64,000 bases of DNA, taken from an uncultured bacterium (lineage in GTDB: Bacteria; Elusimicrobiota; Elusimicrobia; Elusimicrobiales; Elusimicrobiaceae). The notes under the pieces are model-generated. The model searched no databases. It was not told where the DNA came from and worked only from the letters and a program-made list of their open reading frames with translations. The stretch is from NCBI GenBank assembly GCA_949294095.1, contig CASFFZ010000010.1, positions 124,001 through 188,000 of the forward strand. Reading direction: 5' to 3'. Positions 1 through 64,000 of this stretch are shown here, piece by piece. The first letter of the stretch is position 1, and the number at the start of each line of letters is the position of its first letter. A program made the position numbers and the translations under genes.

Positions 1-1018
1 CGTTGGTAAAAATGCTTTCTTGCGCCCGCTGCATGGCCAGCATAAAATGCGGGAAGAATTCTTCTCCGTCTATCAACAGCGTTACAAACGCTTTGTAATT
101 TTGCCGGCTGATTTTTTTGTCCAGCCAGCGGTTAAAATCCGCCAAATCCATTTCTTCGCCGGATGCGTTCAGCGGCGGCACTTCTTTTAAATCCCACGCA
201 TGCGGCGGCAAAGCCGCGTATACGGTGGACGTGCCAAACGCCGCCAAGCGGTGCACGGTGGTAAAGGGGGCTTTTAAAGTGCTAAACAAATGGCTTTTTA
301 CAAAAAAGGAATATATAAACGAAGCGGAAAAGCCCAAAGAGGTCATTTCCTTTTTTACTTCGTAATAATCCGGCAGCTGGAGTTGGACGTTGGCGTTTTT
401 GGCGGTATCCAAATAAATAAACGGCGAGGCGGGCACCCCATCCAACCGAAGCAGAAACCGGGTATACGGCTCGCCGGCGGCCGCCACCATTTTTTTCAGC
501 TGTTCGCTGACCAGTACGTCAAACTGGCGGGCCTCAATATGGCCTACAATTTCAAGATCGCCCGGAGCGTCTTTTAGCTGCACCAAATCCGGCGTGCCGT
601 CCGCCCGGCGAAGCAGTACCGTTTCGTAATTTTGGATAAAAAGCAACACGCCCTGCCCCTGCTTGGGCGGGATGAGCGGCTCAATGGTGCGCCGGAGCAC
701 GTCCGTCCATTCTCTTCCTACAATAACCACGCGGCGGCTGTGATCTAATTTTTCCGGATTTCGAATCAGCCGCGGCAAAAGCGGCACAATGTCCACATTT
801 CCTTCGGACTTGGCGGCCGTTAAATCGGCGGTAAAGAAAAAACTTTCCCCTTGGTAATCGTATTGAATATACAGCGTATGCCCGCTTAAAAAAGCGTCCG
901 CCGGCTCCACTTCGTGCGCCGCCACCCGGCGCAGGGCCTCCTGCTTGCGGGAATTGTGCACGCACGCACTTAAGGAAAAACTCAACAACACGCACACCAA
1001 CAAACGCAGCTTATACAT
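1..1018 (-). CDS. Lipoprotein, probable phospholipase D-like (3' end beyond window)
   Basis: An open frame runs without a stop from an ATG at 1018 to the window edge (339 codons), so the gene is truncated by the window. The N-terminus is a lipoprotein signal peptide: MYKLRLL, a hydrophobic stretch and a lipobox LSAC with the acylated Cys at residue 19. About 270 residues of unrecognised sequence follow, then near the edge a segment containing LLIDGEEFFPHFMLAMQRA. That resembles the first strand and helix of PLD/cardiolipin-synthase-like domains (LIDGxxFFxxLLxAIxxA). The HKD catalytic motifs would lie outside the window, so the enzyme assignment is an inference. The start has a modest purine-rich site (GGAGACG) just upstream. 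The esterase gene behind it at 1645 is on the same strand, 27 nt away, and probably co-transcribed. Confidence 0.65.
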   Translation of the reverse strand, partial: MYKLRLLVCVLLSFSLSACVHNSRKQEALRRVAAHEVEPADAFLSGHTLYIQYDYQGESFFFTADLTAAKSEGNVDIVPLLPRLIRNPEKLDHSRRVVIVGREWTDVLRRTIEPLIPPKQGQGVLLFIQNYETVLLRRADGTPDLVQLKDAPGDLEIVGHIEARQFDVLVSEQLKKMVAAAGEPYTRFLLRLDGVPASPFIYLDTAKNANVQLQLPDYYEVKKEMTSLGFSASFIYSFFVKSHLFSTLKAPFTTVHRLAAFGTSTVYAALPPHAWDLKEVPPLNASGEEMDLADFNRWLDKKISRQNYKAFVTLLIDGEEFFPHFMLAMQRAQESIFTN

Positions 1019-1045
1019 CCGGCGTCTCCTTACGGGAAGCAAAAT

Positions 1046-1645
1046 TTATTTTAAATAGGGTTTAATTTTTTGATACACCCGCTCGGCCACAATTTCGTAG
1101 CCGGCAGCGTTGGGGTGCACCATGTCGGACTTATACTGCCGCTTATTAAAAATGCCTTTCAATATCTCCGGCACAAATACCGCCTCTTTCTGCCGGGCCA
1201 TCTCTTTATACGCTTTGGTATAGCGGCCCATGCCCGGGCCTCCGGTATCTACAATCACGGCAATGGCACCCGCTTGCTGCACGGCGTCCACAATCTGGCC
1301 CACCGCCGCCACCGCCGTTTCCATACTGCGCCCCTGCATATAATCGTTGGCGCCGAATTCAATCAACACCATATAGGGGTTTTGCTCCAGCACCTGCGCC
1401 AGGCGGGAAGGCGCGTGGGCGGCCGTCTCGCCGGAGAGGCCCAAATTTACCACTTCCCTTCCTATCTTTTTAGCCAGAAAATCCGGATACGCCTCTCCCT
1501 TTGGCGCACCGTAGCCGGCGGTCAGGCTGTCGCCAAATGCCACCACCGTACTTCCGGCGTTATTTACATTTTTCACAACAGGCGTATCTTTCATAAAATA
1601 ATACACCGCCCCCGCCGCCAACAGCAGCAAAATCCATTTTTTCAT
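1046..1645 (-). CDS. GDSL/SGNH-family esterase (arylesterase / TesA-like)
   Basis: 199 residues. An N-terminal hydrophobic segment (MKKWILLLLAAGAVYYF) should anchor or export it. SGNH blocks are intact: block I VVAFGDSLTAGYG with the nucleophilic Ser, block II Gly in LGLSGE, block III GAND, and block V DMVHPNAAGY with the catalytic Asp and His. The family hydrolyses acyl esters or thioesters and is close to E. coli TesA and Pseudomonas-type arylesterases; the substrate cannot be told from sequence. The start follows GAGGGGG at good spacing, and a TATAAT lies just upstream on the same strand (about 1664-1669), so it is probably first in a two-gene unit with the PLD-like lipoprotein. Confidence 0.88.
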   Translation of the reverse strand: MKKWILLLLAAGAVYYFMKDTPVVKNVNNAGSTVVAFGDSLTAGYGAPKGEAYPDFLAKKIGREVVNLGLSGETAAHAPSRLAQVLEQNPYMVLIEFGANDYMQGRSMETAVAAVGQIVDAVQQAGAIAVIVDTGGPGMGRYTKAYKEMARQKEAVFVPEILKGIFNKRQYKSDMVHPNAAGYEIVAERVYQKIKPYLK

Positions 1646-1742
1646 AAAATCCCCCTCGTTTTATTATAACACACCCGCCGTTTTCCCGTACGCGCGTATG
1701 AAAAAGGGTTGACTTTTGCCCCCTTTATTATAGAATAAGAGT

Positions 1743-2177
1743 ATGAGAAAACCACTAACCAAAGCCGAAGAAACCGCCTTATTGGACGCTGCCCAGGCAG
1801 CGCGTGAAAATTCTTATTCCCCCTACTCCAAATTTAAAGTGGGGGCTGCCGTCTTGACGGAAGACGGCCGGATTTTTACCGGCACCAACATTGAAAACGC
1901 TTCCTACGGGCTGACCGTCTGTGCGGAGCGCAATGCCATGTTTGCCGCGGTAGGCGCCGGGCAGCGCCGCCTGCGGGCCTTGGCGCTGATTACCCAAAAA
2001 CTGCCGGGCATGGCGTTCAACTCGCCCTGCGGGGCCTGCCGGCAGGTCATGAGCGAGTTTATGCCGCCCAACACGCCTATTTTGATTGCTGTGCTGGACA
2101 ACAATAAACGCACGGTATACCGCAAACAACTGCGGGAGTTGATGCCTTTTCCGTTTGACAAATTTTCAGAAAAATAA
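1743..2177 (+). CDS. cdd: Cytidine deaminase
   Basis: 144 residues, the length of the homotetrameric zinc cytidine deaminases. It deaminates cytidine and deoxycytidine to the uridine forms in pyrimidine salvage. The zinc and catalytic motifs are intact: TVCAERNA (Cys ligand plus proton-shuttling Glu) and PCGACRQ (two further Cys ligands). The N-terminal ENSYSPYSKFKVGAAV block is typical. No Shine-Dalgarno precedes the ATG. Instead TTGACT, a 16-bp spacer and TAGAAT end six bases before ATG, which suggests a leaderless transcript. A hairpin with a T run follows the stop. Confidence 0.96.
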   Translation: MRKPLTKAEETALLDAAQAARENSYSPYSKFKVGAAVLTEDGRIFTGTNIENASYGLTVCAERNAMFAAVGAGQRRLRALALITQKLPGMAFNSPCGACRQVMSEFMPPNTPILIAVLDNNKRTVYRKQLRELMPFPFDKFSEK

Positions 2178-2180
2178 CTG

Positions 2181-2204
2181 CGCGGCACATGCCGCGTATT
2201 TTTT
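2181..2204 (+). terminator. Rho-independent terminator after cdd
   Basis: GCGCGGC-acat-GCCGCGT followed by a T run, between the cdd stop and the galactose operon. It separates the two units at least partly. The next gene's GGGGG Shine-Dalgarno sits directly behind it. Confidence 0.75.
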
Positions 2205-2213
2205 GGGGGATTT

Positions 2214-3152
2214 ATGACACAAACCACCTACAAAGGTTTGCCCGCCTGGACGTTGGAAAATAACGCCCTGCGCGTAACGTTCCTGCCCGGCTACGCCTGC
2301 AAAATGGCTAGCCTGATCAGCCGCAAAACAGGCCGCGAGTTTTTATTTCAATCCGCCCAAGACACCCTGCTCGTGCCCGCATACGGCGCTTCTTTCGCCG
2401 CGTACGACTCCAGCGGCTTTGACGAGGTTTTCCCTTCCATAGACGCCTGCCCCTATCCCGATGGTTCTTTCCAAGGCACGCCCATTCCCGACCACGGCGA
2501 TATTTGGGCCCTGCCGTGGGAAAGCGTCTGCGCGCCGGACGGCAAGGCCGCCAAAGCCTTTGTAAAAGGCCCGAAACTGCCGTATATTTTTTCCAAAACA
2601 ATTACCCTAAACAACAACGAAATTCTGTTGGAATACTGCGTGGAAAATACCGCCGATGAAGAATTTAAATTTATCTGGACGCCCCACTGCCTGCTGGCCT
2701 GTTCGCCCGCGACGCGTCTTTTGGTGCCGGAAAATTTAACGCAAGTCATGTCGGTGGAACACTCCACCAAGCGCTTGGGCCCGTGGGGCTCGCTTCACTC
2801 CTACCCGCTGACGGTAGACGTGCGCGGCCTGAAATTGAATCTGGCCGCCACGGAACCGCGTACCGTGCGCAACTGCGAAAAATTTTACTTTACCGAAAAA
2901 AACACTGCCGGCTGGTGCGGCATAGAACATACCGACACCGGAGAGAAACTTATCTACACCTACGACGCCGACAAAGTGCCGTATCTGGGCGTGTGGAAAA
3001 CACAGGGCGGCTACCGCGGCGATTACAACCTGGCGCTGGAACCCTGCACCGGCGTGTACGACGATTTATACGTGGCCTCCAAAATCCGCCGCGCCGCCGT
3101 CATCGGCCCCAAAGGCCGCTATGAATGGACGTTTAAAATGACCGTACAATAA
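2214..3152 (+). CDS. Aldose 1-epimerase (galactose mutarotase)-like protein
   Basis: 312 residues of the galactose-mutarotase-like superfamily, first gene of a four-gene Leloir operon. Family members interconvert alpha and beta anomers of free sugars. Visible features are DHGDIWALPW (conserved acidic/His block), FIWTPHCLLAC with a likely catalytic His, and near the C-terminus LALEPCTGVYDDL with the catalytic Glu. The protein is divergent from classical GalM but the position in front of galK, galE and galT supports a role in providing alpha-galactose to galactokinase. The start is preceded by GGGGG at suitable spacing. Confidence 0.8.
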   Translation: MTQTTYKGLPAWTLENNALRVTFLPGYACKMASLISRKTGREFLFQSAQDTLLVPAYGASFAAYDSSGFDEVFPSIDACPYPDGSFQGTPIPDHGDIWALPWESVCAPDGKAAKAFVKGPKLPYIFSKTITLNNNEILLEYCVENTADEEFKFIWTPHCLLACSPATRLLVPENLTQVMSVEHSTKRLGPWGSLHSYPLTVDVRGLKLNLAATEPRTVRNCEKFYFTEKNTAGWCGIEHTDTGEKLIYTYDADKVPYLGVWKTQGGYRGDYNLALEPCTGVYDDLYVASKIRRAAVIGPKGRYEWTFKMTVQ

Positions 3153-3196
3153 CTTTTATTTCGGGCCTACAGATGCGCCCAAAAGGGGAGAAGGGT

Positions 3197-4369
3197 ATGA
3201 ATCAACAAGCCTTACGAAACAAATTCAACGAAGTTTTTAAGAAAGAAAAACTATACTTTTTTGCACCGGGCCGCGTCAACTTAATCGGCGAGCATACCGA
3301 TTACAACGGCGGGCATGTGTTTCCCTGTGCGCTTTCGTTCGGCACGTACTGCGTGTTCTGCAAGCGCGACGACCGGAAAATACGCCTCTACTCGCTTAAT
3401 TTCCCGCAGCAAGGCATTATTGACGCAGACCTCGATAACATTTCCTACAACAAAAAACAAGACTGGGCCAACTACCCGCTGGGCGTCATTAAAACCCTGC
3501 AAAACCACGGCTACAAAATAGACCAAGGGTTTGAACTGATGTACTGGGGCGATATTCCCAACGGGGCGGGGCTTTCTTCCTCGGCCTCTATTGAGCTGGC
3601 CACGGCGGTAGCGATGAACACCGTATTTAAACTGCTCATCCCGCCGGTGGAACTGGTAAAATTCTGCCAAGAAGCCGAAAACAAATTTGTAGGCATGAAC
3701 TGCGGCATTATGGATCAGTTCGCCATTGGCATGGGCAAAGAAGGGTGCGCCGTTTTGCTAGATTGCAATACGCTGGAATATGAATACGCCCCGCTGGACT
3801 TAAAAGGCATTTCCATCGTGATTATGAACACCAACAAACGCCGCGAACTGGCCGACTCCAAATACAACGAACGCCGCGGCGAATGCGAACGCGCGCTAAA
3901 AGCGCTGCAAACCCAGCTGCCGATTAAATCGTTGGGCGAACTGAGCATAGAAGAGTTTGAAAAGAACAAAGATTTAATCACCAACCCCGTTGAGCGCAAG
4001 CGCGCCAAACACGCCGTGTATGAAAACCAGCGCACGCTGCAGGCCGTGGAACGATTAAAAGCGGGCGACGTGGCAACCTTTGGCAAGCTGATGAACGAGT
4101 CCCACCTTTCCCTGCGCGACGACTACGAAGTAACCGGCAAAGAGCTAGACACCTTGGCCGAAGCCGCCTGGCAGCAGAAAGGCGTACTGGGCGCACGGAT
4201 GACGGGGGCCGGTTTCGGCGGCTGCGCCATTGCCTTGGTCAAAGACGAAAACCTGAAAGATTTTATTGATAACGTAGGCAAAATCTACCGGGAAAAAACC
4301 GGCCTGACGGCTGATTTTTACATTGCTTCCATCGGCGGCCCGGCCCGCCCGGAAGAAAAGATGTACTAA
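3197..4369 (+). CDS. galK: Galactokinase
   Basis: 390 residues, normal for the family. It phosphorylates alpha-D-galactose at C1 with ATP. GHMP-kinase motifs are complete: the galactokinase signature GRVNLIGEHTDYNGG at residues 25-39, the ATP-binding GAGLSSSAS loop, and the C-terminal MTGAGFGGCAIALV motif. An upstream in-frame ATG at 3173 exists, but the ATG at 3197 is preceded by GGGGAGAAGGG and gives the standard N-terminus, so I chose it. Second gene of the galactose operon, 44 nt after the mutarotase-like gene and 24 nt before galE. Confidence 0.96.
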   Translation: MNQQALRNKFNEVFKKEKLYFFAPGRVNLIGEHTDYNGGHVFPCALSFGTYCVFCKRDDRKIRLYSLNFPQQGIIDADLDNISYNKKQDWANYPLGVIKTLQNHGYKIDQGFELMYWGDIPNGAGLSSSASIELATAVAMNTVFKLLIPPVELVKFCQEAENKFVGMNCGIMDQFAIGMGKEGCAVLLDCNTLEYEYAPLDLKGISIVIMNTNKRRELADSKYNERRGECERALKALQTQLPIKSLGELSIEEFEKNKDLITNPVERKRAKHAVYENQRTLQAVERLKAGDVATFGKLMNESHLSLRDDYEVTGKELDTLAEAAWQQKGVLGARMTGAGFGGCAIALVKDENLKDFIDNVGKIYREKTGLTADFYIASIGGPARPEEKMY

Positions 4370-4393
4370 CTTTTTATTTTACAGGAGATTTTT

Positions 4394-5368
4394 ATGAAAA
4401 ACATTTTGGTAATCGGCGGGGCGGGGTATATCGGCTCGCACACCGTAAAGATGCTGGCGCAAAAGGGATACAATCCCGTTGTTTTTGACAATTTGTCCAA
4501 AGGCCACCGCGAGGCCGTAGCCAACTACCCCTTTGAACTGGGAGACCTGGGCGACAAAGCCCGCCTGGCGGAAGTGTTTAAAAAACACCAAATAGACGCC
4601 GTGATGCATTTTGCCGCCTTTATTGAAGTGGGCGAAAGCGTCAAAGAGCCGTCCAAATACTACCACAACAATGTAGCCAAAGTGCTTAATTTGCTAGACG
4701 CCATGGTGGAACACGGCATTAAATACTTTGTGTTTTCCTCCACCGCCGCCACATTCGGCGAACCCGTCAAAGAAAAAATAGACGAAACCCACCCCCAAAA
4801 CCCCATCAACCCCTACGGCAACACCAAGCTGATGGTGGAAAAAATGCTCGCCGATTTTGACACGGCCTACGGCCTTAAGGCCACGGCCCTGCGCTACTTT
4901 AACGCCAGCGGCGCCGACGATTCCGGCGAAATTGGGGAATCTCACACGCCCGAAACACACTTAATTCCCATCGTTCTGCAAGCCGCCGCGGGCAAACGCC
5001 CTTGCATTAAAATGTTCGGCGACGATTACCCCACCCCGGACGGCACCTGCATCCGCGATTATGTACACGTAAACGACCTGGCGCGCGCGCATATTTTGGC
5101 GCTTGAAAAAATGTTTAAAGACAACGTCAGCGAGCGCTTCAACCTGGGAAGCGGAAACGGATTTTCCGTAGCAGAGCTTGTCAAAGAGGCCAAACGCATT
5201 ACCGGGGTGGATTTTAAAGTGGAAGTGGCCCCCCGCCGCGCCGGAGATCCCGCCGTGCTGGTGGCCGACAGCGCCAAAGCCCAAAAAGTGTTGGGCTGGA
5301 AACCCGAATACAACCTTACGCGCATCATTGAAACGGCGTGGAATTGGGAACAACACCGCAAATTTTAG
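4394..5368 (+). CDS. galE: UDP-glucose 4-epimerase
   Basis: 324 residues, an extended short-chain dehydrogenase/reductase. It interconverts UDP-galactose and UDP-glucose with tightly bound NAD. The Rossmann glycine motif GGAGYIGS is at residues 8-15, the catalytic Ser/Thr sits in the VFSSTAATFG block, and the YxxxK pair in NPYGNTK. ALRYFNASGAD and CIRDYVHVNDLA are typical GalE blocks. ACAGGAG lies nine nt before ATG. Third gene of the operon; its stop overlaps the Shine-Dalgarno of galT. Confidence 0.96.
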   Translation: MKNILVIGGAGYIGSHTVKMLAQKGYNPVVFDNLSKGHREAVANYPFELGDLGDKARLAEVFKKHQIDAVMHFAAFIEVGESVKEPSKYYHNNVAKVLNLLDAMVEHGIKYFVFSSTAATFGEPVKEKIDETHPQNPINPYGNTKLMVEKMLADFDTAYGLKATALRYFNASGADDSGEIGESHTPETHLIPIVLQAAAGKRPCIKMFGDDYPTPDGTCIRDYVHVNDLARAHILALEKMFKDNVSERFNLGSGNGFSVAELVKEAKRITGVDFKVEVAPRRAGDPAVLVADSAKAQKVLGWKPEYNLTRIIETAWNWEQHRKF

Positions 5369-5376
5369 GAGCCCGT

Positions 5377-6882
5377 ATGGATATTAACCTGCTGATAGAC
5401 CAATTAATCGCTTTTGCCGTAAACGAAAAACTCCTGCCCGCGCGCGACCGCGCCTGGGCGGTGAACCAACTGTTGGATATCCTGCATTTATCCGACTATA
5501 CCCCAAGCGGCTTTAGCGGTAAAACGCCGCCCTATCCGTGTGAAATTTTAAAAAATATCTGCGATTGGGCCGCCCGCCAAGGCCTCATCTCGCCCGACAC
5601 GGTAACCATGCGGGATTTGTTTGACACCAAGCTGATGGGTGTGTTTGCCCGCCAGCCTTCGGCGGTAACGGACGAATTTTTTGCGCTCTACAAAAAAAGC
5701 CCCAAAGCCGCTACCGACAAATTCTACCACGACGCCCGCGCGCTGGACTACATCCGCACCGAACGCGTGGCCAAAAACCTGGCCTGGAAAGCCCGCACGC
5801 CTTACGGCAGTTTGGATATTACCATCAATATGTCCAAACCGGAAAAAGACCCCAAGGACATCGCCGCCGCCCTTACGGTAAAAGCGTCTTCTTACCCGCC
5901 GTGCCTTTTGTGCAAGGAAAACGAAGGCTACGCCGGACGCGTGAATCATCCGGCCCGCCAAAACCTGCGGCTGGTGCCGCTGGATTTGTTAAAAGACGGC
6001 AAGCCGTGGTATCTGCAGTATTCGCCGTATGTGTATTACAACGAACACTGCATTTTCCTCTCCGACCGGCACGAACCGATGAAACTGACCCGCAAAAGTT
6101 TTGAGCGGCTGCTTAATTTTGTGGATTTCCTGCCGCATTATTTCATCGGCTCCAACGCCGATTTGCCCATCGTAGGCGGCTCTATTTTGACGCACGACCA
6201 TTTCCAAGGCGGGCGGTATGTGTTTGCCATGGAAAAAGCGCCGGTGGAGCAAACGTTTAAACTTAAAAAATTTCCGCGCGTTAAAGCGGGCATCGTCAAA
6301 TGGCCGATGAGCGTCATCCGCCTAAACGGCTCTAAAAAAGACCTTATCGCAGCCGGGGAATACATCCTTAAAAAATGGCGCACTTACAGCGACCCCAAGG
6401 CGGATATTGTAGCCAAAACCGGCGACACGCCGCACAACACTGTCACGCCCATTGCCCGCCGCCGCGGCAAGGCCTTTGAGCTCGACATCGTGCTTCGCAA
6501 CAACCGTACCACGGACGAATTTCCGATGGGTATTTTCCACCCCCACGCCGAAGTGCACCATATTAAAAAAGAAAACATCGGCCTGATTGAAGTCATGGGG
6601 CTGGCGGTGCTGCCGGCGCGGCTTGCCAAAGAATTAAAAGCTTTGGAAGCGCCGCTTATCAAAAAAGATCTGGCCGCCATTTGGAAAGACGAAAGCCTTT
6701 CCAAACACGCGCCCTGGGCGGAAGAACTGCTTAAAAAGTATACGTTTACCGCCAGAAACACGGCGGAAATTCTGCGCACCGAAGTGGGCAAAGTGTTTGC
6801 CCGCGTGTTGGAATACGCCGGCGTGTACAAACGCACGCCCGAGGGGCAGGCCGCGTTTGACCGGTTCATTAAAAAACTGTAA
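5377..6882 (+). CDS. galT: UDP-glucose--hexose-1-phosphate uridylyltransferase, class II
   Basis: 501 residues from the ATG at 5377, which follows TAGGAG; an in-frame start at 5338 would overlap galE and lacks a ribosome site. The sequence belongs to the class II GalT family known mainly from Firmicutes, much longer than the ~350-residue class I enzymes. The block GGSILTHDHFQGG supplies the conserved histidines in place of the class I HPH motif. It transfers UMP from UDP-glucose to galactose-1-phosphate, completing the Leloir pathway with GalK and GalE. Last gene before a strong bidirectional terminator. Confidence 0.94.
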   Translation: MDINLLIDQLIAFAVNEKLLPARDRAWAVNQLLDILHLSDYTPSGFSGKTPPYPCEILKNICDWAARQGLISPDTVTMRDLFDTKLMGVFARQPSAVTDEFFALYKKSPKAATDKFYHDARALDYIRTERVAKNLAWKARTPYGSLDITINMSKPEKDPKDIAAALTVKASSYPPCLLCKENEGYAGRVNHPARQNLRLVPLDLLKDGKPWYLQYSPYVYYNEHCIFLSDRHEPMKLTRKSFERLLNFVDFLPHYFIGSNADLPIVGGSILTHDHFQGGRYVFAMEKAPVEQTFKLKKFPRVKAGIVKWPMSVIRLNGSKKDLIAAGEYILKKWRTYSDPKADIVAKTGDTPHNTVTPIARRRGKAFELDIVLRNNRTTDEFPMGIFHPHAEVHHIKKENIGLIEVMGLAVLPARLAKELKALEAPLIKKDLAAIWKDESLSKHAPWAEELLKKYTFTARNTAEILRTEVGKVFARVLEYAGVYKRTPEGQAAFDRFIKKL

Positions 6883-6897
6883 AGCTGTTTTACATAA

Positions 6898-6931
6898 AAC
6901 TCCCCGGAACGAAAACTTCCGGGGAGTTTTT
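6898..6931. terminator. Bidirectional terminator between galT and a pilin gene
   Basis: AACTCCCCGGAA, a seven-base loop and TTCCGGGGAGTT followed by T residues; an A run on the left serves the opposite strand. It ends the galactose operon and the convergent pilin gene. Confidence 0.88.
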
Positions 6932-6941
6932 AATAGTTGCA

Positions 6942-7499
6942 TTACATAGCATAAATGTGAGTTCGGCCCCAGCTAGATACGATTTCCGGATTAGTCAGGC
7001 CCATAATTTTCTCGCAATAATTTCGGCTTCCCCTGCGGTCATAATAACTTACCCGGCAATATAACCCCGTAACCGATTTATAACGGTCCGGTTCAAAAAA
7101 ATAAGAAAACCCCACCGTTAGATATTTATCATCTTGTCTAATCAGATCCACAGACGCTCCAAAGCTGTTGCTTTGTACACGGCTGGGATTAACCGTCATT
7201 TTCCAGAAATCGTTGGAGCGTACCGCGGCGCTCTCCGCCTGCCAAGGAATATCTATGTCTAAATCTTCAAAAGACGAGGCATACGTACCATTGGCCAAAT
7301 AGTACACCTGATTAGCTTGCACCACACTTTTGAATAGGGTAAGCGCTTCCGCCGCGCGGGATTTTTCCACCGCTTTTTCATACGAGGGCAATGCCACCGC
7401 CGCTAATATGCTGATAATTAATACCACCACTAACAGCTCTATAAGCGTAAATCCGGCGTTTTTAGTGCCGGGGAAGGATTTTTGATAAATTTTTGCCAT
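6942..7499 (-). CDS. Type IV pilin-like protein (pilin 1)
   Basis: 185 residues from the ATG at 7499. The prepilin motif is NAGFTLIELLVVVLIISILA: a 14-residue positively charged leader (MAKIYQKSFPGTKN), cleavage after Gly, N-methylated Phe, and Glu5. The mature region carries the EKAVEKSRAAEAL helix and a C-terminal globular domain with two Cys (CRV and CEK) that could form the D-loop disulfide. No Shine-Dalgarno is present; the ATG lies in the loop of a perfect 15-bp inverted repeat (7479-7518) flanked by a 12-base homopolymer. An in-frame TTG two codons upstream is unlikely as start. The leader is nearly identical at nucleotide level to that of the pilin at 24886-25413. No assembly genes are adjacent, so it may be a minor pilin or a variant pilin. 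Confidence 0.9.
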   Translation of the reverse strand: MAKIYQKSFPGTKNAGFTLIELLVVVLIISILAAVALPSYEKAVEKSRAAEALTLFKSVVQANQVYYLANGTYASSFEDLDIDIPWQAESAAVRSNDFWKMTVNPSRVQSNSFGASVDLIRQDDKYLTVGFSYFFEPDRYKSVTGLYCRVSYYDRRGSRNYCEKIMGLTNPEIVSSWGRTHIYAM

Positions 7500-7518
7500 A
7501 CGCAAAATTTATCAAAAA
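7479..7518 (-). promoter_or_regulatory. Perfect hairpin with pilin 1 start codon in its loop
   Basis: On the minus strand TTTTTGATAAATTTT, loop GCGTATGGCA, then AAAATTTATCAAAAA: 15 perfect pairs with the ATG in the loop. The left arm is the end of a 12-T tract. The gene has no Shine-Dalgarno, so the stem-loop may present or hide the start codon. The same arrangement precedes the pilin at 25413. Confidence 0.8.
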
Positions 7519-7707
7519 AAAAAAACAAATCAACCCCCTTGCCGGGGGCGGAGCCAGAGCCTGGCCTCCCGATTCTATGCCCCTTCGTACGATTGGTTTA
7601 GGCCACACTGTTTCTGTACTGTTGCACCCTTGCGAAAGGCCAGAGCCTAGCCGCAAAACCTCATAAGGAATTTTCCTTTTATGTCATTGTTGTTTATCCG
7701 CCCTTTT

Positions 7708-7805
7708 GTCCTGCTTATAAAAAGCCTTCCAAGACGAGTGGAAATTTTATTGTTTGAGCATAGCGAGTTATAAAATTTCCGGCTTGGAAGAGATTTTTAT
7801 AGGAC
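7708..7805. repeat. 98-nt imperfect palindrome with compensatory changes (copy A)
   Basis: Outer stem GTCCT-TATAAAAA with TTTTTATAGGAC, middle stem CTTCCAAG with CTTGGAAG, inner stem GGAAATTTTAT with ATAAAATTTCC, tip TGTTTGAGC-ata-GCGAGTT. The copy at 25770-25867 has the same length, but the middle stem reads CTTTGCGG/CCGCAAAG: four adjacent pairs changed on both sides. Confidence 0.82.
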
Positions 7806-7826
7806 GATGGGGCGGCGGTCTTTTTC

Positions 7827-7854
7827 GTACTTTTTCTACCGCCAGAAAAAGTAC
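7827..7854. repeat. 11-bp inverted repeat hairpin (copy A)
   Basis: GTACTTTTTCT, loop accgcc, AGAAAAAGTAC. Twin at 25889-25916 with loop ggcggc. Both are preceded by GGGGCGGCGGTCTTTTTC. Confidence 0.8.
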
Positions 7855-7980
7855 CCCTTCTAGGGGATGGCACTCTATGTCCGTTCATCAGACTGGTTTA
7901 AGCCACACACGCCATACTCCCCAATTGCTGAATCTCCCTTATTCAAACCAATCAGTGAATCTTGGCTTATAAAAATAAAG

Positions 7981-8019
7981 TTGACATTGTTTTCTAAAAT
8001 TTATAGAACAAAATATAGA
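7981..8019 (+). promoter_or_regulatory. lexA promoter with possible SOS operator
   Basis: TTGACA at 7981-7986, an imperfect palindrome TTCTA-N7-TAGAA at 7992-8008, and a 12-bp direct repeat TATAGAACAAAA at 8002-8013 and 8014-8025. The palindrome covers the likely -10 region, a position suited to autorepression by LexA. Operator identity is inferred only from position and symmetry. Confidence 0.5.
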
Positions 8020-8047
8020 ACAAAATAAAAGTTAAAGGAGCTGCCCT

Positions 8048-8656
8048 ATGAAAGCCCTGCACCCCAAACAAGCCGAACTGTTGGAAATTTTAAAGGCCAA
8101 CATCTCCGATCCGCTGACGATGGAAGAATTGGCCGACCGCTTGAATTTAAGCGCCAAAAGCGTGGTGTTTCACCACATTAAACAGTTGGAAAAGAAAGGC
8201 TACTTAAAACGAAACCCGGCCAACCCGCGCGACTATATTATTTTAAAAGACCCGGAGAAAAACGTCATTTATTTAAAAATGTACGGCATGGCCAAATGCG
8301 GCCCGGAAGGCACCCTTTTAGACGGCACGCCCACGCGCATTGTGCCGGTGGATCCCAGTATGATTTATTTCCCCGCCTGCAAAGGCTTTATGGTGGAGGC
8401 TAAAGGCGATTCCATGCAAACGCTGATTGCCCCGCACGATTGGCTGATTGTGGAGCAAAACCATAGCCCCAAAAACAAAGATGTGGTGGTGTGCGTAAAC
8501 AACGGGGAAGTAATGGTCAAGCGTTTTACCAAAGACGGCGAAAACGTGATTTTACAGTCCGAAAATCCGCAGTATAACCCCATTATTGCAGACCGGGATT
8601 CCTTCCACGTGGAAGGAATCGTGCGCAGCATTATCAAGCGCAGCGTCAGCTGTTAG
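8048..8656 (+). CDS. lexA: LexA repressor
   Basis: 202 residues. It has an N-terminal winged helix (residues 1-60, with LTMEELADRLNLSAKSVVFH as recognition helix region) and a C-terminal S24 peptidase domain. The self-cleavage site is Cys84-Gly85 in MAKCGPEG, where E. coli has Ala-Gly; the catalytic Ser122 is in GDSMQ and Lys158 in VMVKRF. RecA-stimulated autocleavage derepresses the SOS regulon. The start follows AAAGGAG. The recognition helix differs from that of E. coli, so the operator probably differs too. It stands alone, followed by a terminator. Confidence 0.93.
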   Translation: MKALHPKQAELLEILKANISDPLTMEELADRLNLSAKSVVFHHIKQLEKKGYLKRNPANPRDYIILKDPEKNVIYLKMYGMAKCGPEGTLLDGTPTRIVPVDPSMIYFPACKGFMVEAKGDSMQTLIAPHDWLIVEQNHSPKNKDVVVCVNNGEVMVKRFTKDGENVILQSENPQYNPIIADRDSFHVEGIVRSIIKRSVSC

Positions 8657-8707
8657 TTTTCCTGCTTGTTCCGGGTGCCGAAACCCGGGGCAATTAGTCG
8701 TAACCTC

Positions 8708-8742
8708 ACCGGGGCCGCTCGCAAAAAGCGGCCCCGGTTTTA
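8708..8742 (+). terminator. Terminator of lexA
   Basis: ACCGGGGCCGCT, loop, AGCGGCCCCGGT and a T run: a 12-bp GC-rich stem. Confidence 0.88.
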
Positions 8743-8822
8743 TTTGGTTAAAGGTCTCCCTCCTGCGGCATTTCTCGGGCCCTTTTAGCAGTCCTCCCCT
8801 TTTCCCAAGCGCACCCGTGCAT

Positions 8823-8852
8823 AAAAAAAGCCCCGCCAACGCGGGGCTTTTT
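8823..8852 (-). terminator. Terminator for the CBM48-like gene
   Basis: AAAAAGCCCCGC-caac-GCGGGGCTTTTT, 14 nt past the stop codon of the leftward gene; symmetric enough to work in both directions. Confidence 0.85.
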
Positions 8853-8865
8853 AAAAACGTCAAAT

Positions 8866-9489
8866 TTATTCTATAACTAGGAGCGAGCGGCCGTCTTTCT
8901 CTTCCGAGTAAGGATCAAGCGTATTCTTGCCGTCCACCACATACAGGAATTTGTATGTGCCCGGAGCAATGGAAAGGGTGGTTTCCCAATAATCGCCGCG
9001 TTTTTTAAGCGGTTTGGGTTTGGCCATCGTAAACCCGCTGACGACGGAAACTTTATCCCCTTCGCCAAACCAGCGGAACGTAACCCGGCGGTATTTGCTC
9101 TTGGGGTTTACTTTAATAACAATGCTTTCCTTCTTTTCCTGCGCGGCCGCCGGCTGGGTTTGTTCGGCCGGTTTTACTTCCGGCTCTTTCGCCGGGGCGG
9201 GTTTCACTTCCGGCTCCGTATTGGAAACAGGCGCCGCCGCCACCGATTCTACCACAATCGCTTCCGGGCCGGCCACCACATCCGTTTCCGAAATTTCAGG
9301 AACTTCCACCACTTCGGTTTGTTCAACCGGGGCCGCAGCGGCCGGAGCTTCAAACAAACGCGTGGAAAAGTGCTTGTAGAGGAAAAACCCGAACACGCAC
9401 AAAAAAATGATATCAATGATAATCAAAAACAGCCACAAATCTTTGTTTCCGGCCGGTTTAATGTCCAAATCCAGGTTTTCGTTTTCCAT
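8866..9489 (-). CDS. Membrane-anchored protein with CBM48/AMPK-type glycogen-binding-like domain
   Basis: 207 residues. A short polar N-terminus precedes one transmembrane helix (about residues 18-38, LWLFLIIIDIIFLCVFGFF), then a long Ala/Pro/Glu/Val-rich linker (about 45-125), then a compact C-terminal E-set domain. The end of that domain, WETTLSIAPGTYKFLYVVDG followed by DPYSEEKDG, matches the pattern of CBM48/AMPK-beta domains that bind alpha-glucans or act as a scaffold. The topology suggests a globular domain on the outer face of the inner membrane. AGGAAC precedes the start. Ligand unknown; the domain call rests on pattern only. Confidence 0.8.
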   Translation of the reverse strand: MENENLDLDIKPAGNKDLWLFLIIIDIIFLCVFGFFLYKHFSTRLFEAPAAAAPVEQTEVVEVPEISETDVVAGPEAIVVESVAAAPVSNTEPEVKPAPAKEPEVKPAEQTQPAAAQEKKESIVIKVNPKSKYRRVTFRWFGEGDKVSVVSGFTMAKPKPLKKRGDYWETTLSIAPGTYKFLYVVDGKNTLDPYSEEKDGRSLLVIE

Positions 9490-9508
9490 AATTGTTCCTG
9501 ATAAAAAA

Positions 9509-9579
9509 AGCGGGCGAAGGGAATCGAACCCTCGTCTAAAGCTTGGGAAGCTTCCATTCTACCATTGAACCACGCCCGC
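9509..9579 (-). tRNA. tRNA-Gly (anticodon CCC)
   Basis: 71-nt cloverleaf on the minus strand: acceptor GCGGGCG/CGCCCGC, D arm with GGTTCAATGGTAGAA, anticodon arm GAAGC-TTCCCAA-GCTTT with anticodon CCC, T arm GAGGG-TTCGATT-CCCTT. CCA is not encoded; the gene runs directly into a T run that can serve as terminator. Confidence 0.95.
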
Positions 9580-9646
9580 ATAGCGGAGTACCGCACATTT
9601 ATTTTAGCAAAGTTTTGTCGGTCTGTACATACCTTTTGCCAAAAAA

Positions 9647-11146
9647 TTATTTTATATCCACCTGCCGGATAAACGCCAAGGCCTCTTCTTTGGAACGGAC
9701 TTTTCCTTCCACCTGCGCCAGCGAAACGGCTTCTAAAATAGCGCCGATTTTGGGACTGGGCGGGAGAGAGAGCGCGTCCATCACGTCCCGCCCGGTAATC
9801 AAACGGACGGGGGCGATTTTTTTAGGCGTATCAAAAAATTTTTTAAATAACAAAGAAAGCACCTGCATATGCCGCAGGGTTTTGCCGATATTGGCCGTTT
9901 TTTGCGCTTGGGCGATTGTCATCATCGGCAGGGAGCTTTTGGGCATAATGCGCCGCAGTTGGGCGTCCGTTACGTAGCTGGCGTAATCGGCCCAGCACAA
10001 AAGAAGCATCGGAAGGGCGGCCTCGCCCAAGTCGCGAAAAAAATGATAGGCGCCCCGATCGGTAATAACGTCGTTGCTGGCCAAGTTGGACGGACGCAAA
10101 TGCTCGCCAATCATCGCACAAATAAGCCGTATGTCCGCCCGGCTGTAGTGCAGCCGCTCCAACACGGTTTTGGCCATTTTGGCGCCCTTTTCTTCGTGAT
10201 AAAAAAACCGCAGGCGGTCTCCCATTACTTTTGCCGTAGCCGGTTTGGCGATATCGTGCAAAAGCGCCGCCATTTTATAAAGCGGCTTATTGCGGGCGTA
10301 CGGCGCCAGTTTTTTAGCGTATTTGGGGAACGCTTTTGCCAAGTGATCCAACAGGTATTCCATCCGCTGAAACACGGCCAGCGTATGCTTTAATACGCCG
10401 CCTTTTCCGTAATACACTTCCGCACAGGTGCGCTGGGCTTCCAGCTCCGGGAAAAGAGCCGTCAGCAACCCGCATTGATCCATTATCCGTAAATTTTCGT
10501 ACGCTTTGGACGTGGCAAACAGGCGGTCTAATTCTTCATGCACGCGTTCCCCGGCGGAGCGGACGATCAGGGCATGGTCTTTTTTAATTTGCAATAAGGT
10601 GCGCTTGGAAATCATAAACCCAAGCTCTGCCGCCGAGCGAAACGCCCGCAGCATGCGCAGGGGATCGTCTTTAAATACGTGCGGATGATTGCGGTCAATT
10701 ACCTTGGCGGCCAAATCATCCAGCCCGTGGGAATAGTCCACAATTTCTTTGCGGCGGATTTTTTTAAGAAGAATATGCGCCGTCTCGTTTTTGCGCGGCG
10801 TGATGACAATCTGGGGAAGCGCCGCCACCGGATAAGCAAGCGCGTTAAACGTAAAATCCCGGCGCAGCAAATCGGCCTTTAAATCTTTTCCTTGGTAGGC
10901 GGTTAAATCAATTTGAATTTTTTCTTTATGGGTAACTACCCGCCAAACGCCCAGTTCGGCGTCCATTTCAAACACGGCCGCTTTGAGGCGGCGGCCCAAA
11001 GCTTTGGCGGCGGCGGGTACGTCAGCCGCCGGCAGCGTGATGTCTATATCCGAAGACGGCCGCCGCAGCAAACTGCTGCGCACAATGCCCCCCACATAAT
11101 GGGCCTGCGGCACCACTTCTTTCAGAATCTGCGCCAGATCAAGCAA
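9647..11146 (-). CDS. cca: CCA-adding enzyme / poly(A) polymerase family with HD domain
   Basis: 499 residues, class II tRNA nucleotidyltransferase family. The head domain has GGIVRSSLLRRPSSDIDI (GGxVR...DxD metal site), then RRDFTFNALA, and DDPLRMLRAFR. A C-terminal HD domain shows HTLAVFQRMEYL and LLHDIAKP. It adds or repairs the 3' CCA of tRNAs, needed here because the tRNA-Gly and tRNA-Leu genes lack encoded CCA. A poly(A) polymerase function cannot be excluded. The start is TTG at 11146 with GAGGAAC seven nt upstream, overlapping the end of the acyl-CoA synthetase gene by eight nt, so translation is probably coupled. Confidence 0.9.
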   Translation of the reverse strand: MLDLAQILKEVVPQAHYVGGIVRSSLLRRPSSDIDITLPAADVPAAAKALGRRLKAAVFEMDAELGVWRVVTHKEKIQIDLTAYQGKDLKADLLRRDFTFNALAYPVAALPQIVITPRKNETAHILLKKIRRKEIVDYSHGLDDLAAKVIDRNHPHVFKDDPLRMLRAFRSAAELGFMISKRTLLQIKKDHALIVRSAGERVHEELDRLFATSKAYENLRIMDQCGLLTALFPELEAQRTCAEVYYGKGGVLKHTLAVFQRMEYLLDHLAKAFPKYAKKLAPYARNKPLYKMAALLHDIAKPATAKVMGDRLRFFYHEEKGAKMAKTVLERLHYSRADIRLICAMIGEHLRPSNLASNDVITDRGAYHFFRDLGEAALPMLLLCWADYASYVTDAQLRRIMPKSSLPMMTIAQAQKTANIGKTLRHMQVLSLLFKKFFDTPKKIAPVRLITGRDVMDALSLPPSPKIGAILEAVSLAQVEGKVRSKEEALAFIRQVDIK

Positions 11147-12761
11147 CGTGTTCCTCCGCTGCGGCCGCCCCGCGGGCAGCCAGTTTGGCTACGGCATCTT
11201 TGCGCAGTTCACGCTTGAGCACTTTGCGAAGCGCATTTTTGGGCAGCGCGTCCACAAATTCAAAATCGCGCGGGCGTTTGTAATTGTCCAAATGCGTTTT
11301 TAAAAATTTTCTAAATTCGGCTTCGTCAATCTGGGCGCCTTCTTTTTTAACGGCATAGAGTTTTACAAACTCGCCGCCGCGCCCGTCCGGCACGCCGATG
11401 ATGGCGCATTCTTCAATGCCCGGATGCTCGCAGATGACGGCTTCCACCTGCGCCGAAAATACTTTCAGCCCTTTGATGATGATCATGTCTTTCTTGCGGT
11501 CTTTGATGAAAATAAATCCGTCATCATCCACTTCCACAATGTCGCCCGTTTTAAACCAACCGTCTTCAGTAAAAGCGTCGCGGGTGGCTTTTTCGTTGCC
11601 CCAATAACCGCGGAAGACGTTGGGCCCCTTGATGCACAGCTCGCCTTCTTTGTTGCGGGGCACTTCGTTGCCTTCGTCGTCCAGCACCAAGGTGCTGACG
11701 GCCGGAATGGCCGGGCCGACGGATTTGATTTTTTGCAGTTCTTCGGTGTTGACGCTTACCACCGGGCTCGTTTCGGTCAGGCCGTATCCTTCCAAGATCG
11801 GCACGCCGATTTTTTCTTCAAACCGGTCTTTAATTTCCTGCGTCAGCGGCGCCGCGCCCGACACGGCAAAACGCACATTCTTAAACGGCCAGAACCGCAA
11901 ATACAGCCGCTTGAGGCCCTTGGCTTCCTTGGAAAGCACCGCATAAATCTGCGGCACCGCCAGGATAACGGTTACTTTTTCCGCCCCCATCGCGCCCAGC
12001 CATTTGCTGGCGGGCATGACGTTGGCCACAATGACCACTTTTAAATTTAAATACATCGGAATGACGACGCACGTCGTCCACGCAAACGAGTGGAACATCG
12101 GCAGCAGGCACAAGAAGCAGTCGTCGTCGGTAATTTTAAAAATTTGTGCACAGGAAATCACGTTGGAAGCCAAATTTCCGTGCGTAAGCATGGCGCCTTT
12201 GGGCAGGCCCGTGGTGCCGGAAGTGTAGAGAATAAAAGCCAAGTCCTCCAGCCCCGCATTGGCCGAGGCCGTTTCTTCGTGTACGGTGGATTTTTCAATT
12301 TGCTCCCAAAAAAGCTGCAGTTTGGGGTTGCCCGCTGCGGAAGAGGGGATTTCGTCCGTGGAAAAGATATATTCCACCGTCGGCAGCTGGGGCAAACATT
12401 TTACATAGTGGCGGATAAACTCCGCCTGCGTGACCACCGCTTTTGCGCCGGCATTGTTTAGGATGTATTCAATTTCTTCCGGCTTGGTCACCATAAAATT
12501 CATGGGAATGCATACCGCCCCCAATTTATACAGCCCGAAATTGGCCACCACCGTATCAATGGCGTTGCGGTGCGCCACGGCCACGCGGTCGCCCTTGCGG
12601 ATGCCGTGTTCAAAAAACATATCGGCGGCGCGGTCTACCTGCATTAATAATTCGTGATAAGAGACTTTTTTTTCGGTGCCGGCTTCCACCAACGCAATTT
12701 TGTCCGGAAAGCGGAAAGCACTGTCAGCTAAAGCGGTATACAAATCTTTACGGCGAATCAT
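11139..12761 (-). CDS. Long-chain acyl-CoA synthetase (AMP-binding enzyme)
   Basis: 540 residues of the ANL superfamily. It activates a fatty acid with ATP to acyl-AMP and then acyl-CoA. Core motifs are LAFILYTSGTTGLPKGA (P-loop), LEGYGLTETSPVVS, GWFKTGDIVEVDDDG, and the C-terminal Lys in YKRPRDFEFVDALPKN. It resembles FadD/LcfB enzymes and probably feeds membrane lipid remodelling, since no beta-oxidation genes are in view. The ATG at 12761 follows AAGAGGTG; the GTG two codons earlier lies inside that site and is less likely. It lies 45 nt behind oppC in the same leftward operon. Confidence 0.9.
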   Translation of the reverse strand: MIRRKDLYTALADSAFRFPDKIALVEAGTEKKVSYHELLMQVDRAADMFFEHGIRKGDRVAVAHRNAIDTVVANFGLYKLGAVCIPMNFMVTKPEEIEYILNNAGAKAVVTQAEFIRHYVKCLPQLPTVEYIFSTDEIPSSAAGNPKLQLFWEQIEKSTVHEETASANAGLEDLAFILYTSGTTGLPKGAMLTHGNLASNVISCAQIFKITDDDCFLCLLPMFHSFAWTTCVVIPMYLNLKVVIVANVMPASKWLGAMGAEKVTVILAVPQIYAVLSKEAKGLKRLYLRFWPFKNVRFAVSGAAPLTQEIKDRFEEKIGVPILEGYGLTETSPVVSVNTEELQKIKSVGPAIPAVSTLVLDDEGNEVPRNKEGELCIKGPNVFRGYWGNEKATRDAFTEDGWFKTGDIVEVDDDGFIFIKDRKKDMIIIKGLKVFSAQVEAVICEHPGIEECAIIGVPDGRGGEFVKLYAVKKEGAQIDEAEFRKFLKTHLDNYKRPRDFEFVDALPKNALRKVLKRELRKDAVAKLAARGAAAAEEHVA

Positions 12762-12806
12762 AAGCACCTCTTGATGATAGGGTTGTTTCCTTCATTTTAG
12801 TATATA

Positions 12807-13682
12807 TTAGGCCTGTCTGGGGTCTAAAATATCCCGAAACGCATCTCCCAGCAAGTTCCAGCCCAGTACAAACATAAAAATCGCTCCGCCCGGCGCCGCC
12901 ACCGTATACCAATAGGCAAACGGATGGCCCGGCGTACCCAGCACCCAGTTGCGCGCCATGGCAATCAGCTGCCCCCAGTCGGCCGTGCCGGGCTGGGCGC
13001 CCAAGCCCAAAAACGATAAAGAGGCCGCCGTCAGCACCACATAGCCGATATCCAAACTGGCCACCACGACCGACGGATAAATGGCGTTAGGCAAAATATG
13101 GCGCAGCAAAATCCGCGGGCCGCGCGCGCCCAAGGTGCGCGCCGCCGTTACGTAATCGCGCTGCTTGACCGACAGAATATCCCCCCGCACCAGCCTTGCA
13201 TACGACGGCCACGCCACGGCCGTCAGCGCAATCATCATATTTTTGATGTCCGGCCCCAGCATCGCGGCAATTACCATCGCTAGCACCAAAGACGGCACCG
13301 CAAATACAATATCCGTAAGGCGCATTAAAATTTCGTCCGTTTTCCCGCCGAAATACGCCGCCACCCCGCCGACAAATAAGCCGATTAAAAACGCAAAAAA
13401 AGTAACCGTTAATCCGATTTTAAACGCAAGCCGCGTCCCCCACACCACGCCGTAGTACAAATCATACTGCTGTTCGGTAGTGCCGAACCAGTTCTGCGCA
13501 GACGGCGGCTGCGGCGCAATTTGGTAGCTTTTTTGCGGCAGCTGATAAGGATTGTTGGAATTTTGCACCGGCGCCAGCACCGGGGCAAACAACGCCACCA
13601 GCAAGAAAAACACCACGATAATCAACCCGAACAGCGAGGTTTTATTGGTATAGATGCGTTTTAAAATACGGTCGTTTAGCAT
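12807..13682 (-). CDS. oppC: Oligopeptide/dipeptide ABC transporter permease (OppC/DppC type)
   Basis: 291 residues. A short N-terminal segment with TM1 (residues 15-36), a periplasmic loop, then the BPD_transp_1 core with five helices. The EAA loop that docks the ATPase is visible in the VTAARTLGARGPRILLRHIL region. An OppC-type permease pairs with OppB (next gene upstream) and the ATPases OppD and OppF to import peptides. Only two nt separate it from the oppB stop codon. Confidence 0.92.
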   Translation of the reverse strand: MLNDRILKRIYTNKTSLFGLIIVVFFLLVALFAPVLAPVQNSNNPYQLPQKSYQIAPQPPSAQNWFGTTEQQYDLYYGVVWGTRLAFKIGLTVTFFAFLIGLFVGGVAAYFGGKTDEILMRLTDIVFAVPSLVLAMVIAAMLGPDIKNMMIALTAVAWPSYARLVRGDILSVKQRDYVTAARTLGARGPRILLRHILPNAIYPSVVVASLDIGYVVLTAASLSFLGLGAQPGTADWGQLIAMARNWVLGTPGHPFAYWYTVAAPGGAIFMFVLGWNLLGDAFRDILDPRQA

Positions 13683-13684
13683 AT

Positions 13685-14710
13685 TTATTCCAGACGGATG
13701 CGCGGATCCACCGCCGTGTAGAGAATATCCGACAGCAAATTCCCCAGCACAAACAACACCGCCACCATTAGCGAAAACCCTAATATGCCCGCAATATCCA
13801 ATTGCTGGGCGGCAATCACGCCAAAGCGCCCGATGCCGGGGTAATCAAAAATCGTTTCCACAATAACCGTTCCTCCCAAGAGGCGGATAAATTGAATGCT
13901 GGCCAGCGTAATGACGGGGATAATGGCGTTTTTGCCGGCGTGTTTGTATACCACCTGCCATTGGGTTAGGCCTTTGGCGCGGGCGGTGCGGACATAGTCT
14001 TTATTCAATTCCTCCAGCATACTCGATCGCATGACCCGCACCATCAGGGCAAACGAGCCGATGCACAGCGTAACCGCCGGCAGTACCAGGTGCGAAAGGA
14101 CATCGCCAAACACGCGCAAATTGCCGTTTAACAAAGAATCCACCAGCAAAAACCCGGTATAGGTTTTAAACGCGCCGCCGTGGATAATCATATCCGTCTG
14201 CACGGAATAGCCGCCGGGCGCAAACCAACCGAGTTTGCCGTAAAAAATCATCAGCAAAATCAGCCCCAGCACAAAAATCGGCAGCGAGAACCCCCCCACC
14301 GACACCAGCCTCGCCACGACATCCTGCCATTTGTCTTTATGCACGGCCGAGGCGCTGCCGAACCATACGCCAAAAAAGACCACAAACAAAATGGTAATAA
14401 ACGCCAGCTGGATGGTGGCGGGCAGATATTCTTTAATCGCCTGCGCAACCGGCATATTGGCGCTGGGGCTGTAGCCCAAGTCGCCTTGGGCCACGTTGGC
14501 CAGCCAACGGCCGTATTGCTTAAACACATTGTCCCGCAGGCCGTATTGGCGGATGACTTCTTCCAGCGCGCCCATTTGGCGCGGATCTTTTACATACAGG
14601 GAAGCGCGCATTTCCGGGCTTAGGCGCTGGGTCAGAAAAAACAGCAGGAACGTTACCCCCAACACCACCAGGGGCAAAAGCAACAGTCTTCTGACAATGT
14701 AGTTTAACAT
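13685..14710 (-). CDS. oppB: Oligopeptide/dipeptide ABC transporter permease (OppB/DppB type)
   Basis: 341 residues. It starts with the OppB hallmark MLNYIVRRLLLLPLVVLGVT, has a large periplasmic loop after TM1, then the six-helix permease core with the EAA loop VRTARAKGLTQWQVVYKHA. It forms the inner-membrane channel with OppC. AGGT precedes the ATG; the gene is 18 nt behind the M20 peptidase gene in the same operon. Confidence 0.93.
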   Translation of the reverse strand: MLNYIVRRLLLLPLVVLGVTFLLFFLTQRLSPEMRASLYVKDPRQMGALEEVIRQYGLRDNVFKQYGRWLANVAQGDLGYSPSANMPVAQAIKEYLPATIQLAFITILFVVFFGVWFGSASAVHKDKWQDVVARLVSVGGFSLPIFVLGLILLMIFYGKLGWFAPGGYSVQTDMIIHGGAFKTYTGFLLVDSLLNGNLRVFGDVLSHLVLPAVTLCIGSFALMVRVMRSSMLEELNKDYVRTARAKGLTQWQVVYKHAGKNAIIPVITLASIQFIRLLGGTVIVETIFDYPGIGRFGVIAAQQLDIAGILGFSLMVAVLFVLGNLLSDILYTAVDPRIRLE

Positions 14711-14728
14711 ACCTGCCGGACTCTCCTT

Positions 14729-15877
14729 TTATTTCCGGTACGCCAGCACCGCCGAAAGCGTAATTTCAAACGCCTGGAAAAATTCTTTTAAGATTAATTT
14801 TTCTTTCAGCGTATGGCAATTGCGGCAGCCTACGCCCAAGTTGGGCAAGGTAAATCCGAATCCGCTTAACACGTTAGCGTCGCAGCCGCCGCCGGACGCA
14901 GCGGCCCGCACCGTAACGCCCAGCTTTTTGGCCGCGGCCAAAATGTCTTTTACCATTTGATTGTTGCGGGGCACGTTGACGGCCGGATAGCGTTTGAAAG
15001 GAATAAATTTAACCTGCGGTTTATGAACTTTTCCGTCAATTTTCTTCGTAAAATGCTTGACGGCTTTTTCAAAACACGCTTTCATATGGGCGGTTTGTTT
15101 GGCCAGTTTGGCGTCGCTTAAACTGCGGGCCTCCCCTTTTAAATACACTTCATCCATCACCACATTGGTTACTTTTCCGCCTTGTACCACGCCGAAATTG
15201 GCTACGGTTTCCTTGTCCACGCGGCCCAGTTTCATCTGCGACAAAGCGTAGGCCGCCACTTCCAAGGCGGAAATGCCTTTTTCCGGGCAGACGCCCGCGT
15301 GCGCCGCCAGCCCTTTTATCCAGACTTCTATGGTGTTTACCGCCGGGCCCTGCACCAACAGTTCGGTGGCTTCTTCATTGTCCAAAATAAGGCCTTCCCG
15401 CCCTTTGATTTTTTTATAGTCCAAATTTTTAGCACCCTGCATGCCGGTTTCTTCCGACAGCGTAAAAACGGCTTCCACCGGCGGATAAGGCACCTGCGTT
15501 TGCTCTTTTAAGGTGCGCAGCACTTCCAGAATAATGGCCAGGCCGGCTTTGTCGTCCGCGCCTAAAATAGTGGTTCCGTCCGAAGTGATGCAATCTTTCT
15601 TGACTACGGGTTTTACCCCTTTGCCCGGCACCACCGTGTCCATATGCGAGCACAGCACCACCGGCTTGCTTTTTACCGTCCCGGGCAGAAAAGCGATAAT
15701 GTTGCCCGGCGCGTCCGTTTCGTAGGCGGCACCGGCTTTATCCACATATACGCGGCAGCCCAGTTCTTTTAAGCGGGACACCAAAAAACCGTGAATCTTT
15801 TTTTCATGAAAAGACTCGCTGTCTATCTGCACCAGCTCCAAAAAAGTATCAATCAAACGTTGTTGGTTTAGTTTCAT
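14729..15877 (-). CDS. M20-family peptidase (PepT-like tripeptidase)
   Basis: 382 residues from the ATG at 15877, which follows TAGGAGC; the longer frame to 15940 only reads through the oppF end. Di-zinc ligands are visible: His in CSHMDTVVPG, the bridging Asp in LGADDKAG, the catalytic Glu pair in LSEETGMQGA, Asp in LILDNEEA and a late His in CRNCHTLKE. The dimerisation domain has AAHAGVCPEKG. PepT-like enzymes remove N-terminal residues from tripeptides. It sits between the ATPase and permease genes of the peptide importer, so it probably hydrolyses the imported peptides in the cytoplasm. Confidence 0.9.
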   Translation of the reverse strand: MKLNQQRLIDTFLELVQIDSESFHEKKIHGFLVSRLKELGCRVYVDKAGAAYETDAPGNIIAFLPGTVKSKPVVLCSHMDTVVPGKGVKPVVKKDCITSDGTTILGADDKAGLAIILEVLRTLKEQTQVPYPPVEAVFTLSEETGMQGAKNLDYKKIKGREGLILDNEEATELLVQGPAVNTIEVWIKGLAAHAGVCPEKGISALEVAAYALSQMKLGRVDKETVANFGVVQGGKVTNVVMDEVYLKGEARSLSDAKLAKQTAHMKACFEKAVKHFTKKIDGKVHKPQVKFIPFKRYPAVNVPRNNQMVKDILAAAKKLGVTVRAAASGGGCDANVLSGFGFTLPNLGVGCRNCHTLKEKLILKEFFQAFEITLSAVLAYRK

Positions 15878-15890
15878 TATACAGCTCCTA

Positions 15891-16868
15891 TCAGGCGGAT
15901 TTCTTTTTCTCCGTCGCAAACGGCAACACGCCGCACGCACAGGCGTGACGCGGAAAAATTTCTTTCAATTCAAAACGGTTGCTTTTGCACGAAGCTTGGG
16001 CATAGGCGCAGCGGGCGGCAAACGGGCAGGCCCAATCTGTCCGGCCAGGCGCTTCCGCCAGCTCTTCCGGGGGCAGACAAGGCCCCTGCACCGAAGGCAC
16101 CGCCGCAAGCAGCGCCCGCGTATACGGGTGCTGCGGGTGGAGGAACAGCTCCTCGGCGGGCGCCCTCTCTACGATGCGGCCTTGGTACATCACGGCAATA
16201 TCATCGCATAGAAAGCGGGCCACGGCAAAGTCGTGCGTTACAAAAATCATAGACAAATGGCGTTGGGTTTGAATTTTTTTTAATAAATTTAAAATTTGCG
16301 CCTGCACCGACACATCCAACGCGGAGACGGGCTCGTCCGCCACTAAAATTTTAGGATCCAGCGCCAAGGCCCGCGCAATGCAAATGCGTTGGCGCTGCCC
16401 GCCGGAAAATTCATGCGGGTAACGCTCCAGCTGCGTGGCGGACAGGCCGACCGCCGCCAGCAAATCCTTCAAAAAAGCGTCCCTCTCCCGCGGCTCTTTT
16501 TTAAGCCCGTGTATATCCAGCGGCTCGCTTAAAGTTTGGCGCACCGTCATGCGCGGATCTAGGCTGGAGTAAGGGTCTTGATACACCACCTGCATCACCC
16601 GGCGCAATTTTTTAAACTCGCTTTTAGACAGCACAGCCACGTCTTTCCCGTCCGCCAGCACTTGGCCGGAAGTGGGTTTTTCAATGCCCAAAAGCACCTT
16701 GCAAAGCGTGCTTTTGCCGCAGCCGGATTCGCCCACCAGCCCCAGCACATGGTTTTCTTCCAGCGTCAGGCTGACGTCTTTTAAAACGGGTTTTTCCCAA
16801 TTTTTCCCCAGCCAGCGGCGGCGGGTATACGTTTTGTACAAATGGGTAATCTGCACGGGGGCGTTCAT
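15891..16868 (-). CDS. oppF: Oligopeptide ABC transporter ATPase (OppF/DppF type)
   Basis: 325 residues from the ATG at 16868, which follows GGGAGG and overlaps the oppD stop by four nt (ATGA). Walker A is GESGCGKST, the signature FSGGQRQRI, Walker B ILVADEPVSALD and the switch His in FVTHD. The C-terminal oligopeptide-transporter extension contains a Cys-rich patch (CPFAARCAYAQASC) that is common in Opp/Dpp ATPases and may bind Fe-S or metal. Pairs with OppD. Confidence 0.93.
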   Translation of the reverse strand: MNAPVQITHLYKTYTRRRWLGKNWEKPVLKDVSLTLEENHVLGLVGESGCGKSTLCKVLLGIEKPTSGQVLADGKDVAVLSKSEFKKLRRVMQVVYQDPYSSLDPRMTVRQTLSEPLDIHGLKKEPRERDAFLKDLLAAVGLSATQLERYPHEFSGGQRQRICIARALALDPKILVADEPVSALDVSVQAQILNLLKKIQTQRHLSMIFVTHDFAVARFLCDDIAVMYQGRIVERAPAEELFLHPQHPYTRALLAAVPSVQGPCLPPEELAEAPGRTDWACPFAARCAYAQASCKSNRFELKEIFPRHACACGVLPFATEKKKSA

Positions 16869-17845
16869 GCGTGCACCTCCCGCAGCCAACAGCGGGTTTT
16901 CCGTCCGTTTTCTTCAAACAGCGGCGGACAGCTTTGCCGGCATTTTTCCGACGCAAACGGACAGCGCGGCGCAAACGGACAGCCGGCTTGCGCTTGCCCC
17001 GGCACCGGCGGATGCCCGGCAATAACGGGCAGCTTCTCTACTTTTTGATGCAGCGGCGCCAGCGAATTTAATAAACCCTGCGTATAGGGATGAAGCGGAT
17101 TTTTAAAAAGTTGTTCGGCGGGAGCCTGTTCCATGCAACGCCCGGCATACAGCACCAGCACCTCATCGGCCACGGCGGCAGCCACCGCCAGGTTATGCGT
17201 AATAAACACGGCCGACATGCCGCTTTCGGTCTGTAATTGTTTAATCAGCCGTAAAATTTGAGCCTGCACCGTTACGTCCAGCGCGGTGGTCGGTTCGTCG
17301 GCAATCAGGACATCCGGCGAAAGGGCCAGCGCCATGGCAATCATCACGCGTTGGCACATCCCGCCCGAAAATTGAAACGGATATTCCTCCAGCCGTTTGG
17401 CGGCGCCGGCGATACCCACTTTTTCCAACAGCCGGGCCGCTTGGCGCCGGGCCTCTTCCTTGGACATTTTGCGGTGCGCCAGCAGGGTTTCCGTCAGTTG
17501 TTGGCCAATCGTAAGCACCGGGTTTAAGCTGGCGGCGGGATCTTGGAAAATCATGGAAATTTTGCCGCCCCGTATCCGGCGCAGTTCCCCTTCCGAAAGC
17601 AAAGCCAAGTTTTGGCCTTTGTAGCAAATTTCCCCTCCGCTCACGTGCGCGTTGGGCGGCAAGAGGCGCAAGACAGACAGCGCATGCACCGTTTTTCCGC
17701 TGCCCGATTCCCCCACCACCGCCAGCACGCGCCCTTTGGGCAACGCGTACGACAGGCCGCAAAGCACCGGCAGGCGGCCTTCTTCGGCAGTGAAGTCTAT
17801 GTGTAAATTGCGCACTTCCAAAATGGGTTCGGAGGAACAAGTCAT
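16865..17845 (-). CDS. oppD: Oligopeptide ABC transporter ATPase (OppD/DppD type)
   Basis: 326 residues, first gene of a seven-gene leftward operon (oppD, oppF, M20 peptidase, oppB, oppC, acyl-CoA synthetase, cca). Walker A GESGSGKT, signature FSGGMCQRV, Walker [13 protein letters not shown], switch His ITHN, and a C-terminal Cys cluster [14 protein letters not shown]. There is no ribosome site; TGG-TATAAT (17853-17858) ends seven nt before the ATG, so the operon probably begins with a leaderless mRNA. No substrate-binding protein gene is in the operon or the window. Confidence 0.93.
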
Positions 17846-17956
17846 CTCTTGTATTATACCAATTTAGAAGAAGTTCCCTATAGAAAACCGTTTGGGTTAC
17901 CGCAAAAGCCCCGCCGCAGGTACCGCGGCGGCGGGGAATTTGCTACACTTATATAT

Positions 17957-18397
17957 ATGAGACGTCTTGCGTGTTTGCTAAGCCTTCTTTTGCTGTGCGC
18001 CTGCGGCGGGTACGAAACCGTTACGGTTACCCTGCCGGACGGCTTTGCCGTGCGCGCCCGCGTGGCCGATACGCCCAAAAAGCAGGAAAAAGGCCTGATG
18101 TTTGTAAAAGAACTGCCCGAAAACGAGGGAATGCTTTTTGTGTTTGAACAAGACGAAGAACAAGCCTTCTGGATGAAAAACACGCTGATTGATTTGGATA
18201 TGGTATTTATCGGCTCGGACAAGCGGGTTACGTCCGTAGCCCATCAGGTGCCCCATTCCTACACCTACACGCCCGACAGCCAAGTGGCCTACGCCCTGGG
18301 GTACGGGCAATACGTGCTGGAGCTGGCGGCCAAAACCGCCCAAAAGCACGGGGTAAAAGCCGGGGCGGAACTTCACTTTGAGCTGGCGGACAAATGA
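17957..18397 (+). CDS. DUF192-family lipoprotein
   Basis: 146 residues from the ATG at 17957. Lipoprotein signal MRRLACLLSLLLLCAC with lipobox LLCAC (Cys16), then a DUF192 domain with KKQEKGLMFVKELPENEGML, FWMKNTLIDLDMVFI and the final hydrophobic strand region LGYGQYVLELAA. The function of DUF192 is not established. TGC-TACACT ends seven nt before the ATG and no Shine-Dalgarno is seen, which suggests a leaderless mRNA. The stop overlaps the next start (ATGA), so it is coupled to an exported M20 peptidase. A second DUF192 gene lies at 27145-27483. Confidence 0.86.
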   Translation: MRRLACLLSLLLLCACGGYETVTVTLPDGFAVRARVADTPKKQEKGLMFVKELPENEGMLFVFEQDEEQAFWMKNTLIDLDMVFIGSDKRVTSVAHQVPHSYTYTPDSQVAYALGYGQYVLELAAKTAQKHGVKAGAELHFELADK

Positions 18398-19866
18398 TAA
18401 AACGCATACTGGCAATCGGGTTGGCATGTTGGGCGTTGTCGTTTTCGGCGCAGGCGCAGGAAAACGACGGCTGGGCCGCGCTGAACGCCGAGGCCAAACG
18501 CCACTTAATCAACCTCTTAAACATTGACACTTCCCTGCCGGAGCCGGATGAACTTTCCGCCGCGCGCTACCTCTATAAAGAACTGAACAAACACGGCATA
18601 GACTGGGATATTTTCATCCCCAGCCAAGGCCGCGCCAACCTGATGGCGCGCATCAAAGGAAGCGACCCCTCCCAAAAACCGCTTTTGCTTATTTCCCATT
18701 TAGACACCGCCCCCGCCGCCGAGGGGTGGATTTATCCCCCTTTCAAAGCCACGGCCGAAAACGGCAACATCTACGGCCTGGGCGCCACGGACGCCAAAAA
18801 TTATACCGCCGTCTATTTGGCGCTTTTTACATGGCTTAAAGACCAAAAAATAACGCCCGCGCGCGACCTGATTTTTTTGGCCACCTCCGGCGAGGAATCC
18901 GGCAGTGAAACGGGCCTTCTGTGGCTGGGCGGCGCCCATTGGGACAAAATCAACCCCGGCTACGCCTTAAACGAAGGCGGCGGCATTATCAAAAACCGCG
19001 GCGGGGCGGATATTGTGTTTGCCGAAGCCTCCACCAAAATGTATATGGACATCAAAGTAACGGCCTACGGCACGGGGGTGCATTCTTCCATGCCGGTAAA
19101 CGACAACGCCGTCTATGTATTATCGCAGGCGCTGGCTAAAATCGCCAATTACAATCCACCGGCTAAACTCACGCCCACCGCGCGCACCTTTTTTAAGGCC
19201 ATCGCCCCCCTGCAGGATGAAGACGGCCAAACCACCATTGATTTTTTGTTAAACGGCACCCCGCAAAACAGCCAATCCGCCGCCGAAGTTATGGCGTTAG
19301 ACCCTTTCTTTAGAACCCAGCTTAAAGACACGCTAAACCCCACCGTCCTTTCCGCCAGCAAAGACACCGGCTCCGCCAGCGGCGAAGCCAGCGCCATTTT
19401 GAACGTGCGCCTGCTGCCGGGATCCGACCCGGATGAATTTTTTGACCGTTTAAAAAACCTGTTTACGGAAGAGGACAACATCACGCTGGAAATGCTGGAG
19501 CGCCCGCAAACGCCCTTTCCGACCCCGATGGACGGAACGGACGAGCTGTTTGCCTCCATTTCCAAAACGGCCCAAAAGCTTTTCCCCGGCGCCATTACCG
19601 TGCCGGGCATGAGTCCGGCGTCGGGCGACAGTGAATTTTTGCGCAAGCTGGGCGTAATTACCTACGGCCTGGGGCCGGATATGGATCCGCTGTCGGAAAA
19701 CACCGCCCACGCGCCCGATGAATTTATCAGCGAAAAAGACCTGTACAACCAACTGCAGTTTATTGCGGGCATCGTGTTTGACTTTGCCTACGGCAAGGAC
19801 TTATTGCCGCTGTCGCCCCAGCAAGAAACGCCCGCACCCCCCGCGGAAAACACCCCCCAAAATTAA
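18394..19866 (+). CDS. Exported M20-family peptidase
   Basis: 490 residues. The N-terminus MIKRILAIGLACWALSFSAQA is a signal peptide cleaved after AQA, so the enzyme is periplasmic. Ligand motifs: LISHLDTAPA (His), GLGATDAKNYTA (bridging Asp), TSGEESGSE (catalytic Glu and ligand Glu), ALNEGGG and HAPDEFISEKD near the end (His). The dimerisation lid contains TGVHSSMP. M20 relatives include carboxypeptidases, dipeptidases and deacylases; specificity is not evident. A Pro/Gln/Thr-rich tail of about 20 residues follows the catalytic domain. It is translationally coupled to the DUF192 lipoprotein upstream. Confidence 0.88.
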   Translation: MIKRILAIGLACWALSFSAQAQENDGWAALNAEAKRHLINLLNIDTSLPEPDELSAARYLYKELNKHGIDWDIFIPSQGRANLMARIKGSDPSQKPLLLISHLDTAPAAEGWIYPPFKATAENGNIYGLGATDAKNYTAVYLALFTWLKDQKITPARDLIFLATSGEESGSETGLLWLGGAHWDKINPGYALNEGGGIIKNRGGADIVFAEASTKMYMDIKVTAYGTGVHSSMPVNDNAVYVLSQALAKIANYNPPAKLTPTARTFFKAIAPLQDEDGQTTIDFLLNGTPQNSQSAAEVMALDPFFRTQLKDTLNPTVLSASKDTGSASGEASAILNVRLLPGSDPDEFFDRLKNLFTEEDNITLEMLERPQTPFPTPMDGTDELFASISKTAQKLFPGAITVPGMSPASGDSEFLRKLGVITYGLGPDMDPLSENTAHAPDEFISEKDLYNQLQFIAGIVFDFAYGKDLLPLSPQQETPAPPAENTPQN

Positions 19867-19912
19867 CCCGTTTTGTTTTCCCGGCCCGGCCGGGTATTTG
19901 AATGAGGATACT

Positions 19913-20779
19913 ATGCTAGCAGAAACCAAAAATAATTTAGAAGTATTTTCCCGCAATGAAATTACGGAATACCATATTTACAAGCAACTTGCCGCGCGCG
20001 AAAAAAACGAAGAAAACCGCCGCGTGCTGGAAACCTTGTCCACCGACGAGAAACGCCACTACGATTTAATTCAAAGCGAAACGGGCGTTGCCGCCGCGCC
20101 CGACCGTTTTAAAATCGTTTGGTATTCCTTTTTGGCCCGCACCTTGGGCCTTACGTTTGCCATTAAATTAATGGAATCGGGCGAGCACCACGCCTCGGGC
20201 ACGTACCGCGCGTTTACGGAGTACCCCCGCATCGCCCAACTGGCCGAAGAAGAAGACGCCCACGAAGGCAAACTGATTGCGCTGATTAACGAAGAACGCT
20301 TGGCGTATATGAGCTCGGTGATTTTGGGTCTGTCGGACGCGCTGGTGGAATTTACGGGCGCGCTGGCGGGGTTCACGCTGGCGCTATCCAACAGCAAGCT
20401 CATCGCCCTTACGGGTGCTATTACGGGGATTGCGGCGGCGCTGTCTATGGCGTCGTCGGAGTATTTGTCTTCCAAAACCGAGCAAGACGCCGGCAAACAC
20501 CCCGTAAAAGCCGCCGTGTACACGGGCGGGGCGTACGTGATTACGGTGGCCCTCTTGGTGGCGCCGTTTGCGTGCCTGAACAATGTGTTTGCGGCGCTGG
20601 GGCTGATGTTGTTTTTCGCGCTTCTGTTAATTGCCGGGTTTATGTTTTACTATTCCGTGGCGCGGGGCGAAAACTTTAAACACCGCTTTATTGAAATGAC
20701 CTGTTTGAGTTTTGGCGTGGCGGCAGTAAGCTTTTTAATCGGATTTGCCCTCAAAACGTTTACGGGGATAGAAGCCTGA
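19913..20779 (+). CDS. Ferritin-like/VIT1 (CCC1-family) iron or manganese transporter
   Basis: 288 residues from the ATG at 19913, which follows GAGGA. Residues 1-125 form a ferritin-like four-helix region with di-iron ligands in NEITEYHIYK, STDEKRHYDLI and EEEDAHEGKLI. Residues 130-288 are the VIT1/CCC1 membrane domain with helices SVILGLSDALVEFTGALAG, the MASSEYLSSKTEQDA loop and three further helices. This fusion architecture (MbfA / erythrin-VIT1 type) is known to export or sequester iron and protect against peroxide. Strong hairpin terminator follows. Confidence 0.9.
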   Translation: MLAETKNNLEVFSRNEITEYHIYKQLAAREKNEENRRVLETLSTDEKRHYDLIQSETGVAAAPDRFKIVWYSFLARTLGLTFAIKLMESGEHHASGTYRAFTEYPRIAQLAEEEDAHEGKLIALINEERLAYMSSVILGLSDALVEFTGALAGFTLALSNSKLIALTGAITGIAAALSMASSEYLSSKTEQDAGKHPVKAAVYTGGAYVITVALLVAPFACLNNVFAALGLMLFFALLLIAGFMFYYSVARGENFKHRFIEMTCLSFGVAAVSFLIGFALKTFTGIEA

Positions 20780-20793
20780 TTCCCCCTCTTTTT

Positions 20794-20826
20794 AAAAACC
20801 GCACCCGTAAAACGGCGCGGTTTTTT
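20794..20826 (+). terminator. Terminator after the VIT1 gene
   Basis: AAAACCGC-ac-CCGTaaaACGG-c-GCGGTTTTTT: a two-part stem followed by T residues. Confidence 0.8.
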
Positions 20827-20952
20827 GTTTGCTTAAAAGGGCTCTTTCGCCCGGCGGCACAGGCCCTGCAGTGGCGTGGGCACGGCCGCACCCTAAGGGA
20901 TTGCCGCCTTGCCGGCGCAAAGCGGCGCACGCGGCCCCTGCCTAAGAAGGCA

Positions 20953-20985
20953 TAAAAAAACCGCTCCCGAAATTCGGGAGCGGGT
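20953..20985 (-). terminator. Terminator after pilin 2
   Basis: CGCTCCCGAA/TTCGGGAGCG palindrome with a T run on the minus strand, 22 nt beyond the pilin stop. The 125 nt between this and the VIT1 terminator are GC-rich and hold nothing I recognise. Confidence 0.82.
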
Positions 20986-21006
20986 AAAACTTGTGTAAGC
21001 AGAAGC

Positions 21007-21555
21007 TTAGTGGCCGCCGTCACCTGCACCACCTTCACCACCAGCAGCACCGTAACCTTCCAGCGTAGGAACATGCGTAGAAGCATCGTATTCTTCGTCG
21101 CCAGTGTATTCAATGCAGAAATCTTTATCATCTTGAGTGGTTCCATAGCAAATAGGAGCCTGCGTAGAATCATAAAGTTTCCACAAAGTATAGTTGTACT
21201 GGCCAGAGTTTTCTCTGACAGCGGCTACACCGGAGTCATTACCCTGTGTGGTTTCATCTCCATATAAAGTAATGGCGAAACCATTCCCATCCGTCCCTTT
21301 CGTATGGTAAACACTGGTATCATCCGCATCCTGCGGAGCGACATCCAACGATTTCCATTTCAGGGCATAATTACCGGTTTTCATTTTGTAGCGCTGTTGA
21401 GCCTGTACGACAGTACCAATCAAGGTATCCGCTTCCGCCGCGCGGGAGCGTTCCACCGCTTTGAAGTAAGCGGGCATGGCCATAGCGGCCAAGATGCCGA
21501 TAATCAAGACGACTACCAGCAATTCAATCAGGGTGAAACCCTTCTTATTATTCAT
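21007..21555 (-). CDS. Type IV pilin-like protein (pilin 2)
   Basis: 182 residues with a very short leader: MNNKKG then FTLIELLVVVLIIGILAAMA. Cleavage after Gly6, Glu5 of the mature protein present. The helix continues AVERSRAAEADTLIGTVVQA, then a globular domain with two Cys (PICYG, DFCIEY) spaced for a disulfide, and a Gly-rich tail ending AGDGGH. Unlike the other two pilins it has a strong AGGAG site seven nt before ATG, no start-codon hairpin and different nucleotide sequence in the leader. This looks like a constitutively expressed, perhaps major, pilin. Confidence 0.9.
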   Translation of the reverse strand: MNNKKGFTLIELLVVVLIIGILAAMAMPAYFKAVERSRAAEADTLIGTVVQAQQRYKMKTGNYALKWKSLDVAPQDADDTSVYHTKGTDGNGFAITLYGDETTQGNDSGVAAVRENSGQYNYTLWKLYDSTQAPICYGTTQDDKDFCIEYTGDEEYDASTHVPTLEGYGAAGGEGGAGDGGH

Positions 21556-21701
21556 AGCTTTATCTCCTTTTTTTATAACGGCCTGAAAAGATTTTTATAC
21601 ACCCTTTTCAGCCCGTACCTTAAATGTAACAAAAATCAAAAAAATAATCAAGACCCGTTTTGTTCCTATTTTTTAAACCGCTTGTTGCTCCGTTATGCTC
21701 C

Positions 21702-22472
21702 TTATATATTCATCCGCAGGCGGATGGGGCAATGGTCGGAACCCGTTACATCGGTTAAAATGTCCGCCCCCGTTACGTTAGGCAGCGATTTTTCGTCCAC
21801 CATAAAATAATCAATCCGCCAGCCCACGTTGCGCTCGCGCGCGCGGGTTTTGTAATCCCACCAGGTGTAATGCCCGCCGGAGGTTTCAAACGCGCGGTAC
21901 GCGTCTGTATAGCCTTCCGTAAAAAAGCGGTCTAACCAGGCGCGTTCTTCGGGCAGGAAGCCCGTTACGCCCGCATTCTCTTTGGGGCGCGCCAGATCTA
22001 TTTCCCGGTGGGCGGTGTTCACGTCCCCGCAGGCAATCACGGTTTTGCCCGTTTTAAAAAGCTCTTTGCTCTTTTCCAAAAACCGTTCGTAAAAGCGCAG
22101 TTTAAACGCAATGCGTGCTTCCCCCTGCCCGCCGTTGGGAAAATAGATGTTTAAAAAATAAAAATGCGGATACTCCAAAATAAGCGTGCGGCCTTCCTTA
22201 TCAAACTCTTCCACGCCAAGCCCGCACGAAACCGCCAGCGGCCGCTCCTTGCAAAAGCACGCCACCCCGCTGTATCCTTTCCGCTCGGCACAGCAATAAA
22301 ACGCGTGATAGCCCGGCGGATTTTGCAAAGCGGCGGAAAGCTGCTCGGGGCAGGCTTTCGTTTCCTGCACGGCCAAAATATCCGCCCCGCAGGAAGACAG
22401 AAAATCCAAAAACCCTTTCTTCTCCGCCGCGCGGATGCCGTTTACGTTCCACGAAATAAATTTTTTGGTCAT
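21702..22472 (-). CDS. xth: Exodeoxyribonuclease III (AP endonuclease)
   Basis: 256 residues of the EEP nuclease family, normal length. It removes AP sites and 3' blocks in base-excision repair. Catalytic motifs: FISWNVNGIRA (Asn), LAVQETKA (metal-binding Glu), CGDVNTAHREIDL (Asp/Asn), and GSDHCPI (Asp-His) near the end. The WRIDYFMV block is also present. AAGGGAG precedes the ATG. It diverges from metK across an 82-bp region with TATAAT-like sequences on both strands. Confidence 0.94.
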   Translation of the reverse strand: MTKKFISWNVNGIRAAEKKGFLDFLSSCGADILAVQETKACPEQLSAALQNPPGYHAFYCCAERKGYSGVACFCKERPLAVSCGLGVEEFDKEGRTLILEYPHFYFLNIYFPNGGQGEARIAFKLRFYERFLEKSKELFKTGKTVIACGDVNTAHREIDLARPKENAGVTGFLPEERAWLDRFFTEGYTDAYRAFETSGGHYTWWDYKTRARERNVGWRIDYFMVDEKSLPNVTGADILTDVTGSDHCPIRLRMNI

Positions 22473-22493
22473 GGGTCGGCTCCCTTAAAGTGG

Positions 22494-22499
22494 TATAAT
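22494..22499 (+). promoter_or_regulatory. metK promoter (-10)
   Basis: TGG-TATAAT, an extended -10 element, about 55 nt before the metK start. No good -35 and no SAM-riboswitch architecture is present in the short leader. Confidence 0.55.
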
Positions 22500-22554
22500 A
22501 TATTATAAATTAAATCTGCCGCTTCCCCTCAAAACGGCGTCAGGAGTCCGTACT

Positions 22555-23715
22555 ATGATTAAACAAGGAAAATGCTTTTTTACCTCCGAGTCCGTCTCCA
22601 AAGGCCACCCGGACAAAGTCTGCGATCAAATTTCCGACGCTATTTTGGACGAAATTTTAAAGAAAGACAAAACCGCCCGCGTAGCCTGCGAAACGTATAT
22701 CACGAGGGGGCTCGTTATCGTGGGCGGCGAAATTACCACCCGCACGTGGGTGGATGTGGAACAGATCGCGCGCGACGTGATTAAAAACATCGGCTACGAC
22801 GACGCCAAATACGGCTTTAACTACAAAACCTGCGCGGTGATTAACGTCATCGGCAAGCAATCGCCCGACATCAGCCAAGGGGTGGATGTGGGCGGCGCGG
22901 GCGACCAAGGGCTGATGGTGGGATATGCCGTGGACGAAACGCTGGAATATATGCCGCTGTCGCTGGTGCTGTCGCACGAAATTTTGAAAAATCTGGAAAA
23001 AGCCCGCCGCACCAAAATGCTGCCTTACCTGGGGCCCGACGCCAAAAGCCAGGTAACCGTGGAATACCAAGACGGCAAACCCGTGCGCGTGGACACGATC
23101 GTCGTTTCCACCCAGCACACCGAAGATATTTTAGACCGCTCCGGCGCCAAAATTACCGAAAAATCCAAAAAAGAAATTGAAGCCGCGGCCATTATTCCCG
23201 CCGTTAAAAAATGGATTGATAAAGACACCAAAATCTACATCAACCCCACCGGCAAATTTGTAATCGGCGGCCCCCAGTCCGACACCGGGCTTACCGGCCG
23301 CAAAATTATCGTGGACACCTACGGCGGCCGCTGCCCGCACGGAGGCGGCGCCTTCTCCGGCAAAGACCCGACCAAGGTAGACCGCTCCGCCGCCTACATG
23401 GCGCGCTACATCGCCAAAAACATCGTGGCCGCCAAGCTGGCCCACGAATGCACCGTGCAAATCGCCTACGCCATCGGGCGGGAGGAACCGGTCGGCTTCT
23501 ACGTGGATACCGACGGGACGGGCGTCATCCCCGATGAAAAACTGGCCCAAATTGCACGCAAGCTTTTCCCGCTTACGCCGCGGGGAATTATTGAGTATTT
23601 TAAACTTAGAAATCCCATTTATCTTGCCACCGCTTCTTTCGGGCATTTCGGACGCAAAGAATTCCCCTGGGAAGCGACCGACAAGGTAAGCGCGCTTCAA
23701 AAAGCCGCCAAATAA
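22555..23715 (+). CDS. metK: S-adenosylmethionine synthetase
   Basis: 386 residues. It makes SAM from methionine and ATP. Signatures are [20 protein letters not shown] at the N-terminus, [31 protein letters not shown] and the C-terminal [11 protein letters not shown]. Length and motifs are normal, including the mobile loop. CAGGAG lies upstream of the ATG. A terminator follows immediately. Confidence 0.97.
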
Positions 23716-23718
23716 TTT

Positions 23719-23747
23719 AAAAGCTCCGCCCGCGCGGCGGGGCTTTT
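23719..23747 (+). terminator. Terminator of metK
   Basis: AAAAGCTCCGCC-cgcgc-GGCGGGGCTTTTT. Confidence 0.85.
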
Positions 23748-23754
23748 TGCGATT

Positions 23755-24210
23755 ATGATGAAATCACGAGTACAAGAAGCCAAAAACAAACACAAACAGG
23801 GTTACAACTGCGCCCAAGCCGTCGCGTGTACGTACTGCGACCTGTTGGGTATGGACGAAAAAACTGCCTTCCGCGCCGTGGAAGCCTACGGGCTGGGCAT
23901 TGCCAAACGCTACGAAACGTGCGGCTCCGTCTGCGCGATGATGATGCTGGCCGGCCTTAAAAACAGCGACGCCAACCTGCAGGCACCCGCGTCCAAGTTT
24001 TCCACCTTTGAGTTGGGAAACAAAATGATTCAAAAATTTGAGGACTGGAACACCACCTCCTGCTGCGCGCTCTTGCGCGGAACGGACGGAAAAACCGACC
24101 GCCTGCGCTCCTGCCGCGGCTGCGTGGCCGATTGTGCACGCATCGTGGAGGATTTCCTGTTCCCCGGCCAATTTGAGCCGTATGAAGAAAGACATCCGGA
24201 GGAAGAATAA
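23755..24210 (+). CDS. C_GCAxxG_C_C family protein
   Basis: 151 residues with about ten cysteines. The family motif is visible: GYNCAQAVACTYC, a Gly-rich helix EAYGLGIAKRYETCGSVCAMMM, and later SCCALLRG and SCRGCVADC. The family is thought to be redox-related or metal-binding; no activity is established. Two adjacent ATGs (23755, 23758) could start it and there is no clear ribosome site. Its stop overlaps the next start by one nt (TAATG), so it is coupled with the DJ-1/PfpI gene; the pair may act in thiol or oxidative-stress handling. Confidence 0.85.
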   Translation: MMKSRVQEAKNKHKQGYNCAQAVACTYCDLLGMDEKTAFRAVEAYGLGIAKRYETCGSVCAMMMLAGLKNSDANLQAPASKFSTFELGNKMIQKFEDWNTTSCCALLRGTDGKTDRLRSCRGCVADCARIVEDFLFPGQFEPYEERHPEEE

Positions 24211-24755
24211 TGAAAAAAATTTGCATGATTGTAACGGACGGATTTGAAGAAATAGAAGCCGTGGGCACCTTTGCCATTTTGCGCCGCGGCGGCGTGACGG
24301 TGGATATTTACTCGCTGTTGGATAAGGACGCCACCGGCCGCTTTGGTTTAACCTGCACGAAGCTGCTGCCGTTTTCCAAGCTGGACGCCGCCCAATATGA
24401 CCTGCTCGTCATCCCCGGCGGGGCGCAATACAAGGCACTGGAAGCCAGCCCGGAAGTGCACGCACTGATTAAGCAGTTTATGGACGCCGGCAAAACCGTG
24501 GCCGCCATCTGCGCCGGGCCGACCATTCTGGGCCACGACGGCTATTTAAAAGGCCGCCGCTACACCTGCTTTACTTCCATGAATGAAGATTTTGGCGGCA
24601 CCTACTGCGAAGATTACGCCGTAAAAGACGGCAACATTATTTCCGGCAAATCCGCCGCGGCGACGATTGACTTTGCTTTCCTCGTCTTGGAAGACGCCGC
24701 CGGCAAAACTGTGGCCGACCAAACCAAAAAAGCCATCTATTATAAAGGAAATTAA
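24210..24755 (+). CDS. DJ-1/PfpI family protein (YajL/ThiJ-like)
   Basis: 181 residues. The nucleophilic Cys is in AAICAGPTILG and the conserved Glu in DGFEEIEAVG. The family covers chaperone, glyoxalase/deglycase-like and protease-like proteins; the sequence fits the DJ-1/YajL branch. AGGAAGA in the end of the preceding gene acts as its ribosome site. A terminator follows at 24770-24800. Confidence 0.9.
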   Translation: MKKICMIVTDGFEEIEAVGTFAILRRGGVTVDIYSLLDKDATGRFGLTCTKLLPFSKLDAAQYDLLVIPGGAQYKALEASPEVHALIKQFMDAGKTVAAICAGPTILGHDGYLKGRRYTCFTSMNEDFGGTYCEDYAVKDGNIISGKSAAATIDFAFLVLEDAAGKTVADQTKKAIYYKGN

Positions 24756-24769
24756 TTTTCCCCACGCAG

Positions 24770-24800
24770 AAAAGCCCGGCAAATTAACGCCGGGCTTTTT
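24770..24800 (+). terminator. Terminator after the DJ-1/PfpI gene
   Basis: AAAAGCCCGGC, 8-nt loop, GCCGGGCTTTTT. Confidence 0.88.
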
Positions 24801-24827
24801 ATTTTTAACGAATGATATAATCTTCCC

Positions 24828-24884
24828 CTCTATAAGCGTAAATCCGGCGTTTTTACCGCCGAAAAATGATTTTTGATAAATTTT
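24828..24884 (-). pseudogene. Pilin leader remnant (5' fragment of a pilin gene)
   Basis: 57 bp that match the leader of the pilin at 24886-25413 (its copy is 25351-25407) at 55 of 57 positions. It encodes KIYQKSFFGGKNAGFTLIE and stops matching exactly after Glu5; what follows is unrelated sequence leading into the DJ-1 terminator. It begins one base after the stop codon of that pilin, has no start codon and lacks the left arm of the start-codon hairpin. The same 57-bp block is also in pilin 1 (7437-7493) with changes in the middle. It is a remnant of a deleted tandem pilin or a recombination site. Confidence 0.82.
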
Positions 24885-24885
24885 C

Positions 24886-25413
24886 TTATTGTTCGCTATA
24901 ACAGCGGCAAGAACGCCCTTCGTTGCCACAGCCTTCATGCCAACTGTCATTTTGCATTTCCGAACGGCAAAGAGCATCCCCTTCAAAATTAGTGTCCGAG
25001 TAAGAACAACATAAACGACGTGTATCTGAAAAAAATTGATGAAGTGTGATATACGTGTTTTCCCCTTTATTAAGACTGCAAATCACCCGAGGATTTTCTA
25101 TATTCATCCTACATGATGAAAAAGGGAAAATCAGTTTATTATCTTTTATATTAGTATTAGAAAATCCAATATCCAAATCTTCAAAATTTTCCGTATAGAA
25201 ACTGTTCGCCATATAGAAAGACTGTGCGGCCTGGGTAATAGAGCGTGCCGCTGTAACTGCCTGGGTAAAACGAGCGCGTAAAACCGCTTTTTCATATTGC
25301 GGCACAGCAATCGCCGCCAATATGCCGATGATTAAAACGACTACCAACAGCTCTATAAGCGTAAATCCGGCGTTTTTTCCGCCGAGAAATGATTTTTGAT
25401 AAATTTTGTTCAT
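24886..25413 (-). CDS. Type IV pilin-like protein (pilin 3)
   Basis: 175 residues from the ATG at 25413. Leader MNKIYQKSFLGGKNAG, then FTLIELLVVVLIIGILAAIA with Glu5, helix QYEKAVLRARFTQAVTAARS, and a Cys-rich C-terminal half (about nine Cys, including RLCCSYS and RSCRCYSEQ), more than the usual one pair. No Shine-Dalgarno; the ATG lies in the loop of a perfect 16-bp inverted repeat and next to a 13-base homopolymer. It is AT-richer than its neighbours. A pilin-leader fragment lies directly behind it and a repetitive module in front. The N-terminal 57 nt are almost identical to that fragment, while the mature part is unlike the other two pilins. Confidence 0.9.
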   Translation of the reverse strand: MNKIYQKSFLGGKNAGFTLIELLVVVLIIGILAAIAVPQYEKAVLRARFTQAVTAARSITQAAQSFYMANSFYTENFEDLDIGFSNTNIKDNKLIFPFSSCRMNIENPRVICSLNKGENTYITLHQFFSDTRRLCCSYSDTNFEGDALCRSEMQNDSWHEGCGNEGRSCRCYSEQ

Positions 25414-25432
25414 AGCCAAAATTTATCAAAAA
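25393..25432 (-). promoter_or_regulatory. Perfect hairpin with pilin 3 start codon in its loop
   Basis: Minus strand TTTTTGATAAATTTTG, loop GCTATGAA, then CAAAATTTATCAAAAA: 16 perfect pairs, ATG in an 8-nt loop, no Shine-Dalgarno. The left arm merges into a 13-T tract (25428-25440), a candidate for slipped-strand variation. Confidence 0.82.
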
Positions 25433-25769
25433 AAAAAAAACGAGTCAACCCCTTGCCGGGGGCAGGCAGTTTGGCCCTGCCCAAGGGGGGTTGCTAATTA
25501 CGGTGCTTACGCAATAGGGAACAACTCGTCGGGGATATTTATGCAAGGGGCGAGCCGCCTAGGCCAAAGCTTGGCCTCCCAACTCTATGCCCGTTAACTC
25601 GATTAGGTTAAGCCACACGGTTTCTGCACTGTCGCGCTCTTACAATATGACAAGCCAGAGGTTAACCTCTCCAGCCAATAAGATATTTCCTTTTTATGCC
25701 ATTGCCGTTTAGATACGCTGTCAACAAGGTTTTCCCCTTTTGATGTTGTTGCCGTTTATCCGCCCCTTT

Positions 25770-25867
25770 GTCCTGCTTATAAAAACCCTTTGCGGCAGAG
25801 CCGAAATTTTATTGTTTGAGCGAAGCGAGTTATAAAATTTCCGGCCGCAAAGTGATTTTTATAGGAC
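25770..25867. repeat. 98-nt imperfect palindrome with compensatory changes (copy B)
   Basis: Same outer and inner stems as 7708-7805 and identical length. The middle stem CTTTGCGGC/GCCGCAAAG replaces CTTCCAAG/CTTGGAAG; the tip is GAGC-gaa-GCGAG instead of GAGC-ata-GCGAG. Confidence 0.82.
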
Positions 25868-25888
25868 GCCGGGGCGGCGGTCTTTTTC

Positions 25889-25916
25889 GTACTTTTTCTG
25901 GCGGCAGAAAAAGTAC
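25889..25916. repeat. 11-bp inverted repeat hairpin (copy B)
   Basis: GTACTTTTTCT, loop ggcggc, AGAAAAAGTAC; twin of 7827-7854. Confidence 0.8.
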
Positions 25917-25920
25917 CCCC

Positions 25921-26184
25921 TTGCCGGGGGCAGGCACTCTAGGCCCGTTAAGATGATTGGTTTAAGCCACACTGCTCCAGCGATACCGCGCACTTCCGAA
26001 AAAAACCCTTGCCGGGGGCAGGCACTCTAGGCCCGTTAAGATGATTGGTTTAAGCCACACTGCTCCAGCGATACCGCGCACTTCCGAAAAAAACCCTTGC
26101 CGGGGGCAGGCACTCCAGACCCATTCATCCGATTGGTTTGAGCCACACCGCTTCTGCACTGTCGCGCTCTCACAAAACGGCAGG
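25921..26184. repeat. 88-bp tandem repeat, two identical units plus one diverged unit
   Basis: Units start at 25921, 26009 and 26097 with TTGCCGGGGGCAGGCACTC. The first two are identical over 88 bp; the third keeps the first part and the GATTGGTTTGAGCCACAC box, then diverges into TTCTGCACTGTCGCGCTCT, a string also found at 25621-25640. Each unit has a short CCCTTGCCGGGGG hairpin. From 26185 to the next terminator nothing is recognisable. Frames across the units read repetitive peptides and are not genes. Confidence 0.9.
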
Positions 26185-26291
26185 CAAGCCGCCCCTCCTA
26201 CTCCGGCCCCGTTTATCCGATTTATACCATACTTCTTTTCCGTAAATAACCTTCCGACAAAACAAACTCCTTCCCAAATTCTTTTCCCAAT

Positions 26292-26322
26292 AAAAAAGGC
26301 CGGAAAAAATTTCCGGCCTTTT
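26292..26322 (-). terminator. Terminator of the outer-membrane protein gene
   Basis: AAGGCCGGAAA-aaa-TTTCCGGCCTT with A and T runs on either side; 18 nt beyond the stop on the minus strand. Confidence 0.88.
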
Positions 26323-26339
26323 CCTTGTGAAAATCTATT

Positions 26340-27107
26340 TTAAAACCGCAAGGTCAGCGACGCTTCCGCCCCCAACCCGTAATAAGCATAGTTGGCGGCC
26401 AAGCTTAAATCCATATACGAAGGCAGTTTAAAGTTGAACCCCACCGTGGCGCGCGCCGTGGCGGCGTGTTCACTTTCGCCTTCCAGCGTGGCGTCCAGCT
26501 GGGCTTGGTTAATGTTCAGCGTGGTATAGTCCACCCCGCCGCCGATGTACGGCACAAAGTATTTAAACTTCATCGACAATACCAAGCTGGCGTTATAATG
26601 CGTGGCCGAAAAATCCCGCGCGCTGGCGCTGTGCGCGGCCACAACCAGCATCGGCTGGAAGGAGCCCAACACTTCACTGGGGCGCGTAATCCCCCAGCGC
26701 AGGCCGCCGCCGGCAATCGTCAGCCCTTGGTAGCTGCTGGCGCGGATAAACCCGTCAATACGGAAAGGCATCCCGATGTCGGCCTGCAGCCACGGATAAA
26801 ACACTTCTCCCACTTCGTCCCGGTCGCCCAACGCGGTGTGCTGTTTGGTGGCATAATCCGCGCCGTTGCCTTGGCTCATCCGAAACACCATACTGCCGCG
26901 CGGCCCGATTTGAAAGCCGCCCCAGCCCAAAATGCGCCCCGTGGTATACGTGCCCGAGCCGATCAGTCCGCCCAAGTCTTTGGTAAACGCGCGGACGTTA
27001 TCACGCGTTACGTTGGCGCTGAAATCATCCCAAATGTTCCGGGCCGACGCGCCGGAAACGCCCAACAACACAACGGCAAACGCCGCCCATATTCCTTTTA
27101 TATTCAT
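26340..27107 (-). CDS. Predicted outer-membrane beta-barrel protein
   Basis: 255 residues. Signal peptide MNIKGIWAAFAVVLLGVSGASA, then alternating amphipathic strands typical of an 8-10-strand barrel (for example SMVFRMSQGNG, FVPYIGGGVDYTTLN, YMDLSLAANYAYYGLG) and a C-terminal aromatic residue in LTLRF, the signal used by BAM substrates. No specific family recognised. GAGGAAAAC precedes the ATG; the gene stands alone with its own terminator. It may be a structural or adhesion barrel; a transport role is not evident. Confidence 0.8.
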   Translation of the reverse strand: MNIKGIWAAFAVVLLGVSGASARNIWDDFSANVTRDNVRAFTKDLGGLIGSGTYTTGRILGWGGFQIGPRGSMVFRMSQGNGADYATKQHTALGDRDEVGEVFYPWLQADIGMPFRIDGFIRASSYQGLTIAGGGLRWGITRPSEVLGSFQPMLVVAAHSASARDFSATHYNASLVLSMKFKYFVPYIGGGVDYTTLNINQAQLDATLEGESEHAATARATVGFNFKLPSYMDLSLAANYAYYGLGAEASLTLRF

Positions 27108-27144
27108 CTGTTTTCCTCAAATTAAATTGTGACCGTACGCCCTT

Positions 27145-27483
27145 TTACGACAAAAGGACTTCGTCGCCTTTTTTTACCCGCCCGGCTAATGCACCGCCCG
27201 GGAGTTCCAAGGTATAGCGCGAGCCGCGCACGAATTTGCCAAAACGCCACGGCTTCATTTGCTCGGCTACATATAATACCAACCCGTTTTTATTAAAAAA
27301 AATTGCATCTATGTTAAAACGCATAAAACACGTGTGAATTTGCGGGCAGGGATCCAGCAACAACCCTTTCCCCGGCTCCAGCCTGCGGCGAAACATCAAT
27401 CCTTTTAATCGGGTAAAATAAGTGTCGGCAACTTCTATTTCTTGGGCCAGCACTTCGCCGGTGCGTTTTAACGTGCACTTCAT
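27145..27483 (-). CDS. DUF192 family protein
   Basis: 112 residues, a bare DUF192 domain without signal peptide. Motifs: RLKGLMFRRRLEPGKGLLL, HTCFMRFNIDAIFFN, and the final ELPGGALAGRVKKGDEV block. Function unknown in the family. It starts inside the end of the upstream gene (4-nt ATGA overlap), last in a leftward run efp - exported protein - DUF192. Confidence 0.85.
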   Translation of the reverse strand: MKCTLKRTGEVLAQEIEVADTYFTRLKGLMFRRRLEPGKGLLLDPCPQIHTCFMRFNIDAIFFNKNGLVLYVAEQMKPWRFGKFVRGSRYTLELPGGALAGRVKKGDEVLLS

Positions 27484-27950
27484 TTTTGTTCCTTAGGGGC
27501 CGCTTCCTGCGCCGCACGGGCTAAGAGCATTTGCCGCACGCGCTGCTGAAGCGGTTTATTTAAAAAAGCAAAATGTTCCGGCTCTATCACGCGGTAGCCG
27601 TCGGGATTTTTAAAAATCAAAAAAGTAACCAGCCACTGCCCGCCGAAGGAAACATCCGCAATCCACATATCCGCGCGCGTTTGCGCGGCACGCATTTCAA
27701 AAAGCTGAGCATCCGCCGAGACCGCGGGCTGGCGGCAATCGCCGGAGCAGTTTTTAATAAAGGAAAAAGTTTCCTCATCCAAAATACGCACATTGGCGTA
27801 TTTTCCGCGGGTCAGCGGCAAAACAGGCCGTCCGTCTTCTACAGCTATATCGTGAACGGCAAAGAAAGAACCATACTGCACATCAAAAGCGCACAGCCCG
27901 CCCGAAACGAACAAAGCCGCTATCGTCAGAGCCGTGCGCCTGAAAAACAT
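27480..27950 (-). CDS. Exported protein of unknown function
   Basis: 156 residues with a signal peptide (MFFRRTALTIAALFVSGGLCA, cleavage after LCA) and a mature part with two Cys (NCSGDCR). No family recognised. Its start overlaps the efp stop by one nt (TAATG) and its end overlaps the DUF192 gene by four, so all three are translationally coupled. The C-terminus is Ala/Glu/Lys-rich. It may be periplasmic; nothing in the sequence indicates an activity. Confidence 0.78.
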   Translation of the reverse strand: MFFRRTALTIAALFVSGGLCAFDVQYGSFFAVHDIAVEDGRPVLPLTRGKYANVRILDEETFSFIKNCSGDCRQPAVSADAQLFEMRAAQTRADMWIADVSFGGQWLVTFLIFKNPDGYRVIEPEHFAFLNKPLQQRVRQMLLARAAQEAAPKEQK

Positions 27951-28516
27951 TACGCGGCCACGCGTTCCACGTAGCTGCCGGTGCGGGTGTCCACCAGCAC
28001 GGTGTCACCCTCGTTGATAAAAAGCGGCACTTTAATAACGGCGCCGGTTTCCAGCGTGGCTTCTTTGGTGGTGTTGGCCACGGTGTCGCCTTTTACGCCG
28101 GGAACGGTGGAGGCGATTTTGAGCGGAACTTTAATCGGCAATTCCACGTTAAAGAGTTTGTCGTTGATGTAAATGCCGATGGCGTCCATATTGTCTTTTA
28201 AGTACTTGGTCAAATCGCCCAGTTTTTTTACTTCCACTTCCACCTGATCGTAGGTTTCGGTGTTCATGAAGGTGGCCATATCGCCGTTGGTATAGAGATA
28301 CTGGAACGGGCGTTTTTCCACTTCCACTTCTTTAAATTTGTCTTCGGGGCGGTAGGCGGTTTCAATCACGGCGCCGGTATTGATATTGCGCAGTTTCACG
28401 CGCACCACGGCGCGGGCTTGGCTTTTGCGGTGATGCTGGAATTCAATGATTTCCACCAACTGACCGTTTTCGTCTTCAAAAATAAGTCCTTCGCGAAATT
28501 CTGTAGTACTCAACAT
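27950..28516 (-). CDS. efp: Translation elongation factor P
   Basis: 188 residues with all three EF-P domains: KOW-like N-terminal domain, the central OB domain (YLYTNGDMATFMNTETYDQ), and the C-terminal OB domain (GVKGDTV, GAVIKVPLFINEGD, VDTRTGSYVERV). It relieves ribosome stalling at polyproline. The loop that reaches the peptidyl-transferase centre is unusual: where E. coli reads KPGKG (Lys34 modified), this protein reads RKSQA, so Gln33 occupies the modified position and the nearest Lys is offset by two. The genes behind it are Xaa-Pro peptidases, a neighbourhood seen in other bacteria. Confidence 0.95.
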   Translation of the reverse strand: MLSTTEFREGLIFEDENGQLVEIIEFQHHRKSQARAVVRVKLRNINTGAVIETAYRPEDKFKEVEVEKRPFQYLYTNGDMATFMNTETYDQVEVEVKKLGDLTKYLKDNMDAIGIYINDKLFNVELPIKVPLKIASTVPGVKGDTVANTTKEATLETGAVIKVPLFINEGDTVLVDTRTGSYVERVAA

Positions 28517-28547
28517 GTTATACCTCTTTGCGGGCAGCAGCCCGAAA

Positions 28548-29612
28548 TTATTTTTGCGTTAATTTTTTGGAACCGTTCTTGGTAACTAAAAAGCTGTCTT
28601 CCAAGCGGATTCCCCAGCGTCCGTCAAAGTAAATACCGGGTTCTATGGTAACCACATGATTTTCTTCCAGTACGTCCGATCCGCCCGTTCCTAACGTGGG
28701 GCGATCGTGCGGCTGGAGGCCGATTCCGTGGCCGGTGGTATGATAGAACTCTTTTCCGTACCCGGCTTTTTCAATCACATTGCGGGCGGCAGCATCCACT
28801 ACGCCGGTGCTAACCCCCGCACGCAAGGCTTTTATCCCTGCTTTGCGGGCCTGGTCTACAAGGTTCCAAATCTTGGTATATTCGGCCGGCTCTTTTTTGC
28901 CGTGCCACCAGCTGCGCGTCATATCCGACGTATAGCCTTCATAAAAGCAGCCGAAATCCATCAGCACCGCATCTTCGGCTTTGAGCTTACGGGTTTTGGA
29001 AGGCGTATGATGGGCGTCTGCCGTATTTTCCCCAAAACAAACGATGTTAAACGGAATGGAGTCCGCACCGCGCTTGTGCATGGCTAGCGCCATTAAAATA
29101 CGCACGTCTTCTTCCGTCATACCCGTTTTGATTTGCGGTTTTACTTCTTCAAACGAATGCCAGGCAATTTGGCAGGCTTTTCGGATTTTAGCCACTTCGT
29201 CTTGATATTTGGCGATGCGCATTTCGCCGATTAAACTGGCCGTTTTGCATAGCCCGGCTTTGAGGAGTTTCTGACCTCGTTCCAAATCGATGGCGGCCGG
29301 ATCAAATACTACATGCTTCAGCCCCAATTTTTGGATTTTGGCCAAGGCCCCGTCCAACATTCCGCCATACGGCACCACTTCCGTTTTTAAAAAAGCGGAT
29401 GACGGCTTCATCTTGCTGGCAATCAAACGTTTGGTAAGACAATAGCCTTTGCGGGGAGTAATCAAGAAGGCAGCTTCTCCCTCATACAAATCAATGCCGG
29501 ACAAATAACGCTGTTCCAAATAAGACACCGTTAAATATCCATCCAACCCCGCTTGTTTTAACACCCGGCGGAAATCCGCCATTCGTTGAGAAGCTAAATT
29601 TTTAATTGCCAT
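28548..29612 (-). CDS. Xaa-Pro aminopeptidase, M24B (paralog 1)
   Basis: 354 residues, PepQ/YpdF-like. An N-terminal creatinase-like domain precedes the pita-bread catalytic domain. Metal ligands: Asp in LMDFGCFYEG, Asp in SDMTRSW, His in TGHGIGLQPHD, Glu in VTIEPGIY, and Glu in IRLEDSF. It removes N-terminal residues preceding proline. The LQPHDRP segment differs from the more common IHExP in the paralog. It lies four nt behind paralog 2 and 31 nt before efp; one operon. Confidence 0.93.
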   Translation of the reverse strand: MAIKNLASQRMADFRRVLKQAGLDGYLTVSYLEQRYLSGIDLYEGEAAFLITPRKGYCLTKRLIASKMKPSSAFLKTEVVPYGGMLDGALAKIQKLGLKHVVFDPAAIDLERGQKLLKAGLCKTASLIGEMRIAKYQDEVAKIRKACQIAWHSFEEVKPQIKTGMTEEDVRILMALAMHKRGADSIPFNIVCFGENTADAHHTPSKTRKLKAEDAVLMDFGCFYEGYTSDMTRSWWHGKKEPAEYTKIWNLVDQARKAGIKALRAGVSTGVVDAAARNVIEKAGYGKEFYHTTGHGIGLQPHDRPTLGTGGSDVLEENHVVTIEPGIYFDGRWGIRLEDSFLVTKNGSKKLTQK

Positions 29613-29616
29613 AGTA

Positions 29617-30675
29617 TTATTTCTTCGTTAAAATTTTTGCGCCAGACTTCGTAACAGCTACCGTGTCTTCCAAGCGCACGCCGTATTTGCCGGGCAAGTA
29701 AATGCCGGGTTCTACAGTTACAATGTTTCCTTCCGACAAAATGGCCGCAGACTGCTGGCTGTTGTAAGGTTCTTCGTGGATTTCAATACCCACGCCGTGG
29801 CCGGTGCCGTGCGTAAAGTACTGGCCGTACCCCGCCGCACTGATAATTCCGCGGGAAGTAGCATCTGTTTTCTTAGTCGGCACACCGATCCCGATCGCCT
29901 TAATCCCCTGTTTGCGGGCTTTATCTACAATATTCCAAATTTTGGTATATTCGGCCGGCTCTTTTTTGCCGTGCCACCAGCTGCGGGTAATGTCGGAACA
30001 ATAGCCTTTGTATACGCAGCCGAAATCCATCAGCACCGCATCTTCGGCTTTGAGCTTGCGGGCGCTGGTTTCGTGGTGCGGGTTGGCGGTGTTTTCGCCA
30101 AACGCCACAATGGTGTAGAAAGAAGTGGTCGTCGCCCCGTGGGCACGCATAAAGCGTTCCATTTCGGCGGCGACTTCAAATTCGGTCATGCCGGTTTTGA
30201 CGCGGGGTTTAATATATTCGTATGTTAAGTAAGCAATGCGGTTGGATTCGCGCAGCAGTTTGAGTTCCGCCGCGTCTTTATTTTCGCGCAGGGTGGTAAT
30301 TAAACTGCCCGCTTCCACAAATCCGCTGGCGCGCAACAGGCCGCCGGAAACATAAGATTCTTTGGCGGCGTCAAACCCCGGGCGGGCCAAGCCCAGCTTG
30401 CGGGCTTTTTCTATGGCGGATACGATGCGGTTTTCATCTCCGATCACTTCTATTTGCGGGGCGAATTTACCAAAAGATTCCACATACAGTTCCCGCGTAA
30501 AGCAGGTAACGCCTTTTTTGTGAATCAAAAACACCGATTCATTCGGGTAAAAGAAAAAATTGGTCAAATAAAACTGATCCAGGTTGTTGGTAACAATCAA
30601 GCCGTCCAATTTATTTTTGTGCATCAGTTTTCTGAGTTTTGCAAATCTTTCGTTCATGTAATTTTTTTGAGCCAT
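29617..30675 (-). CDS. Xaa-Pro aminopeptidase, M24B (paralog 2)
   Basis: 352 residues, same architecture as paralog 1. Ligands: MDFGCVYKGYCSDITRSW (two Asp), GTGHGVGIEIHEEP (His), VTVEPGIYL and VRLEDTV (Glu). CAAGGGGTG precedes the ATG. Paralog 1 is moderately diverged overall but shares exact nucleotide stretches of 44 and 42 bp with this gene, which suggests recent gene conversion between the two. Probably the first gene of the pepP-pepP-efp-exported protein-DUF192 operon. Confidence 0.93.
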   Translation of the reverse strand: MAQKNYMNERFAKLRKLMHKNKLDGLIVTNNLDQFYLTNFFFYPNESVFLIHKKGVTCFTRELYVESFGKFAPQIEVIGDENRIVSAIEKARKLGLARPGFDAAKESYVSGGLLRASGFVEAGSLITTLRENKDAAELKLLRESNRIAYLTYEYIKPRVKTGMTEFEVAAEMERFMRAHGATTTSFYTIVAFGENTANPHHETSARKLKAEDAVLMDFGCVYKGYCSDITRSWWHGKKEPAEYTKIWNIVDKARKQGIKAIGIGVPTKKTDATSRGIISAAGYGQYFTHGTGHGVGIEIHEEPYNSQQSAAILSEGNIVTVEPGIYLPGKYGVRLEDTVAVTKSGAKILTKK

Positions 30676-30807
30676 GTGTTCACCCCTTGGAAAACAACTA
30701 TATAGATATGATACTATTTTAGCTTCCCGCGTACAATCATAAGTTTTCGCGCGCGTAGAGGAGATTTCCGCTCAAAACCCGTTGGAATATAATATAATAA
30801 TGAAAGT

Positions 30808-32400
30808 ATGGCACACAGTCCGATACGCAAAACCGCTTTGCTGCTGTTGGTCTTAGCGTCCGCCTCGCTGGCGGGAGCGGGTGTTTTTACATCGCAGGAC
30901 GGCGCATTTACGCTGGATATGCCCGCCGGCTGGGTGCAGCTGAAAAACCCGCCGCAGGACAGCGTGCTTTCCATTCAAAAAGGTTCTTCCCGCATTGACA
31001 TCAAAACGGTGGATTGCTCCACCGAAACGTGCATTGAACAAAAAATAACCAACGATTTGGCCGACGTCAAAAGCAAAAAAATGCAAGTCATCGGCAATTC
31101 CTATACCGGCGAAGAAATCAAACGTATTGAATTTTCCACCGGGGATCCTTTTTTCTATATCAGCTTTTTCACGCCTAAAAACGACTTTGGCGCCGGATAC
31201 TTTTTGATTGACAAAAAAGGCTATTCCATTTTGGCCAAAGATTTAACCTATGCGGAAACGGATTTGGTGTTTTCGTTTATTTCCCCGGTAAAAAAAGAAG
31301 CGCCTCAGCCGCTGGAAATGGATTTAGATTCCCCCCGCGCCTATGATATTGCGGCGCTGCCCGCCGTGCAGGAAGAAACCCTTTCCCTGCCGCTTGCGGC
31401 CCAGCCGGCCGCCCCAAGCGCCGCGGCCCCCCAGCCGAAGGCGACGGCCGGAACGCTGAAAAAAATCCTTTCCAAACTGCACGTGCGCACGCTCCTTTCC
31501 GAAAATATGCCTCCCTACATCCGCAATATGGGCCGCGGGTTTGACGGGCTGATCGGTTTAATGGTTTTATTTGTAGCGCTGTTGGCCGGGGCAGGGTGCA
31601 TCCGTCCGTTGGTGCGCCGCCAGCCTGTGCTTCCGCCGGCCAACCCCAATTCCCTGTATCCCATTAAATTTAAACGCCTCTACGGGACGCCTTCGCTCAT
31701 CTTCCGCGCCAAAGACAACCAAGGCAATGTGTTGACTTCTCTTTCGGCGCGGTGGGACAGCCTGTTTTTATTCTGCGGGCTGGCGCTCATCGTGCTGACG
31801 CTGCTGGTGCTGGCCGGGGCGGGACTTGGCGAAAATTCCGGCTTGCTGCCGCTTTCTTCTTTTGCTTACAGCACCGTTTATTCGGCTTGCTCCCTGCTTA
31901 TTCCGTTGGGGGCGGTTATCTTCTTTTGCGGGATTGTCTGGTCGCAGCTGGTGCTGCGGGAAATTACCTTGTTTGACCGAAAAGGCAAAAAAGCGGCCAT
32001 CGTTCTGCAAAAAGGATTCGGGCTGTCGCACGAGCGTTATGAAATTTACTTTGCCCGCTCCAAGGACGTGCTGGTCGTTACCCGCAAACGCTTTGCCCTG
32101 CGCCGCACGTGGCGGATGTTTACGCGGGAAGGCAACGCCCTCGCCACAATCACGGAAACAAGCGCGTGGAAAGCGGTGCTGCGCAAAACCTGCGGGCACT
32201 TATGGGGCTTTTTACGGGCCGATTACACCATTGAAGGGCAAATGGACAGCCGGGGCGTCATCCAAAACGCGCATACGCCGTTTGACCGATTTATCTGCAA
32301 TATAGACAAGCCTCAAGCCCTCAACGCCCGCGATTTGCTGGTCGTCTCCCTGCTGATTAACATACGCGATAAAGACAAGTGGTATCCGTGGTTTAACTGA
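30808..32400 (+). CDS. Exported/membrane protein of unknown function
   Basis: 530 residues. Signal peptide ALLLLVLASASLAGAG (cleavage near residue 25), an N-terminal extracytoplasmic domain of about 130 residues (FTSQDGAFTLDMPAGWVQL to LVFSFISPV, similar in pattern to small PsbP-like domains), an Ala/Pro-rich linker (about 165-215), then at least three transmembrane helices (about 245-268, 312-335, 350-378) and a cytoplasmic or soluble C-terminal region of about 150 residues rich in Arg. No family recognised. Two overlapping TATAAT boxes lie 9-14 nt upstream; no Shine-Dalgarno. Stands alone between terminators. Confidence 0.78.
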   Translation: MAHSPIRKTALLLLVLASASLAGAGVFTSQDGAFTLDMPAGWVQLKNPPQDSVLSIQKGSSRIDIKTVDCSTETCIEQKITNDLADVKSKKMQVIGNSYTGEEIKRIEFSTGDPFFYISFFTPKNDFGAGYFLIDKKGYSILAKDLTYAETDLVFSFISPVKKEAPQPLEMDLDSPRAYDIAALPAVQEETLSLPLAAQPAAPSAAAPQPKATAGTLKKILSKLHVRTLLSENMPPYIRNMGRGFDGLIGLMVLFVALLAGAGCIRPLVRRQPVLPPANPNSLYPIKFKRLYGTPSLIFRAKDNQGNVLTSLSARWDSLFLFCGLALIVLTLLVLAGAGLGENSGLLPLSSFAYSTVYSACSLLIPLGAVIFFCGIVWSQLVLREITLFDRKGKKAAIVLQKGFGLSHERYEIYFARSKDVLVVTRKRFALRRTWRMFTREGNALATITETSAWKAVLRKTCGHLWGFLRADYTIEGQMDSRGVIQNAHTPFDRFICNIDKPQALNARDLLVVSLLINIRDKDKWYPWFN

Positions 32401-32423
32401 TGGGCGGATTTTCTTCATGTACG

Positions 32424-32447
32424 GCCCCGCTTTGCGCGGGGCTTTTT
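32424..32447 (+). terminator. Terminator after the 530-residue membrane protein
   Basis: GCCCCGC-tttgc-GCGGGGC followed by T residues. Confidence 0.85.
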
Positions 32448-32509
32448 AGGGCCTTGCTTTTGGCCCGCTCCCGCCGCACAGAAGGGCTTTTTTTTGATAT
32501 CCTATGTAT

Positions 32510-33976
32510 ATGAAACGATTTTCCCTTTTTGCGGCTCTGTTTTTTTGCGCTCTTTCCGCCTCCGCACAACCGCTGCAGGCGTTTGTTGAAAAACAACTTC
32601 AAAACCCCGTTTTAAACGGCGCTTGGTGGGGCGGCCTTGCCGTTTATGCCGACCAACCACAGCAAACGCTTTTTGCCCTCCAGGCCGGCCAACGCCTTAC
32701 CCCGGCTTCCACCCTTAAACTGCTTACGACGGCCGCCGCTTTGGAAACCTTGGGCCCGCAGTACCGCTTTCAAACCCGCCTGTACGCCTCCGCCGCGCCG
32801 GATGAAAAAGGCGTTTTAAAAGGAGACCTGTATTTGCAAGGCGGGGGCGATCCTACCCTGGGCTCCACCCGCGTGCCCGGCGCGCAAGATTGGCAACAGG
32901 TAGCCGCCCAATGGGCCAAGGCCGTTAAAAAAGCGGGCATCCGGCGGGTGGAGGGCAGCCTGTATGCCGACGTTTCCGCCTTTGAAGGCCCGTCTATCGC
33001 CCCCAAGGTAAACTGGGAAAACATCGGCAATTATTATGCCGCGCCCGTCAGCCCGGTTTGTTTTCACGACAATTTATTTAAAATCTTTTTCTCCCCACAG
33101 CCCTTTGACGCCAAAAAAGCCGAAGTGGCCCGCACCGAGCCGGAAATTCCCCAGCTGCACCTCAGCAGCTTTGTAACGACCGACGCCAAAAACAAGCGAG
33201 ACAATGCCTACGTATACGGCGCCCCCAAACAATACGAAATGGAAATTTACGGCACCATTCCCACCAATCTGACGGGCTTTTCCATTCAGGCCGCGATGCC
33301 GGATCCGGCCCTGTTTGCCATGCAGGCCCTGCACCAAGCCCTGCGCGAAGAAGGCATTGCCGTAGGCGGCCGCCCGCAGACCACGGATCAGGCGCCGGAT
33401 TACACGCAGATGAAACTGCTGCACACCTACTCGTCGCCGCAGCTCAAAGACATTATTCTAATTGTAAACAAACGGAGTTTTAACCTGTATGCCGAAATGC
33501 TGCTGCGGCAGCTGGCCCTGCACGCCGGCAAAAAAGGAAGCGTACAAAACGGGCTGGCCGAACTGGAAAAATTTTTACGCCAAAACAAATTAGCCGCTTC
33601 CCAGGACGCCGTACTATACGACGGAAGCGGCCTCTCGCGCGATAATATGCTCACCCCGCGCGTACTGGTAAACACCTTGGCGTTTATGACTAAAAGCCCG
33701 AATTTTTCCTACTACTACCAATCCCTGGCCACCCCCGATGACCGCGGGGACTTACTGCTTTTGCGTTATTTTTTAAAACCCAAACACCAGGTGCAGGATG
33801 TGCGCGTAAAAGGCGGCACGATTGACGGCGTGAAAGCCGTGGCCGGCTACGTGCACGACGAAAGCGGCCGCCCGATTGCCTTTGCCTTAATGGCAAACAA
33901 TTTAGCTTCTAAAGACGAAACTATCCTGCGTATCCACGAAAACATCATCAAACAGCTGCTTCAAGTAAAGCCTTAA
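32510..33976 (+). CDS. dacB: D-alanyl-D-alanine carboxypeptidase/endopeptidase, PBP4 type (S13)
   Basis: 488 residues. Signal peptide MKRFSLFAALFFCALSASA. S13 motifs: SxxK in TPASTLKLL (nucleophilic Ser), SxN as NKRSFNLYAEMLLR (SFN), and the third motif as VKGGTIDGVKA, where the usual KTG is KGG. LKGDLYLQGGGDPTL and YDGSGLSRDN are family signatures. It trims peptidoglycan stem peptides and cross-links in the periplasm. An in-frame ATG at 32504 exists, but TGA-TATCCT ends six nt before 32510, the spacing seen at other leaderless starts here, so I chose 32510. Confidence 0.92.
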   Translation: MKRFSLFAALFFCALSASAQPLQAFVEKQLQNPVLNGAWWGGLAVYADQPQQTLFALQAGQRLTPASTLKLLTTAAALETLGPQYRFQTRLYASAAPDEKGVLKGDLYLQGGGDPTLGSTRVPGAQDWQQVAAQWAKAVKKAGIRRVEGSLYADVSAFEGPSIAPKVNWENIGNYYAAPVSPVCFHDNLFKIFFSPQPFDAKKAEVARTEPEIPQLHLSSFVTTDAKNKRDNAYVYGAPKQYEMEIYGTIPTNLTGFSIQAAMPDPALFAMQALHQALREEGIAVGGRPQTTDQAPDYTQMKLLHTYSSPQLKDIILIVNKRSFNLYAEMLLRQLALHAGKKGSVQNGLAELEKFLRQNKLAASQDAVLYDGSGLSRDNMLTPRVLVNTLAFMTKSPNFSYYYQSLATPDDRGDLLLLRYFLKPKHQVQDVRVKGGTIDGVKAVAGYVHDESGRPIAFALMANNLASKDETILRIHENIIKQLLQVKP

Positions 33977-33979
33977 TAA

Positions 33980-34006
33980 AATGCCCTCATCCGAGGGCGT
34001 TTTTAA
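33980..34006. terminator. Terminator between dacB and a convergent gene
   Basis: GCCCTC-atcc-GAGGGC followed by a T run on the plus strand; it touches the stop codon of the leftward gene. Confidence 0.8.
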
Positions 34007-34350
34007 TGGCGGGCCAAAAACAGTTCCAACGCCGCGTCCTTGGCAAAAAACGGCACCCGATAGGCACGGTAAAGCGGGTAGGGCGGATACGCTTGCTGAA
34101 GTTTAAAAAAATGCCACCCTACGCCGCGTGCAAAGCCTTCCGACTCTGCCCAAAAGCGGTAATTTTCCTCTTCAAAAAGCTGATTATAAATCCGCACCAT
34201 TTGCCGCAGGCACGCATCGGCCCCGGCATACACCCATTTTCCCTGCACGCCGTACACGTCCTCTCCCATTTGGGCGGCGCGGAAAAAGACGGCATTTTCT
34301 AAATCTGTTTTATCCATCGGCTTGTGATTACGAAAAGAAGGTGAGTTCAT
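34003..34350 (-). CDS. Hypothetical protein
   Basis: 115 residues, soluble, aromatic-rich (several Tyr/Phe/Trp in the C-terminal half: YRFWAESEGFARGVGWHFFK). No family recognised. No Shine-Dalgarno is seen at either candidate start (34350 or the Met 12 codons later). The gene lies directly behind the terminator of the YfcC-type transporter. Codon use and the clean frame favour a real gene but its start is uncertain. Confidence 0.65.
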   Translation of the reverse strand: MNSPSFRNHKPMDKTDLENAVFFRAAQMGEDVYGVQGKWVYAGADACLRQMVRIYNQLFEEENYRFWAESEGFARGVGWHFFKLQQAYPPYPLYRAYRVPFFAKDAALELFLARH

Positions 34351-34359
34351 AAGAAAAGA

Positions 34360-34382
34360 AAAGGGCCCGCTAAGGGCCCTTT
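34360..34382 (-). terminator. Terminator of the YfcC-type transporter gene
   Basis: AAAGGGCCC-gctaa-GGGCCCTTT with a TTTTCTTTTCTT tail on the minus strand. Confidence 0.82.
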
Positions 34383-34405
34383 GCTCAGGCAGTTTTAGCA
34401 GTTTG

Positions 34406-35794
34406 TTACCACTTCATTAAATAAGGCGGAATCAATAACAACATGGAAAGCACCGCCAGTACAATTTGCAGCGGCACATTCCACCGGGCCCACTTAAGCC
34501 ACGGAATGCCGGCCATGCCCAAAGCGGCCATGGTTACCGGTGCGGTGGGGATAATGGCGTTTGTCCAGCCCTCGCCAAATTGATAGGCCAAAATGGAAAG
34601 CTGCGGGCTAATGCCCATTAAGTCCGACAGCGGAATCATCACCGGCATCGTAAGCACCGCCTGCCCGGAGCCAGACGCCACAAAGAAATTGATAAAACTG
34701 TGCGCCCAAAACATTCCTTCCACCGCCGCCAGCGGGTGCAGCTGGCCAATTGCCTGTGCAATGGAGTGAAGCACCGTATCCAAAATGCGCCCGTCGGAGG
34801 CAATCACCACAATCGCCCGCGCCAAGGCCAACATAATAGACACGCTTACCATACTGCGCGCCCCGTCAATAATGGCGTCCGTCGTTTGGTTCAGGCTCAG
34901 CCGCCCAATGACGGCCGACACCAGCCCCACCCCTAAAAATAAACCGGAAATTTCAATAATGTACCAATGGTACACCGCCACCCCATACACCAGCCCGGCC
35001 ATGCCCAGGGCAAATACAAGGGAAATGAAAAGGTGCGAACGTTTAAATTCCGGCTTTTGCAAGACATTTAAATGCAGCTGTTTGCGCTTTTCGCGGTCGG
35101 CCTCGTACGTGAGGCTTTTTTGCGGATGCTTGCGCACGCGTTCCCCGTACAGCGTAACAAATAAAATGACTACCGCCGTACAAACCGCCCACACCGCCAG
35201 CCGATACCCAAGGCCGGAATAAAGCGGCAGCTGGGCAATCCCCTGCGAGATGCCCACGGTAAACGGATTCATAAACGCCGAGCCGAAGCCCACCCAAGCC
35301 CCCAAAAAGGGAATGCTTACGCCTACTACCGTATCGTACCCCAGCGAAAGCGCCAGCGGAATAAAAAGAGGGATAAAAATTAAAGTTTCCTCTTCCATTC
35401 CAAATACCGCTCCCCCCAGCGAAAACAAAATCATACTGGCGGGAATAAAAAATTTTTTCAGCCGCTCGCGGCGGGAAAACAGATAGCTGGTGCCCAAAAT
35501 AACGGCATTGACCGTGCCGGTGCGCTCCAAAATAGTAAAAATGGCCCCGGTAATAAAAATAAACACGATGATGTCGGCGCAGTCGCCAAACGCCTTGGCG
35601 GGCGCCGTCAGCACCGAGGCCAGCCCTTGCGGATTAGACGCCACCGCGTGATAAGAGCCCGCCACCGTGTAGGATCGTCCGTCTTTTTGAACGGTGTCAT
35701 ATTGCCCGGCGGGGAGCAAATACGTGAGGGCGGCCACTACCAGCATAATTGCAAAAATGAGGCCGTAGATATTAAGGGAAAATCCGGATTTCAT
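34406..35794 (-). CDS. YfcC/ArcD-like basic amino acid or C4-dicarboxylate carrier family permease
   Basis: 462 residues from the ATG at 35794, with about 12 hydrophobic helices. It belongs to the YfcC/DcuC-like superfamily: GLIFAIMLVVAALTYLLPAG at the N-terminus, GGAVFGMEEETLIFIPLFIP in the middle, and the repeat-end blocks FGSAFMNPFTVGISQGIAQ and FFVASGSGQAVLTMPVMIPL. Members exchange arginine/ornithine or carry dipeptides or dicarboxylates; the substrate here is not evident. TATAAT ends exactly six nt before the ATG and no ribosome site is present. A 31-residue membrane peptide is encoded 44 nt upstream. Confidence 0.85.
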   Translation of the reverse strand: MKSGFSLNIYGLIFAIMLVVAALTYLLPAGQYDTVQKDGRSYTVAGSYHAVASNPQGLASVLTAPAKAFGDCADIIVFIFITGAIFTILERTGTVNAVILGTSYLFSRRERLKKFFIPASMILFSLGGAVFGMEEETLIFIPLFIPLALSLGYDTVVGVSIPFLGAWVGFGSAFMNPFTVGISQGIAQLPLYSGLGYRLAVWAVCTAVVILFVTLYGERVRKHPQKSLTYEADREKRKQLHLNVLQKPEFKRSHLFISLVFALGMAGLVYGVAVYHWYIIEISGLFLGVGLVSAVIGRLSLNQTTDAIIDGARSMVSVSIMLALARAIVVIASDGRILDTVLHSIAQAIGQLHPLAAVEGMFWAHSFINFFVASGSGQAVLTMPVMIPLSDLMGISPQLSILAYQFGEGWTNAIIPTAPVTMAALGMAGIPWLKWARWNVPLQIVLAVLSMLLLIPPYLMKW

Positions 35795-35838
35795 GTCTAT
35801 ATTATAAATTATTTCTCCGTTTCCCCGCCGCAGGATTC

Positions 35839-35934
35839 TCATTCCCGCAAGAAATCAATCACATCGGCTATAAACCCCATGATCCCCACCCAAACCATCA
35901 CTCCTACTAAAATTTTTAACACCAATACGCCCAT
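35839..35934 (-). CDS. 31-residue single-helix membrane peptide
   Basis: A short ORF with a good start: GGAG, six nt, ATG at 35934. It reads MGVLVLKILVG then VMVWVGIMGFIADVIDF and ends LRE: one transmembrane helix with a charged tail. It lies 44 nt in front of the YfcC-type permease on the same strand, so a partner or leader role for that transporter is possible. No family recognised. Its ribosome site overlaps the foot of a 10-bp GC hairpin (35943-35978). Confidence 0.6.
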   Translation of the reverse strand: MGVLVLKILVGVMVWVGIMGFIADVIDFLRE

Positions 35935-35942
35935 ATTTAGCT

Positions 35943-35978
35943 CCGGCCGCCGGGAAGCAAAGTTAAGTCGGCGGCCGG
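35943..35978 (-). promoter_or_regulatory. GC-rich hairpin over the ribosome site of the 31-residue peptide
   Basis: CCGGCCGCCG, 16-nt loop, CGGCGGCCGG, perfect 10-bp stem. On the minus strand its 3' arm runs into the GGAG of the small ORF. The loop contains AGCAAAGTTAAG (35956-35967), whose exact reverse complement lies at 36015-36026. A possible minus-strand -10 (TATAAA) is at 35986-35991. Confidence 0.6.
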
Positions 35979-36060
35979 ACAGCCCTTTATAAGATGGGAC
36001 GGCGAGCCAAAAATCTTAACTTTGCTAACCCAAACGGCTTTTTATTTGCTACAATACAGT

Positions 36061-36296
36061 TGCGCCTTCCTGGCAGAACTGCGCAACTGAGACGTAACGG
36101 AGCCTGCACGCCGCGTGCGCGGCGCCGGTTTATAGGCTAAACCGCTCCGTGTTTGGATTTCTTCATGTGAGAGGAAGATAAAGCCAAGTACGTCTGTAGG
36201 ATAAGAGGCGCAGGCAGCGCCCTTACAAAAGCTAGTATAGTAAGTATTGTTAGCATTTGTCAAGCTTTTTCTGGGCCCATAGGGGCCTATTTTTTT
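36061..36296 (+). ncRNA. Structured RNA or attenuator leader upstream of the HTH regulator
   Basis: TGC-TACAAT (36050-36055) predicts a start near 36061. Then: hairpin GTTGCGC...GCGCAAC; long-range helix GACGTA with TACGTC; inside it CGGAGC with GCTCCG, enclosing hairpins GCACGC-c-GCGTGC and GGTTTA-taggc-TAAACC; a further CTTC/GAAG hairpin; then GGCGC-aggca-GCGCC. It ends in GGCCC-atag-GGGCC and a T run (36273-36296), directly in front of the AAGGAGGAG ribosome site of the next gene. The nested complementary helices support a real fold. It could be a free RNA or a cis-acting attenuator. No known riboswitch core recognised. Confidence 0.6.
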
Positions 36297-36310
36297 ATAA
36301 GGAGGAGCCG

Positions 36311-37003
36311 ATGATAAACAAATTTGAAAAGCAGTTGGAAAAATGGAACGGCGGCGTATTGCGCGGCGCACAAGCAAAGTTAGCAAAATGCTTGCAAGTC
36401 TCCACCGCCACCGTAGCGTTATGGGCCACCGGGAAAAGACGCCCCTCCAAAGGGTATGCCGCCCAAATGGCGCAACTATTTGGCTTGGATTCCTATGACG
36501 TGATGCGTTTGTTTTCGGCTACCACCACTTACCCGGATTTGCCCCGCACGCAAGGCACGCGTTCTTTGCGGGATGCCCAAACCCCGGAAAACACTTACAG
36601 CGCTAACAATTTAAAAAATACGCTTGCCCCTTCGCCCGATTTAAGCAACAGCGTCTCTTTGCCGTTCTTAACCGGATCTCCCGAAAAATACCCCCATTTT
36701 CAAGAAGGAGACGTGGCCGAATGGTGGATGGTTCCGCGGCGCTATGCCCGGGGAGCCAAATACTTGTTTCGGGCGGGGCAACCCGCTGCCGACGAGCTGT
36801 ATTTTATCCGCCCAGAAAAAGAGCTAACGGAAGGGAAATTGATGCTCTTTAAAACTCCTTTGGGCTACACGGTAAAAAAAGGCGTGCGGCAAGACGGAAA
36901 GATAAACTTATACACTCCTCAAGGGCGGCCCGCAGGCAGTTTTGACGCGGAGCAAATAACGGTTTTAGGGGGTGTCGTCTGCAAGATAGCAGATGCCGAA
37001 TAA
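36311..37003 (+). CDS. HTH transcriptional regulator with degenerate S24-like C-terminal domain
   Basis: 230 residues from the ATG at 36311, which follows AAGGAGGAG. Residues 20-60 form an XRE/Cro-type helix-turn-helix (LAKCLQVSTATVALWATGKR). A Ser/Thr/Pro-rich linker (about 75-130) leads to a C-terminal domain with the strand order of LexA/CI sensor domains (KYLFRAGQPAADELYFIRP, GKLMLFKTPLGYTVKKGVRQ). A Lys is present in YTVKKG, but the GDSM serine motif is absent, so self-cleavage is unlikely. The arrangement resembles phage repressors, yet no phage genes are near. Flanked by two probable structured RNAs. AGCAAAGTTA, also in the upstream inverted repeat, occurs inside its own 5' coding region (36373). 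Confidence 0.82.
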   Translation: MINKFEKQLEKWNGGVLRGAQAKLAKCLQVSTATVALWATGKRRPSKGYAAQMAQLFGLDSYDVMRLFSATTTYPDLPRTQGTRSLRDAQTPENTYSANNLKNTLAPSPDLSNSVSLPFLTGSPEKYPHFQEGDVAEWWMVPRRYARGAKYLFRAGQPAADELYFIRPEKELTEGKLMLFKTPLGYTVKKGVRQDGKINLYTPQGRPAGSFDAEQITVLGGVVCKIADAE

Positions 37004-37041
37004 ACGCTTGAATTCGGCTCAAATTCCATTATACTAATAGT

Positions 37042-37454
37042 ATCCCCGGTGGGAGGAGAGCTGTACAGAAAACTTCCCCGGCGCGTCAGCCCCTCCTGTT
37101 GATGTTGGGCGGCGCGAACGGATGACAACTGCTGCGAGTTACCAGGTGCGCGGGCGCGAAGAGCGTGGCGGCCGGAAGACCGGACAAGCAGAAAACAAGA
37201 GTTCTTTGAGGAGTAAGCCGTGCGGGACAGGACTGCCCGGGTGCAAGGGCCGTTTCACACGCTTTGGCCCTGCCGCTTGAGAGCGGCGGGAACACGCCAG
37301 AGATATGGGGCGGAGCAACCGGCTTCAGGCGTCGTGCGGTGCCGCAAAATTCTTGACTGTCAGCCATCCCGCTAATGTGGGATAAGTGAGTAATCATGGA
37401 AGAGTCGACTAGATGAGTCCTCTGCGTTTTGTAAATGCAGAGGGCTCTTTTTTT
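37042..37454 (+). ncRNA. Long structured non-coding RNA of unknown class (~410 nt)
   Basis: No coding frame on either strand. Promoter TTGAAT-N16-TATACT (37008-37035) and terminator CCTCTGC-11 nt-GCAGAGG-CTCTTTTTTT (37419-37454) frame a discrete transcript. Internal hairpins: CGCG-tca-GCCC...GGGC-gg-CGCG (37081-37118), a helix CTGCT...AGCAG closing a domain with CCGG-aaga-CCGG, GGGCC...GGCCC, CCGC-ttgaga-GCGG, ATCCC-gctaatgt-GGGAT. Length suits RNase P RNA or tmRNA, but I do not find the GAGGAAAGTCC or ACAGAA cores of RNase P, nor a tRNA-like end or tag frame. Class unknown. Confidence 0.65.
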
Positions 37455-37460
37455 ACCCTA

Positions 37461-37489
37461 AAATACCCCGGGGGCGGCCCGGGGTATTT
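37461..37489 (-). terminator. Terminator of the MsbA-like ABC transporter gene
   Basis: AAATACCCCGGG-ggcgg-CCCGGGGTATTT, a 12-bp stem 18 nt past the stop of the leftward gene. Confidence 0.82.
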
Positions 37490-37506
37490 GGATCGGAAAG
37501 AAACGC

Positions 37507-39294
37507 TTATTTCGCCTTCTTTTTAAACTGTGCATTGTAGAGAGAAGCATACGCCCCGTTGGGAATCGCCAACAGTTCTTCGTGCGTTCCCTCCTCCACA
37601 ATTTGACCTTCGTTTAAAACCACGATTTTATCGGCATTGATTACCGTGGAAAGCCGGTGGGCAATTACAAACACCGTGCGGTTTTTCATCAAATTATCCA
37701 ACGCCTTTTGCACAATTGCTTCGGATTTGTTATCCAACGCGCTGGTGGCTTCGTCCAAAATCACGATCGGCGCCTGGCGGATAAAGGCACGCGCAATGGC
37801 CACCCGCTGCCGCTGCCCGCCGGAAAGCGTTACCCCGCGTTCGCCCAGTTCCGTATCCAAGCCTTTTTTAAGCGTGCGCAAAAAATCATCCAGATGCGCG
37901 CTTTTAACGGCTTCCTGCAAATCTTGTTCGGTAGCGCCGGGGCGGCCGATTAAGATATTATCGCGGATGGTGCCCGTAAATAAGAAGTTGTCCTGAAAGA
38001 CCACCGCAATATGATCCCGCAGCGATTTAAGCGTAAAATTTTCTATATTCACGCCGTCAATGGTAATCGATCCCTTGGTTACGCTGTAAAAGCGGGGGAT
38101 CAAATTGACAATGGTGGATTTCCCGCCGCCCGAATTGCCCACCAAAGCGATCGTTTTGCCCACGGGAACGGTCAGGTTGATATCCTTTAGCACATAGGTA
38201 CCGGGTTTATAGGCAAACGAAACGTGGTTAAAACGGATATCCTGATGCAAGCCTGTAAGCGTAACGGCACCGGGCTTATCAAAAATTTCCGTTTTTAAAG
38301 CGAAGATTTCAAAAATGCGGTCAATGGCTAAAAAGGCTTTTTTAATGTCCACATAATTATCGCCCATGGTTTTTACCGGCGTGTAAAGCATTAAAAGCGC
38401 CGCCACAAACGACGTGAAGTTACCGCTGGTAATCGTTCCGTTTACAATCATGGAACTGCTCTGCCAAAACACCAGCGCCAACCCCAGCGACACGATAAAA
38501 TGCATCACCGGAGACAGCCACCCCGTATGTTTTACCATGCCCATATTCAGGTTAAACACATCATCCATCAGCTGGTCAAAACGTTTTTCTTGGTCTTCCT
38601 GCAAATTATACGCGGCCACCGTCCGGTTCCCGTTAAACATTTCGTTATAGGCACGCATGGCGATGGAGCTGATGACTACCGTGTTTCTAACCAGTTCCTC
38701 CAATTTGCGCCGTACCACAAAAATAAGCGCACCCGCCGCCGAAAAGGCCCCTACCGCAATTAAAGTAAGCTGCCAGGAATTATAAAACAAAACGAAAATA
38801 AGCGTAATGGTGGAAAAAACCCGCGTAACAATCATACGCAAGTTATTAATCAGGCCGTTGCAGGCGGTATCCGCATCCCCGTTATAGCGCAGCATGATAT
38901 AGCCCGAATCCGTAGTGTCAAAATAGCCGCTGTGCATACTTAATAACTTGCGGAACAGTTTTTTGCGCACATCCAGCGTAATTTTATTGCCGACCCACGA
39001 GTTTAAATACTTTACTACATACGTCAGTACGCTTTGCACCAGCACAAACACAATGATTAAAAGCGGTATAAACGCGGCAAAGGCAGCGTCTTTGGCAACC
39101 AAGACGTCATCGGTGTAATACTTCATAAACATGGCCACCGTTGCATCCAACGCGCCTACCGGTAGCGCCAAAGCCAGCCCTAACAGGGCGCGAAACCAAT
39201 AGGGTTTTACAAACGGCCACATTTTTTTATAATTCTCTACAAAAGGGTTTTTAGTAAGCAACTCCCCCACCGGGCGGGTTAAGAAACTGGTCAT
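37507..39294 (-). CDS. ABC exporter, MsbA-like (permease-ATPase fusion)
   Basis: 595 residues, normal for a half-size exporter. Residues 1-340 hold six transmembrane helices; residues 350-595 are the ATPase: Walker A GNSGGGKST, Q-loop VVFQDNFLF, signature TLSGGQRQR, Walker B IVILDEATSALD, switch His IAHRLS. It resembles lipid A / lipid flippases of the MsbA group, which fits an outer-membrane organism, but drug or other lipid export is possible. ACGGAGAA precedes the ATG. It stands alone with its own terminator. Confidence 0.9.
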   Translation of the reverse strand: MTSFLTRPVGELLTKNPFVENYKKMWPFVKPYWFRALLGLALALPVGALDATVAMFMKYYTDDVLVAKDAAFAAFIPLLIIVFVLVQSVLTYVVKYLNSWVGNKITLDVRKKLFRKLLSMHSGYFDTTDSGYIMLRYNGDADTACNGLINNLRMIVTRVFSTITLIFVLFYNSWQLTLIAVGAFSAAGALIFVVRRKLEELVRNTVVISSIAMRAYNEMFNGNRTVAAYNLQEDQEKRFDQLMDDVFNLNMGMVKHTGWLSPVMHFIVSLGLALVFWQSSSMIVNGTITSGNFTSFVAALLMLYTPVKTMGDNYVDIKKAFLAIDRIFEIFALKTEIFDKPGAVTLTGLHQDIRFNHVSFAYKPGTYVLKDINLTVPVGKTIALVGNSGGGKSTIVNLIPRFYSVTKGSITIDGVNIENFTLKSLRDHIAVVFQDNFLFTGTIRDNILIGRPGATEQDLQEAVKSAHLDDFLRTLKKGLDTELGERGVTLSGGQRQRVAIARAFIRQAPIVILDEATSALDNKSEAIVQKALDNLMKNRTVFVIAHRLSTVINADKIVVLNEGQIVEEGTHEELLAIPNGAYASLYNAQFKKKAK

Positions 39295-39472
39295 ATATAT
39301 TCTCCGTAGAATGTACGCTATTTTTTATTATAACAATTCAAGAAGAGCTTGTCCGTGTCCTTTTATAAATAGACAGCCCGGGCGTTTTTTGTTTTTCCCC
39401 GCGGAAAAGCACTTTTAAAAACGAGTGGCCGGATGTAAATTCGGTTTTTGTAAAGCGAGGCATTTACGGGGG

Positions 39473-39501
39473 TTGAAAAAGAAATTTTTCTTTGCTAAAC
39501 T
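39473..39501 (+). promoter_or_regulatory. dksA promoter
   Basis: TTGAAA, 17-bp spacer ending TGC, TAAACT: a near-consensus promoter with extended -10, predicting a 60-nt leader. Confidence 0.72.
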
Positions 39502-39568
39502 AATCAAACAGCGCCCGGAAAAGACATCTCTTCCGCCGCATCAATTTTTCCCAACAGGGGTATTTTTT

Positions 39569-39946
39569 ATGGTTACTAAAAAGACAAACAAAGAAGCTCT
39601 TACGGCCGCCGAACTAAAAGAAATTAAAAAACATCTTTTGGAGTTGAAAGAAGACGCCGCAGCACGCCTGAAAGAAAAGAAAAATATGGATATGCCCGAG
39701 GCCGAAGTAGGCGACCCGATTGACGACGCCAGCAAAAGCCTGGACAAAGAAATTTTATTTGAACTTTCCGGCAATGCACACAGCACGATTGAACAGATTG
39801 AAGCTGCCCTGCGCAAAATAGACAAAGGCATTTACGGCACCTGCGAATACTGCCGCCAGCCCATTTCCAAAAAACGCATCAAAGCGCTTCCTTTTGCACG
39901 GTATTGCATCAACTGCCAGCATTCCACCGAAAAACATCATGAGTAA
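39569..39946 (+). CDS. TraR/DksA-family zinc-finger protein
   Basis: 125 residues from the ATG at 39569 (AGGGG upstream). An N-terminal coiled coil (residues 10-85) is followed by a C4 zinc finger with Cys92, Cys95, Cys113 and Cys116 (CEYC and CINC, 17 apart). The coil carries a DPIDDASKSLDKE stretch, comparable to the acidic DxxDxA tip of DksA that enters the RNA polymerase secondary channel. DksA-type proteins modulate initiation, often with ppGpp. Monocistronic with its own promoter and terminator. Confidence 0.9.
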   Translation: MVTKKTNKEALTAAELKEIKKHLLELKEDAAARLKEKKNMDMPEAEVGDPIDDASKSLDKEILFELSGNAHSTIEQIEAALRKIDKGIYGTCEYCRQPISKKRIKALPFARYCINCQHSTEKHHE

Positions 39947-39961
39947 ATTTTAACTCATCTC

Positions 39962-39991
39962 AAAGCCCGTTCCTCCGGAACGGGCTTTTTT
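39962..39991 (+). terminator. Terminator of dksA-like gene
   Basis: AAAGCCCGTTCC-tcc-GGAACGGGCTTTTTT. Confidence 0.9.
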
Positions 39992-40059
39992 ATGTCCAAT
40001 ACGCGCGGGCCCCTGCCACGCCGTTCCTCCGTGAGGACACGACGCTTTTTCCCGCAAAC

Positions 40060-40090
40060 AAAAAACCCGCCCAAACAGGCGGGGTTTTTA
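40060..40090 (-). terminator. Terminator of rpsA
   Basis: AAAAACCCGCC-caaaca-GGCGGGGTTTTT, 19 nt beyond the rpsA stop on the minus strand. Confidence 0.85.
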
Positions 40091-40108
40091 CTCTCTATAA
40101 TATCTAAC

Positions 40109-41302
40109 TTATTTGGTTTCTTCTTCGTCGCTTTCCGTTTTAAAGGAATCCTGCAGCAGCTGGCCCAACGTCGGGCGCGGAGCTTGCTTGAGGTACTGGG
40201 CAACGACCTTGCGGTTTTGCACCTGATCATACTTTTTGACGGAAAGATTGACCGTGAAGGTTTCCGGGTCTACGCCCACCACCAAAGCGGTAATGGTATC
40301 GCCTTCTTTGGCAGTAAAGTCGCGGCCCATTTCAAAGGGGTTAATAAACCCTTTGGTGTTGTTCTTGCCAATTGTGCATTCTACCCCGTTTTCCAGATCC
40401 ACTTTGGTTACGGTCGCTTTAACGGAGCTCTTGTACGGATAGCGGCGTTTGAGCGCATCGGCCGGGTTCAGGAACAATTGCTTTAAACCAAATTCCAAGC
40501 GCGGCGTTTCTTTGTCCAAGGCCAAGAGTTTGGCTTTCAAACGCTGCCCGCGGCGGTAGTTGGCAATGGCGGTTTCGGGGTCTTTCCAGGCAATGTTTTC
40601 CAAGTTCACAATGCCTTCAATCCCGTGGAAGCGGAGGAAAAGTTTGTCTTTATCCACTTTGGATACGACTACGCGCAACACATCGCCTTCTTTAATTTCG
40701 CCAAGCACTTGCTCGCGGCGGACGGCCTCATCTTCTTCCAGCACTTGTTTGCGGGAAATGATGAGTTTCTGTTTTTCTTTTGCAAATTCTACAATTTGGG
40801 CTTTAATTTTGGCGCCTACCGGCAGGTAGTGTTTATAAGCGGTGTGCAGTTCCGAAAGAGACAGCGGCATAAATCCGTTTACGCCGAAAACTTCCACAAT
40901 ATAGCCGCCTTTTACGCATTGCACAATCGTGCCTTTCACGCGTTCTTTGGCTTCATAAGCCTTTTTGCACACGTCCCAACCCAGCGCTTCCAACGCTTTT
41001 TTGTGGGAAAGGATGGCCGGTCTTTCATCCGAGCCGCGTTTTACGAGTACGGCGGAAATCGTGTCGCCCACGGCCGGAAGCGTTTTACCGGCAAATTCGG
41101 ACACGGCGATAGCCCCCTCTTTTTTGGCGCCGGTATCCACTAAAATATAATCTTGATTAATCTGTACGACCGGTACTTCTACAATTTCTTTCTTGTACAG
41201 CTTCTCCGATAAAGACTCTTGCTGCGCAATTAACTGATCCATCGTCATTTCTTGTTCGTTAATTGTGTCTTCGGTGTTTTTAATTTCTTCGTTTGTCGTC
41301 AT
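40109..41302 (-). CDS. rpsA: Ribosomal protein S1 (four S1 domains)
   Basis: 397 residues with four S1/OB repeats at about 40-105, 120-190, 205-275 and 290-370; the best-preserved blocks are VKGGYIVEVFGVNGFMPLS and VECTIGKNNTKGFINPFEMG. E. coli S1 has six repeats, but four-repeat forms are common elsewhere. It helps mRNA binding to the 30S subunit. AAGGACTT precedes the ATG. The order cmk-plsC-rpsA is a widely conserved cluster and supports the assignment. Confidence 0.9.
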   Translation of the reverse strand: MTTNEEIKNTEDTINEQEMTMDQLIAQQESLSEKLYKKEIVEVPVVQINQDYILVDTGAKKEGAIAVSEFAGKTLPAVGDTISAVLVKRGSDERPAILSHKKALEALGWDVCKKAYEAKERVKGTIVQCVKGGYIVEVFGVNGFMPLSLSELHTAYKHYLPVGAKIKAQIVEFAKEKQKLIISRKQVLEEDEAVRREQVLGEIKEGDVLRVVVSKVDKDKLFLRFHGIEGIVNLENIAWKDPETAIANYRRGQRLKAKLLALDKETPRLEFGLKQLFLNPADALKRRYPYKSSVKATVTKVDLENGVECTIGKNNTKGFINPFEMGRDFTAKEGDTITALVVGVDPETFTVNLSVKKYDQVQNRKVVAQYLKQAPRPTLGQLLQDSFKTESDEEETK

Positions 41303-41350
41303 AAGTCCTTATTACAGTCTTGCCCCAGCGGGCGGACTGCGTAACCTCCG

Positions 41351-41944
41351 TTAGATATTTATAGAATTTATTGCATCCATGATTTGATTTGCAAATTGTT
41401 TATATTGGGCTTTCGGCTCTAGGGCAGGATCTTTTTCCAACTGCATCACATGCCCGAATTTTATCCGTATCCGGCGCACCCACGGCCAGCCGAAAGTGCC
41501 TTCTATCTTTACCGGCAGAACGGTAGCCCCCGTCTTATATACCAAAAATCCAATTCCGCTTTTGGGTTTTTGCGGTTTGCCCGTGCGGCTGCGCGTGCCC
41601 TCCGGAAACATGACCACGCTTTCCCCTTGTTCCAAATAATGCACCACTTCTTTCAAGGCGCCAAAATCGCCGATGGTGCGCTTGCGGTCTACCGGGATGT
41701 ATCCGCTGCGGCGGAAAAACCAACCCAGTACCGGTACGGCAAACAGTTCTTTTTTGGCTACAAACCGCGAATCCCGCACCAGCCCGGCAAAACTGCCGAT
41801 GGCCGGCGGATCGGCATTGGAAAGATGGTTGCCCGCTATAATAAGAGCGCCTGTTTTGGGGATGTTTTCCAAGCCCTCTACTTTAAAATCGTAACAGACT
41901 CTGAAATAGATCCGCGCTATTAATTTTATCAAATTAAGAAGCAT
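41351..41944 (-). CDS. plsC: 1-acyl-sn-glycerol-3-phosphate acyltransferase
   Basis: 197 residues. It acylates lysophosphatidic acid to phosphatidic acid at the membrane. Acyltransferase motifs: NHLSNADPPAI (HX4D), and FPEGTRSRTGK. An N-terminal hydrophobic helix (LIKLIARIYFRVCYDF) anchors it. Its 5' end overlaps the cmk 3' end by 11 nt, so translation is coupled. Confidence 0.92.
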   Translation of the reverse strand: MLLNLIKLIARIYFRVCYDFKVEGLENIPKTGALIIAGNHLSNADPPAIGSFAGLVRDSRFVAKKELFAVPVLGWFFRRSGYIPVDRKRTIGDFGALKEVVHYLEQGESVVMFPEGTRSRTGKPQKPKSGIGFLVYKTGATVLPVKIEGTFGWPWVRRIRIKFGHVMQLEKDPALEPKAQYKQFANQIMDAINSINI

Positions 41945-42623
41945 AGTGCTGGATTTTCTCCCATACGGCTTCCACCACCTGCTGCAAATTCAGCGATGAG
42001 GTGTCAATTACAATAGCATCTTCGGCCGGCTTTAAAGGAGCCACCGCCCGGTGGGAATCGCGGTAATCGCGTTCCTCAATCAGTTTTAAAATCTTTTGAT
42101 AATCGGCCTGTTCGCCTGCTTCCTGCAGCTGTTTTACCCGGCGTTTGGCGCGCTCCTGCGCCGAAGCGTCCAAATAAAATTTCATCTCTGCATCGGGAAA
42201 CACGACCGTGCCCACGTCGCGCCCTTCCATCACTATGCCGCCGTCTTCACCCACATCGCGCATCTTTTCCGTCAGCACCCGGCGGGCTTCTCCATTGGTG
42301 GAAACGCGGCTGGCTACATTGCCTACTTCTTCCAAATGCAGTTTGGCGCCCAAGTATTCGCCGTCTACATACATCTTAAGCGAGGCATCCGGCTGGCGCG
42401 CAAACGTAAAATGCAACTGACGCGCGGCCTCCAGCACGGCGTCGTGATCTTCGGGCAGAATGTTTTTTTCAAACACTTTATAGGCCAGCGCACGGTACAT
42501 TTCGCCCGTGCTTAAAAAGCCATACCCTAATTTGGCGGCAATCGTTTTCCCGACGGTAGATTTCCCCGTTCCGGCGGTTCCGTCAATGGCAATTAACATC
42601 CCGTTTGTGCGCATATTATTCAT
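41934..42623 (-). CDS. cmk: Cytidylate kinase
   Basis: 229 residues from 42623; in-frame ATGs at 42614 and 42599 are also possible and the last gives the most typical N-terminus (MLIAIDGTAGTGKSTVGKT). It phosphorylates CMP and dCMP. Walker A GTAGTGKST, the CMP-binding insert with GRDVGTVVFPDAE, and RDYRDSHRAVAPLKPAEDA are diagnostic. Upstream it overlaps pilT by eight nt if the first start is used. Confidence 0.94.
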   Translation of the reverse strand: MNNMRTNGMLIAIDGTAGTGKSTVGKTIAAKLGYGFLSTGEMYRALAYKVFEKNILPEDHDAVLEAARQLHFTFARQPDASLKMYVDGEYLGAKLHLEEVGNVASRVSTNGEARRVLTEKMRDVGEDGGIVMEGRDVGTVVFPDAEMKFYLDASAQERAKRRVKQLQEAGEQADYQKILKLIEERDYRDSHRAVAPLKPAEDAIVIDTSSLNLQQVVEAVWEKIQHYAS

Positions 42624-43707
42624 TCACCACATCCAAGCTGCCCGTTACCCCGCGGATCGCCAACATAATGGCATCCGGGCTGGTAGCGGCGGACTGGGCC
42701 GTCTCCAAATCAATAAAGCCTTCTTTATAAAGACGGGCCAGCGACTGGTCAAACGTATTCATCCCATAGAATTCGCCGCCTTGCATCATCTTATACAAAT
42801 CGCTGGCTTTATTTTCTAAAATCAGTTTCCGCACCTGCGGCGTGGAAACCAAAATTTCCAACGCCGGGCGCATGCCGGGCTTAATAGTGGGCAACAGGCG
42901 CTGGCACACGATCCCGCGCACCAATTCGGAAAGCTGCAGCCGCACCTGCTCGTGCTGTTCCACCGGGAAAGCGTCCACCAAGCGGGCCAACGTCTGCGTA
43001 ACGTTTACCGTGTGCATCGTGCCCAACACCAACTGGCCGGTTTCGGCGGCGCTGATGGCGGCTTTCATTACTTCGCCGTCGCGCAGCTCGCCGATTAAAA
43101 TGACGTCCGGATCCTGACGCATGGCGGCGCGCAGCGCCCCCGTGTAGGAAGGAGTATCCACCCCCAGTTCCAACTGGCTGACGATGCAGCGGTTGTCCGT
43201 ATGCATAAATTCAATGGGGTCTTCAATCGTTAAAATGTGCCCCGGGCGGGTTTTGTTAATGTAATCAATCATCGCCGCCAGCGTAGACGTTTTGCCCGAG
43301 CCGGTCATCCCCGTAACCAAAATCAGCCCGCGGCGGTTTTCGGAGATTTTACGTAAAATATCGCCGGGCAAATGCAGTTCTTCAAACGAAGGGATTTTAA
43401 GCGGAATGTGGCGAATGGCCATGCAAATTTTGGACATTTGGCGAAACACGTTGAAGCGAAAGCGCCCGTAGGACTTGGCATCCAGCGAAAAATCCACCGT
43501 GCTGTATTGCTCAAAAATTTTCCGTTCCCGATCGCCCATGCAGGCATACGCCATTTTTTTGGCTTCGTCGTTGGAAACGAAACTGTCGTCAATGGGCTTA
43601 ATCTGCCCGTTTAAACGCACATACGCATTGGAGTTGCCGCGGATGTGCAGCCCGCTGGCTTTGTTGTCTACTACGGTTCGTAACAAACTTTGCAGTCCTA
43701 CCGCCAT
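42616..43707 (-). CDS. pilT: Type IV pilus retraction ATPase PilT
   Basis: 363 residues, the usual PilT length. PAS-like N-terminal domain, Walker A GMTGSGKT at 133-140, the Asp box, Walker B DVILIGELRD at 201-210 and the His box AETGQLVLGTMHT. PilT hexamers depolymerise pili for twitching and DNA uptake. It lies 12 nt behind ftsZ and overlaps cmk, an unexpected place for a pilus gene; the pilin genes of this window are elsewhere. No pilB, pilC, pilD or secretin is in view. Confidence 0.95.
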   Translation of the reverse strand: MAVGLQSLLRTVVDNKASGLHIRGNSNAYVRLNGQIKPIDDSFVSNDEAKKMAYACMGDRERKIFEQYSTVDFSLDAKSYGRFRFNVFRQMSKICMAIRHIPLKIPSFEELHLPGDILRKISENRRGLILVTGMTGSGKTSTLAAMIDYINKTRPGHILTIEDPIEFMHTDNRCIVSQLELGVDTPSYTGALRAAMRQDPDVILIGELRDGEVMKAAISAAETGQLVLGTMHTVNVTQTLARLVDAFPVEQHEQVRLQLSELVRGIVCQRLLPTIKPGMRPALEILVSTPQVRKLILENKASDLYKMMQGGEFYGMNTFDQSLARLYKEGFIDLETAQSAATSPDAIMLAIRGVTGSLDVVNE

Positions 43708-43719
43708 ATTCTTCTCCTC

Positions 43720-44874
43720 TTACGACCGGTTTTTTTTGCGGCGCAAATACGCCGGGATAAGCATTGCGTCCTCGGCATCCGTTTGTTTGGGCTCGTGGAA
43801 CGACGCAAACACTTCCTGTACCGACGGTTTTTTGATGGATGCGCTGCCCGTCATTTCCGCCGGCAGCGGCCGGCGGGCGCTGAACATATTGGCTTTTTCG
43901 GCGCTAAAGCCGGTGGCAATGACCGTTACTTTAAACATTCCGTTTAAAGACGAATCATACGAATATCCAAACATAATAATGGAATCGTTGCTGGCGTATT
44001 GGCGGATCAGGTTCATTACCTCGCCCTGCTCCAAAAGCGTCAGGTTCTCTTCCGCCGAGAAATGCACGATAAATCCTTTTGCGCCGCGGATGTCGGCATT
44101 TTCCAAAAGCGGCGAAGAAATGGCCTTTTTGACCGCCTGCAGATGGCGGCCCGGCCCGCTGGCTTCCCCAATGCCGATAAGCGATTTATGCGAATGGCAC
44201 ATTACTTTGCGCACGTCGTTAAAATCGATATTCACTTCCCCCGGCTGGGTAATAACTTCGGAAATGCCTTTCACGGCCTGCAGCAGCACCTCATCCACCA
44301 TTTTAAACGCGTCTTTGGAAGAGGTTTCCGGGTCTATGTTGGCAAAGAGTTTTTCGTTGGGCACGATGATCATGGAATCCACATACTTTTGCATTTCCTT
44401 GATGCCTTCGTCGGCCTGTTTTTCGCGCACGTATCCTTCAAAATTAAACGGACGGGTTACTACGCCGATTACCAGCAAATCGTCGCCGTACAAATCTTTC
44501 GCCAGCTTGGCCAAATACGGGGCCACCCCCGTTCCTGTGCCGCCGCCCATCCCGGCCGTGATAAATAATAAATCGCATTGGCCGATGATCAGCTTTAACT
44601 TCTCGGCCGATTCTTCCGCCGCTTTTTTGCCTTTTTCGGGGTCTCCGCCCACGCCCAGCCCTTTGGTAATTTTTTCGCCCACCTGCACCAAATACGGCGC
44701 GCGGTTGCGGCGCAAGTCCTGCGCGTCGGTATTGACGGCGATAAAATCCACATCTTTCAGGCCGGAGCTGACCATGTGGTTGATGGCATTTCCGCCGCCG
44801 CCGCCCACACCGATTACTTTAATTTTGGCTTTCTTGGTTTCAAACAAGTCCGCCGGCATAAATAAATCTTTCAT
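43720..44874 (-). CDS. ftsZ: Cell division GTPase FtsZ
   Basis: 384 residues. Tubulin signature GGGTGTG at 110-116, DVDFIAVNTDAQ at 42-53, the T7-loop VNIDFNDVRKVM and IGIGEASGPGR. The C-terminal conserved peptide is present as LIPAYLRRKK near the end, the docking site for FtsA. It polymerises into the Z ring. Third gene of ftsQ-ftsA-ftsZ. Confidence 0.97.
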   Translation of the reverse strand: MKDLFMPADLFETKKAKIKVIGVGGGGGNAINHMVSSGLKDVDFIAVNTDAQDLRRNRAPYLVQVGEKITKGLGVGGDPEKGKKAAEESAEKLKLIIGQCDLLFITAGMGGGTGTGVAPYLAKLAKDLYGDDLLVIGVVTRPFNFEGYVREKQADEGIKEMQKYVDSMIIVPNEKLFANIDPETSSKDAFKMVDEVLLQAVKGISEVITQPGEVNIDFNDVRKVMCHSHKSLIGIGEASGPGRHLQAVKKAISSPLLENADIRGAKGFIVHFSAEENLTLLEQGEVMNLIRQYASNDSIIMFGYSYDSSLNGMFKVTVIATGFSAEKANMFSARRPLPAEMTGSASIKKPSVQEVFASFHEPKQTDAEDAMLIPAYLRRKKNRS

Positions 44875-44882
44875 ACGTTTCC

Positions 44883-46133
44883 TCAGCCGCCAAAAATATC
44901 CACGCCTTTAAACAACTTGCCCAGCTTGCCGAAAAAGGAACCGCCTTTTTCGTAAGAACCGCCGGAATATTCATCGTAACCGGAATTGTCCGACGCGTAG
45001 ATAGCCAGCGCCATAGCGGTGCTGTAGAGCGGATTAAAAAATTCATCGTCGCTGGTAATTAAGTCGCGCTGCACCACTCCGCGGCGCGCTTCTTTTAACC
45101 CCAGAATGTTTACGCAGTGTTCCGTAATGCCCGGCATCAGCGAACCGCCGCCGGTTACCACGCCCACCACCGGCAATTTTTTATAGCCGGAATTTTCCAC
45201 GCACAAGGCCACCTGTTCAATTAATTCTTCCACGCGGGGCTGGATAATGTCCAACACGAAGCTTTTTTTGATGTTGTGCGTGCTGCGCCCGTCCAAAGAC
45301 GGAACGGGGATTTCCCCTTCTTCATCTAAAAAGGTAGGAAAGGATACGCCGTATTTTTCTTTAATTTCTTTGGCGTTTTGGCGGCTGGTGTGCAGCAGGC
45401 GGGAAAGGTCGCTTGTAATCAAATCGCAGCCGTAGGGGATATCGCGGGAGAACTTTAAAATGCCGTCGATGTAAATACCGACGGACATCGTTTCTCCGCC
45501 CAAATCCAAAATCAGCGCGCCGATTTCTTTTTCTTCCTGCGTCAGCACGGTGTCGGCCAGCGGCACCAGGCTGTAAAACGTGCCGTCAATCTTATACCCC
45601 GGGCGCTGGATGGCTTTTGCCAAATTGTTCAGGTGCGTGGAAGACCCGGTGGTAATGTGTACGTCCACCTCTAACAAAGACCCTTCCATCCCCTCCGGAT
45701 TGGTAATGCCTTTTTGCTTATCAATGGCATAGCCCTGCGGAATGACGTTGATGATTTCGTTGTCGTTTTTAATCGGCATGGCTTTGGCGTTTTCAATCGC
45801 CAAATCCATATCCGCCTGGGTAATTTCTTTATCCATGCGGGAAATGTTATACGTGCCGTGGTTGGAAAAAGATTCCAAATGCGCCCCGCGCACGCCCACA
45901 AACAGGTTGCCGATTTCTTGGTTGCATTCGCGTTCAATGCTGCCTAAAATATGCGTTACGGCGGCGGAGGTTTCACGGATATCCGACACCATCCCCCCCC
46001 GCAGGCCTTTGCACGGAACGCTGCGCCCCGCCAAGACCTTCAGTGTATTTGTTTCAAAATCGTGTGCCGCGGCAATACAGGTCAGCTTGCCGCTGCCGAC
46101 ATCCAAGCCGGCGATGATATTTGTTTTAGCCAT
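44883..46133 (-). CDS. ftsA: Cell division protein FtsA
   Basis: 416 residues from the ATG at 46133, preceded by AGGTGG. Actin-like fold: phosphate 1 AGLDVGSGKLT, the SHS2 1C subdomain after about residue 85, phosphate 2 LILDLGGETMSV, and the adenosine motif VVTGGGSLMPG. The C-terminus ends with an amphipathic helix, FFGKLGKLFKGVDIFGG, the membrane anchor. It tethers FtsZ to the membrane. Confidence 0.95.
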   Translation of the reverse strand: MAKTNIIAGLDVGSGKLTCIAAAHDFETNTLKVLAGRSVPCKGLRGGMVSDIRETSAAVTHILGSIERECNQEIGNLFVGVRGAHLESFSNHGTYNISRMDKEITQADMDLAIENAKAMPIKNDNEIINVIPQGYAIDKQKGITNPEGMEGSLLEVDVHITTGSSTHLNNLAKAIQRPGYKIDGTFYSLVPLADTVLTQEEKEIGALILDLGGETMSVGIYIDGILKFSRDIPYGCDLITSDLSRLLHTSRQNAKEIKEKYGVSFPTFLDEEGEIPVPSLDGRSTHNIKKSFVLDIIQPRVEELIEQVALCVENSGYKKLPVVGVVTGGGSLMPGITEHCVNILGLKEARRGVVQRDLITSDDEFFNPLYSTAMALAIYASDNSGYDEYSGGSYEKGGSFFGKLGKLFKGVDIFGG

Positions 46134-46174
46134 AAGAACCACCTAAAAAATATACCTATCTTCTATTATAAAAC

Positions 46175-46996
46175 TTAATGGGACGTCTGTGTTAAAAAAA
46201 CTTTTCCGTACTTAAAAAAATGAAAATCCAAGCTTTTCAGCTCGCCGTAATGCTGGCGGGAATAGGCCAAAATTTGGGCCGCGGCGGCGGCCTTGCGCTT
46301 GAGCTGCACGGCCGGGCCGAAATCAATCACGCAGCCGTCGGGCATATGCATTTTGACGGTATTGTTTTTTAAATCCATTTGCAAAAAAGCAAAGTCCAAC
46401 TCGTTGTTTAATTTTAAGGTGCTTTCCACCAAATCAATAAACTCGGGACTTAGCTTTTCGGGCACCGGGCCGGAAAGCTCCACAAACGGCACCGGCTCCA
46501 ACAAATTGGGGTTGGGGTCGGCATACACGGTGCTGTCTTCGTCTATATAGCGGATGGTGTCGTCCGGCAGGACGAACTTGGCAATCGGCTCGCGGTGAAC
46601 GGCCGAAACGCTCAGCTTACCGCTTAAAAGCCCGCGGCTGACCGATACCCCTTTGAGCATAGGGTAGCGTTTGACGATGGCCTCGCGCAAGGCGGCGGCG
46701 TCTTTTACGGAAAAGGGCTTCCCCTCGTAGGGGGCTGCCAAAGCGGAAATTTCTTTATTGATTTGCCCCGTAACGCCCGTTACGGAAATGGTTTTGGCGT
46801 GCCAGTCGGTAATTTGGGAATTGACCAGCATCCGGTAGCCTTTGGAGAGCGCCAGCCAGCCGCCGCAGCCGACGACCAGCAAGAGCACCGCTAGCAAAAA
46901 AAATCTAAAAAAAAAGGATGACCCCTGCCGGCGAACCACGCGTTTCTTTTTTCCTAAAGACGACGCCGAAGGCCGGTAATAGTCATACTTTTTCAT
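46175..46996 (-). CDS. ftsQ: Cell division protein FtsQ/DivIB
   Basis: 273 residues from the ATG at 46996. A basic cytoplasmic tail (KKKRVVRRQG), one transmembrane helix (about residues 28-50, FFFRFFLLAVLLLVVGCGGW), a POTRA domain starting near TISVTGVTGQINKEIS, and the FtsQ beta-domain with REPIAKF and DEDSTVYAD. It links early and late divisome proteins. First gene of the division cluster, directly behind tRNA-Leu. Confidence 0.88.
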   Translation of the reverse strand: MKKYDYYRPSASSLGKKKRVVRRQGSSFFFRFFLLAVLLLVVGCGGWLALSKGYRMLVNSQITDWHAKTISVTGVTGQINKEISALAAPYEGKPFSVKDAAALREAIVKRYPMLKGVSVSRGLLSGKLSVSAVHREPIAKFVLPDDTIRYIDEDSTVYADPNPNLLEPVPFVELSGPVPEKLSPEFIDLVESTLKLNNELDFAFLQMDLKNNTVKMHMPDGCVIDFGPAVQLKRKAAAAAQILAYSRQHYGELKSLDFHFFKYGKVFLTQTSH

Positions 46997-47018
46997 AGTC
47001 ACCAACACAAATTAAAAA

Positions 47019-47102
47019 TGGGCGGAAAGGGAGTTGAACCCTTAAGGACTTTCGTCCATACGGTCCTGAGCCGTACGCGTCTGCCAATTCCGCCACCCGC
47101 CC
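47019..47102 (-). tRNA. tRNA-Leu (anticodon CAG)
   Basis: 84-nt class II tRNA. Acceptor GGGCGGG/TCCGCCC, D arm TGGCGGAATTGGCAGACGC, anticodon arm TACGG-CTCAGGA-CCGTA (anticodon CAG), long variable arm GGAC-gaaa-GTCC, T arm AAGGG-TTCAACT-CCCTT. Discriminator A; CCA not encoded. Confidence 0.95.
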
Positions 47103-47214
47103 AAGTAAATATATTTTAGAAAATTGTAATAAAAAAATCCAGTTTTTTATTTTTGTATAGGGAAAAATGCCGTCTAAGCCTTTGTATTTTTTCTTCAAAA
47201 CAAGCCAAACCCGT

Positions 47215-47685
47215 TTAAAAACGGATGTTATTTTTAAAATGTTGTTCCATTTCGCGGTTCAAGTCGCGTTTTTTTAAAGACTCCCGTTTATCAAACAAGT
47301 GTTTCCCTTTGGCCACGCCCAGTTTCAGCTTCGCCCAGCCGTTTTTGAAATACACTTCCACCGGAACCAGCGAATACCCTTTCAGCTCGGCCTTGGCGCC
47401 CAGTTTGCGGATTTCTTTTTTGTTCAGCAGCAGCCGCCGCACGCGTGTAGGGTCGGGCTCGGTAAGGGAATTAAACTTATACGGCTTTACGTGCATATTA
47501 TACACGCGCGCCTGCCCGTTTTCCACCCGCACAAAGCTGCCGTCCAGACTCAGCTCTTTTTGGCGGATGGATTTCACTTCCGCTCCCAGCAGTTCCAGGC
47601 CGGCTTCATACGTATCTTCTATAAAATAATCGTGGTACGCCTTGCGGTTTGTGCAAACGACCAAAACGGACTCTTTTTTCGGCAT
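47215..47685 (-). CDS. smpB: SsrA-binding protein SmpB
   Basis: 156 residues from the ATG at 47685. It binds tmRNA for trans-translation. Conserved blocks: NRKAYHDYFIEDTYEAGLEL, GAEVKSIRQKELSLDGSFV, NMHVKPYKF, KLKLGVAKGKHLFDKRESLK and the basic tail. TGC-TATCAT ends six nt before the ATG with no Shine-Dalgarno, a leaderless pattern mirrored by hydG, which diverges from it. No tmRNA gene was found beside it. Confidence 0.95.
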   Translation of the reverse strand: MPKKESVLVVCTNRKAYHDYFIEDTYEAGLELLGAEVKSIRQKELSLDGSFVRVENGQARVYNMHVKPYKFNSLTEPDPTRVRRLLLNKKEIRKLGAKAELKGYSLVPVEVYFKNGWAKLKLGVAKGKHLFDKRESLKKRDLNREMEQHFKNNIRF

Positions 47686-47759
47686 ATTTATATGATAGCA
47701 AATTGCGCGCCGCCCCCGCCAAAGCCGCATGTTTGAGCCAAAAGTGCTATGATATAAGT

Positions 47760-49142
47760 ATGATTATTGATGACGAAAAACTGCAACGAACTTTGGAAAA
47801 AGCCAAGTCCCACTCGGACTCCGAAGTGACGGAAATTTTAAAAAAAGCCCGTGAGTTAAAAGGCATTTCACTGGAAGAAGCGGCTGTCTTGTTAAACCTC
47901 ACCGATAAAAAACTGTTAAACGACCTTTTTAATACGGCCAAATACGTTAAAGAAGCCATTTACGGCAACCGCATCGTGCTGTTTGCGCCGCTGTATATTT
48001 CCAACATTTGCACTAACGAGTGCATTTATTGTGCGTTCCGCCGCTCCAACACCCATTTAAAACGCCACGCCAGCACGCAGGACGAAATCCGACAGGAAGT
48101 AACCGCCCTGTTGCAGCAAGGCCATAAACGCATTTTGATGGTCGCCGGCGAAGCGTACCCCGGCGGCGGGCTGCAATACGTGTACGACAGTATCAAAACC
48201 ATTTACGACACCCGCTGGAACGGGCAGAACATCCGCCGCGTAAATGTGAACATCGCCCCGCTGACGGAACCCGAATTTGAAGAACTCAAAAAATGCAACA
48301 TCGGCACCTATCAGCTGTTTCAGGAAACCTACCACAAAGAAACCTACGCCAAGCTGCATATTGCCGGCGCCAAGAAAGACTATCAGTTCCGCCTGGACGC
48401 CATGGACCGCGCCCTCCAAGCCGGCATCAACGATGTGGGCATCGGGCCGCTGTTGGGCCTGTACGACCACAAATACGAAATTTTGGCCACCTTGGAACAT
48501 TCCTGGTATCTGGACAAGACCTACGGCGTAGGCCCGCACACCATTTCCATTCCGCGCATTGAACCGGCGGAAGGGTCGGACTTCAGCCAACACCCCAACG
48601 ACGTGCTGACCGATGACGACTTTAAAAAATGCGTGGCCGTCCTGCGTTTGGCGGTGCCGTACACGGGCATTATTTTAAGCACGCGCGAATCGCCCGCCAT
48701 GAGAAACGCCTGCTTGGAGTTGGGCGTCTCGCAAATTTCGGCCGCGTCCCGCGTGAACCCGGGCGGCTACTCGTACGACAAGCAAAACGGCAGCCAGTTT
48801 ACGCTGACCGATGACCGCTCCCTGGCCGAAGTGATAGACGCCGTGGTGGACGCCAAGCATATGCCGTCCTTCTGCACGGGCTGCTACCGCTTGGGCCGCG
48901 TAGGCAAAGATTTTATGGATATGGCCAAACCGGGCCTTATCAAAACCCACTGCCTGCCCAACGCCATGTTTACGTTTGCCGAATACTTGGAAGACTTTGC
49001 CCCCGCGCCTTTAAAAGCCAAGGGCTACGCGCTGATTGACAGCACCGCCAAAGACGCCTTCCCGCAGGATTCGCCTATCCATAAAATGATAGAGGACAAT
49101 CTCAAAGCCATTAAAGAAGGCAAACGGGACTTGTACTTTTAA
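47760..49142 (+). CDS. hydG: [FeFe]-hydrogenase maturase HydG (radical SAM tyrosine lyase)
   Basis: 460 residues from the ATG at 47760; TGC-TATGAT ends six nt before it. The radical-SAM cluster ligands are Cys84, Cys88 and Cys91 (CTNECIYC). The C-terminal auxiliary cluster ligands are CTGC and a Cys 22 residues on (372, 375, 398). This CX2CX22C tail separates HydG from ThiH. It cleaves tyrosine to make the CO and cyanide ligands of the H-cluster. HydF is encoded at 56040-57218; HydE and the hydrogenase itself are outside the window. Indicates fermentative H2 metabolism. Confidence 0.96.
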   Translation: MIIDDEKLQRTLEKAKSHSDSEVTEILKKARELKGISLEEAAVLLNLTDKKLLNDLFNTAKYVKEAIYGNRIVLFAPLYISNICTNECIYCAFRRSNTHLKRHASTQDEIRQEVTALLQQGHKRILMVAGEAYPGGGLQYVYDSIKTIYDTRWNGQNIRRVNVNIAPLTEPEFEELKKCNIGTYQLFQETYHKETYAKLHIAGAKKDYQFRLDAMDRALQAGINDVGIGPLLGLYDHKYEILATLEHSWYLDKTYGVGPHTISIPRIEPAEGSDFSQHPNDVLTDDDFKKCVAVLRLAVPYTGIILSTRESPAMRNACLELGVSQISAASRVNPGGYSYDKQNGSQFTLTDDRSLAEVIDAVVDAKHMPSFCTGCYRLGRVGKDFMDMAKPGLIKTHCLPNAMFTFAEYLEDFAPAPLKAKGYALIDSTAKDAFPQDSPIHKMIEDNLKAIKEGKRDLYF

Positions 49143-49161
49143 GCAAACGCTTTTGCTTGCG

Positions 49162-49188
49162 CCCGGCGCCTAAACGCGCCGGGTTTTT
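49162..49188 (+). terminator. Terminator of hydG
   Basis: CCCGGCGC-ctaaac-GCGCCGGGTTTTTT. Confidence 0.9.
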
Positions 49189-49341
49189 TATGTTAAAGCG
49201 CTCTTATATGCACAAGCCCGCTTTGCAAGCGCCCGCGGGGGTTTGTCAGGCACCCGCAGCCGGATGAGCCCATAGCTTGTTTCGTCCGGTTGTCTAAACC
49301 ATCTTACATGCCGGGGAAGCGTCTTGCGGTTATTTCCCCAT

Positions 49342-49370
49342 AAAAAAACCCCGCCCGAAGGCGGGGTTTT
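49342..49370 (-). terminator. Terminator of the porin gene
   Basis: AAAACCCCGCC-cgaa-GGCGGGGTTTT, 18 nt beyond the stop of the leftward gene. The 150 nt between this and the hydG terminator hold nothing I recognise. Confidence 0.87.
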
Positions 49371-49387
49371 ATCTGCGTTAAAACAGA

Positions 49388-50533
49388 TTAGAACTTCACG
49401 TTCACGCCAGCTTGATAGACGGTAGCGTCGGATCTGTCAAAGTCCGCTCTGGACAGTTTGGCATAACCGATACCGGCAAACAAGCCCACGTTTTCGTTGT
49501 GCTGATAGGTGGCGGTCAAGTCCGCTTCCAGCGTGGCCGCATGCTGAGCCGTTCTATCCTGGAAGGCAAAGCCGTCCACGGCAAACGTCCATTTATCCCA
49601 GTTGTAGTCCAAACCGACGTTGAAAATGCGGGATTCGGCCAACACATCCGTCAGGTCATTTCCAAAGAAGGTTTTGCCATAGACTAAACCCGGGGCATAA
49701 GCGCCGTATTCAGATACCGCACCTTTCTGGTAGATGAAGGCGGCTCTGGGGGTAAAGGCGTCCATGTTCAACGAACCGTCCACTTTTACCAAGTAGGCAT
49801 TGTCGTGGGATTCTTTGATCAAGCGGTCGCCGCTGTGGGCGCGGGCATATTCCACGCTCAAGGCACCGGCTTCCGGCATCATGGACAATTTGGCCCCGTA
49901 GAACCCTTGGAATTCGTCATTCCACACATTGTTTTTGTACGTATAGCCGTACACTTGGGCTTTGATCGTGTCCGTCAGGTTCATGCGGAAATCCGCACCG
50001 TAGAAGTCCGCTTCTCTGGCGGTTTCCAGAGAATTTTGCGTTTTACCGGCAATCAAGGTCAAGGCCTTAACATCGTCGGCATAGGTCAGTTTGGCGGCGT
50101 CCAACGAGGTGACCGGGCTGGACAACGCAGCCATATAACCATGGCGCGGGCCAAAATACAACAAGGCACTGTCTTCATCGCCGTAGAATTGGCGGCCCAG
50201 CGTCAATTCAAAGCGATCCATCAAGTTGGACAAAACCATATTGGCTTCCGCCAAATAAATCTGGTTTTGATAGGTGTTCAGGTCTTTACCTTCAGAGGCA
50301 CCATCCCAAGCCGTGTTGTACACGAATTGGACGTTGGCTCTCACGTCTTCGGTCAGTTCGGCAGACAAGCCGGCCATCACGCGGGAAGCCGCGCCGTTGG
50401 CATCGCTCATTTGCACATTATTGTTTGCACCAATGACTTCAATTTCACCGATGGCATCTACATTATCTACGATAGCGGCGTTAATAGGCCAGGCCATCGT
50501 CATGGCTAAAAGTAAGCCCAGTAGTTTTTTCAT
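49388..50533 (-). CDS. Porin-like outer-membrane beta-barrel protein
   Basis: 381 residues. Signal peptide MKKLLGLLLAMTMAWPINA, then about 16 amphipathic strands separated by turns and loops (LMDRFELTLGRQFYGDE, IKAQVYGYTYKNNVW, NVGLFAGIGYAKL), and the C-terminal Phe in AGVNVKF required for barrel insertion. The pattern fits a general or substrate-selective porin; no narrower family recognised. ACAGGAGGATG gives a very strong ribosome site, and codon use looks like that of an abundant protein. The 280-nt upstream region carries a divergent promoter and a possible small RNA. Confidence 0.87.
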   Translation of the reverse strand: MKKLLGLLLAMTMAWPINAAIVDNVDAIGEIEVIGANNNVQMSDANGAASRVMAGLSAELTEDVRANVQFVYNTAWDGASEGKDLNTYQNQIYLAEANMVLSNLMDRFELTLGRQFYGDEDSALLYFGPRHGYMAALSSPVTSLDAAKLTYADDVKALTLIAGKTQNSLETAREADFYGADFRMNLTDTIKAQVYGYTYKNNVWNDEFQGFYGAKLSMMPEAGALSVEYARAHSGDRLIKESHDNAYLVKVDGSLNMDAFTPRAAFIYQKGAVSEYGAYAPGLVYGKTFFGNDLTDVLAESRIFNVGLDYNWDKWTFAVDGFAFQDRTAQHAATLEADLTATYQHNENVGLFAGIGYAKLSRADFDRSDATVYQAGVNVKF

Positions 50534-50660
50534 CTAGTTACATCCTCCTGTGTAATTTTTAAACTACCCTACCCTTGTATTGAAACTTTTTAAATTCCGC
50601 TTGGCAAGAGCAAAACAAATTTGGGCTTGACAGTTTGTTTTAGAACTGGTATTCTATCTC

Positions 50661-50799
50661 CCCTTTTTAATTGAATACTTTTTTAAAAAGGCAAAAATTT
50701 GTTTTTTACCGTCTGAAAATAGAATTTTGTTTTACCTAACTGTATGCACTGTTTTTTGTTGACCGAAAAAAATCCCGCGTTTTCCACGCGGGATTTTTT
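50661..50799 (+). ncRNA. Possible small RNA between the porin and PPC-domain genes
   Basis: A near-consensus plus-strand promoter, TTGACA-N17-TATTCT with TGG before the -10 (50627-50655), has no gene downstream on that strand. About 140 nt on is a terminator, AATCCCGCG-ttttcca-CGCGGGATT with a T run (50766-50799). Between them are CCTTTTT...AAAAAGG (a hairpin) and AT-rich sequence without a convincing frame. The hairpin also serves the convergent PPC-domain gene. Existence of the RNA is inferred from promoter and terminator only. Confidence 0.45.
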
Positions 50800-50812
50800 A
50801 ATTAGTTTCGCG

Positions 50813-51241
50813 TTAAGCCCAGAGCGAAAGTTTGGTTACTTTATCGGATCTTCTTACTTTCGGCTCGCCCACCAGCTCCTGGATATACGCCTCGCACACA
50901 TAGATTTTTGTACCCGGGAACAAGTGCCCGCCAATGGCTTGGTTGTCTTTGCCGGCCATTACCACATGGGCATGCACCTGCGGGCGGTTGTCCTGAATGC
51001 TGATGTTGCCGCAGAGGCTGATGAGTTCCATCTCCTGGTTGATGACGGTTTTCTCGTATTTCTTTTTGTTTTGGTCGTAGCAGCCAATGGTGGCGTTAGA
51101 CACGGAGCCAATCACATTGACGATGCCGCATTTCACTTGGTTGTCGTGGCAAAAATCAGCGAGCGACTCCAACAAATCCTTGCCTTTAGGAAGCCTGAAA
51201 AGATATGTCCGTCCGGTCAAGTAAGGTTTTTCTTCTGCCAT
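50813..51241 (-). CDS. PPC (DUF296) domain protein
   Basis: 142 residues covering a single PPC/DUF296 domain. The family motif HAHVVMAGKDNQAIGGHLFPG supplies His residues of a probable metal site, followed by VCEAYIQEL. Bacterial members are small trimeric proteins of uncertain function, sometimes called DNA-binding because of plant AHL homologs. It is 18 nt behind the transketolase-like gene on the same strand. Confidence 0.87.
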   Translation of the reverse strand: MAEEKPYLTGRTYLFRLPKGKDLLESLADFCHDNQVKCGIVNVIGSVSNATIGCYDQNKKKYEKTVINQEMELISLCGNISIQDNRPQVHAHVVMAGKDNQAIGGHLFPGTKIYVCEAYIQELVGEPKVRRSDKVTKLSLWA

Positions 51242-51259
51242 TTTATTCTCCTATGGGGC

Positions 51260-53611
51260 CTACAGCCAAGCCGCCGCCCCTTTTAAATCCTGTACATACG
51301 CGCATACGGCGGCGAACAGGTGTTCCCCGTCCAGCCCGGCTTCGGCATATACTTTTTCCGCCGACGCGCTTGCCAAGAATCTGCCGTCCCGATGCGGGTA
51401 CAGCGTATGCCTGCGCCCCGCCAGGCTGTTTATCCAACAGTCCAGCGTGGGCAGGGTAAAATCGGTAATTCCCATCGCCGTGCGCAACAGCTCCGCCGGC
51501 AGAATTTTTTCTTGTTCTTGCTGCGGCAGGGCTTCAAACAATTCCCGGCTGGTGATATACACCACATTTACGTCCGGGCCTTCGTTGTTCAGCTTGGGCA
51601 GCAATTTTTCCGCCACAATGCGCCCCACGCCGGCCCCCTGCACCAATACCGTGCCTTCGGCTGCGCCTTTTGCGCGGCGCAAATAATATACGCCGTTTAC
51701 GGCATTTGCCGCCGGCTCAGCCCCTAAAGCCGCACGATCCATAAACTTATACGACGGGCGCACCACAAACGGGGCAAACACCGCCGGCCGCATAGACAAG
51801 GCTTTCACCGTAAGCGGCCAAATTTCGTCCACCTCCAAAGGCGTAATGGTAATGCACGCGCCTTTTGGGAAGTTGTCCTGCACCAGCTGCAGCGCCTGCG
51901 GATCGGCATGCGTCGGGCCGTCCTCGCCGGTGGGCAGGCTGGCGTGACCGTTAAACATAATAAAGGTGTTCGGATCCGCCCCCGCTTCCCGCGCGGCTTG
52001 CACGCCAATGGCATGCAAACGGGCCGCTACATGTTCAAAGGCCAAAAAGGCCCCATAAGAAGAAGCCACCCCAATATGTTTGCCAAAGGCGGAAATCCCC
52101 GTGCACAGGGCGGCCATGCCGTCTTCGCAAATACCGCCTGCGGCCAAACGACGCGAAAGCGGATTGGATTGCGTATTAAAATTGCCGGTGGGGAAATCCT
52201 TCGCCACTTCCGCCGCGCCGGTAGAGCCGTACAAATCGGCCGAAGCGGTTAAAATCGTGCCGTTGGTCTGTTTGTTTAAATAGGCCAGCACCTTGCCCAG
52301 CACGCCGCGGGTGGTGTAGGACGCGCCTTTTTCAAATACAAATTCGGCGGGCACGTCCGTCGGCGAGAATTTGGTGTACAAATCTTTGCTGTTGCCCAGT
52401 TCCGCGCGCACGGTGCGTTTTTTACCTTCCAAACGGGCGGACGCTTTCTGCAGGCACGCGGCGGCATAAGCGGCGGTTTGTTTGTCCGCCTCCAGCGCTT
52501 GGCGCACCGTCAGCAACGAATTCCAATAGTATTTTTCAATGTTTTCGGCCGTCTTGTCCCCTTCAAAGCGCGGGAAAGACACGCCAAAAGCTTTTTCAAA
52601 TTCCGCCAAAGACTGGTAAAACCCGTCCGAAGCAAATTTATGCCCCGAACCGTGGGACGCTTTGCCTTCAATGCCGTAATGCCACCCTTTTACCGTGCGG
52701 TACACGATGGCCGTCGGCTGGTGGTTGGAAAGTTCCGCCGCCAGCTGGTGGGCGATATGGATTTGGTTAAAATCGTGCCCGCTGGGAACGCGGATGACGT
52801 TGAAATCGTGCATATAGAAAAATTCCATCGGATTCCACTGCACGTAATCGCCCGGGTGTTCCCCGTCCGCCGTTACGCGTTCGCTTTCAATGGAAGCTTC
52901 GTTCCAATCAATATGGAACACCACATTTTTAAGCTGGGCCGTAGCCGCCATGGCGGCTGCTTCGCTTACGCGGCCGGCGGTCATTCCGCCTTCGCCCTCT
53001 ACAATATGCACTTGGGGGCAATTTTCGCCATAGGCGTCCGCCGCCGCCAGCGCCAGCCCCACGGCCGAACCGTCCCCCACGCCGCTGGCGCCGGTGCTGG
53101 TGCGCACAAAAGGCACCAAGGGCTCCGGATGGCCGCCCAAAGCTTTTACATGGAATTTTTTAAATAAAGGAGTGCCTTGCACGGTGTTGTGGCGGAACCC
53201 CAGCAGGTCTTCCAGCCGGAGCTGGTGTTTTTCGTCCTGCGCCAAAAGCTGCGGCGCGGCAATGCGCGCGCATTCGTTGCGAAGCGCCCACAGCGCATAC
53301 AGGCCCAACGCTTTATGCCCGGCCGCATAGGAAATGATATCGGCCTCGTCCTGCAGGGGATGGGCTAAGTCGTAAGCCATATCCTTATATAACAAATGCT
53401 CCACAAACCGCCCGCTGGAAATGCTTCCGCCCGGGTGGCCCGAAGTAGGCACATAGTTATACAATAGCGATACCAACGCCCGGTATACGGTGTCCAGCCG
53501 TTCCAGGCCGGCGGCATCTTCTTTGGAAATCTGATATTTGGGATTATCTAAATAATCGGTAACGTCTGCAAAAACGCCTCTTTTCTTGCCCCATTCAAAT
53601 GTTCGGCTCAT
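51260..53611 (-). CDS. Divergent transketolase-like thiamine-diphosphate enzyme
   Basis: 783 residues, about 120 longer than usual transketolases. N-terminal ThDP-binding half: SGHPGGSISSGRF, AAGHKALGLYALW, and the cofactor motif HIVEGEGGMTAGR ... HIDWNEASIE (GEG in place of GDG). Central pyrimidine-binding part: GICEDGMAALCTGISAFG with the activating Glu, and LPTGEDGPTHADPQAL. The C-terminal domain is present. It probably moves two-carbon units in the non-oxidative pentose phosphate pathway, linking to fba nearby. It lacks phosphoketolase signatures in spite of its length. TAGGAA precedes the start. Confidence 0.85.
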   Translation of the reverse strand: MSRTFEWGKKRGVFADVTDYLDNPKYQISKEDAAGLERLDTVYRALVSLLYNYVPTSGHPGGSISSGRFVEHLLYKDMAYDLAHPLQDEADIISYAAGHKALGLYALWALRNECARIAAPQLLAQDEKHQLRLEDLLGFRHNTVQGTPLFKKFHVKALGGHPEPLVPFVRTSTGASGVGDGSAVGLALAAADAYGENCPQVHIVEGEGGMTAGRVSEAAAMAATAQLKNVVFHIDWNEASIESERVTADGEHPGDYVQWNPMEFFYMHDFNVIRVPSGHDFNQIHIAHQLAAELSNHQPTAIVYRTVKGWHYGIEGKASHGSGHKFASDGFYQSLAEFEKAFGVSFPRFEGDKTAENIEKYYWNSLLTVRQALEADKQTAAYAAACLQKASARLEGKKRTVRAELGNSKDLYTKFSPTDVPAEFVFEKGASYTTRGVLGKVLAYLNKQTNGTILTASADLYGSTGAAEVAKDFPTGNFNTQSNPLSRRLAAGGICEDGMAALCTGISAFGKHIGVASSYGAFLAFEHVAARLHAIGVQAAREAGADPNTFIMFNGHASLPTGEDGPTHADPQALQLVQDNFPKGACITITPLEVDEIWPLTVKALSMRPAVFAPFVVRPSYKFMDRAALGAEPAANAVNGVYYLRRAKGAAEGTVLVQGAGVGRIVAEKLLPKLNNEGPDVNVVYITSRELFEALPQQEQEKILPAELLRTAMGITDFTLPTLDCWINSLAGRRHTLYPHRDGRFLASASAEKVYAEAGLDGEHLFAAVCAYVQDLKGAAAWL

Positions 53612-53626
53612 AATTTTTTCCTATGG

Positions 53627-54676
53627 TTATAAAGTAACTTCTTTGATTCCGTTTTGCGCCGCAAGATACGCCAAACGGAAAGTATTTCCGACATCAAATT
53701 TGCTGACGATTTCCACATTGGAGTGGATGTTGCGCGTGGGAACAGAAAGCCCGCACGTAGGAATACCGGTTTTAGACTGGTGCACGGCTCCGGCGTCGTT
53801 GCCGCCGCGCGGCGCAATGCGGATTTGGCGGCGGATGGTGTATTCGTCGCACAACGCTTTGAGCGCGTTAAACAAGCCCTCCGGCGTAATAGTACGCGCA
53901 TCCAACGCCGTAATTCCTACCCCCTGCCCCAGGGCGCAAATATAATCCTGCGGCGCGCATCCGGGAATATCGGCCGCGCCCGTGGTGTCTATGCACAGGG
54001 CCACATCCGCCTCAATTCCAAACGCCGCCGTAGCCGCCCCGCGCAGGCCCACTTCTTCCTGCACCGTAAACACGGCATACACATTGTAAAAAGGGTTCTT
54101 CAGCGCCTTCAGCACTTCCGCCAACACAAATACGCCGGCACGGTTATCCAAGGCTTTGGCGCAAATTAAGCCGTTTCCAAATTCTTCATACGTTCTGTCC
54201 AATACGGCAAAATCTCCGATTTCCACCCGTTTTTTAACCTCTTCGCCGCTCAATCCCATATCTATACAGAGCTCTTTCACTCCTACCGCTTTGGCACGTT
54301 CCGCCTCGGTGGTTATATGGGCGGGTTTCGTGCCGATGACTCCTAAAAAAGAGCCGTTTTTGGTGTGCACGCGCACCCGCTGCGCAAGCAGCGTGCGGGG
54401 GTCAATGCCCCCCACGGTTACAAAGCGCAAAAAGCCGCGTTCGTCAATATGATGAATCATTAGCCCCACTTCATCCATATGGGCGCATAAAAGCAAATTT
54501 TTATCGGAAGTGCCTTTTTTAAAAAAGATGAGGTTTCCCATTACGTCCGTGCGTACGTCATCGGCATAGGAAGACAAAAGCTCTTTTAAGTAGCTGCGTA
54601 CGGCGCTTTCGCGGCCGGAAATGCCCGGCAGTTCGGTTAACGTTTTAAGAATAGAAAAATCTAATTTTTGCTCCAT
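53627..54676 (-). CDS. M42-family aminopeptidase
   Basis: 349 residues, the size of tetrahedral M42 aminopeptidases (PepA/FrvX/YsdC-like). Metal and catalytic residues: AHMDEVGLMI (His, Asp), AKALDNRAGV (bridging Asp), QEEVGLRGA (Glu-Glu), CIDTTGA (Asp) and IHSNVEIV (late His). It removes N-terminal residues from short peptides in the cytoplasm, in line with the peptide-using profile of the window. It is 15 nt upstream of the transketolase-like gene and probably heads that operon. Confidence 0.92.
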   Translation of the reverse strand: MEQKLDFSILKTLTELPGISGRESAVRSYLKELLSSYADDVRTDVMGNLIFFKKGTSDKNLLLCAHMDEVGLMIHHIDERGFLRFVTVGGIDPRTLLAQRVRVHTKNGSFLGVIGTKPAHITTEAERAKAVGVKELCIDMGLSGEEVKKRVEIGDFAVLDRTYEEFGNGLICAKALDNRAGVFVLAEVLKALKNPFYNVYAVFTVQEEVGLRGAATAAFGIEADVALCIDTTGAADIPGCAPQDYICALGQGVGITALDARTITPEGLFNALKALCDEYTIRRQIRIAPRGGNDAGAVHQSKTGIPTCGLSVPTRNIHSNVEIVSKFDVGNTFRLAYLAAQNGIKEVTL

Positions 54677-54928
54677 TTTTGCTCACTTTCTGACAGTTAA
54701 GGTATTTACATTATACTCACAAAGGCCTTTTTTTGCAAGCAATTTCCGTCGTATGTTCGGACGCGCGCGCGGGCGCGCTCTTTACATACGGCCCCGGCGG
54801 CCGGCCGCAGAGCAAACACCGGCGGGTATTCCCCCCTCTCAGCCCTCCGCGCGCCTGCCGCCCGCGCCACGGAGCGGAAAAAAATTGTAGAATATCTAGG
54901 ACAGAAATTTTTTTTAGGAGGCAGTTCA

Positions 54929-55906
54929 ATGACCGTTTCTTATAAAGATCTGGGTCTGGTTAACACCCGCCAGATGTTCAAAGACGCTATGGCCGGCGGT
55001 TACGCCATTCCGGCTTACAACTTTAACAATATGGAACAGCTGCAAGCTATCGTTACCGCCTGCGTACAGACCGGTTCCCCGGTAATCTTGCAAGTTTCCA
55101 AAGGCGCCCGCCAATATGCCAACGCCACGCTCTTGCGCTGGATGGCCCGCGGCGCGGTGGAAATGATGAAAGAAATCGGCAAGCCGGTACCGCTGTGCTT
55201 GCACTTGGATCACGGCGATTCCTTTGAACTGTGCAAAGACTGCATTGACAACGGTTTCTCTTCCGTAATGATTGACGGCTCCCACCTGCCGTATGAAGAA
55301 AACGTGGCCTTGACCAAAAAAGTAGTGGACTATGCCCACCAGCACGACGTAACCGTAGAAGGCGAACTGGGCGTTTTGGCCGGGATTGAAGATGAAGTCT
55401 CCGCCGAACACCACACCTACACCGATCCGGCCCAAGTGGAAGATTTCGTAAAACGCACGGGCGTGGATTCTTTGGCCATTTCCATCGGCACCTCTCACGG
55501 CGCGTACAAATTCAAAGTAAAACCCGGCGAAAAACTGCCCGAACTGCGCTTTGATATTTTGGAAGAAGTTTCCAAACGCCTGCCCGGTTTCCCGATTGTA
55601 TTGCACGGTTCTTCCAGCGTTCCGCAATGGGCCGTCAAACAAATCAACGAATACGGCGGCAAATTGGAAGATACGGCCGGCATTCCGGAAGAACAACTGC
55701 GCAAGGCTGCCAAATCCGCCGTGTGCAAAATCAATGTGGACTCGGACGGCCGCCTCGTGATGACCGCCACCATCCGCAAAATTTTCGCCACCAAACCCAG
55801 CGAATTTGACCCGCGCAAATACCTGGGCCCGGCCCGCGAAGAACTGATTAAGATGTATGCCGAAAAGAACGAAAACGTATTCGGTTCCGCCGGCAGAGTC
55901 AAATAA
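54929..55906 (+). CDS. fba: Fructose-bisphosphate aldolase, class II
   Basis: 325 residues. Zinc ligands and active-site blocks: LHLDHGDSFELC, MIDGSHLPYEENV, VEGELGVLAG, ISIGTSHGAYKF and VLHGSSSVPQWA. It cleaves fructose-1,6-bisphosphate in glycolysis. The ribosome site TAGGAGG is very strong. The 250 nt upstream are GC-rich (a CG-alternating run near 54762-54777) with a possible TAGAAT -10 close to 54888; nothing else recognised there. Confidence 0.96.
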   Translation: MTVSYKDLGLVNTRQMFKDAMAGGYAIPAYNFNNMEQLQAIVTACVQTGSPVILQVSKGARQYANATLLRWMARGAVEMMKEIGKPVPLCLHLDHGDSFELCKDCIDNGFSSVMIDGSHLPYEENVALTKKVVDYAHQHDVTVEGELGVLAGIEDEVSAEHHTYTDPAQVEDFVKRTGVDSLAISIGTSHGAYKFKVKPGEKLPELRFDILEEVSKRLPGFPIVLHGSSSVPQWAVKQINEYGGKLEDTAGIPEEQLRKAAKSAVCKINVDSDGRLVMTATIRKIFATKPSEFDPRKYLGPAREELIKMYAEKNENVFGSAGRVK

Positions 55907-55926
55907 GCAGACAATTCGGCTTTACA

Positions 55927-55957
55927 TACCCCGCTTGCATAAGCGGGGTATTTTTTA
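55927..55957 (+). terminator. Terminator of fba
   Basis: TACCCCGCTT-gcat-AAGCGGGGTA then T residues. Confidence 0.9.
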
Positions 55958-55989
55958 TTTATTTTTGCAGTGTCGTTTGGGCTGACACA

Positions 55990-56020
55990 AAAAGCCGCGG
56001 GATACAAAACCCGCGGCTTG
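55990..56020 (-). terminator. Terminator of hydF
   Basis: AAGCCGCGGG-atacaaaa-CCCGCGGCTT with A/T flanks, about 20 nt beyond the hydF stop. Confidence 0.82.
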
Positions 56021-56039
56021 AGAACGGTTTTGGAAACGG

Positions 56040-57218
56040 TTAAATTCCCTTTTTGCGGAAGATTTCCGTTACCCGCTCAAAAATGCCGTTGCAATAGGCA
56101 ATCGTCAGGCCGTAATTGGAAAGCGGCACTTTTTTGGCTTTTAAAATCTCCAGCCGCCGCATAATTTGCGTGCGCGTTACCATACAACCGCCGCATTGAA
56201 CGGCCAGTTTGTATTTTTCGGCATCGGCGGGAATGGGGTCTAAATTAGCTACCACGTCAAATTCCAGTTTTTTACCGGTATACTTGCGAAGCAGGTTGGG
56301 GATTTTTACCCGTCCGATATCGTCGCATTTATTAACGCTGTGGGAGCAGGATTCCAAAATCAGCACCCGGTCGCCGTCTTGCAGGCGGTCAATGGCGTGC
56401 GTACCGCGCAGGAAAGCGTCAAAATCGCCTTTTAAGCGGGAGAACAGAATGCTAAAGCTCGTCAGCGCAATCGTAGGCGGAACCACCGTTTTGACGTAGC
56501 CAAACGCCTGCGAATCCGTAACCACCAGTTTGGGCGTATGCGTTTGCAGGTATTCCCGCAGTTCCGTGTCTTTTAAACACACCGCCACGGCCCCGATATC
56601 CAACAGGTTGCGAATAGTCTGCACCTGCGGCAAAATCAGGCGTCCTTCCGGGGCGGAAGCGTCAATCGGAATGACCAATACCACTTCTTCCCCCGCTTTT
56701 ACAAAATCGTCCAAAATAACGTCTTGCGAATAAGAACTTTTGGGCAGATGTTTTTTAATCATCTCCAACAGCCGCGGCAAAAGGGCCGGGCTTTTGCAGG
56801 AGAAATCCACCACATCCGCGCCTTTAATTTCCACATTCAGCTTTTGCAAATCGCTTTTGTTGTGCACAAAGAAGAACGGCACTTTGCGCGCCACGCAGGT
56901 TTCCATCAGCGTTTGGTCGTAGGAATCAAACTGGTCTGCAAACACCAAAATGGCCAAATCCACCTGATCCAGCGCTTCGTTGGTGCGTTCCACCCGCTGG
57001 CTGCCCAAGGCGGAGGTATCGTCTATCCCGGGGGTATCCAATACGGTTACGGGGCCGACGCCTAAAATTTCAATAATTTTTTTCACGGGATCGGTAGTCG
57101 TACCCGGTAGATCCGCCACGACGGAAACTTGCTGCCCCGTCAGGGCGTTGATGAGCGAGCTTTTGCCCACGTTCATTTTTCCAAAAATGCCGATATGCGG
57201 CCTGTTTACTTTTACCAT
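56040..57218 (-). CDS. hydF: [FeFe]-hydrogenase maturation GTPase HydF
   Basis: 392 residues from the ATG at 57218; a longer frame to 57431 is a read-through. GTPase domain: P-loop GKMNVGKSS, TTTDPVKK, DTPGIDD, HNKSDL. The C-terminal Fe-S domain has ESCSHSVNKCDDIGR and later QCGGCMVTR (CxH plus CxxC ligands). HydF is the scaffold on which HydE and HydG products assemble the H-cluster precursor. TATAAT ends six nt before the ATG and there is no ribosome site. It is transcribed away from ispA. Confidence 0.95.
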   Translation of the reverse strand: MVKVNRPHIGIFGKMNVGKSSLINALTGQQVSVVADLPGTTTDPVKKIIEILGVGPVTVLDTPGIDDTSALGSQRVERTNEALDQVDLAILVFADQFDSYDQTLMETCVARKVPFFFVHNKSDLQKLNVEIKGADVVDFSCKSPALLPRLLEMIKKHLPKSSYSQDVILDDFVKAGEEVVLVIPIDASAPEGRLILPQVQTIRNLLDIGAVAVCLKDTELREYLQTHTPKLVVTDSQAFGYVKTVVPPTIALTSFSILFSRLKGDFDAFLRGTHAIDRLQDGDRVLILESCSHSVNKCDDIGRVKIPNLLRKYTGKKLEFDVVANLDPIPADAEKYKLAVQCGGCMVTRTQIMRRLEILKAKKVPLSNYGLTIAYCNGIFERVTEIFRKKGI

Positions 57219-57339
57219 AACCCAATTATATATAATAAAAAGCTGCATCCCTAGACTGCCGGGTGCCATTGGGGCCGCGCGGGGCACAGCAATAAGGTAT
57301 AATAAAGAAAAGTCCGTATTATAAAGAGGATACTTCCAT

Positions 57340-58350
57340 ATGAACAAATTTGACGCATACCTAAAAGAACGTGCCAAATTAGTAGAAAAGAATTTATCCA
57401 AGTATATTTCCAAAATCAACAATTCGCCCAAAATTTTAACCGACGCGATGGATTATTCGCTCCAAGCCGGCGGCAAACGCGTGCGCCCCATTTTGCTGAT
57501 GGCCGCCGCAGAAGCATTCGGCAAAAAAGCGGCCGACGTCATGCCCGCCGCCTGCGCCGTGGAAATGCTGCACACCTATTCTTTAATCCACGACGATTTG
57601 CCCTCTATGGACAACGACTCCCTGCGCCGCGGCAAACCCACCAACCACAAAGTATTTGGCGAGGATTTAGCCCTGCTGGCGGGCGATGCGCTGTTAACCT
57701 ACGTGTTTGAAGTGTTTGCCCAGAACGGCAAAGTAAAAGCGATCGGGGCCGAAAACACCTTAAATGCGCTCTTGCATTTTGCCAACTGCGCCGGCGCCAG
57801 CGGCATGGTGGGCGGCCAAGTGGCCGACGTATACGCCGAAGGCATGGGCCGCAGCGACGCCCACAGCTTCCGGGCCGACAAGCTGCGCCAAAACTCCAAA
57901 CCTCTGGCCGACAAAACCCTCCACTATTTCATGTTGCCGGCCCGCATCAAAGAAACCACCCCAGAAACGATTTTAAATTACATCCACGCCAATAAAACCG
58001 GCGCCCTCATCCGCGGCAGCGTGGAATCGGGCGCGCTGTTGGCGGGTGCCAGCGGAAAAGATTTGGCGTTAATTAAAAAATACGCCAACTGCATTGGCCT
58101 CGTCTTCCAAATTGTAGACGACATTTTAGACGTTACCGCCAGCGCCAAGCAGCTGGGCAAATCCAACAGCGACGCCGAAAACGGCAAGCTGACCTTTGTC
58201 AGCCTCTACGGGCTGGAAGGCAGCCGCAAACACGCCCAACTGCTGATTGCCAACGCCCAAAAAGCGTTGGACGCGCTGAAAAACGTCAAAAAGAAAAATC
58301 TCTGGCCGCTGTATGAAATGGCCGAATTTTTTAAAACCAGAACTTATTAA
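57340..58350 (+). CDS. ispA: Polyprenyl (farnesyl/geranylgeranyl) diphosphate synthase
   Basis: 336 residues. First Asp-rich motif HDDLPSMDND, second VDDILD, plus GGKRVRPIL at the N-terminal helix and KTGALI. Relative to typical IspA (~295 residues) there is an extra segment of roughly 35 residues after GGQVADVYAEG (about residues 167-205). It condenses IPP with allylic diphosphates. A TATAAT at 57298 and AGAGGA site precede the start. First gene of ispA-dxs-LOG. Confidence 0.93.
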   Translation: MNKFDAYLKERAKLVEKNLSKYISKINNSPKILTDAMDYSLQAGGKRVRPILLMAAAEAFGKKAADVMPAACAVEMLHTYSLIHDDLPSMDNDSLRRGKPTNHKVFGEDLALLAGDALLTYVFEVFAQNGKVKAIGAENTLNALLHFANCAGASGMVGGQVADVYAEGMGRSDAHSFRADKLRQNSKPLADKTLHYFMLPARIKETTPETILNYIHANKTGALIRGSVESGALLAGASGKDLALIKKYANCIGLVFQIVDDILDVTASAKQLGKSNSDAENGKLTFVSLYGLEGSRKHAQLLIANAQKALDALKNVKKKNLWPLYEMAEFFKTRTY

Positions 58351-58362
58351 GAAGGATTGCCT

Positions 58363-60219
58363 ATGAAAGTACTCCCCAGTATTCAGAGCCCGAAAGATCT
58401 GCGCCTCATTAAAAAAGAACTCTTGCCCACGTTATGCGAAGAGCTGCGCTCCGTGATTATTGACACCGCCAGCAAAAACGGCGGGCATTTGGGCTCCAGT
58501 TTGGGCGCCGTAGAAATTATTACGGCTTTGCACTATGTGTTTAACACGCCCGAAGATAAAATTGTATTTGATACGGGCCACCAAGCCTATGCCCACAAAC
58601 TCTTAACCGGGCGGCAAAAAGAATTCCCCACCATTCGCACCCAAAAAGGAATCAGCGGATTTCCCAAACGCTGCGAAAGCCCGTACGATACCTTTGGGGT
58701 GGGGCACGCGTCCACCGCTATTTCCGCCGCACTGGGCATGGCCATTGCACGCGACCAGAAAAAAGAAAAAAACAAAGTCATTGCCGTCGTGGGGGACGGC
58801 TGCCTTACCGGCGGGATGGCCTATGAAGCCATGCAAAACGCGGGGCTCTTGCGCTCGGACTTACTGGTAATTTTAAACGATAACCAAATGTTTATCTCCA
58901 AACGCGTAGGCGCGCTGGGCAAGGCGTTAACCAAACTGTTGACCGCCAAATACGTCCAGCTGGCGGAAGAAAAAGCCTCCAACTTTTTAAAACGCTTTGA
59001 CGAACTGGGCAACAACGCCGCCAAACTGGCCAAGCGGGCGCGCTCCATTTTGTTCCCGGGCACCTTGTTTGAAGAAATGGGCTTCCGCTATTTCGGCCCC
59101 GTAAACGGAAACGATATTAACGAAATGATTGAAGTGTTGGAAAGCGTAAAAGACGTAAAAGGCCCGGTGATGCTTCACGTCGTAACCAAAAAAGGAAAAG
59201 GCTATAAACCGGCTGAAGAAAAACCCACCAAGTTTCACGGCGTAGGCGTGTTTGACGTAGACACCGGAGACCCCATCGGCAAATCCAACTGCATTACGTT
59301 TACACAGGCCTTTTCCAACACGCTGGTAAAATTGGCGGAAAAAGACCCGTCCATCGCCGCCATCACGGCTGCCATGCCGGAAGGAACAGGCTTGGACGCG
59401 TTCCGCGACAAATTCCCCTCCCGCTATTTTGACGTAGGCATCGCCGAAGAACACGCCGCCACGTTTGCGGCCGGGCTGGCCGCCGGCGGGATGAAACCGG
59501 TGGTGGCGATTTATTCCACTTTCATCCAACGCTGTTACGACCAGATTATCCACGACATCGCCCTGCAGAAACTGCCCGTCGTGTTTGCGTTGGATCGGGC
59601 GGGACTAGTGGGAGAAGACGGCCCCACCCATCACGGCGTATTTGATTTAAGCTTTCTGCGCGAGGTGCCGCACTTAATTGTGGCCGCCCCCGCGGATGAA
59701 AACGAATTGCAGCACATGCTGAAAACCGCACTGGACGCAAAGGTACCTTTCGTGTTGCGCTACCCGCGCGGATCGGGCTTTGGCGTGGAGATGGACGCCG
59801 CCCCCAAACGGCTGGAAATCGGAAAAGGCGTGTGGCTTAAAAAAGGCAAAGACCTCAACATCTTGGCGATCGGAAACCGCGTCCACCCCGCCCTGCAAAC
59901 GGCAGCCGCGCTGGCCGAAAAAGGAATAGACTGCGGCGTAGCCAATATGCGCTTTGTGCACCCGCTGGACACGCACTTAATTGACGAAGCGCTCAAGCTT
60001 TCTCGCCGGATCGTAACCGTGGAAGACAATATACTGGCAGGCGGTTTCGGCTCGGCCGTGGCCGAATACGTAAGCGATAAACAGGCCGATTTTAAGTTGC
60101 TTCGCTTCGGCATCGGCGATGAATTTGTAGAACACGGAAAAGTCTCCCAACTGTACGACCAGCTGGGTTTAAATGCCGAAGAAATGACACAGCATATTTT
60201 GAAGTGGAAAAACAAGTGA
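58363..60219 (+). CDS. dxs: 1-deoxy-D-xylulose-5-phosphate synthase
   Basis: 618 residues from the ATG at 58363, preceded by AAGGA. ThDP motif VVGDGCLTGGMAYEAM ... LNDNQM, HLGSSLGAVE, GHQAYAHKLLTGR, and the central IAEEHAATFAAGLA and DRAGLVGEDGPTHHG blocks. It makes DXP from pyruvate and glyceraldehyde-3-phosphate, first step of the MEP isoprenoid pathway, matching ispA directly upstream. TGAGGGCTT at its end serves the next gene. Confidence 0.97.
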   Translation: MKVLPSIQSPKDLRLIKKELLPTLCEELRSVIIDTASKNGGHLGSSLGAVEIITALHYVFNTPEDKIVFDTGHQAYAHKLLTGRQKEFPTIRTQKGISGFPKRCESPYDTFGVGHASTAISAALGMAIARDQKKEKNKVIAVVGDGCLTGGMAYEAMQNAGLLRSDLLVILNDNQMFISKRVGALGKALTKLLTAKYVQLAEEKASNFLKRFDELGNNAAKLAKRARSILFPGTLFEEMGFRYFGPVNGNDINEMIEVLESVKDVKGPVMLHVVTKKGKGYKPAEEKPTKFHGVGVFDVDTGDPIGKSNCITFTQAFSNTLVKLAEKDPSIAAITAAMPEGTGLDAFRDKFPSRYFDVGIAEEHAATFAAGLAAGGMKPVVAIYSTFIQRCYDQIIHDIALQKLPVVFALDRAGLVGEDGPTHHGVFDLSFLREVPHLIVAAPADENELQHMLKTALDAKVPFVLRYPRGSGFGVEMDAAPKRLEIGKGVWLKKGKDLNILAIGNRVHPALQTAAALAEKGIDCGVANMRFVHPLDTHLIDEALKLSRRIVTVEDNILAGGFGSAVAEYVSDKQADFKLLRFGIGDEFVEHGKVSQLYDQLGLNAEEMTQHILKWKNK

Positions 60220-60225
60220 GGGCTT

Positions 60226-61041
60226 ATGACCAAAGAACAAGACGCCGTAGAACATGAAGAGTCTTACATCAAAGCGTACGAAGATATTCAGCTGTTAAAG
60301 AAGGATATCATGCGTCCGGTTCGCATGGAGCTGGAAGTAATGAAGCCGGAAATTTACTTGCAGCACTTCAACGTAACCGACACGATCGTCTGCTTTGGCA
60401 GTGCGCGCGTACGGGAAGAAAAAGAATCCCAAGAAAAAGTAAAACGCGCCAAAGAAGCCTTGGCTAAAAATCCGACGGATAAAAACCTTCAAAACCGTTT
60501 GTACGAAGCCGAGGGTCTGGCGAAACTGGCCAAGTATTACGAAGAAGCGCGCCGCTTTGCCAAACTGGTGGTACAGCACGCGGGCGACCGTTTTGCCGTT
60601 GTTACCGGCGGCGGGCCGGGCCTGATGGAAGCCGCCAACCGCGGCGCTTTTGAAAACGGCGGCCGCAGCATCGGCATGAACATCACGCTCCCGCACGAAC
60701 AGCGCCCCAATCCGTATATCACCAAAAATTTGGCTTTCTTATTTCATTATTTTGCCATCCGCAAGCTGCACCTGGTCATGCGCTCGCGGGCGTTTGTGGT
60801 GTTCCCGGGCGGATTTGGAACGTTTGACGAATTGTTTGAAATTCTAACCCTCGTCAAAACCGGCAAAAAAGAAGATATTCCGATTGTGCTGGTGGGAAAA
60901 GAATTTTGGAATACCGTCGTCAACATTCCGGGCCTTGCTTCTTACGGCGTCATCTCGCCGGAAGAAGCCGAGTCCTGCGAAGTGGTGGAAACCGCCGAAG
61001 AAGCGTGGGACGTGTTGGCAAAGTTCTATAAAATTAAATAA
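60226..61041 (+). CDS. LOG-family nucleotide 5'-monophosphate phosphoribohydrolase-like protein
   Basis: 271 residues. LOG motifs: VVTGGGPGLMEAANRGA and FPGGFGTFDELFEILTLV; the catalytic Arg/Glu lie in these blocks. An N-terminal extension of about 50 residues precedes the Rossmann core, and a Lys/Glu-rich coiled segment (about 65-105) is inserted. Many relatives are annotated lysine decarboxylase by mistake; the family cleaves nucleoside monophosphates to base and ribose phosphate. Last gene of ispA-dxs-LOG, six nt behind dxs. Confidence 0.9.
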   Translation: MTKEQDAVEHEESYIKAYEDIQLLKKDIMRPVRMELEVMKPEIYLQHFNVTDTIVCFGSARVREEKESQEKVKRAKEALAKNPTDKNLQNRLYEAEGLAKLAKYYEEARRFAKLVVQHAGDRFAVVTGGGPGLMEAANRGAFENGGRSIGMNITLPHEQRPNPYITKNLAFLFHYFAIRKLHLVMRSRAFVVFPGGFGTFDELFEILTLVKTGKKEDIPIVLVGKEFWNTVVNIPGLASYGVISPEEAESCEVVETAEEAWDVLAKFYKIK

Positions 61042-61049
61042 TCATACAA

Positions 61050-61082
61050 ATCCCCGGTGCTTTTTGTGCCGGGGAACTTTTT
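61050..61082 (+). terminator. Terminator of the ispA-dxs-LOG operon
   Basis: TCCCCGG...CCGGGGA around a T-rich loop, followed by ACTTTTT. Confidence 0.75.
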
Positions 61083-61088
61083 AGAACA

Positions 61089-61122
61089 TAAAAAAACCGC
61101 CGGAATAAATCCGGCGGTTTTT
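61089..61122 (-). terminator. Terminator of the histone-H1-like gene
   Basis: AAAACCGCCGGA-ataaa-TCCGGCGGTTTT with A/T runs on both sides. Confidence 0.88.
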
Positions 61123-61135
61123 GGTTGGAACTAAA

Positions 61136-61405
61136 TTATTTTTTCTTTGCAACTTTTTTTACGGCTTTCTTTACGGTTTTTTTGGCAGCCGGTTTTTTAG
61201 CGGCGGTTTTTTTAACGGCAGCTTTTTTCACGGCTACTTTTTTCACGGTTTTTTTAGCGCAGGCTTTTTTGGCGCAGGCTTTTTTGGCGCACGCTTTTTT
61301 AGCACAGGCTTTTTTAGCCGGTTTTTTCACGGCGGCTTTCTTTACGGTTACTTTTTTAGCCGGCTTTTTGGCAGCGGCTTTTTTCACGGTTTTTTTAACG
61401 GCCAT
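61136..61405 (-). CDS. Histone H1-like Lys/Ala-rich DNA-binding protein
   Basis: 89 residues, almost entirely Lys, Ala, Val, Pro and Thr in KKxxAKKPAKK-type repeats, resembling histone H1 tails and chlamydial Hc1/Hc2. The middle holds four copies of ACAKK (residues 34-53), placing four Cys at five-residue spacing. It should bind DNA and condense the nucleoid. Promoter TTTGCA-N18-TATTAT with TGC before the -10 (61444-61473); CCTAGGAG before ATG. Frames on the other strand here are low-complexity shadows. Confidence 0.88.
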   Translation of the reverse strand: MAVKKTVKKAAAKKPAKKVTVKKAAVKKPAKKACAKKACAKKACAKKACAKKTVKKVAVKKAAVKKTAAKKPAAKKTVKKAVKKVAKKK

Positions 61406-61542
61406 TTTATTCTCCTAGGACAATTAGTTTTAACCTCATAAAAATAATAGCACAAATTATTTTAAAATGCAAACTTTTTCCCGTCATAGAATAATTTTTT
61501 TAAAAAAATCAAGCCCCGTTTTTACCGTCTGAAAATTCTTTT

Positions 61543-61959
61543 TTATTTTTTCTCCGTCGTAGTTTTTCGTTTTGCACGCACCAGCGAATAAATTTCCGTG
61601 CGGCCGCAAAGCGCCGTAAAAATAAATGCGTTCAATGTTTTTTTGTAGCTTAGCGTAACGGCAATTGCAAACAGAAGCGCATACCAAAAATGAATTTGCG
61701 TGGCCGAAAAACCGCGCCAAAAACTGGACAGCGCGGCATACAAAATAAGCAAAATGTAGCCCCAGTTAAAAAGGTACAAAAGCTGCAGCGTCCGCTTTAA
61801 CGTAGTAACGCGAAAAACCCGAAGAACTAGCGGCAGCAGTACGCTTTTGCCAAACCCAAACAGCGCCCCGATTACCATTCCTTCGGCGTAATACCCTTGC
61901 AAAATATGCCCCGCGCCGGGCGCAATTAAACTAAACACCAAGGCAGCCAGCGCAATCAT
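61543..61959 (-). CDS. Small integral membrane protein of unknown function
   Basis: 138 residues from the ATG at 61959, which overlaps the stop of the CYTH gene (ATGA) and follows GGGGGGAG. Four hydrophobic helices are visible (ALAALVFSLIAPGAGHILQG, GMVIGALFGFG..., LYLFNWGYILLILYAAL, FWYALLFAIAVTLSY) and a basic C-terminus. The first helix with PGAGHILQGYY resembles small TM2-like or DUF6677-type proteins, but I cannot place it in a family. Coupled to the CYTH gene. Confidence 0.75.
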   Translation of the reverse strand: MIALAALVFSLIAPGAGHILQGYYAEGMVIGALFGFGKSVLLPLVLRVFRVTTLKRTLQLLYLFNWGYILLILYAALSSFWRGFSATQIHFWYALLFAIAVTLSYKKTLNAFIFTALCGRTEIYSLVRAKRKTTTEKK

Positions 61960-62588
61960 TTCTCCCCCCACAATTTCAACAATCCGCACGCGGTTTTTAC
62001 TTTGGACACCCGCATATACGAAAGCCCGCTTTGTTGGGTTAACTGCCGGGCTAACGTTTCCAGCGCACTTGCTTTTCCTTTTTTTAATTCCAGTTCAATT
62101 TCTTTCATTTGCACTTTCCGCCCGGCCACATACAGTATGCATTGGTCAAATGCCAATTCCGCTTCCAAAGAAGGGAAAGCAAGCCTCTGCACGGTGCGGC
62201 GGTTGGTCAGCTTAAACAACGGACGCAGCTGTTGCAAGGACAAATTCTTCCAGCGTTTTTTTTGGTTTAAAAAAGAAAGGGCTTGCTTGAAATTTTTTAC
62301 GCCCGGCAGCTCCAAGGTTTCCTCCCGGCGGACGGCTTTGCCGTTTTTCACTTCCGTGCGCGTCTTAAATGTAGCTTGCCATTGGCCTGCGCACCGGCGG
62401 ACGCGAAAAGCAATTTGCCTCTTTTCAAAAGAAGAGTCCGGCGTATCCAAATACACATCGCAGATCGCCAGCTGCACCGCACCGCCCGGCGCAGCTTCCC
62501 CCGCCGCTTGCCGCACCGCGCGGCGCATCCGCGCAAACGCCCGCGGCACATTGGCATCCCACTTAAATTCCGTTTCCATATGTTTCAT
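61956..62588 (-). CDS. CYTH-domain protein (triphosphate tunnel family)
   Basis: 210 residues. N-terminal signature METEFKW (ExExK), then DVYLDTPDSSFEKRQIAFRVR, FKTRTEVKNGKAVRREETLE, and the later EAELAFDQCILYVAGR and KEIELELKKG blocks, all lining the triphosphate tunnel. Members act on inorganic triphosphate, thiamine triphosphate or make cyclic AMP; which applies here is not evident. Extended -10 TGG-TAAACT ends six nt before the ATG at 62588 and no ribosome site is present, which favours this start over the Met three codons on. Confidence 0.85.
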   Translation of the reverse strand: MKHMETEFKWDANVPRAFARMRRAVRQAAGEAAPGGAVQLAICDVYLDTPDSSFEKRQIAFRVRRCAGQWQATFKTRTEVKNGKAVRREETLELPGVKNFKQALSFLNQKKRWKNLSLQQLRPLFKLTNRRTVQRLAFPSLEAELAFDQCILYVAGRKVQMKEIELELKKGKASALETLARQLTQQSGLSYMRVSKVKTACGLLKLWGEK

Positions 62589-62632
62589 AGTTTTAGTTTA
62601 CCAAAAAAGTATAATAGCGTTAGGAGGCTTTT

Positions 62633-63118
62633 ATGAAAAAACTGCGTCAACCCACTTCTTTGCAATGTTTTGCCTGCGGGCGAAAAAACCCTTTTGGCTT
62701 AAAACTGGAATGGTACAACGATTATGACAATCACCAAGTAGAGGCCAGTTTTTCGCTGGACGACAATTATTGCTCTTACCCCGGCACGGTGCACGGCGGC
62801 ATTTTAGCCACGATTTTGGATGAAACTTCCGGCCGTGCCATTTTGCTTAACAATGATTTTAACCGCTTAATGGTTACCCTTAAAATGGAAGTGGTCTACA
62901 AACACAATACCCCCACCCACACGCCGTTAAAAGCCATCGGCCGCGTAATAAAAGACAGCGGCTCCCGCGCCATGGTGGAAGGGGAAATCGTCCTGCCGGA
63001 CGGCACGGTTTCGGCCAAGTGCAGCAGTATTTTGTACAAAATTCCCCAAGCTGTAAAAGACAAATGGGGCCCCGAAGAAGAAGAGTGGAAACGCACAACA
63101 CCCTCGGTGGAAGAATAG
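62633..63118 (+). CDS. PaaI-family hotdog-fold thioesterase
   Basis: 161 residues. Hotdog motif YPGTVHGGILATILDETSGR with the usual HGG and acidic residue. An N-terminal CFACGRKNPFGL stretch with two Cys is common in this subgroup. It probably hydrolyses acyl-CoA thioesters; substrate unknown. TATAAT and TTAGGAGG precede the ATG, a conventional start in contrast to the divergent leaderless CYTH gene. Confidence 0.87.
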   Translation: MKKLRQPTSLQCFACGRKNPFGLKLEWYNDYDNHQVEASFSLDDNYCSYPGTVHGGILATILDETSGRAILLNNDFNRLMVTLKMEVVYKHNTPTHTPLKAIGRVIKDSGSRAMVEGEIVLPDGTVSAKCSSILYKIPQAVKDKWGPEEEEWKRTTPSVEE

Positions 63119-63178
63119 CAATCGGCATACGCCCGTTGAGTTCCGGCTCGGATTTTGCTAAAATATAGTATCACTTTC

Positions 63179-63254
63179 GGATCGGTAGCTTAGCTGGTAG
63201 AGCGCCTGCTTTACACGCAGGAGGTCACAGGTTCGAGTCCTGTCCGGTCCACCA
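63179..63254 (+). tRNA. tRNA-Val (anticodon TAC)
   Basis: 76 nt including an encoded CCA. Acceptor GGATCGG/CCGGTCC (one G-T pair), D arm with TAGCTTAGCTGGTAGAG, anticodon arm CCTGC-TTTACAC-GCAGG (anticodon TAC), T arm ACAGG-TTCGAGT-CCTGT. Unlike the Gly and Leu genes, CCA is encoded. Confidence 0.96.
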
Positions 63255-63258
63255 TTTC

Positions 63259-63288
63259 AAAAGGCACTTCGTACGAAGTGCCTTTTTT
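63259..63288 (+). terminator. Terminator of tRNA-Val
   Basis: AAAGGCACTTCG-tac-GAAGTGCCTTTTTT. From here to 63480 there is no gene or feature I recognise; the sequence becomes AT-richer. Confidence 0.88.
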
Positions 63289-63495
63289 GTTAATGTGTAA
63301 ACTCTTTTTCCGACGGTAAACGCTCGCCTTTTTTATCCATACCAGTTCTAGAGTAGTATTTAGTGACCACAAAAAGGCTTGAAAACGGGTGCAGTTCTCT
63401 GCTGGGGAAAATACAAGGATCGCACTCGGGTTATTATATTCCATCAAGTACATTGTATATAGTTTACAGTCATAAATTATTGCTATACTAGCGGT

Positions 63496-64000
63496 ATGAA
63501 ACTTATTGATAATATCCAATTAATGCGGGAATGGGACTGGCAAGCGAATGATAAAGAAGGGCTTAATCCTGCCCACCTAACCTCTGGAAGTAATAAAAAA
63601 GCAAATTGGAAGTGCAGTAAAGGACATACATGGAAATCTTCTATACATGGACGGGCCGTTGAAGGTTATGGATGCCCTTATTGTTCTAACCAAAAAATAC
63701 TTCCAGGCTATAATGACCTTGCCACCACACACCCTGAGCTGTTACGTGATTGGGATTATCAAAAAAACACACTAAAACCTTCTGACGTAGCGGCCAAATC
63801 AAACCGAAAAATATGGTGGAAATGTCCCAAAGGCCACAGCTATCAATCTTCACTAGCTAAAAAAGCTGAAGGACAAGGCTGCCCTTATTGCTCAAATAAA
63901 AAAGTATTGAGAGGATATAACGACTTAGCTACTACGCATCCTGCCCTAGCTGCGGAGTGGCATCACTTCAAAAATGGTTCTTTGAAGCCCACGGATATTG
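63496..64000 (+). CDS. Repeated treble-clef zinc-ribbon protein (DUF4379-like), 3' end beyond window
   Basis: 168 codons to the window edge, still open. Two full repeats and the start of a third: REWDWQAN...NPAHLTSGS, then WKCSKGHTWKSSI with GCPYCSNQK; then RDWDYQKN...LKPSDVAAKS, WKCPKGHSYQSS with GCPYCSNKK; the joining segment GYNDLATTHP is repeated. Each unit supplies C...H...CxxC ligands. Such repeats often precede a nuclease-like or VSR-type C-terminal domain, not visible here. The gene is AT-rich compared with its neighbours, with different codon use, so recent acquisition is likely. TGC-TATACT ends six nt before the ATG. Confidence 0.88.
   Translation, partial: MKLIDNIQLMREWDWQANDKEGLNPAHLTSGSNKKANWKCSKGHTWKSSIHGRAVEGYGCPYCSNQKILPGYNDLATTHPELLRDWDYQKNTLKPSDVAAKSNRKIWWKCPKGHSYQSSLAKKAEGQGCPYCSNKKVLRGYNDLATTHPALAAEWHHFKNGSLKPTDI

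Follow-up and report, generated by a model that had tools for sequence, protein, structure and literature searches.

The two long palindromes that we followed up in the window, by which we mean the whole 64,000-nucleotide stretch of DNA that was analysed, are probably copies of a dispersed, non-coding and non-autonomous mobile DNA element. Support for this reading comes from a range that spans many phyla, arms that stay paired despite the turnover of their sequences, a conserved apex, a phage site that is occupied in some phages and empty in others, a copy on a plasmid, and an orientation that does not depend on the neighboring genes. It is unusual for a non-coding repeat to have a near-invariant apex of 19 nt carried on varying paired arms in groups as distant as Elusimicrobiota, Gammaproteobacteria, Bacteroidota and Clostridia.

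The first-pass annotation of the window had described two 98-nt palindromes, at 7708-7805 and 25770-25867, each upstream of a pilin gene, with middle stems that differ at four adjacent base pairs changed on both sides. These observations are borne out. Both copies have the same fold, the middle stem is CTTCCAAG/CTTGGAAG in one and CTTTGCGG/CCGCAAAG in the other (C-G to T-A, C-G to G-C, A-T to C-G and A-T to G-C), and the neighboring genes are type IV pilins on the minus strand (PF07963). When folded as DNA on the given strand the 98-nt cores have z-scores of -6.75 for copy 1 and -5.80 for copy 2, and in each case none of 200 shuffles equalled the native sequence. Beyond the core there is an outer stem, in which CCGCCC at 7698-7703 pairs with GGGCGG at 7810-7815 in copy 1 and CCGCCCC at 25760-25766 pairs with GGGGCGG at 25871-25877 in copy 2. 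Both palindromes are parts of a 181-nt block with 85% identity between the copies, which includes a second hairpin downstream. The parts of the two copies and their neighboring genes are the following.

7698..7815, plus strand: copy 1, full palindrome with outer stem (sequence, and fold of the core 7708-7805)
7751..7769, plus strand: copy 1 apex, TGTTTGAGCATAGCGAGTT (cross-phylum conservation)
7827..7854, plus strand: copy 1 downstream hairpin, GTACTTTTTCT..AGAAAAAGTAC (sequence; the arrangement recurs across phyla)
25760..25877, plus strand: copy 2, full palindrome with outer stem (sequence, and fold of the core 25770-25867)
25813..25831, plus strand: copy 2 apex, TGTTTGAGCGAAGCGAGTT (sequence, cross-phylum conservation)
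25889..25916, plus strand: copy 2 downstream hairpin (sequence; the arrangement recurs across phyla)
6942..7505, minus strand: neighbor of copy 1, a type IV pilin gene with the element on its upstream side (PF07963, match at 7389-7463; weak PF16732, ComP_DUS)
24886..25419, minus strand: neighbor of copy 2, a type IV pilin gene with the element on its upstream side (PF07963)

In the 1.48-Mb Elusimicrobiota genome that contains the window (G000), the tip GTTTGAGCNNAGCGAGTT is found 14 times, one copy having one mismatch. These 14 copies share the tip and represent three stem types. One has CTTCCAAG in its arms, another has CTTTGCGG, and the third is marked by CTTTCAAACG and AAGGCCCTTTTATT; several copies of the third type are at contig ends, which fits repeats breaking assemblies. 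A strict search pattern for the tip motif, TGTTTGAGC-RNA-GCGAGTT, identifies 25 of 341 genomes of the phylum as carriers, 22 of them in the genus of the host. With a pattern that lets the tip extend, 33 of the 66 genomes of the genus are positive with up to 22 matches per genome, and the reversed-pattern control gives zero matches in every genome of the genus except one. A scan of other bacteria with one genome per species returned at least 115 further stretches with the motif. Among the matches listed these belong to Pseudomonadota, Bacteroidota, Bacillota, Desulfobacterota and relatives, Nitrospirota, Nitrospinota, Gastranaerophilales, Patescibacteria, Fusobacteria, Aminicenantes and others, giving a range of at least ten phyla that includes Haemophilus, Variovorax, flavobacteria and Clostridia. 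The Variovorax plasmid pVarWS11_2 bears one copy. Viral contigs also carry the motif, as true elements in Pasteurellaceae phages and also in a prophage repeat without paired arms, which accounts for many of the IMG/VR matches and was left out of the element counts. At a number of Clostridia loci (L101, L104, L122, L147 and others) the apex is on a single, much longer hairpin without a downstream hairpin, and this form is possibly a second class of the element.

The conservation of the apex has to be read with the search in mind. Among 93 non-redundant copies from many phyla the leading T and 16 of the 18 remaining apex bases are fixed, but those 16 were set by the search pattern, so that conservation in a cross-phylum sample picked by its apex is partly by construction. 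The evidence independent of this sampling is given by the T at position -1 of the motif, the arms and the extended tips only. The base at -1 is absent from the search pattern and, among the matches listed from other phyla, all 120 of 120 loci have a T there; given that this includes loci with weakly pairing arms, nearly all of the motif matches are genuine members. The tip stem ranges from 2 to 7 bp in length with pairing kept throughout, and among the 27 distinct long apices there are 25 with a stem of 4 bp or more, compared to a mean of 4.5 and a maximum of 12 when shuffled. While the stem varies in these long apices, TGTTTGA and GAGTT are constant, both having been fixed by the pattern in that search; one copy in genome G074, detected without the pattern, has TGTCTGA..GAGTT. 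Short apices are mostly GC-RNA-GC or GC-GNNA-GC. The dominant loops are GNA and GNNA, and GTTA, GTCA and GGTA among them are not GNRA loops. When a loop of this kind sits on two or more G-C pairs, the result is an extraordinarily stable and nuclease-resistant DNA mini-hairpin with a GNA or GNNA tip (Hirao and colleagues; PMC4686876), and the apex of the element fits this type. Additionally, the GA/GA flanking the tip on the apex strand could form tandem sheared pairs.

Outside of the apex it is the pairing, rather than the sequence, that is retained. In 92% of the Elusimicrobiota copies and 54% of the others the arms are more complementary than the 99th percentile of mismatched arms. The mean arm score is 16.5 for Elusimicrobiota copies and 12.1 for those of other genomes, where mismatched arms score 5.5, and in distant phyla the arm sequences are unrelated yet paired. 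The first-pass annotation had taken the four compensated pairs as strong evidence for selection on pairing or for a shared structured ancestor. That pairing is under constraint is strongly supported, given that arms pair across phyla and the tip stem covaries, but selection is not the only possible source of a compensated block like this one. Template switching at palindromes can yield compensatory changes of several bases in a single event (PMC8794818), and since it can rewrite both arms together, the four-pair block alone does not prove selection. Such events do seem to occur here, as suggested by a copy in G074 with one arm directly duplicated and by the apex deletions in three phage copies described below. 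The covariation counts from the alignment of the 93 copies (A3), which was prefiltered on arm pairing and mixes two pairing registers one base apart, illustrate the covariation and do not test it. The smaller downstream hairpin is present in most copies outside Clostridia, and within it TACTTTT is found in 20 and AAAAGTA in 18 of the 93 copies, where the maximum in shuffles is 10. A common 5' end motif, TTGATGTTGTT, was considered and rejected; it is present in phage and Elusimicrobiota copies and lacking in the other phyla.

Movement of the element is seen in P2-like phages of Haemophilus (L351, L360-L398), in which it is located, second hairpin included, between genes M and L. This site is occupied in L360 and its relatives and empty in L367, L368, L383 and L388. 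The occupied and empty versions of one phage site indicate that the element inserts. In empty phages of the L367/L368 type the M protein is 97-98% identical and the DNA downstream of the site is near-identical; the left boundary is blurred, with the end of gene M varying too. In L365, L366 and L376 only the apical hairpin has been lost, from between its arms. The number of copies at a site can also differ, as in a fabH-/fabD-like interval with a head-to-head pair in H. aegyptius and one exact-apex copy in H. quentini. Close doublets, 139-255 bp apart, are head to head in 12 of the 14 listed, and in 10 of 12 when duplicate loci are removed. Most of the Pasteurellaceae copies form head-to-head pairs with a spacing of about 160-245 bp, and in Haemophilus such pairs are found at sites like ilvC, fabH-fabD and gyrA-menD. 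With respect to replication, the orientation is 52 versus 60 in the contigs of other genomes. The apex is on the C-rich strand in 14 of 14 copies in G000 and mixed in G015, G048 and G066, and given these mixed genomes a general replication-strand rule is unsupported; the pattern in G000 may follow the orientation of the pilins.

In G000 the element is associated with pilins. This genome has 65 matches to the pilin N-terminal motif PF07963 in its 1.48 Mb, and 11 of the 14 element copies are no more than 1 kb from a pilin start, a zone that makes up 7.7% of the genome (p about 2e-10, or 2e-5 when this background is tripled). Near-pilin copies are also found in G048 (6 of 8) and G066 (5 of 8), with the pilin on the opposite side of the element relative to G000. 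None of the 11 copies in G015 is beside a pilin, and no pilin linkage was seen in the other phyla. The link to pilins made in the first-pass annotation thus stands for G000, G048 and G066 and fails in G015 and elsewhere, and the location unrelated to pilins, which it had named as the sign of a generic REP-like repeat, is for this reason largely what we find. Confinement to pilin neighborhoods holds for most copies in G000 and fails in G015 and the other phyla, and the frequent adjacency to pilus genes characterizes certain lineages without defining the element. At the site of copy 1, the related genome G074 has a similar pilin with a different upstream region and no element, and G071 has a different pilin and an element copy with an extended tip. 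G018 was considered as a clean empty site for copy 1 and rejected; it seems to keep the end of the pilin gene, and this apparent remnant looks like a loss of pilin and element together. At the L055 slot, which is intergenic and follows a terminator, G060, G072, G074, G063 and G027 have different pilins, G018 and G071 have none, and G074 has an element copy. The differing occupants indicate that pilin loci are hypervariable slots, which look like interchangeable cassettes, and that the element shares this traffic without being confined to it.

The unit of the element would be a single long palindrome, imperfect, in which the apex is fixed and the paired arms vary, followed in most phyla by the smaller hairpin. 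The plan of the apex is TGTTTGA, then a short GC stem closed by a loop of the GNA or GNNA kind, then GAGTT. We infer that the element is active as single-stranded DNA, in the folded form of its apex strand, and a putative enzyme acting in trans would recognize the apex and move the element. Copies near pilins in G000 may have multiplied because the regions upstream of pilins are tolerant sites, or sites prone to recombination, and duplicate along with the element. The non-Watson-Crick pairs favor the apex strand (G.T 75 versus A.C 37, and G.A 171 versus C.T 36), part of the G.A excess perhaps coming from purine-rich internal loops, but a stricter test on isolated mismatches is only marginal (23 versus 11, p=0.058). 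Several results speak against a mobile element. Within 3 kb of the element we found no gene family that recurs across phyla, apart from a cluster of 9 members and ORFs that belong to the repeat, no target duplication was made out, and there is no general replication-strand bias, which lagging-strand transposition of single-stranded DNA might predict. Taken to its fullest form, the model would be of one ancient family of single-stranded DNA hairpins with members in at least ten phyla. An undescribed enzyme acting in trans would move them by reading the TGTTTGA/GAGTT internal loop under a hyperstable d(GNA) mini-hairpin, and hairpin-templated replication would rewrite the arms. We put this forward tentatively, at somewhat under an even chance. 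As far as can be judged from sequence, the conservation of the apex would imply that a specific folded strand is read by some enzyme, or some process, that is itself widely conserved.

Other explanations can be weighed against the mobile element. A regulatory RNA or DNA element specific to pilins and selected for its pairing, as the first-pass annotation read it, would account for the near-pilin counts in G000, G048 and G066, but not for G015, nor for the relatives in Haemophilus that have the element between metabolic genes and inside a phage. The orientation relative to the pilin is reversed between G000 and G048/G066, and the copies in other phyla have no orientation preference relative to genes, so we consider this reading improbable. 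A transcribed structured RNA, such as a terminator or processing element gained repeatedly by horizontal transfer, would explain the covariation and the G-U-like pairs favored on one strand, as well as the apices with a loop of GNRA-like form, GAAA for example, and the 25 of 75 copies outside Elusimicrobiota that are at convergent gene ends. Against it, copies in tandem gene contexts are sense in 20 cases and antisense in 20, and this indifference to the neighbors argues against a leader or terminator RNA. Searches against Rfam, with the window at gathering scores and with 14 loci at E<=0.5, left the element without a match, which agrees with the earlier statement that no family was recognized, and the main loops, GNA and GNNA, are of the type that is extraordinarily stable in DNA. 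A transcribed RNA is thus unlikely.

A REP/REPIN mobilized by a REP-associated Y1 (HUH) transposase shares the palindromic form, the intergenic location and the frequent inverted doublets with our element. Y1_Tnp is over the cut-off in 36 of 49 element-bearing genomes, and with the strict pattern the element was associated with one Y1 subgroup in the genus (6 of 8 versus 16 of 58). With the relaxed pattern this co-occurrence is gone (p=0.75). Of the 33 genomes of the genus that carry the element, 26 lack a Y1 over the cut-off, G000 has no Y1 gene, and none of 40 Y1 loci, at 1.5 kb each, has the apex, so Y1/RAYT was rejected as the cognate transposase. REPs and REPINs are further defined by a tetranucleotide, GTAG or GTGG, positioned 0-2 nt to the 5' side of the hairpin (PMC6006769), and in the 5' 90 nt of the 93 copies these are not enriched (GTAG 24 and GTGG 21, against 27.1 and 23.9 when shuffled). 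We give this explanation only a small chance. A neutral palindrome kept by template switching, in which compensated changes need no selection, rests on a documented mechanism (PMC8794818) and suits the adjacency of the four changes, the arm duplication in G074 and the apical hairpin lost in three phage copies. The evolution of the arms would follow from it, but a fixed apex, a downstream hairpin and the spread to phages, a plasmid and ten phyla would not, and as a full account it is very improbable. As a cause of the covariation, template switching is compatible with a mobile element.

The mobile element that we favor resembles several known systems. Like REP, REPIN and BIME sequences with TnpA-REP (RAYT), its copies are short, intergenic, non-autonomous and dispersed palindromes with frequent inverted doublets (PMC6006769, PMC3116915). 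It reverses the design of a REP, in which the foot is fixed and the hairpin variable, by having a fixed apex and varying arms without enrichment of the GTAG/GTGG foot tag, and it differs in having at most 22 matches per genome, not hundreds, and no adjacent Y1 gene. MITEs, NEMIS and ERIC are likewise small, non-coding inverted repeats between genes, but have conserved terminal inverted repeats, where here the apex is conserved, the arms vary and at least ten phyla are covered. The attC sites of integrons are recognized as a folded single strand and keep their structure while the sequence varies. The element also retains structure despite sequence variation, but the conserved boxes of attC are at the foot and here it is the apex that is conserved. 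The intergenic dyad sequences (IDS) of H. influenzae (Read and Farley 1997, Read et al. 2000, as cited in PMC4144887) were proposed to aid the movement of pilus gene loci. They resemble our element as dyads in intergenic DNA of Haemophilus, by description and not by sequence, and the family may include them, which we offer as a lead only. A search of the literature for the letters of the motif returned only primers and unrelated sequences. The recurrence of the element beside variable pilin genes, together with this old dyad proposal in Haemophilus, makes a link between the palindrome and the shuffling of surface genes testable.

The pilin upstream regions have other recurring features as well. 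One is an 88-nt module (..GGTTTAAGCCACAC..), in places an exact tandem repeat upstream of pilins, the core of which has 25 matches in the genome at up to 2 mismatches, compared to 13 for the reversed control. It is found in the window at these positions.

25918..26181, plus strand: three tandem copies of the 88-nt module, flanking the element and not part of it (repeat families D2, D6)
7554-7641, 7847-7908 and 25564-25651: further copies of the module in pilin upstream regions

Another is TTGAC..(T)8-13..GATA, of which there are 26 distinct examples in pilin upstream regions, often abutting the start codon. It is found in the window at 25424-25448 on the minus strand and at 7514-7525, the first pilin of the window having the variant TTGATTTG, and similar sites are present in L044-L078. 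A homopolymer within the spacer of a promoter-like sequence suggests that pilin expression may be phase-variable. At 24780-24990 a truncated pilin start (..GFTLIEGKIISF..) adjoins the second pilin and is apparently a remnant N-terminal fragment. The pilin beside copy 1, at 6942-7505, is barely at the Pfam cut-off for ComP, the receptor pilin for DNA uptake sequences, with 27.4 versus 27.3 bits.
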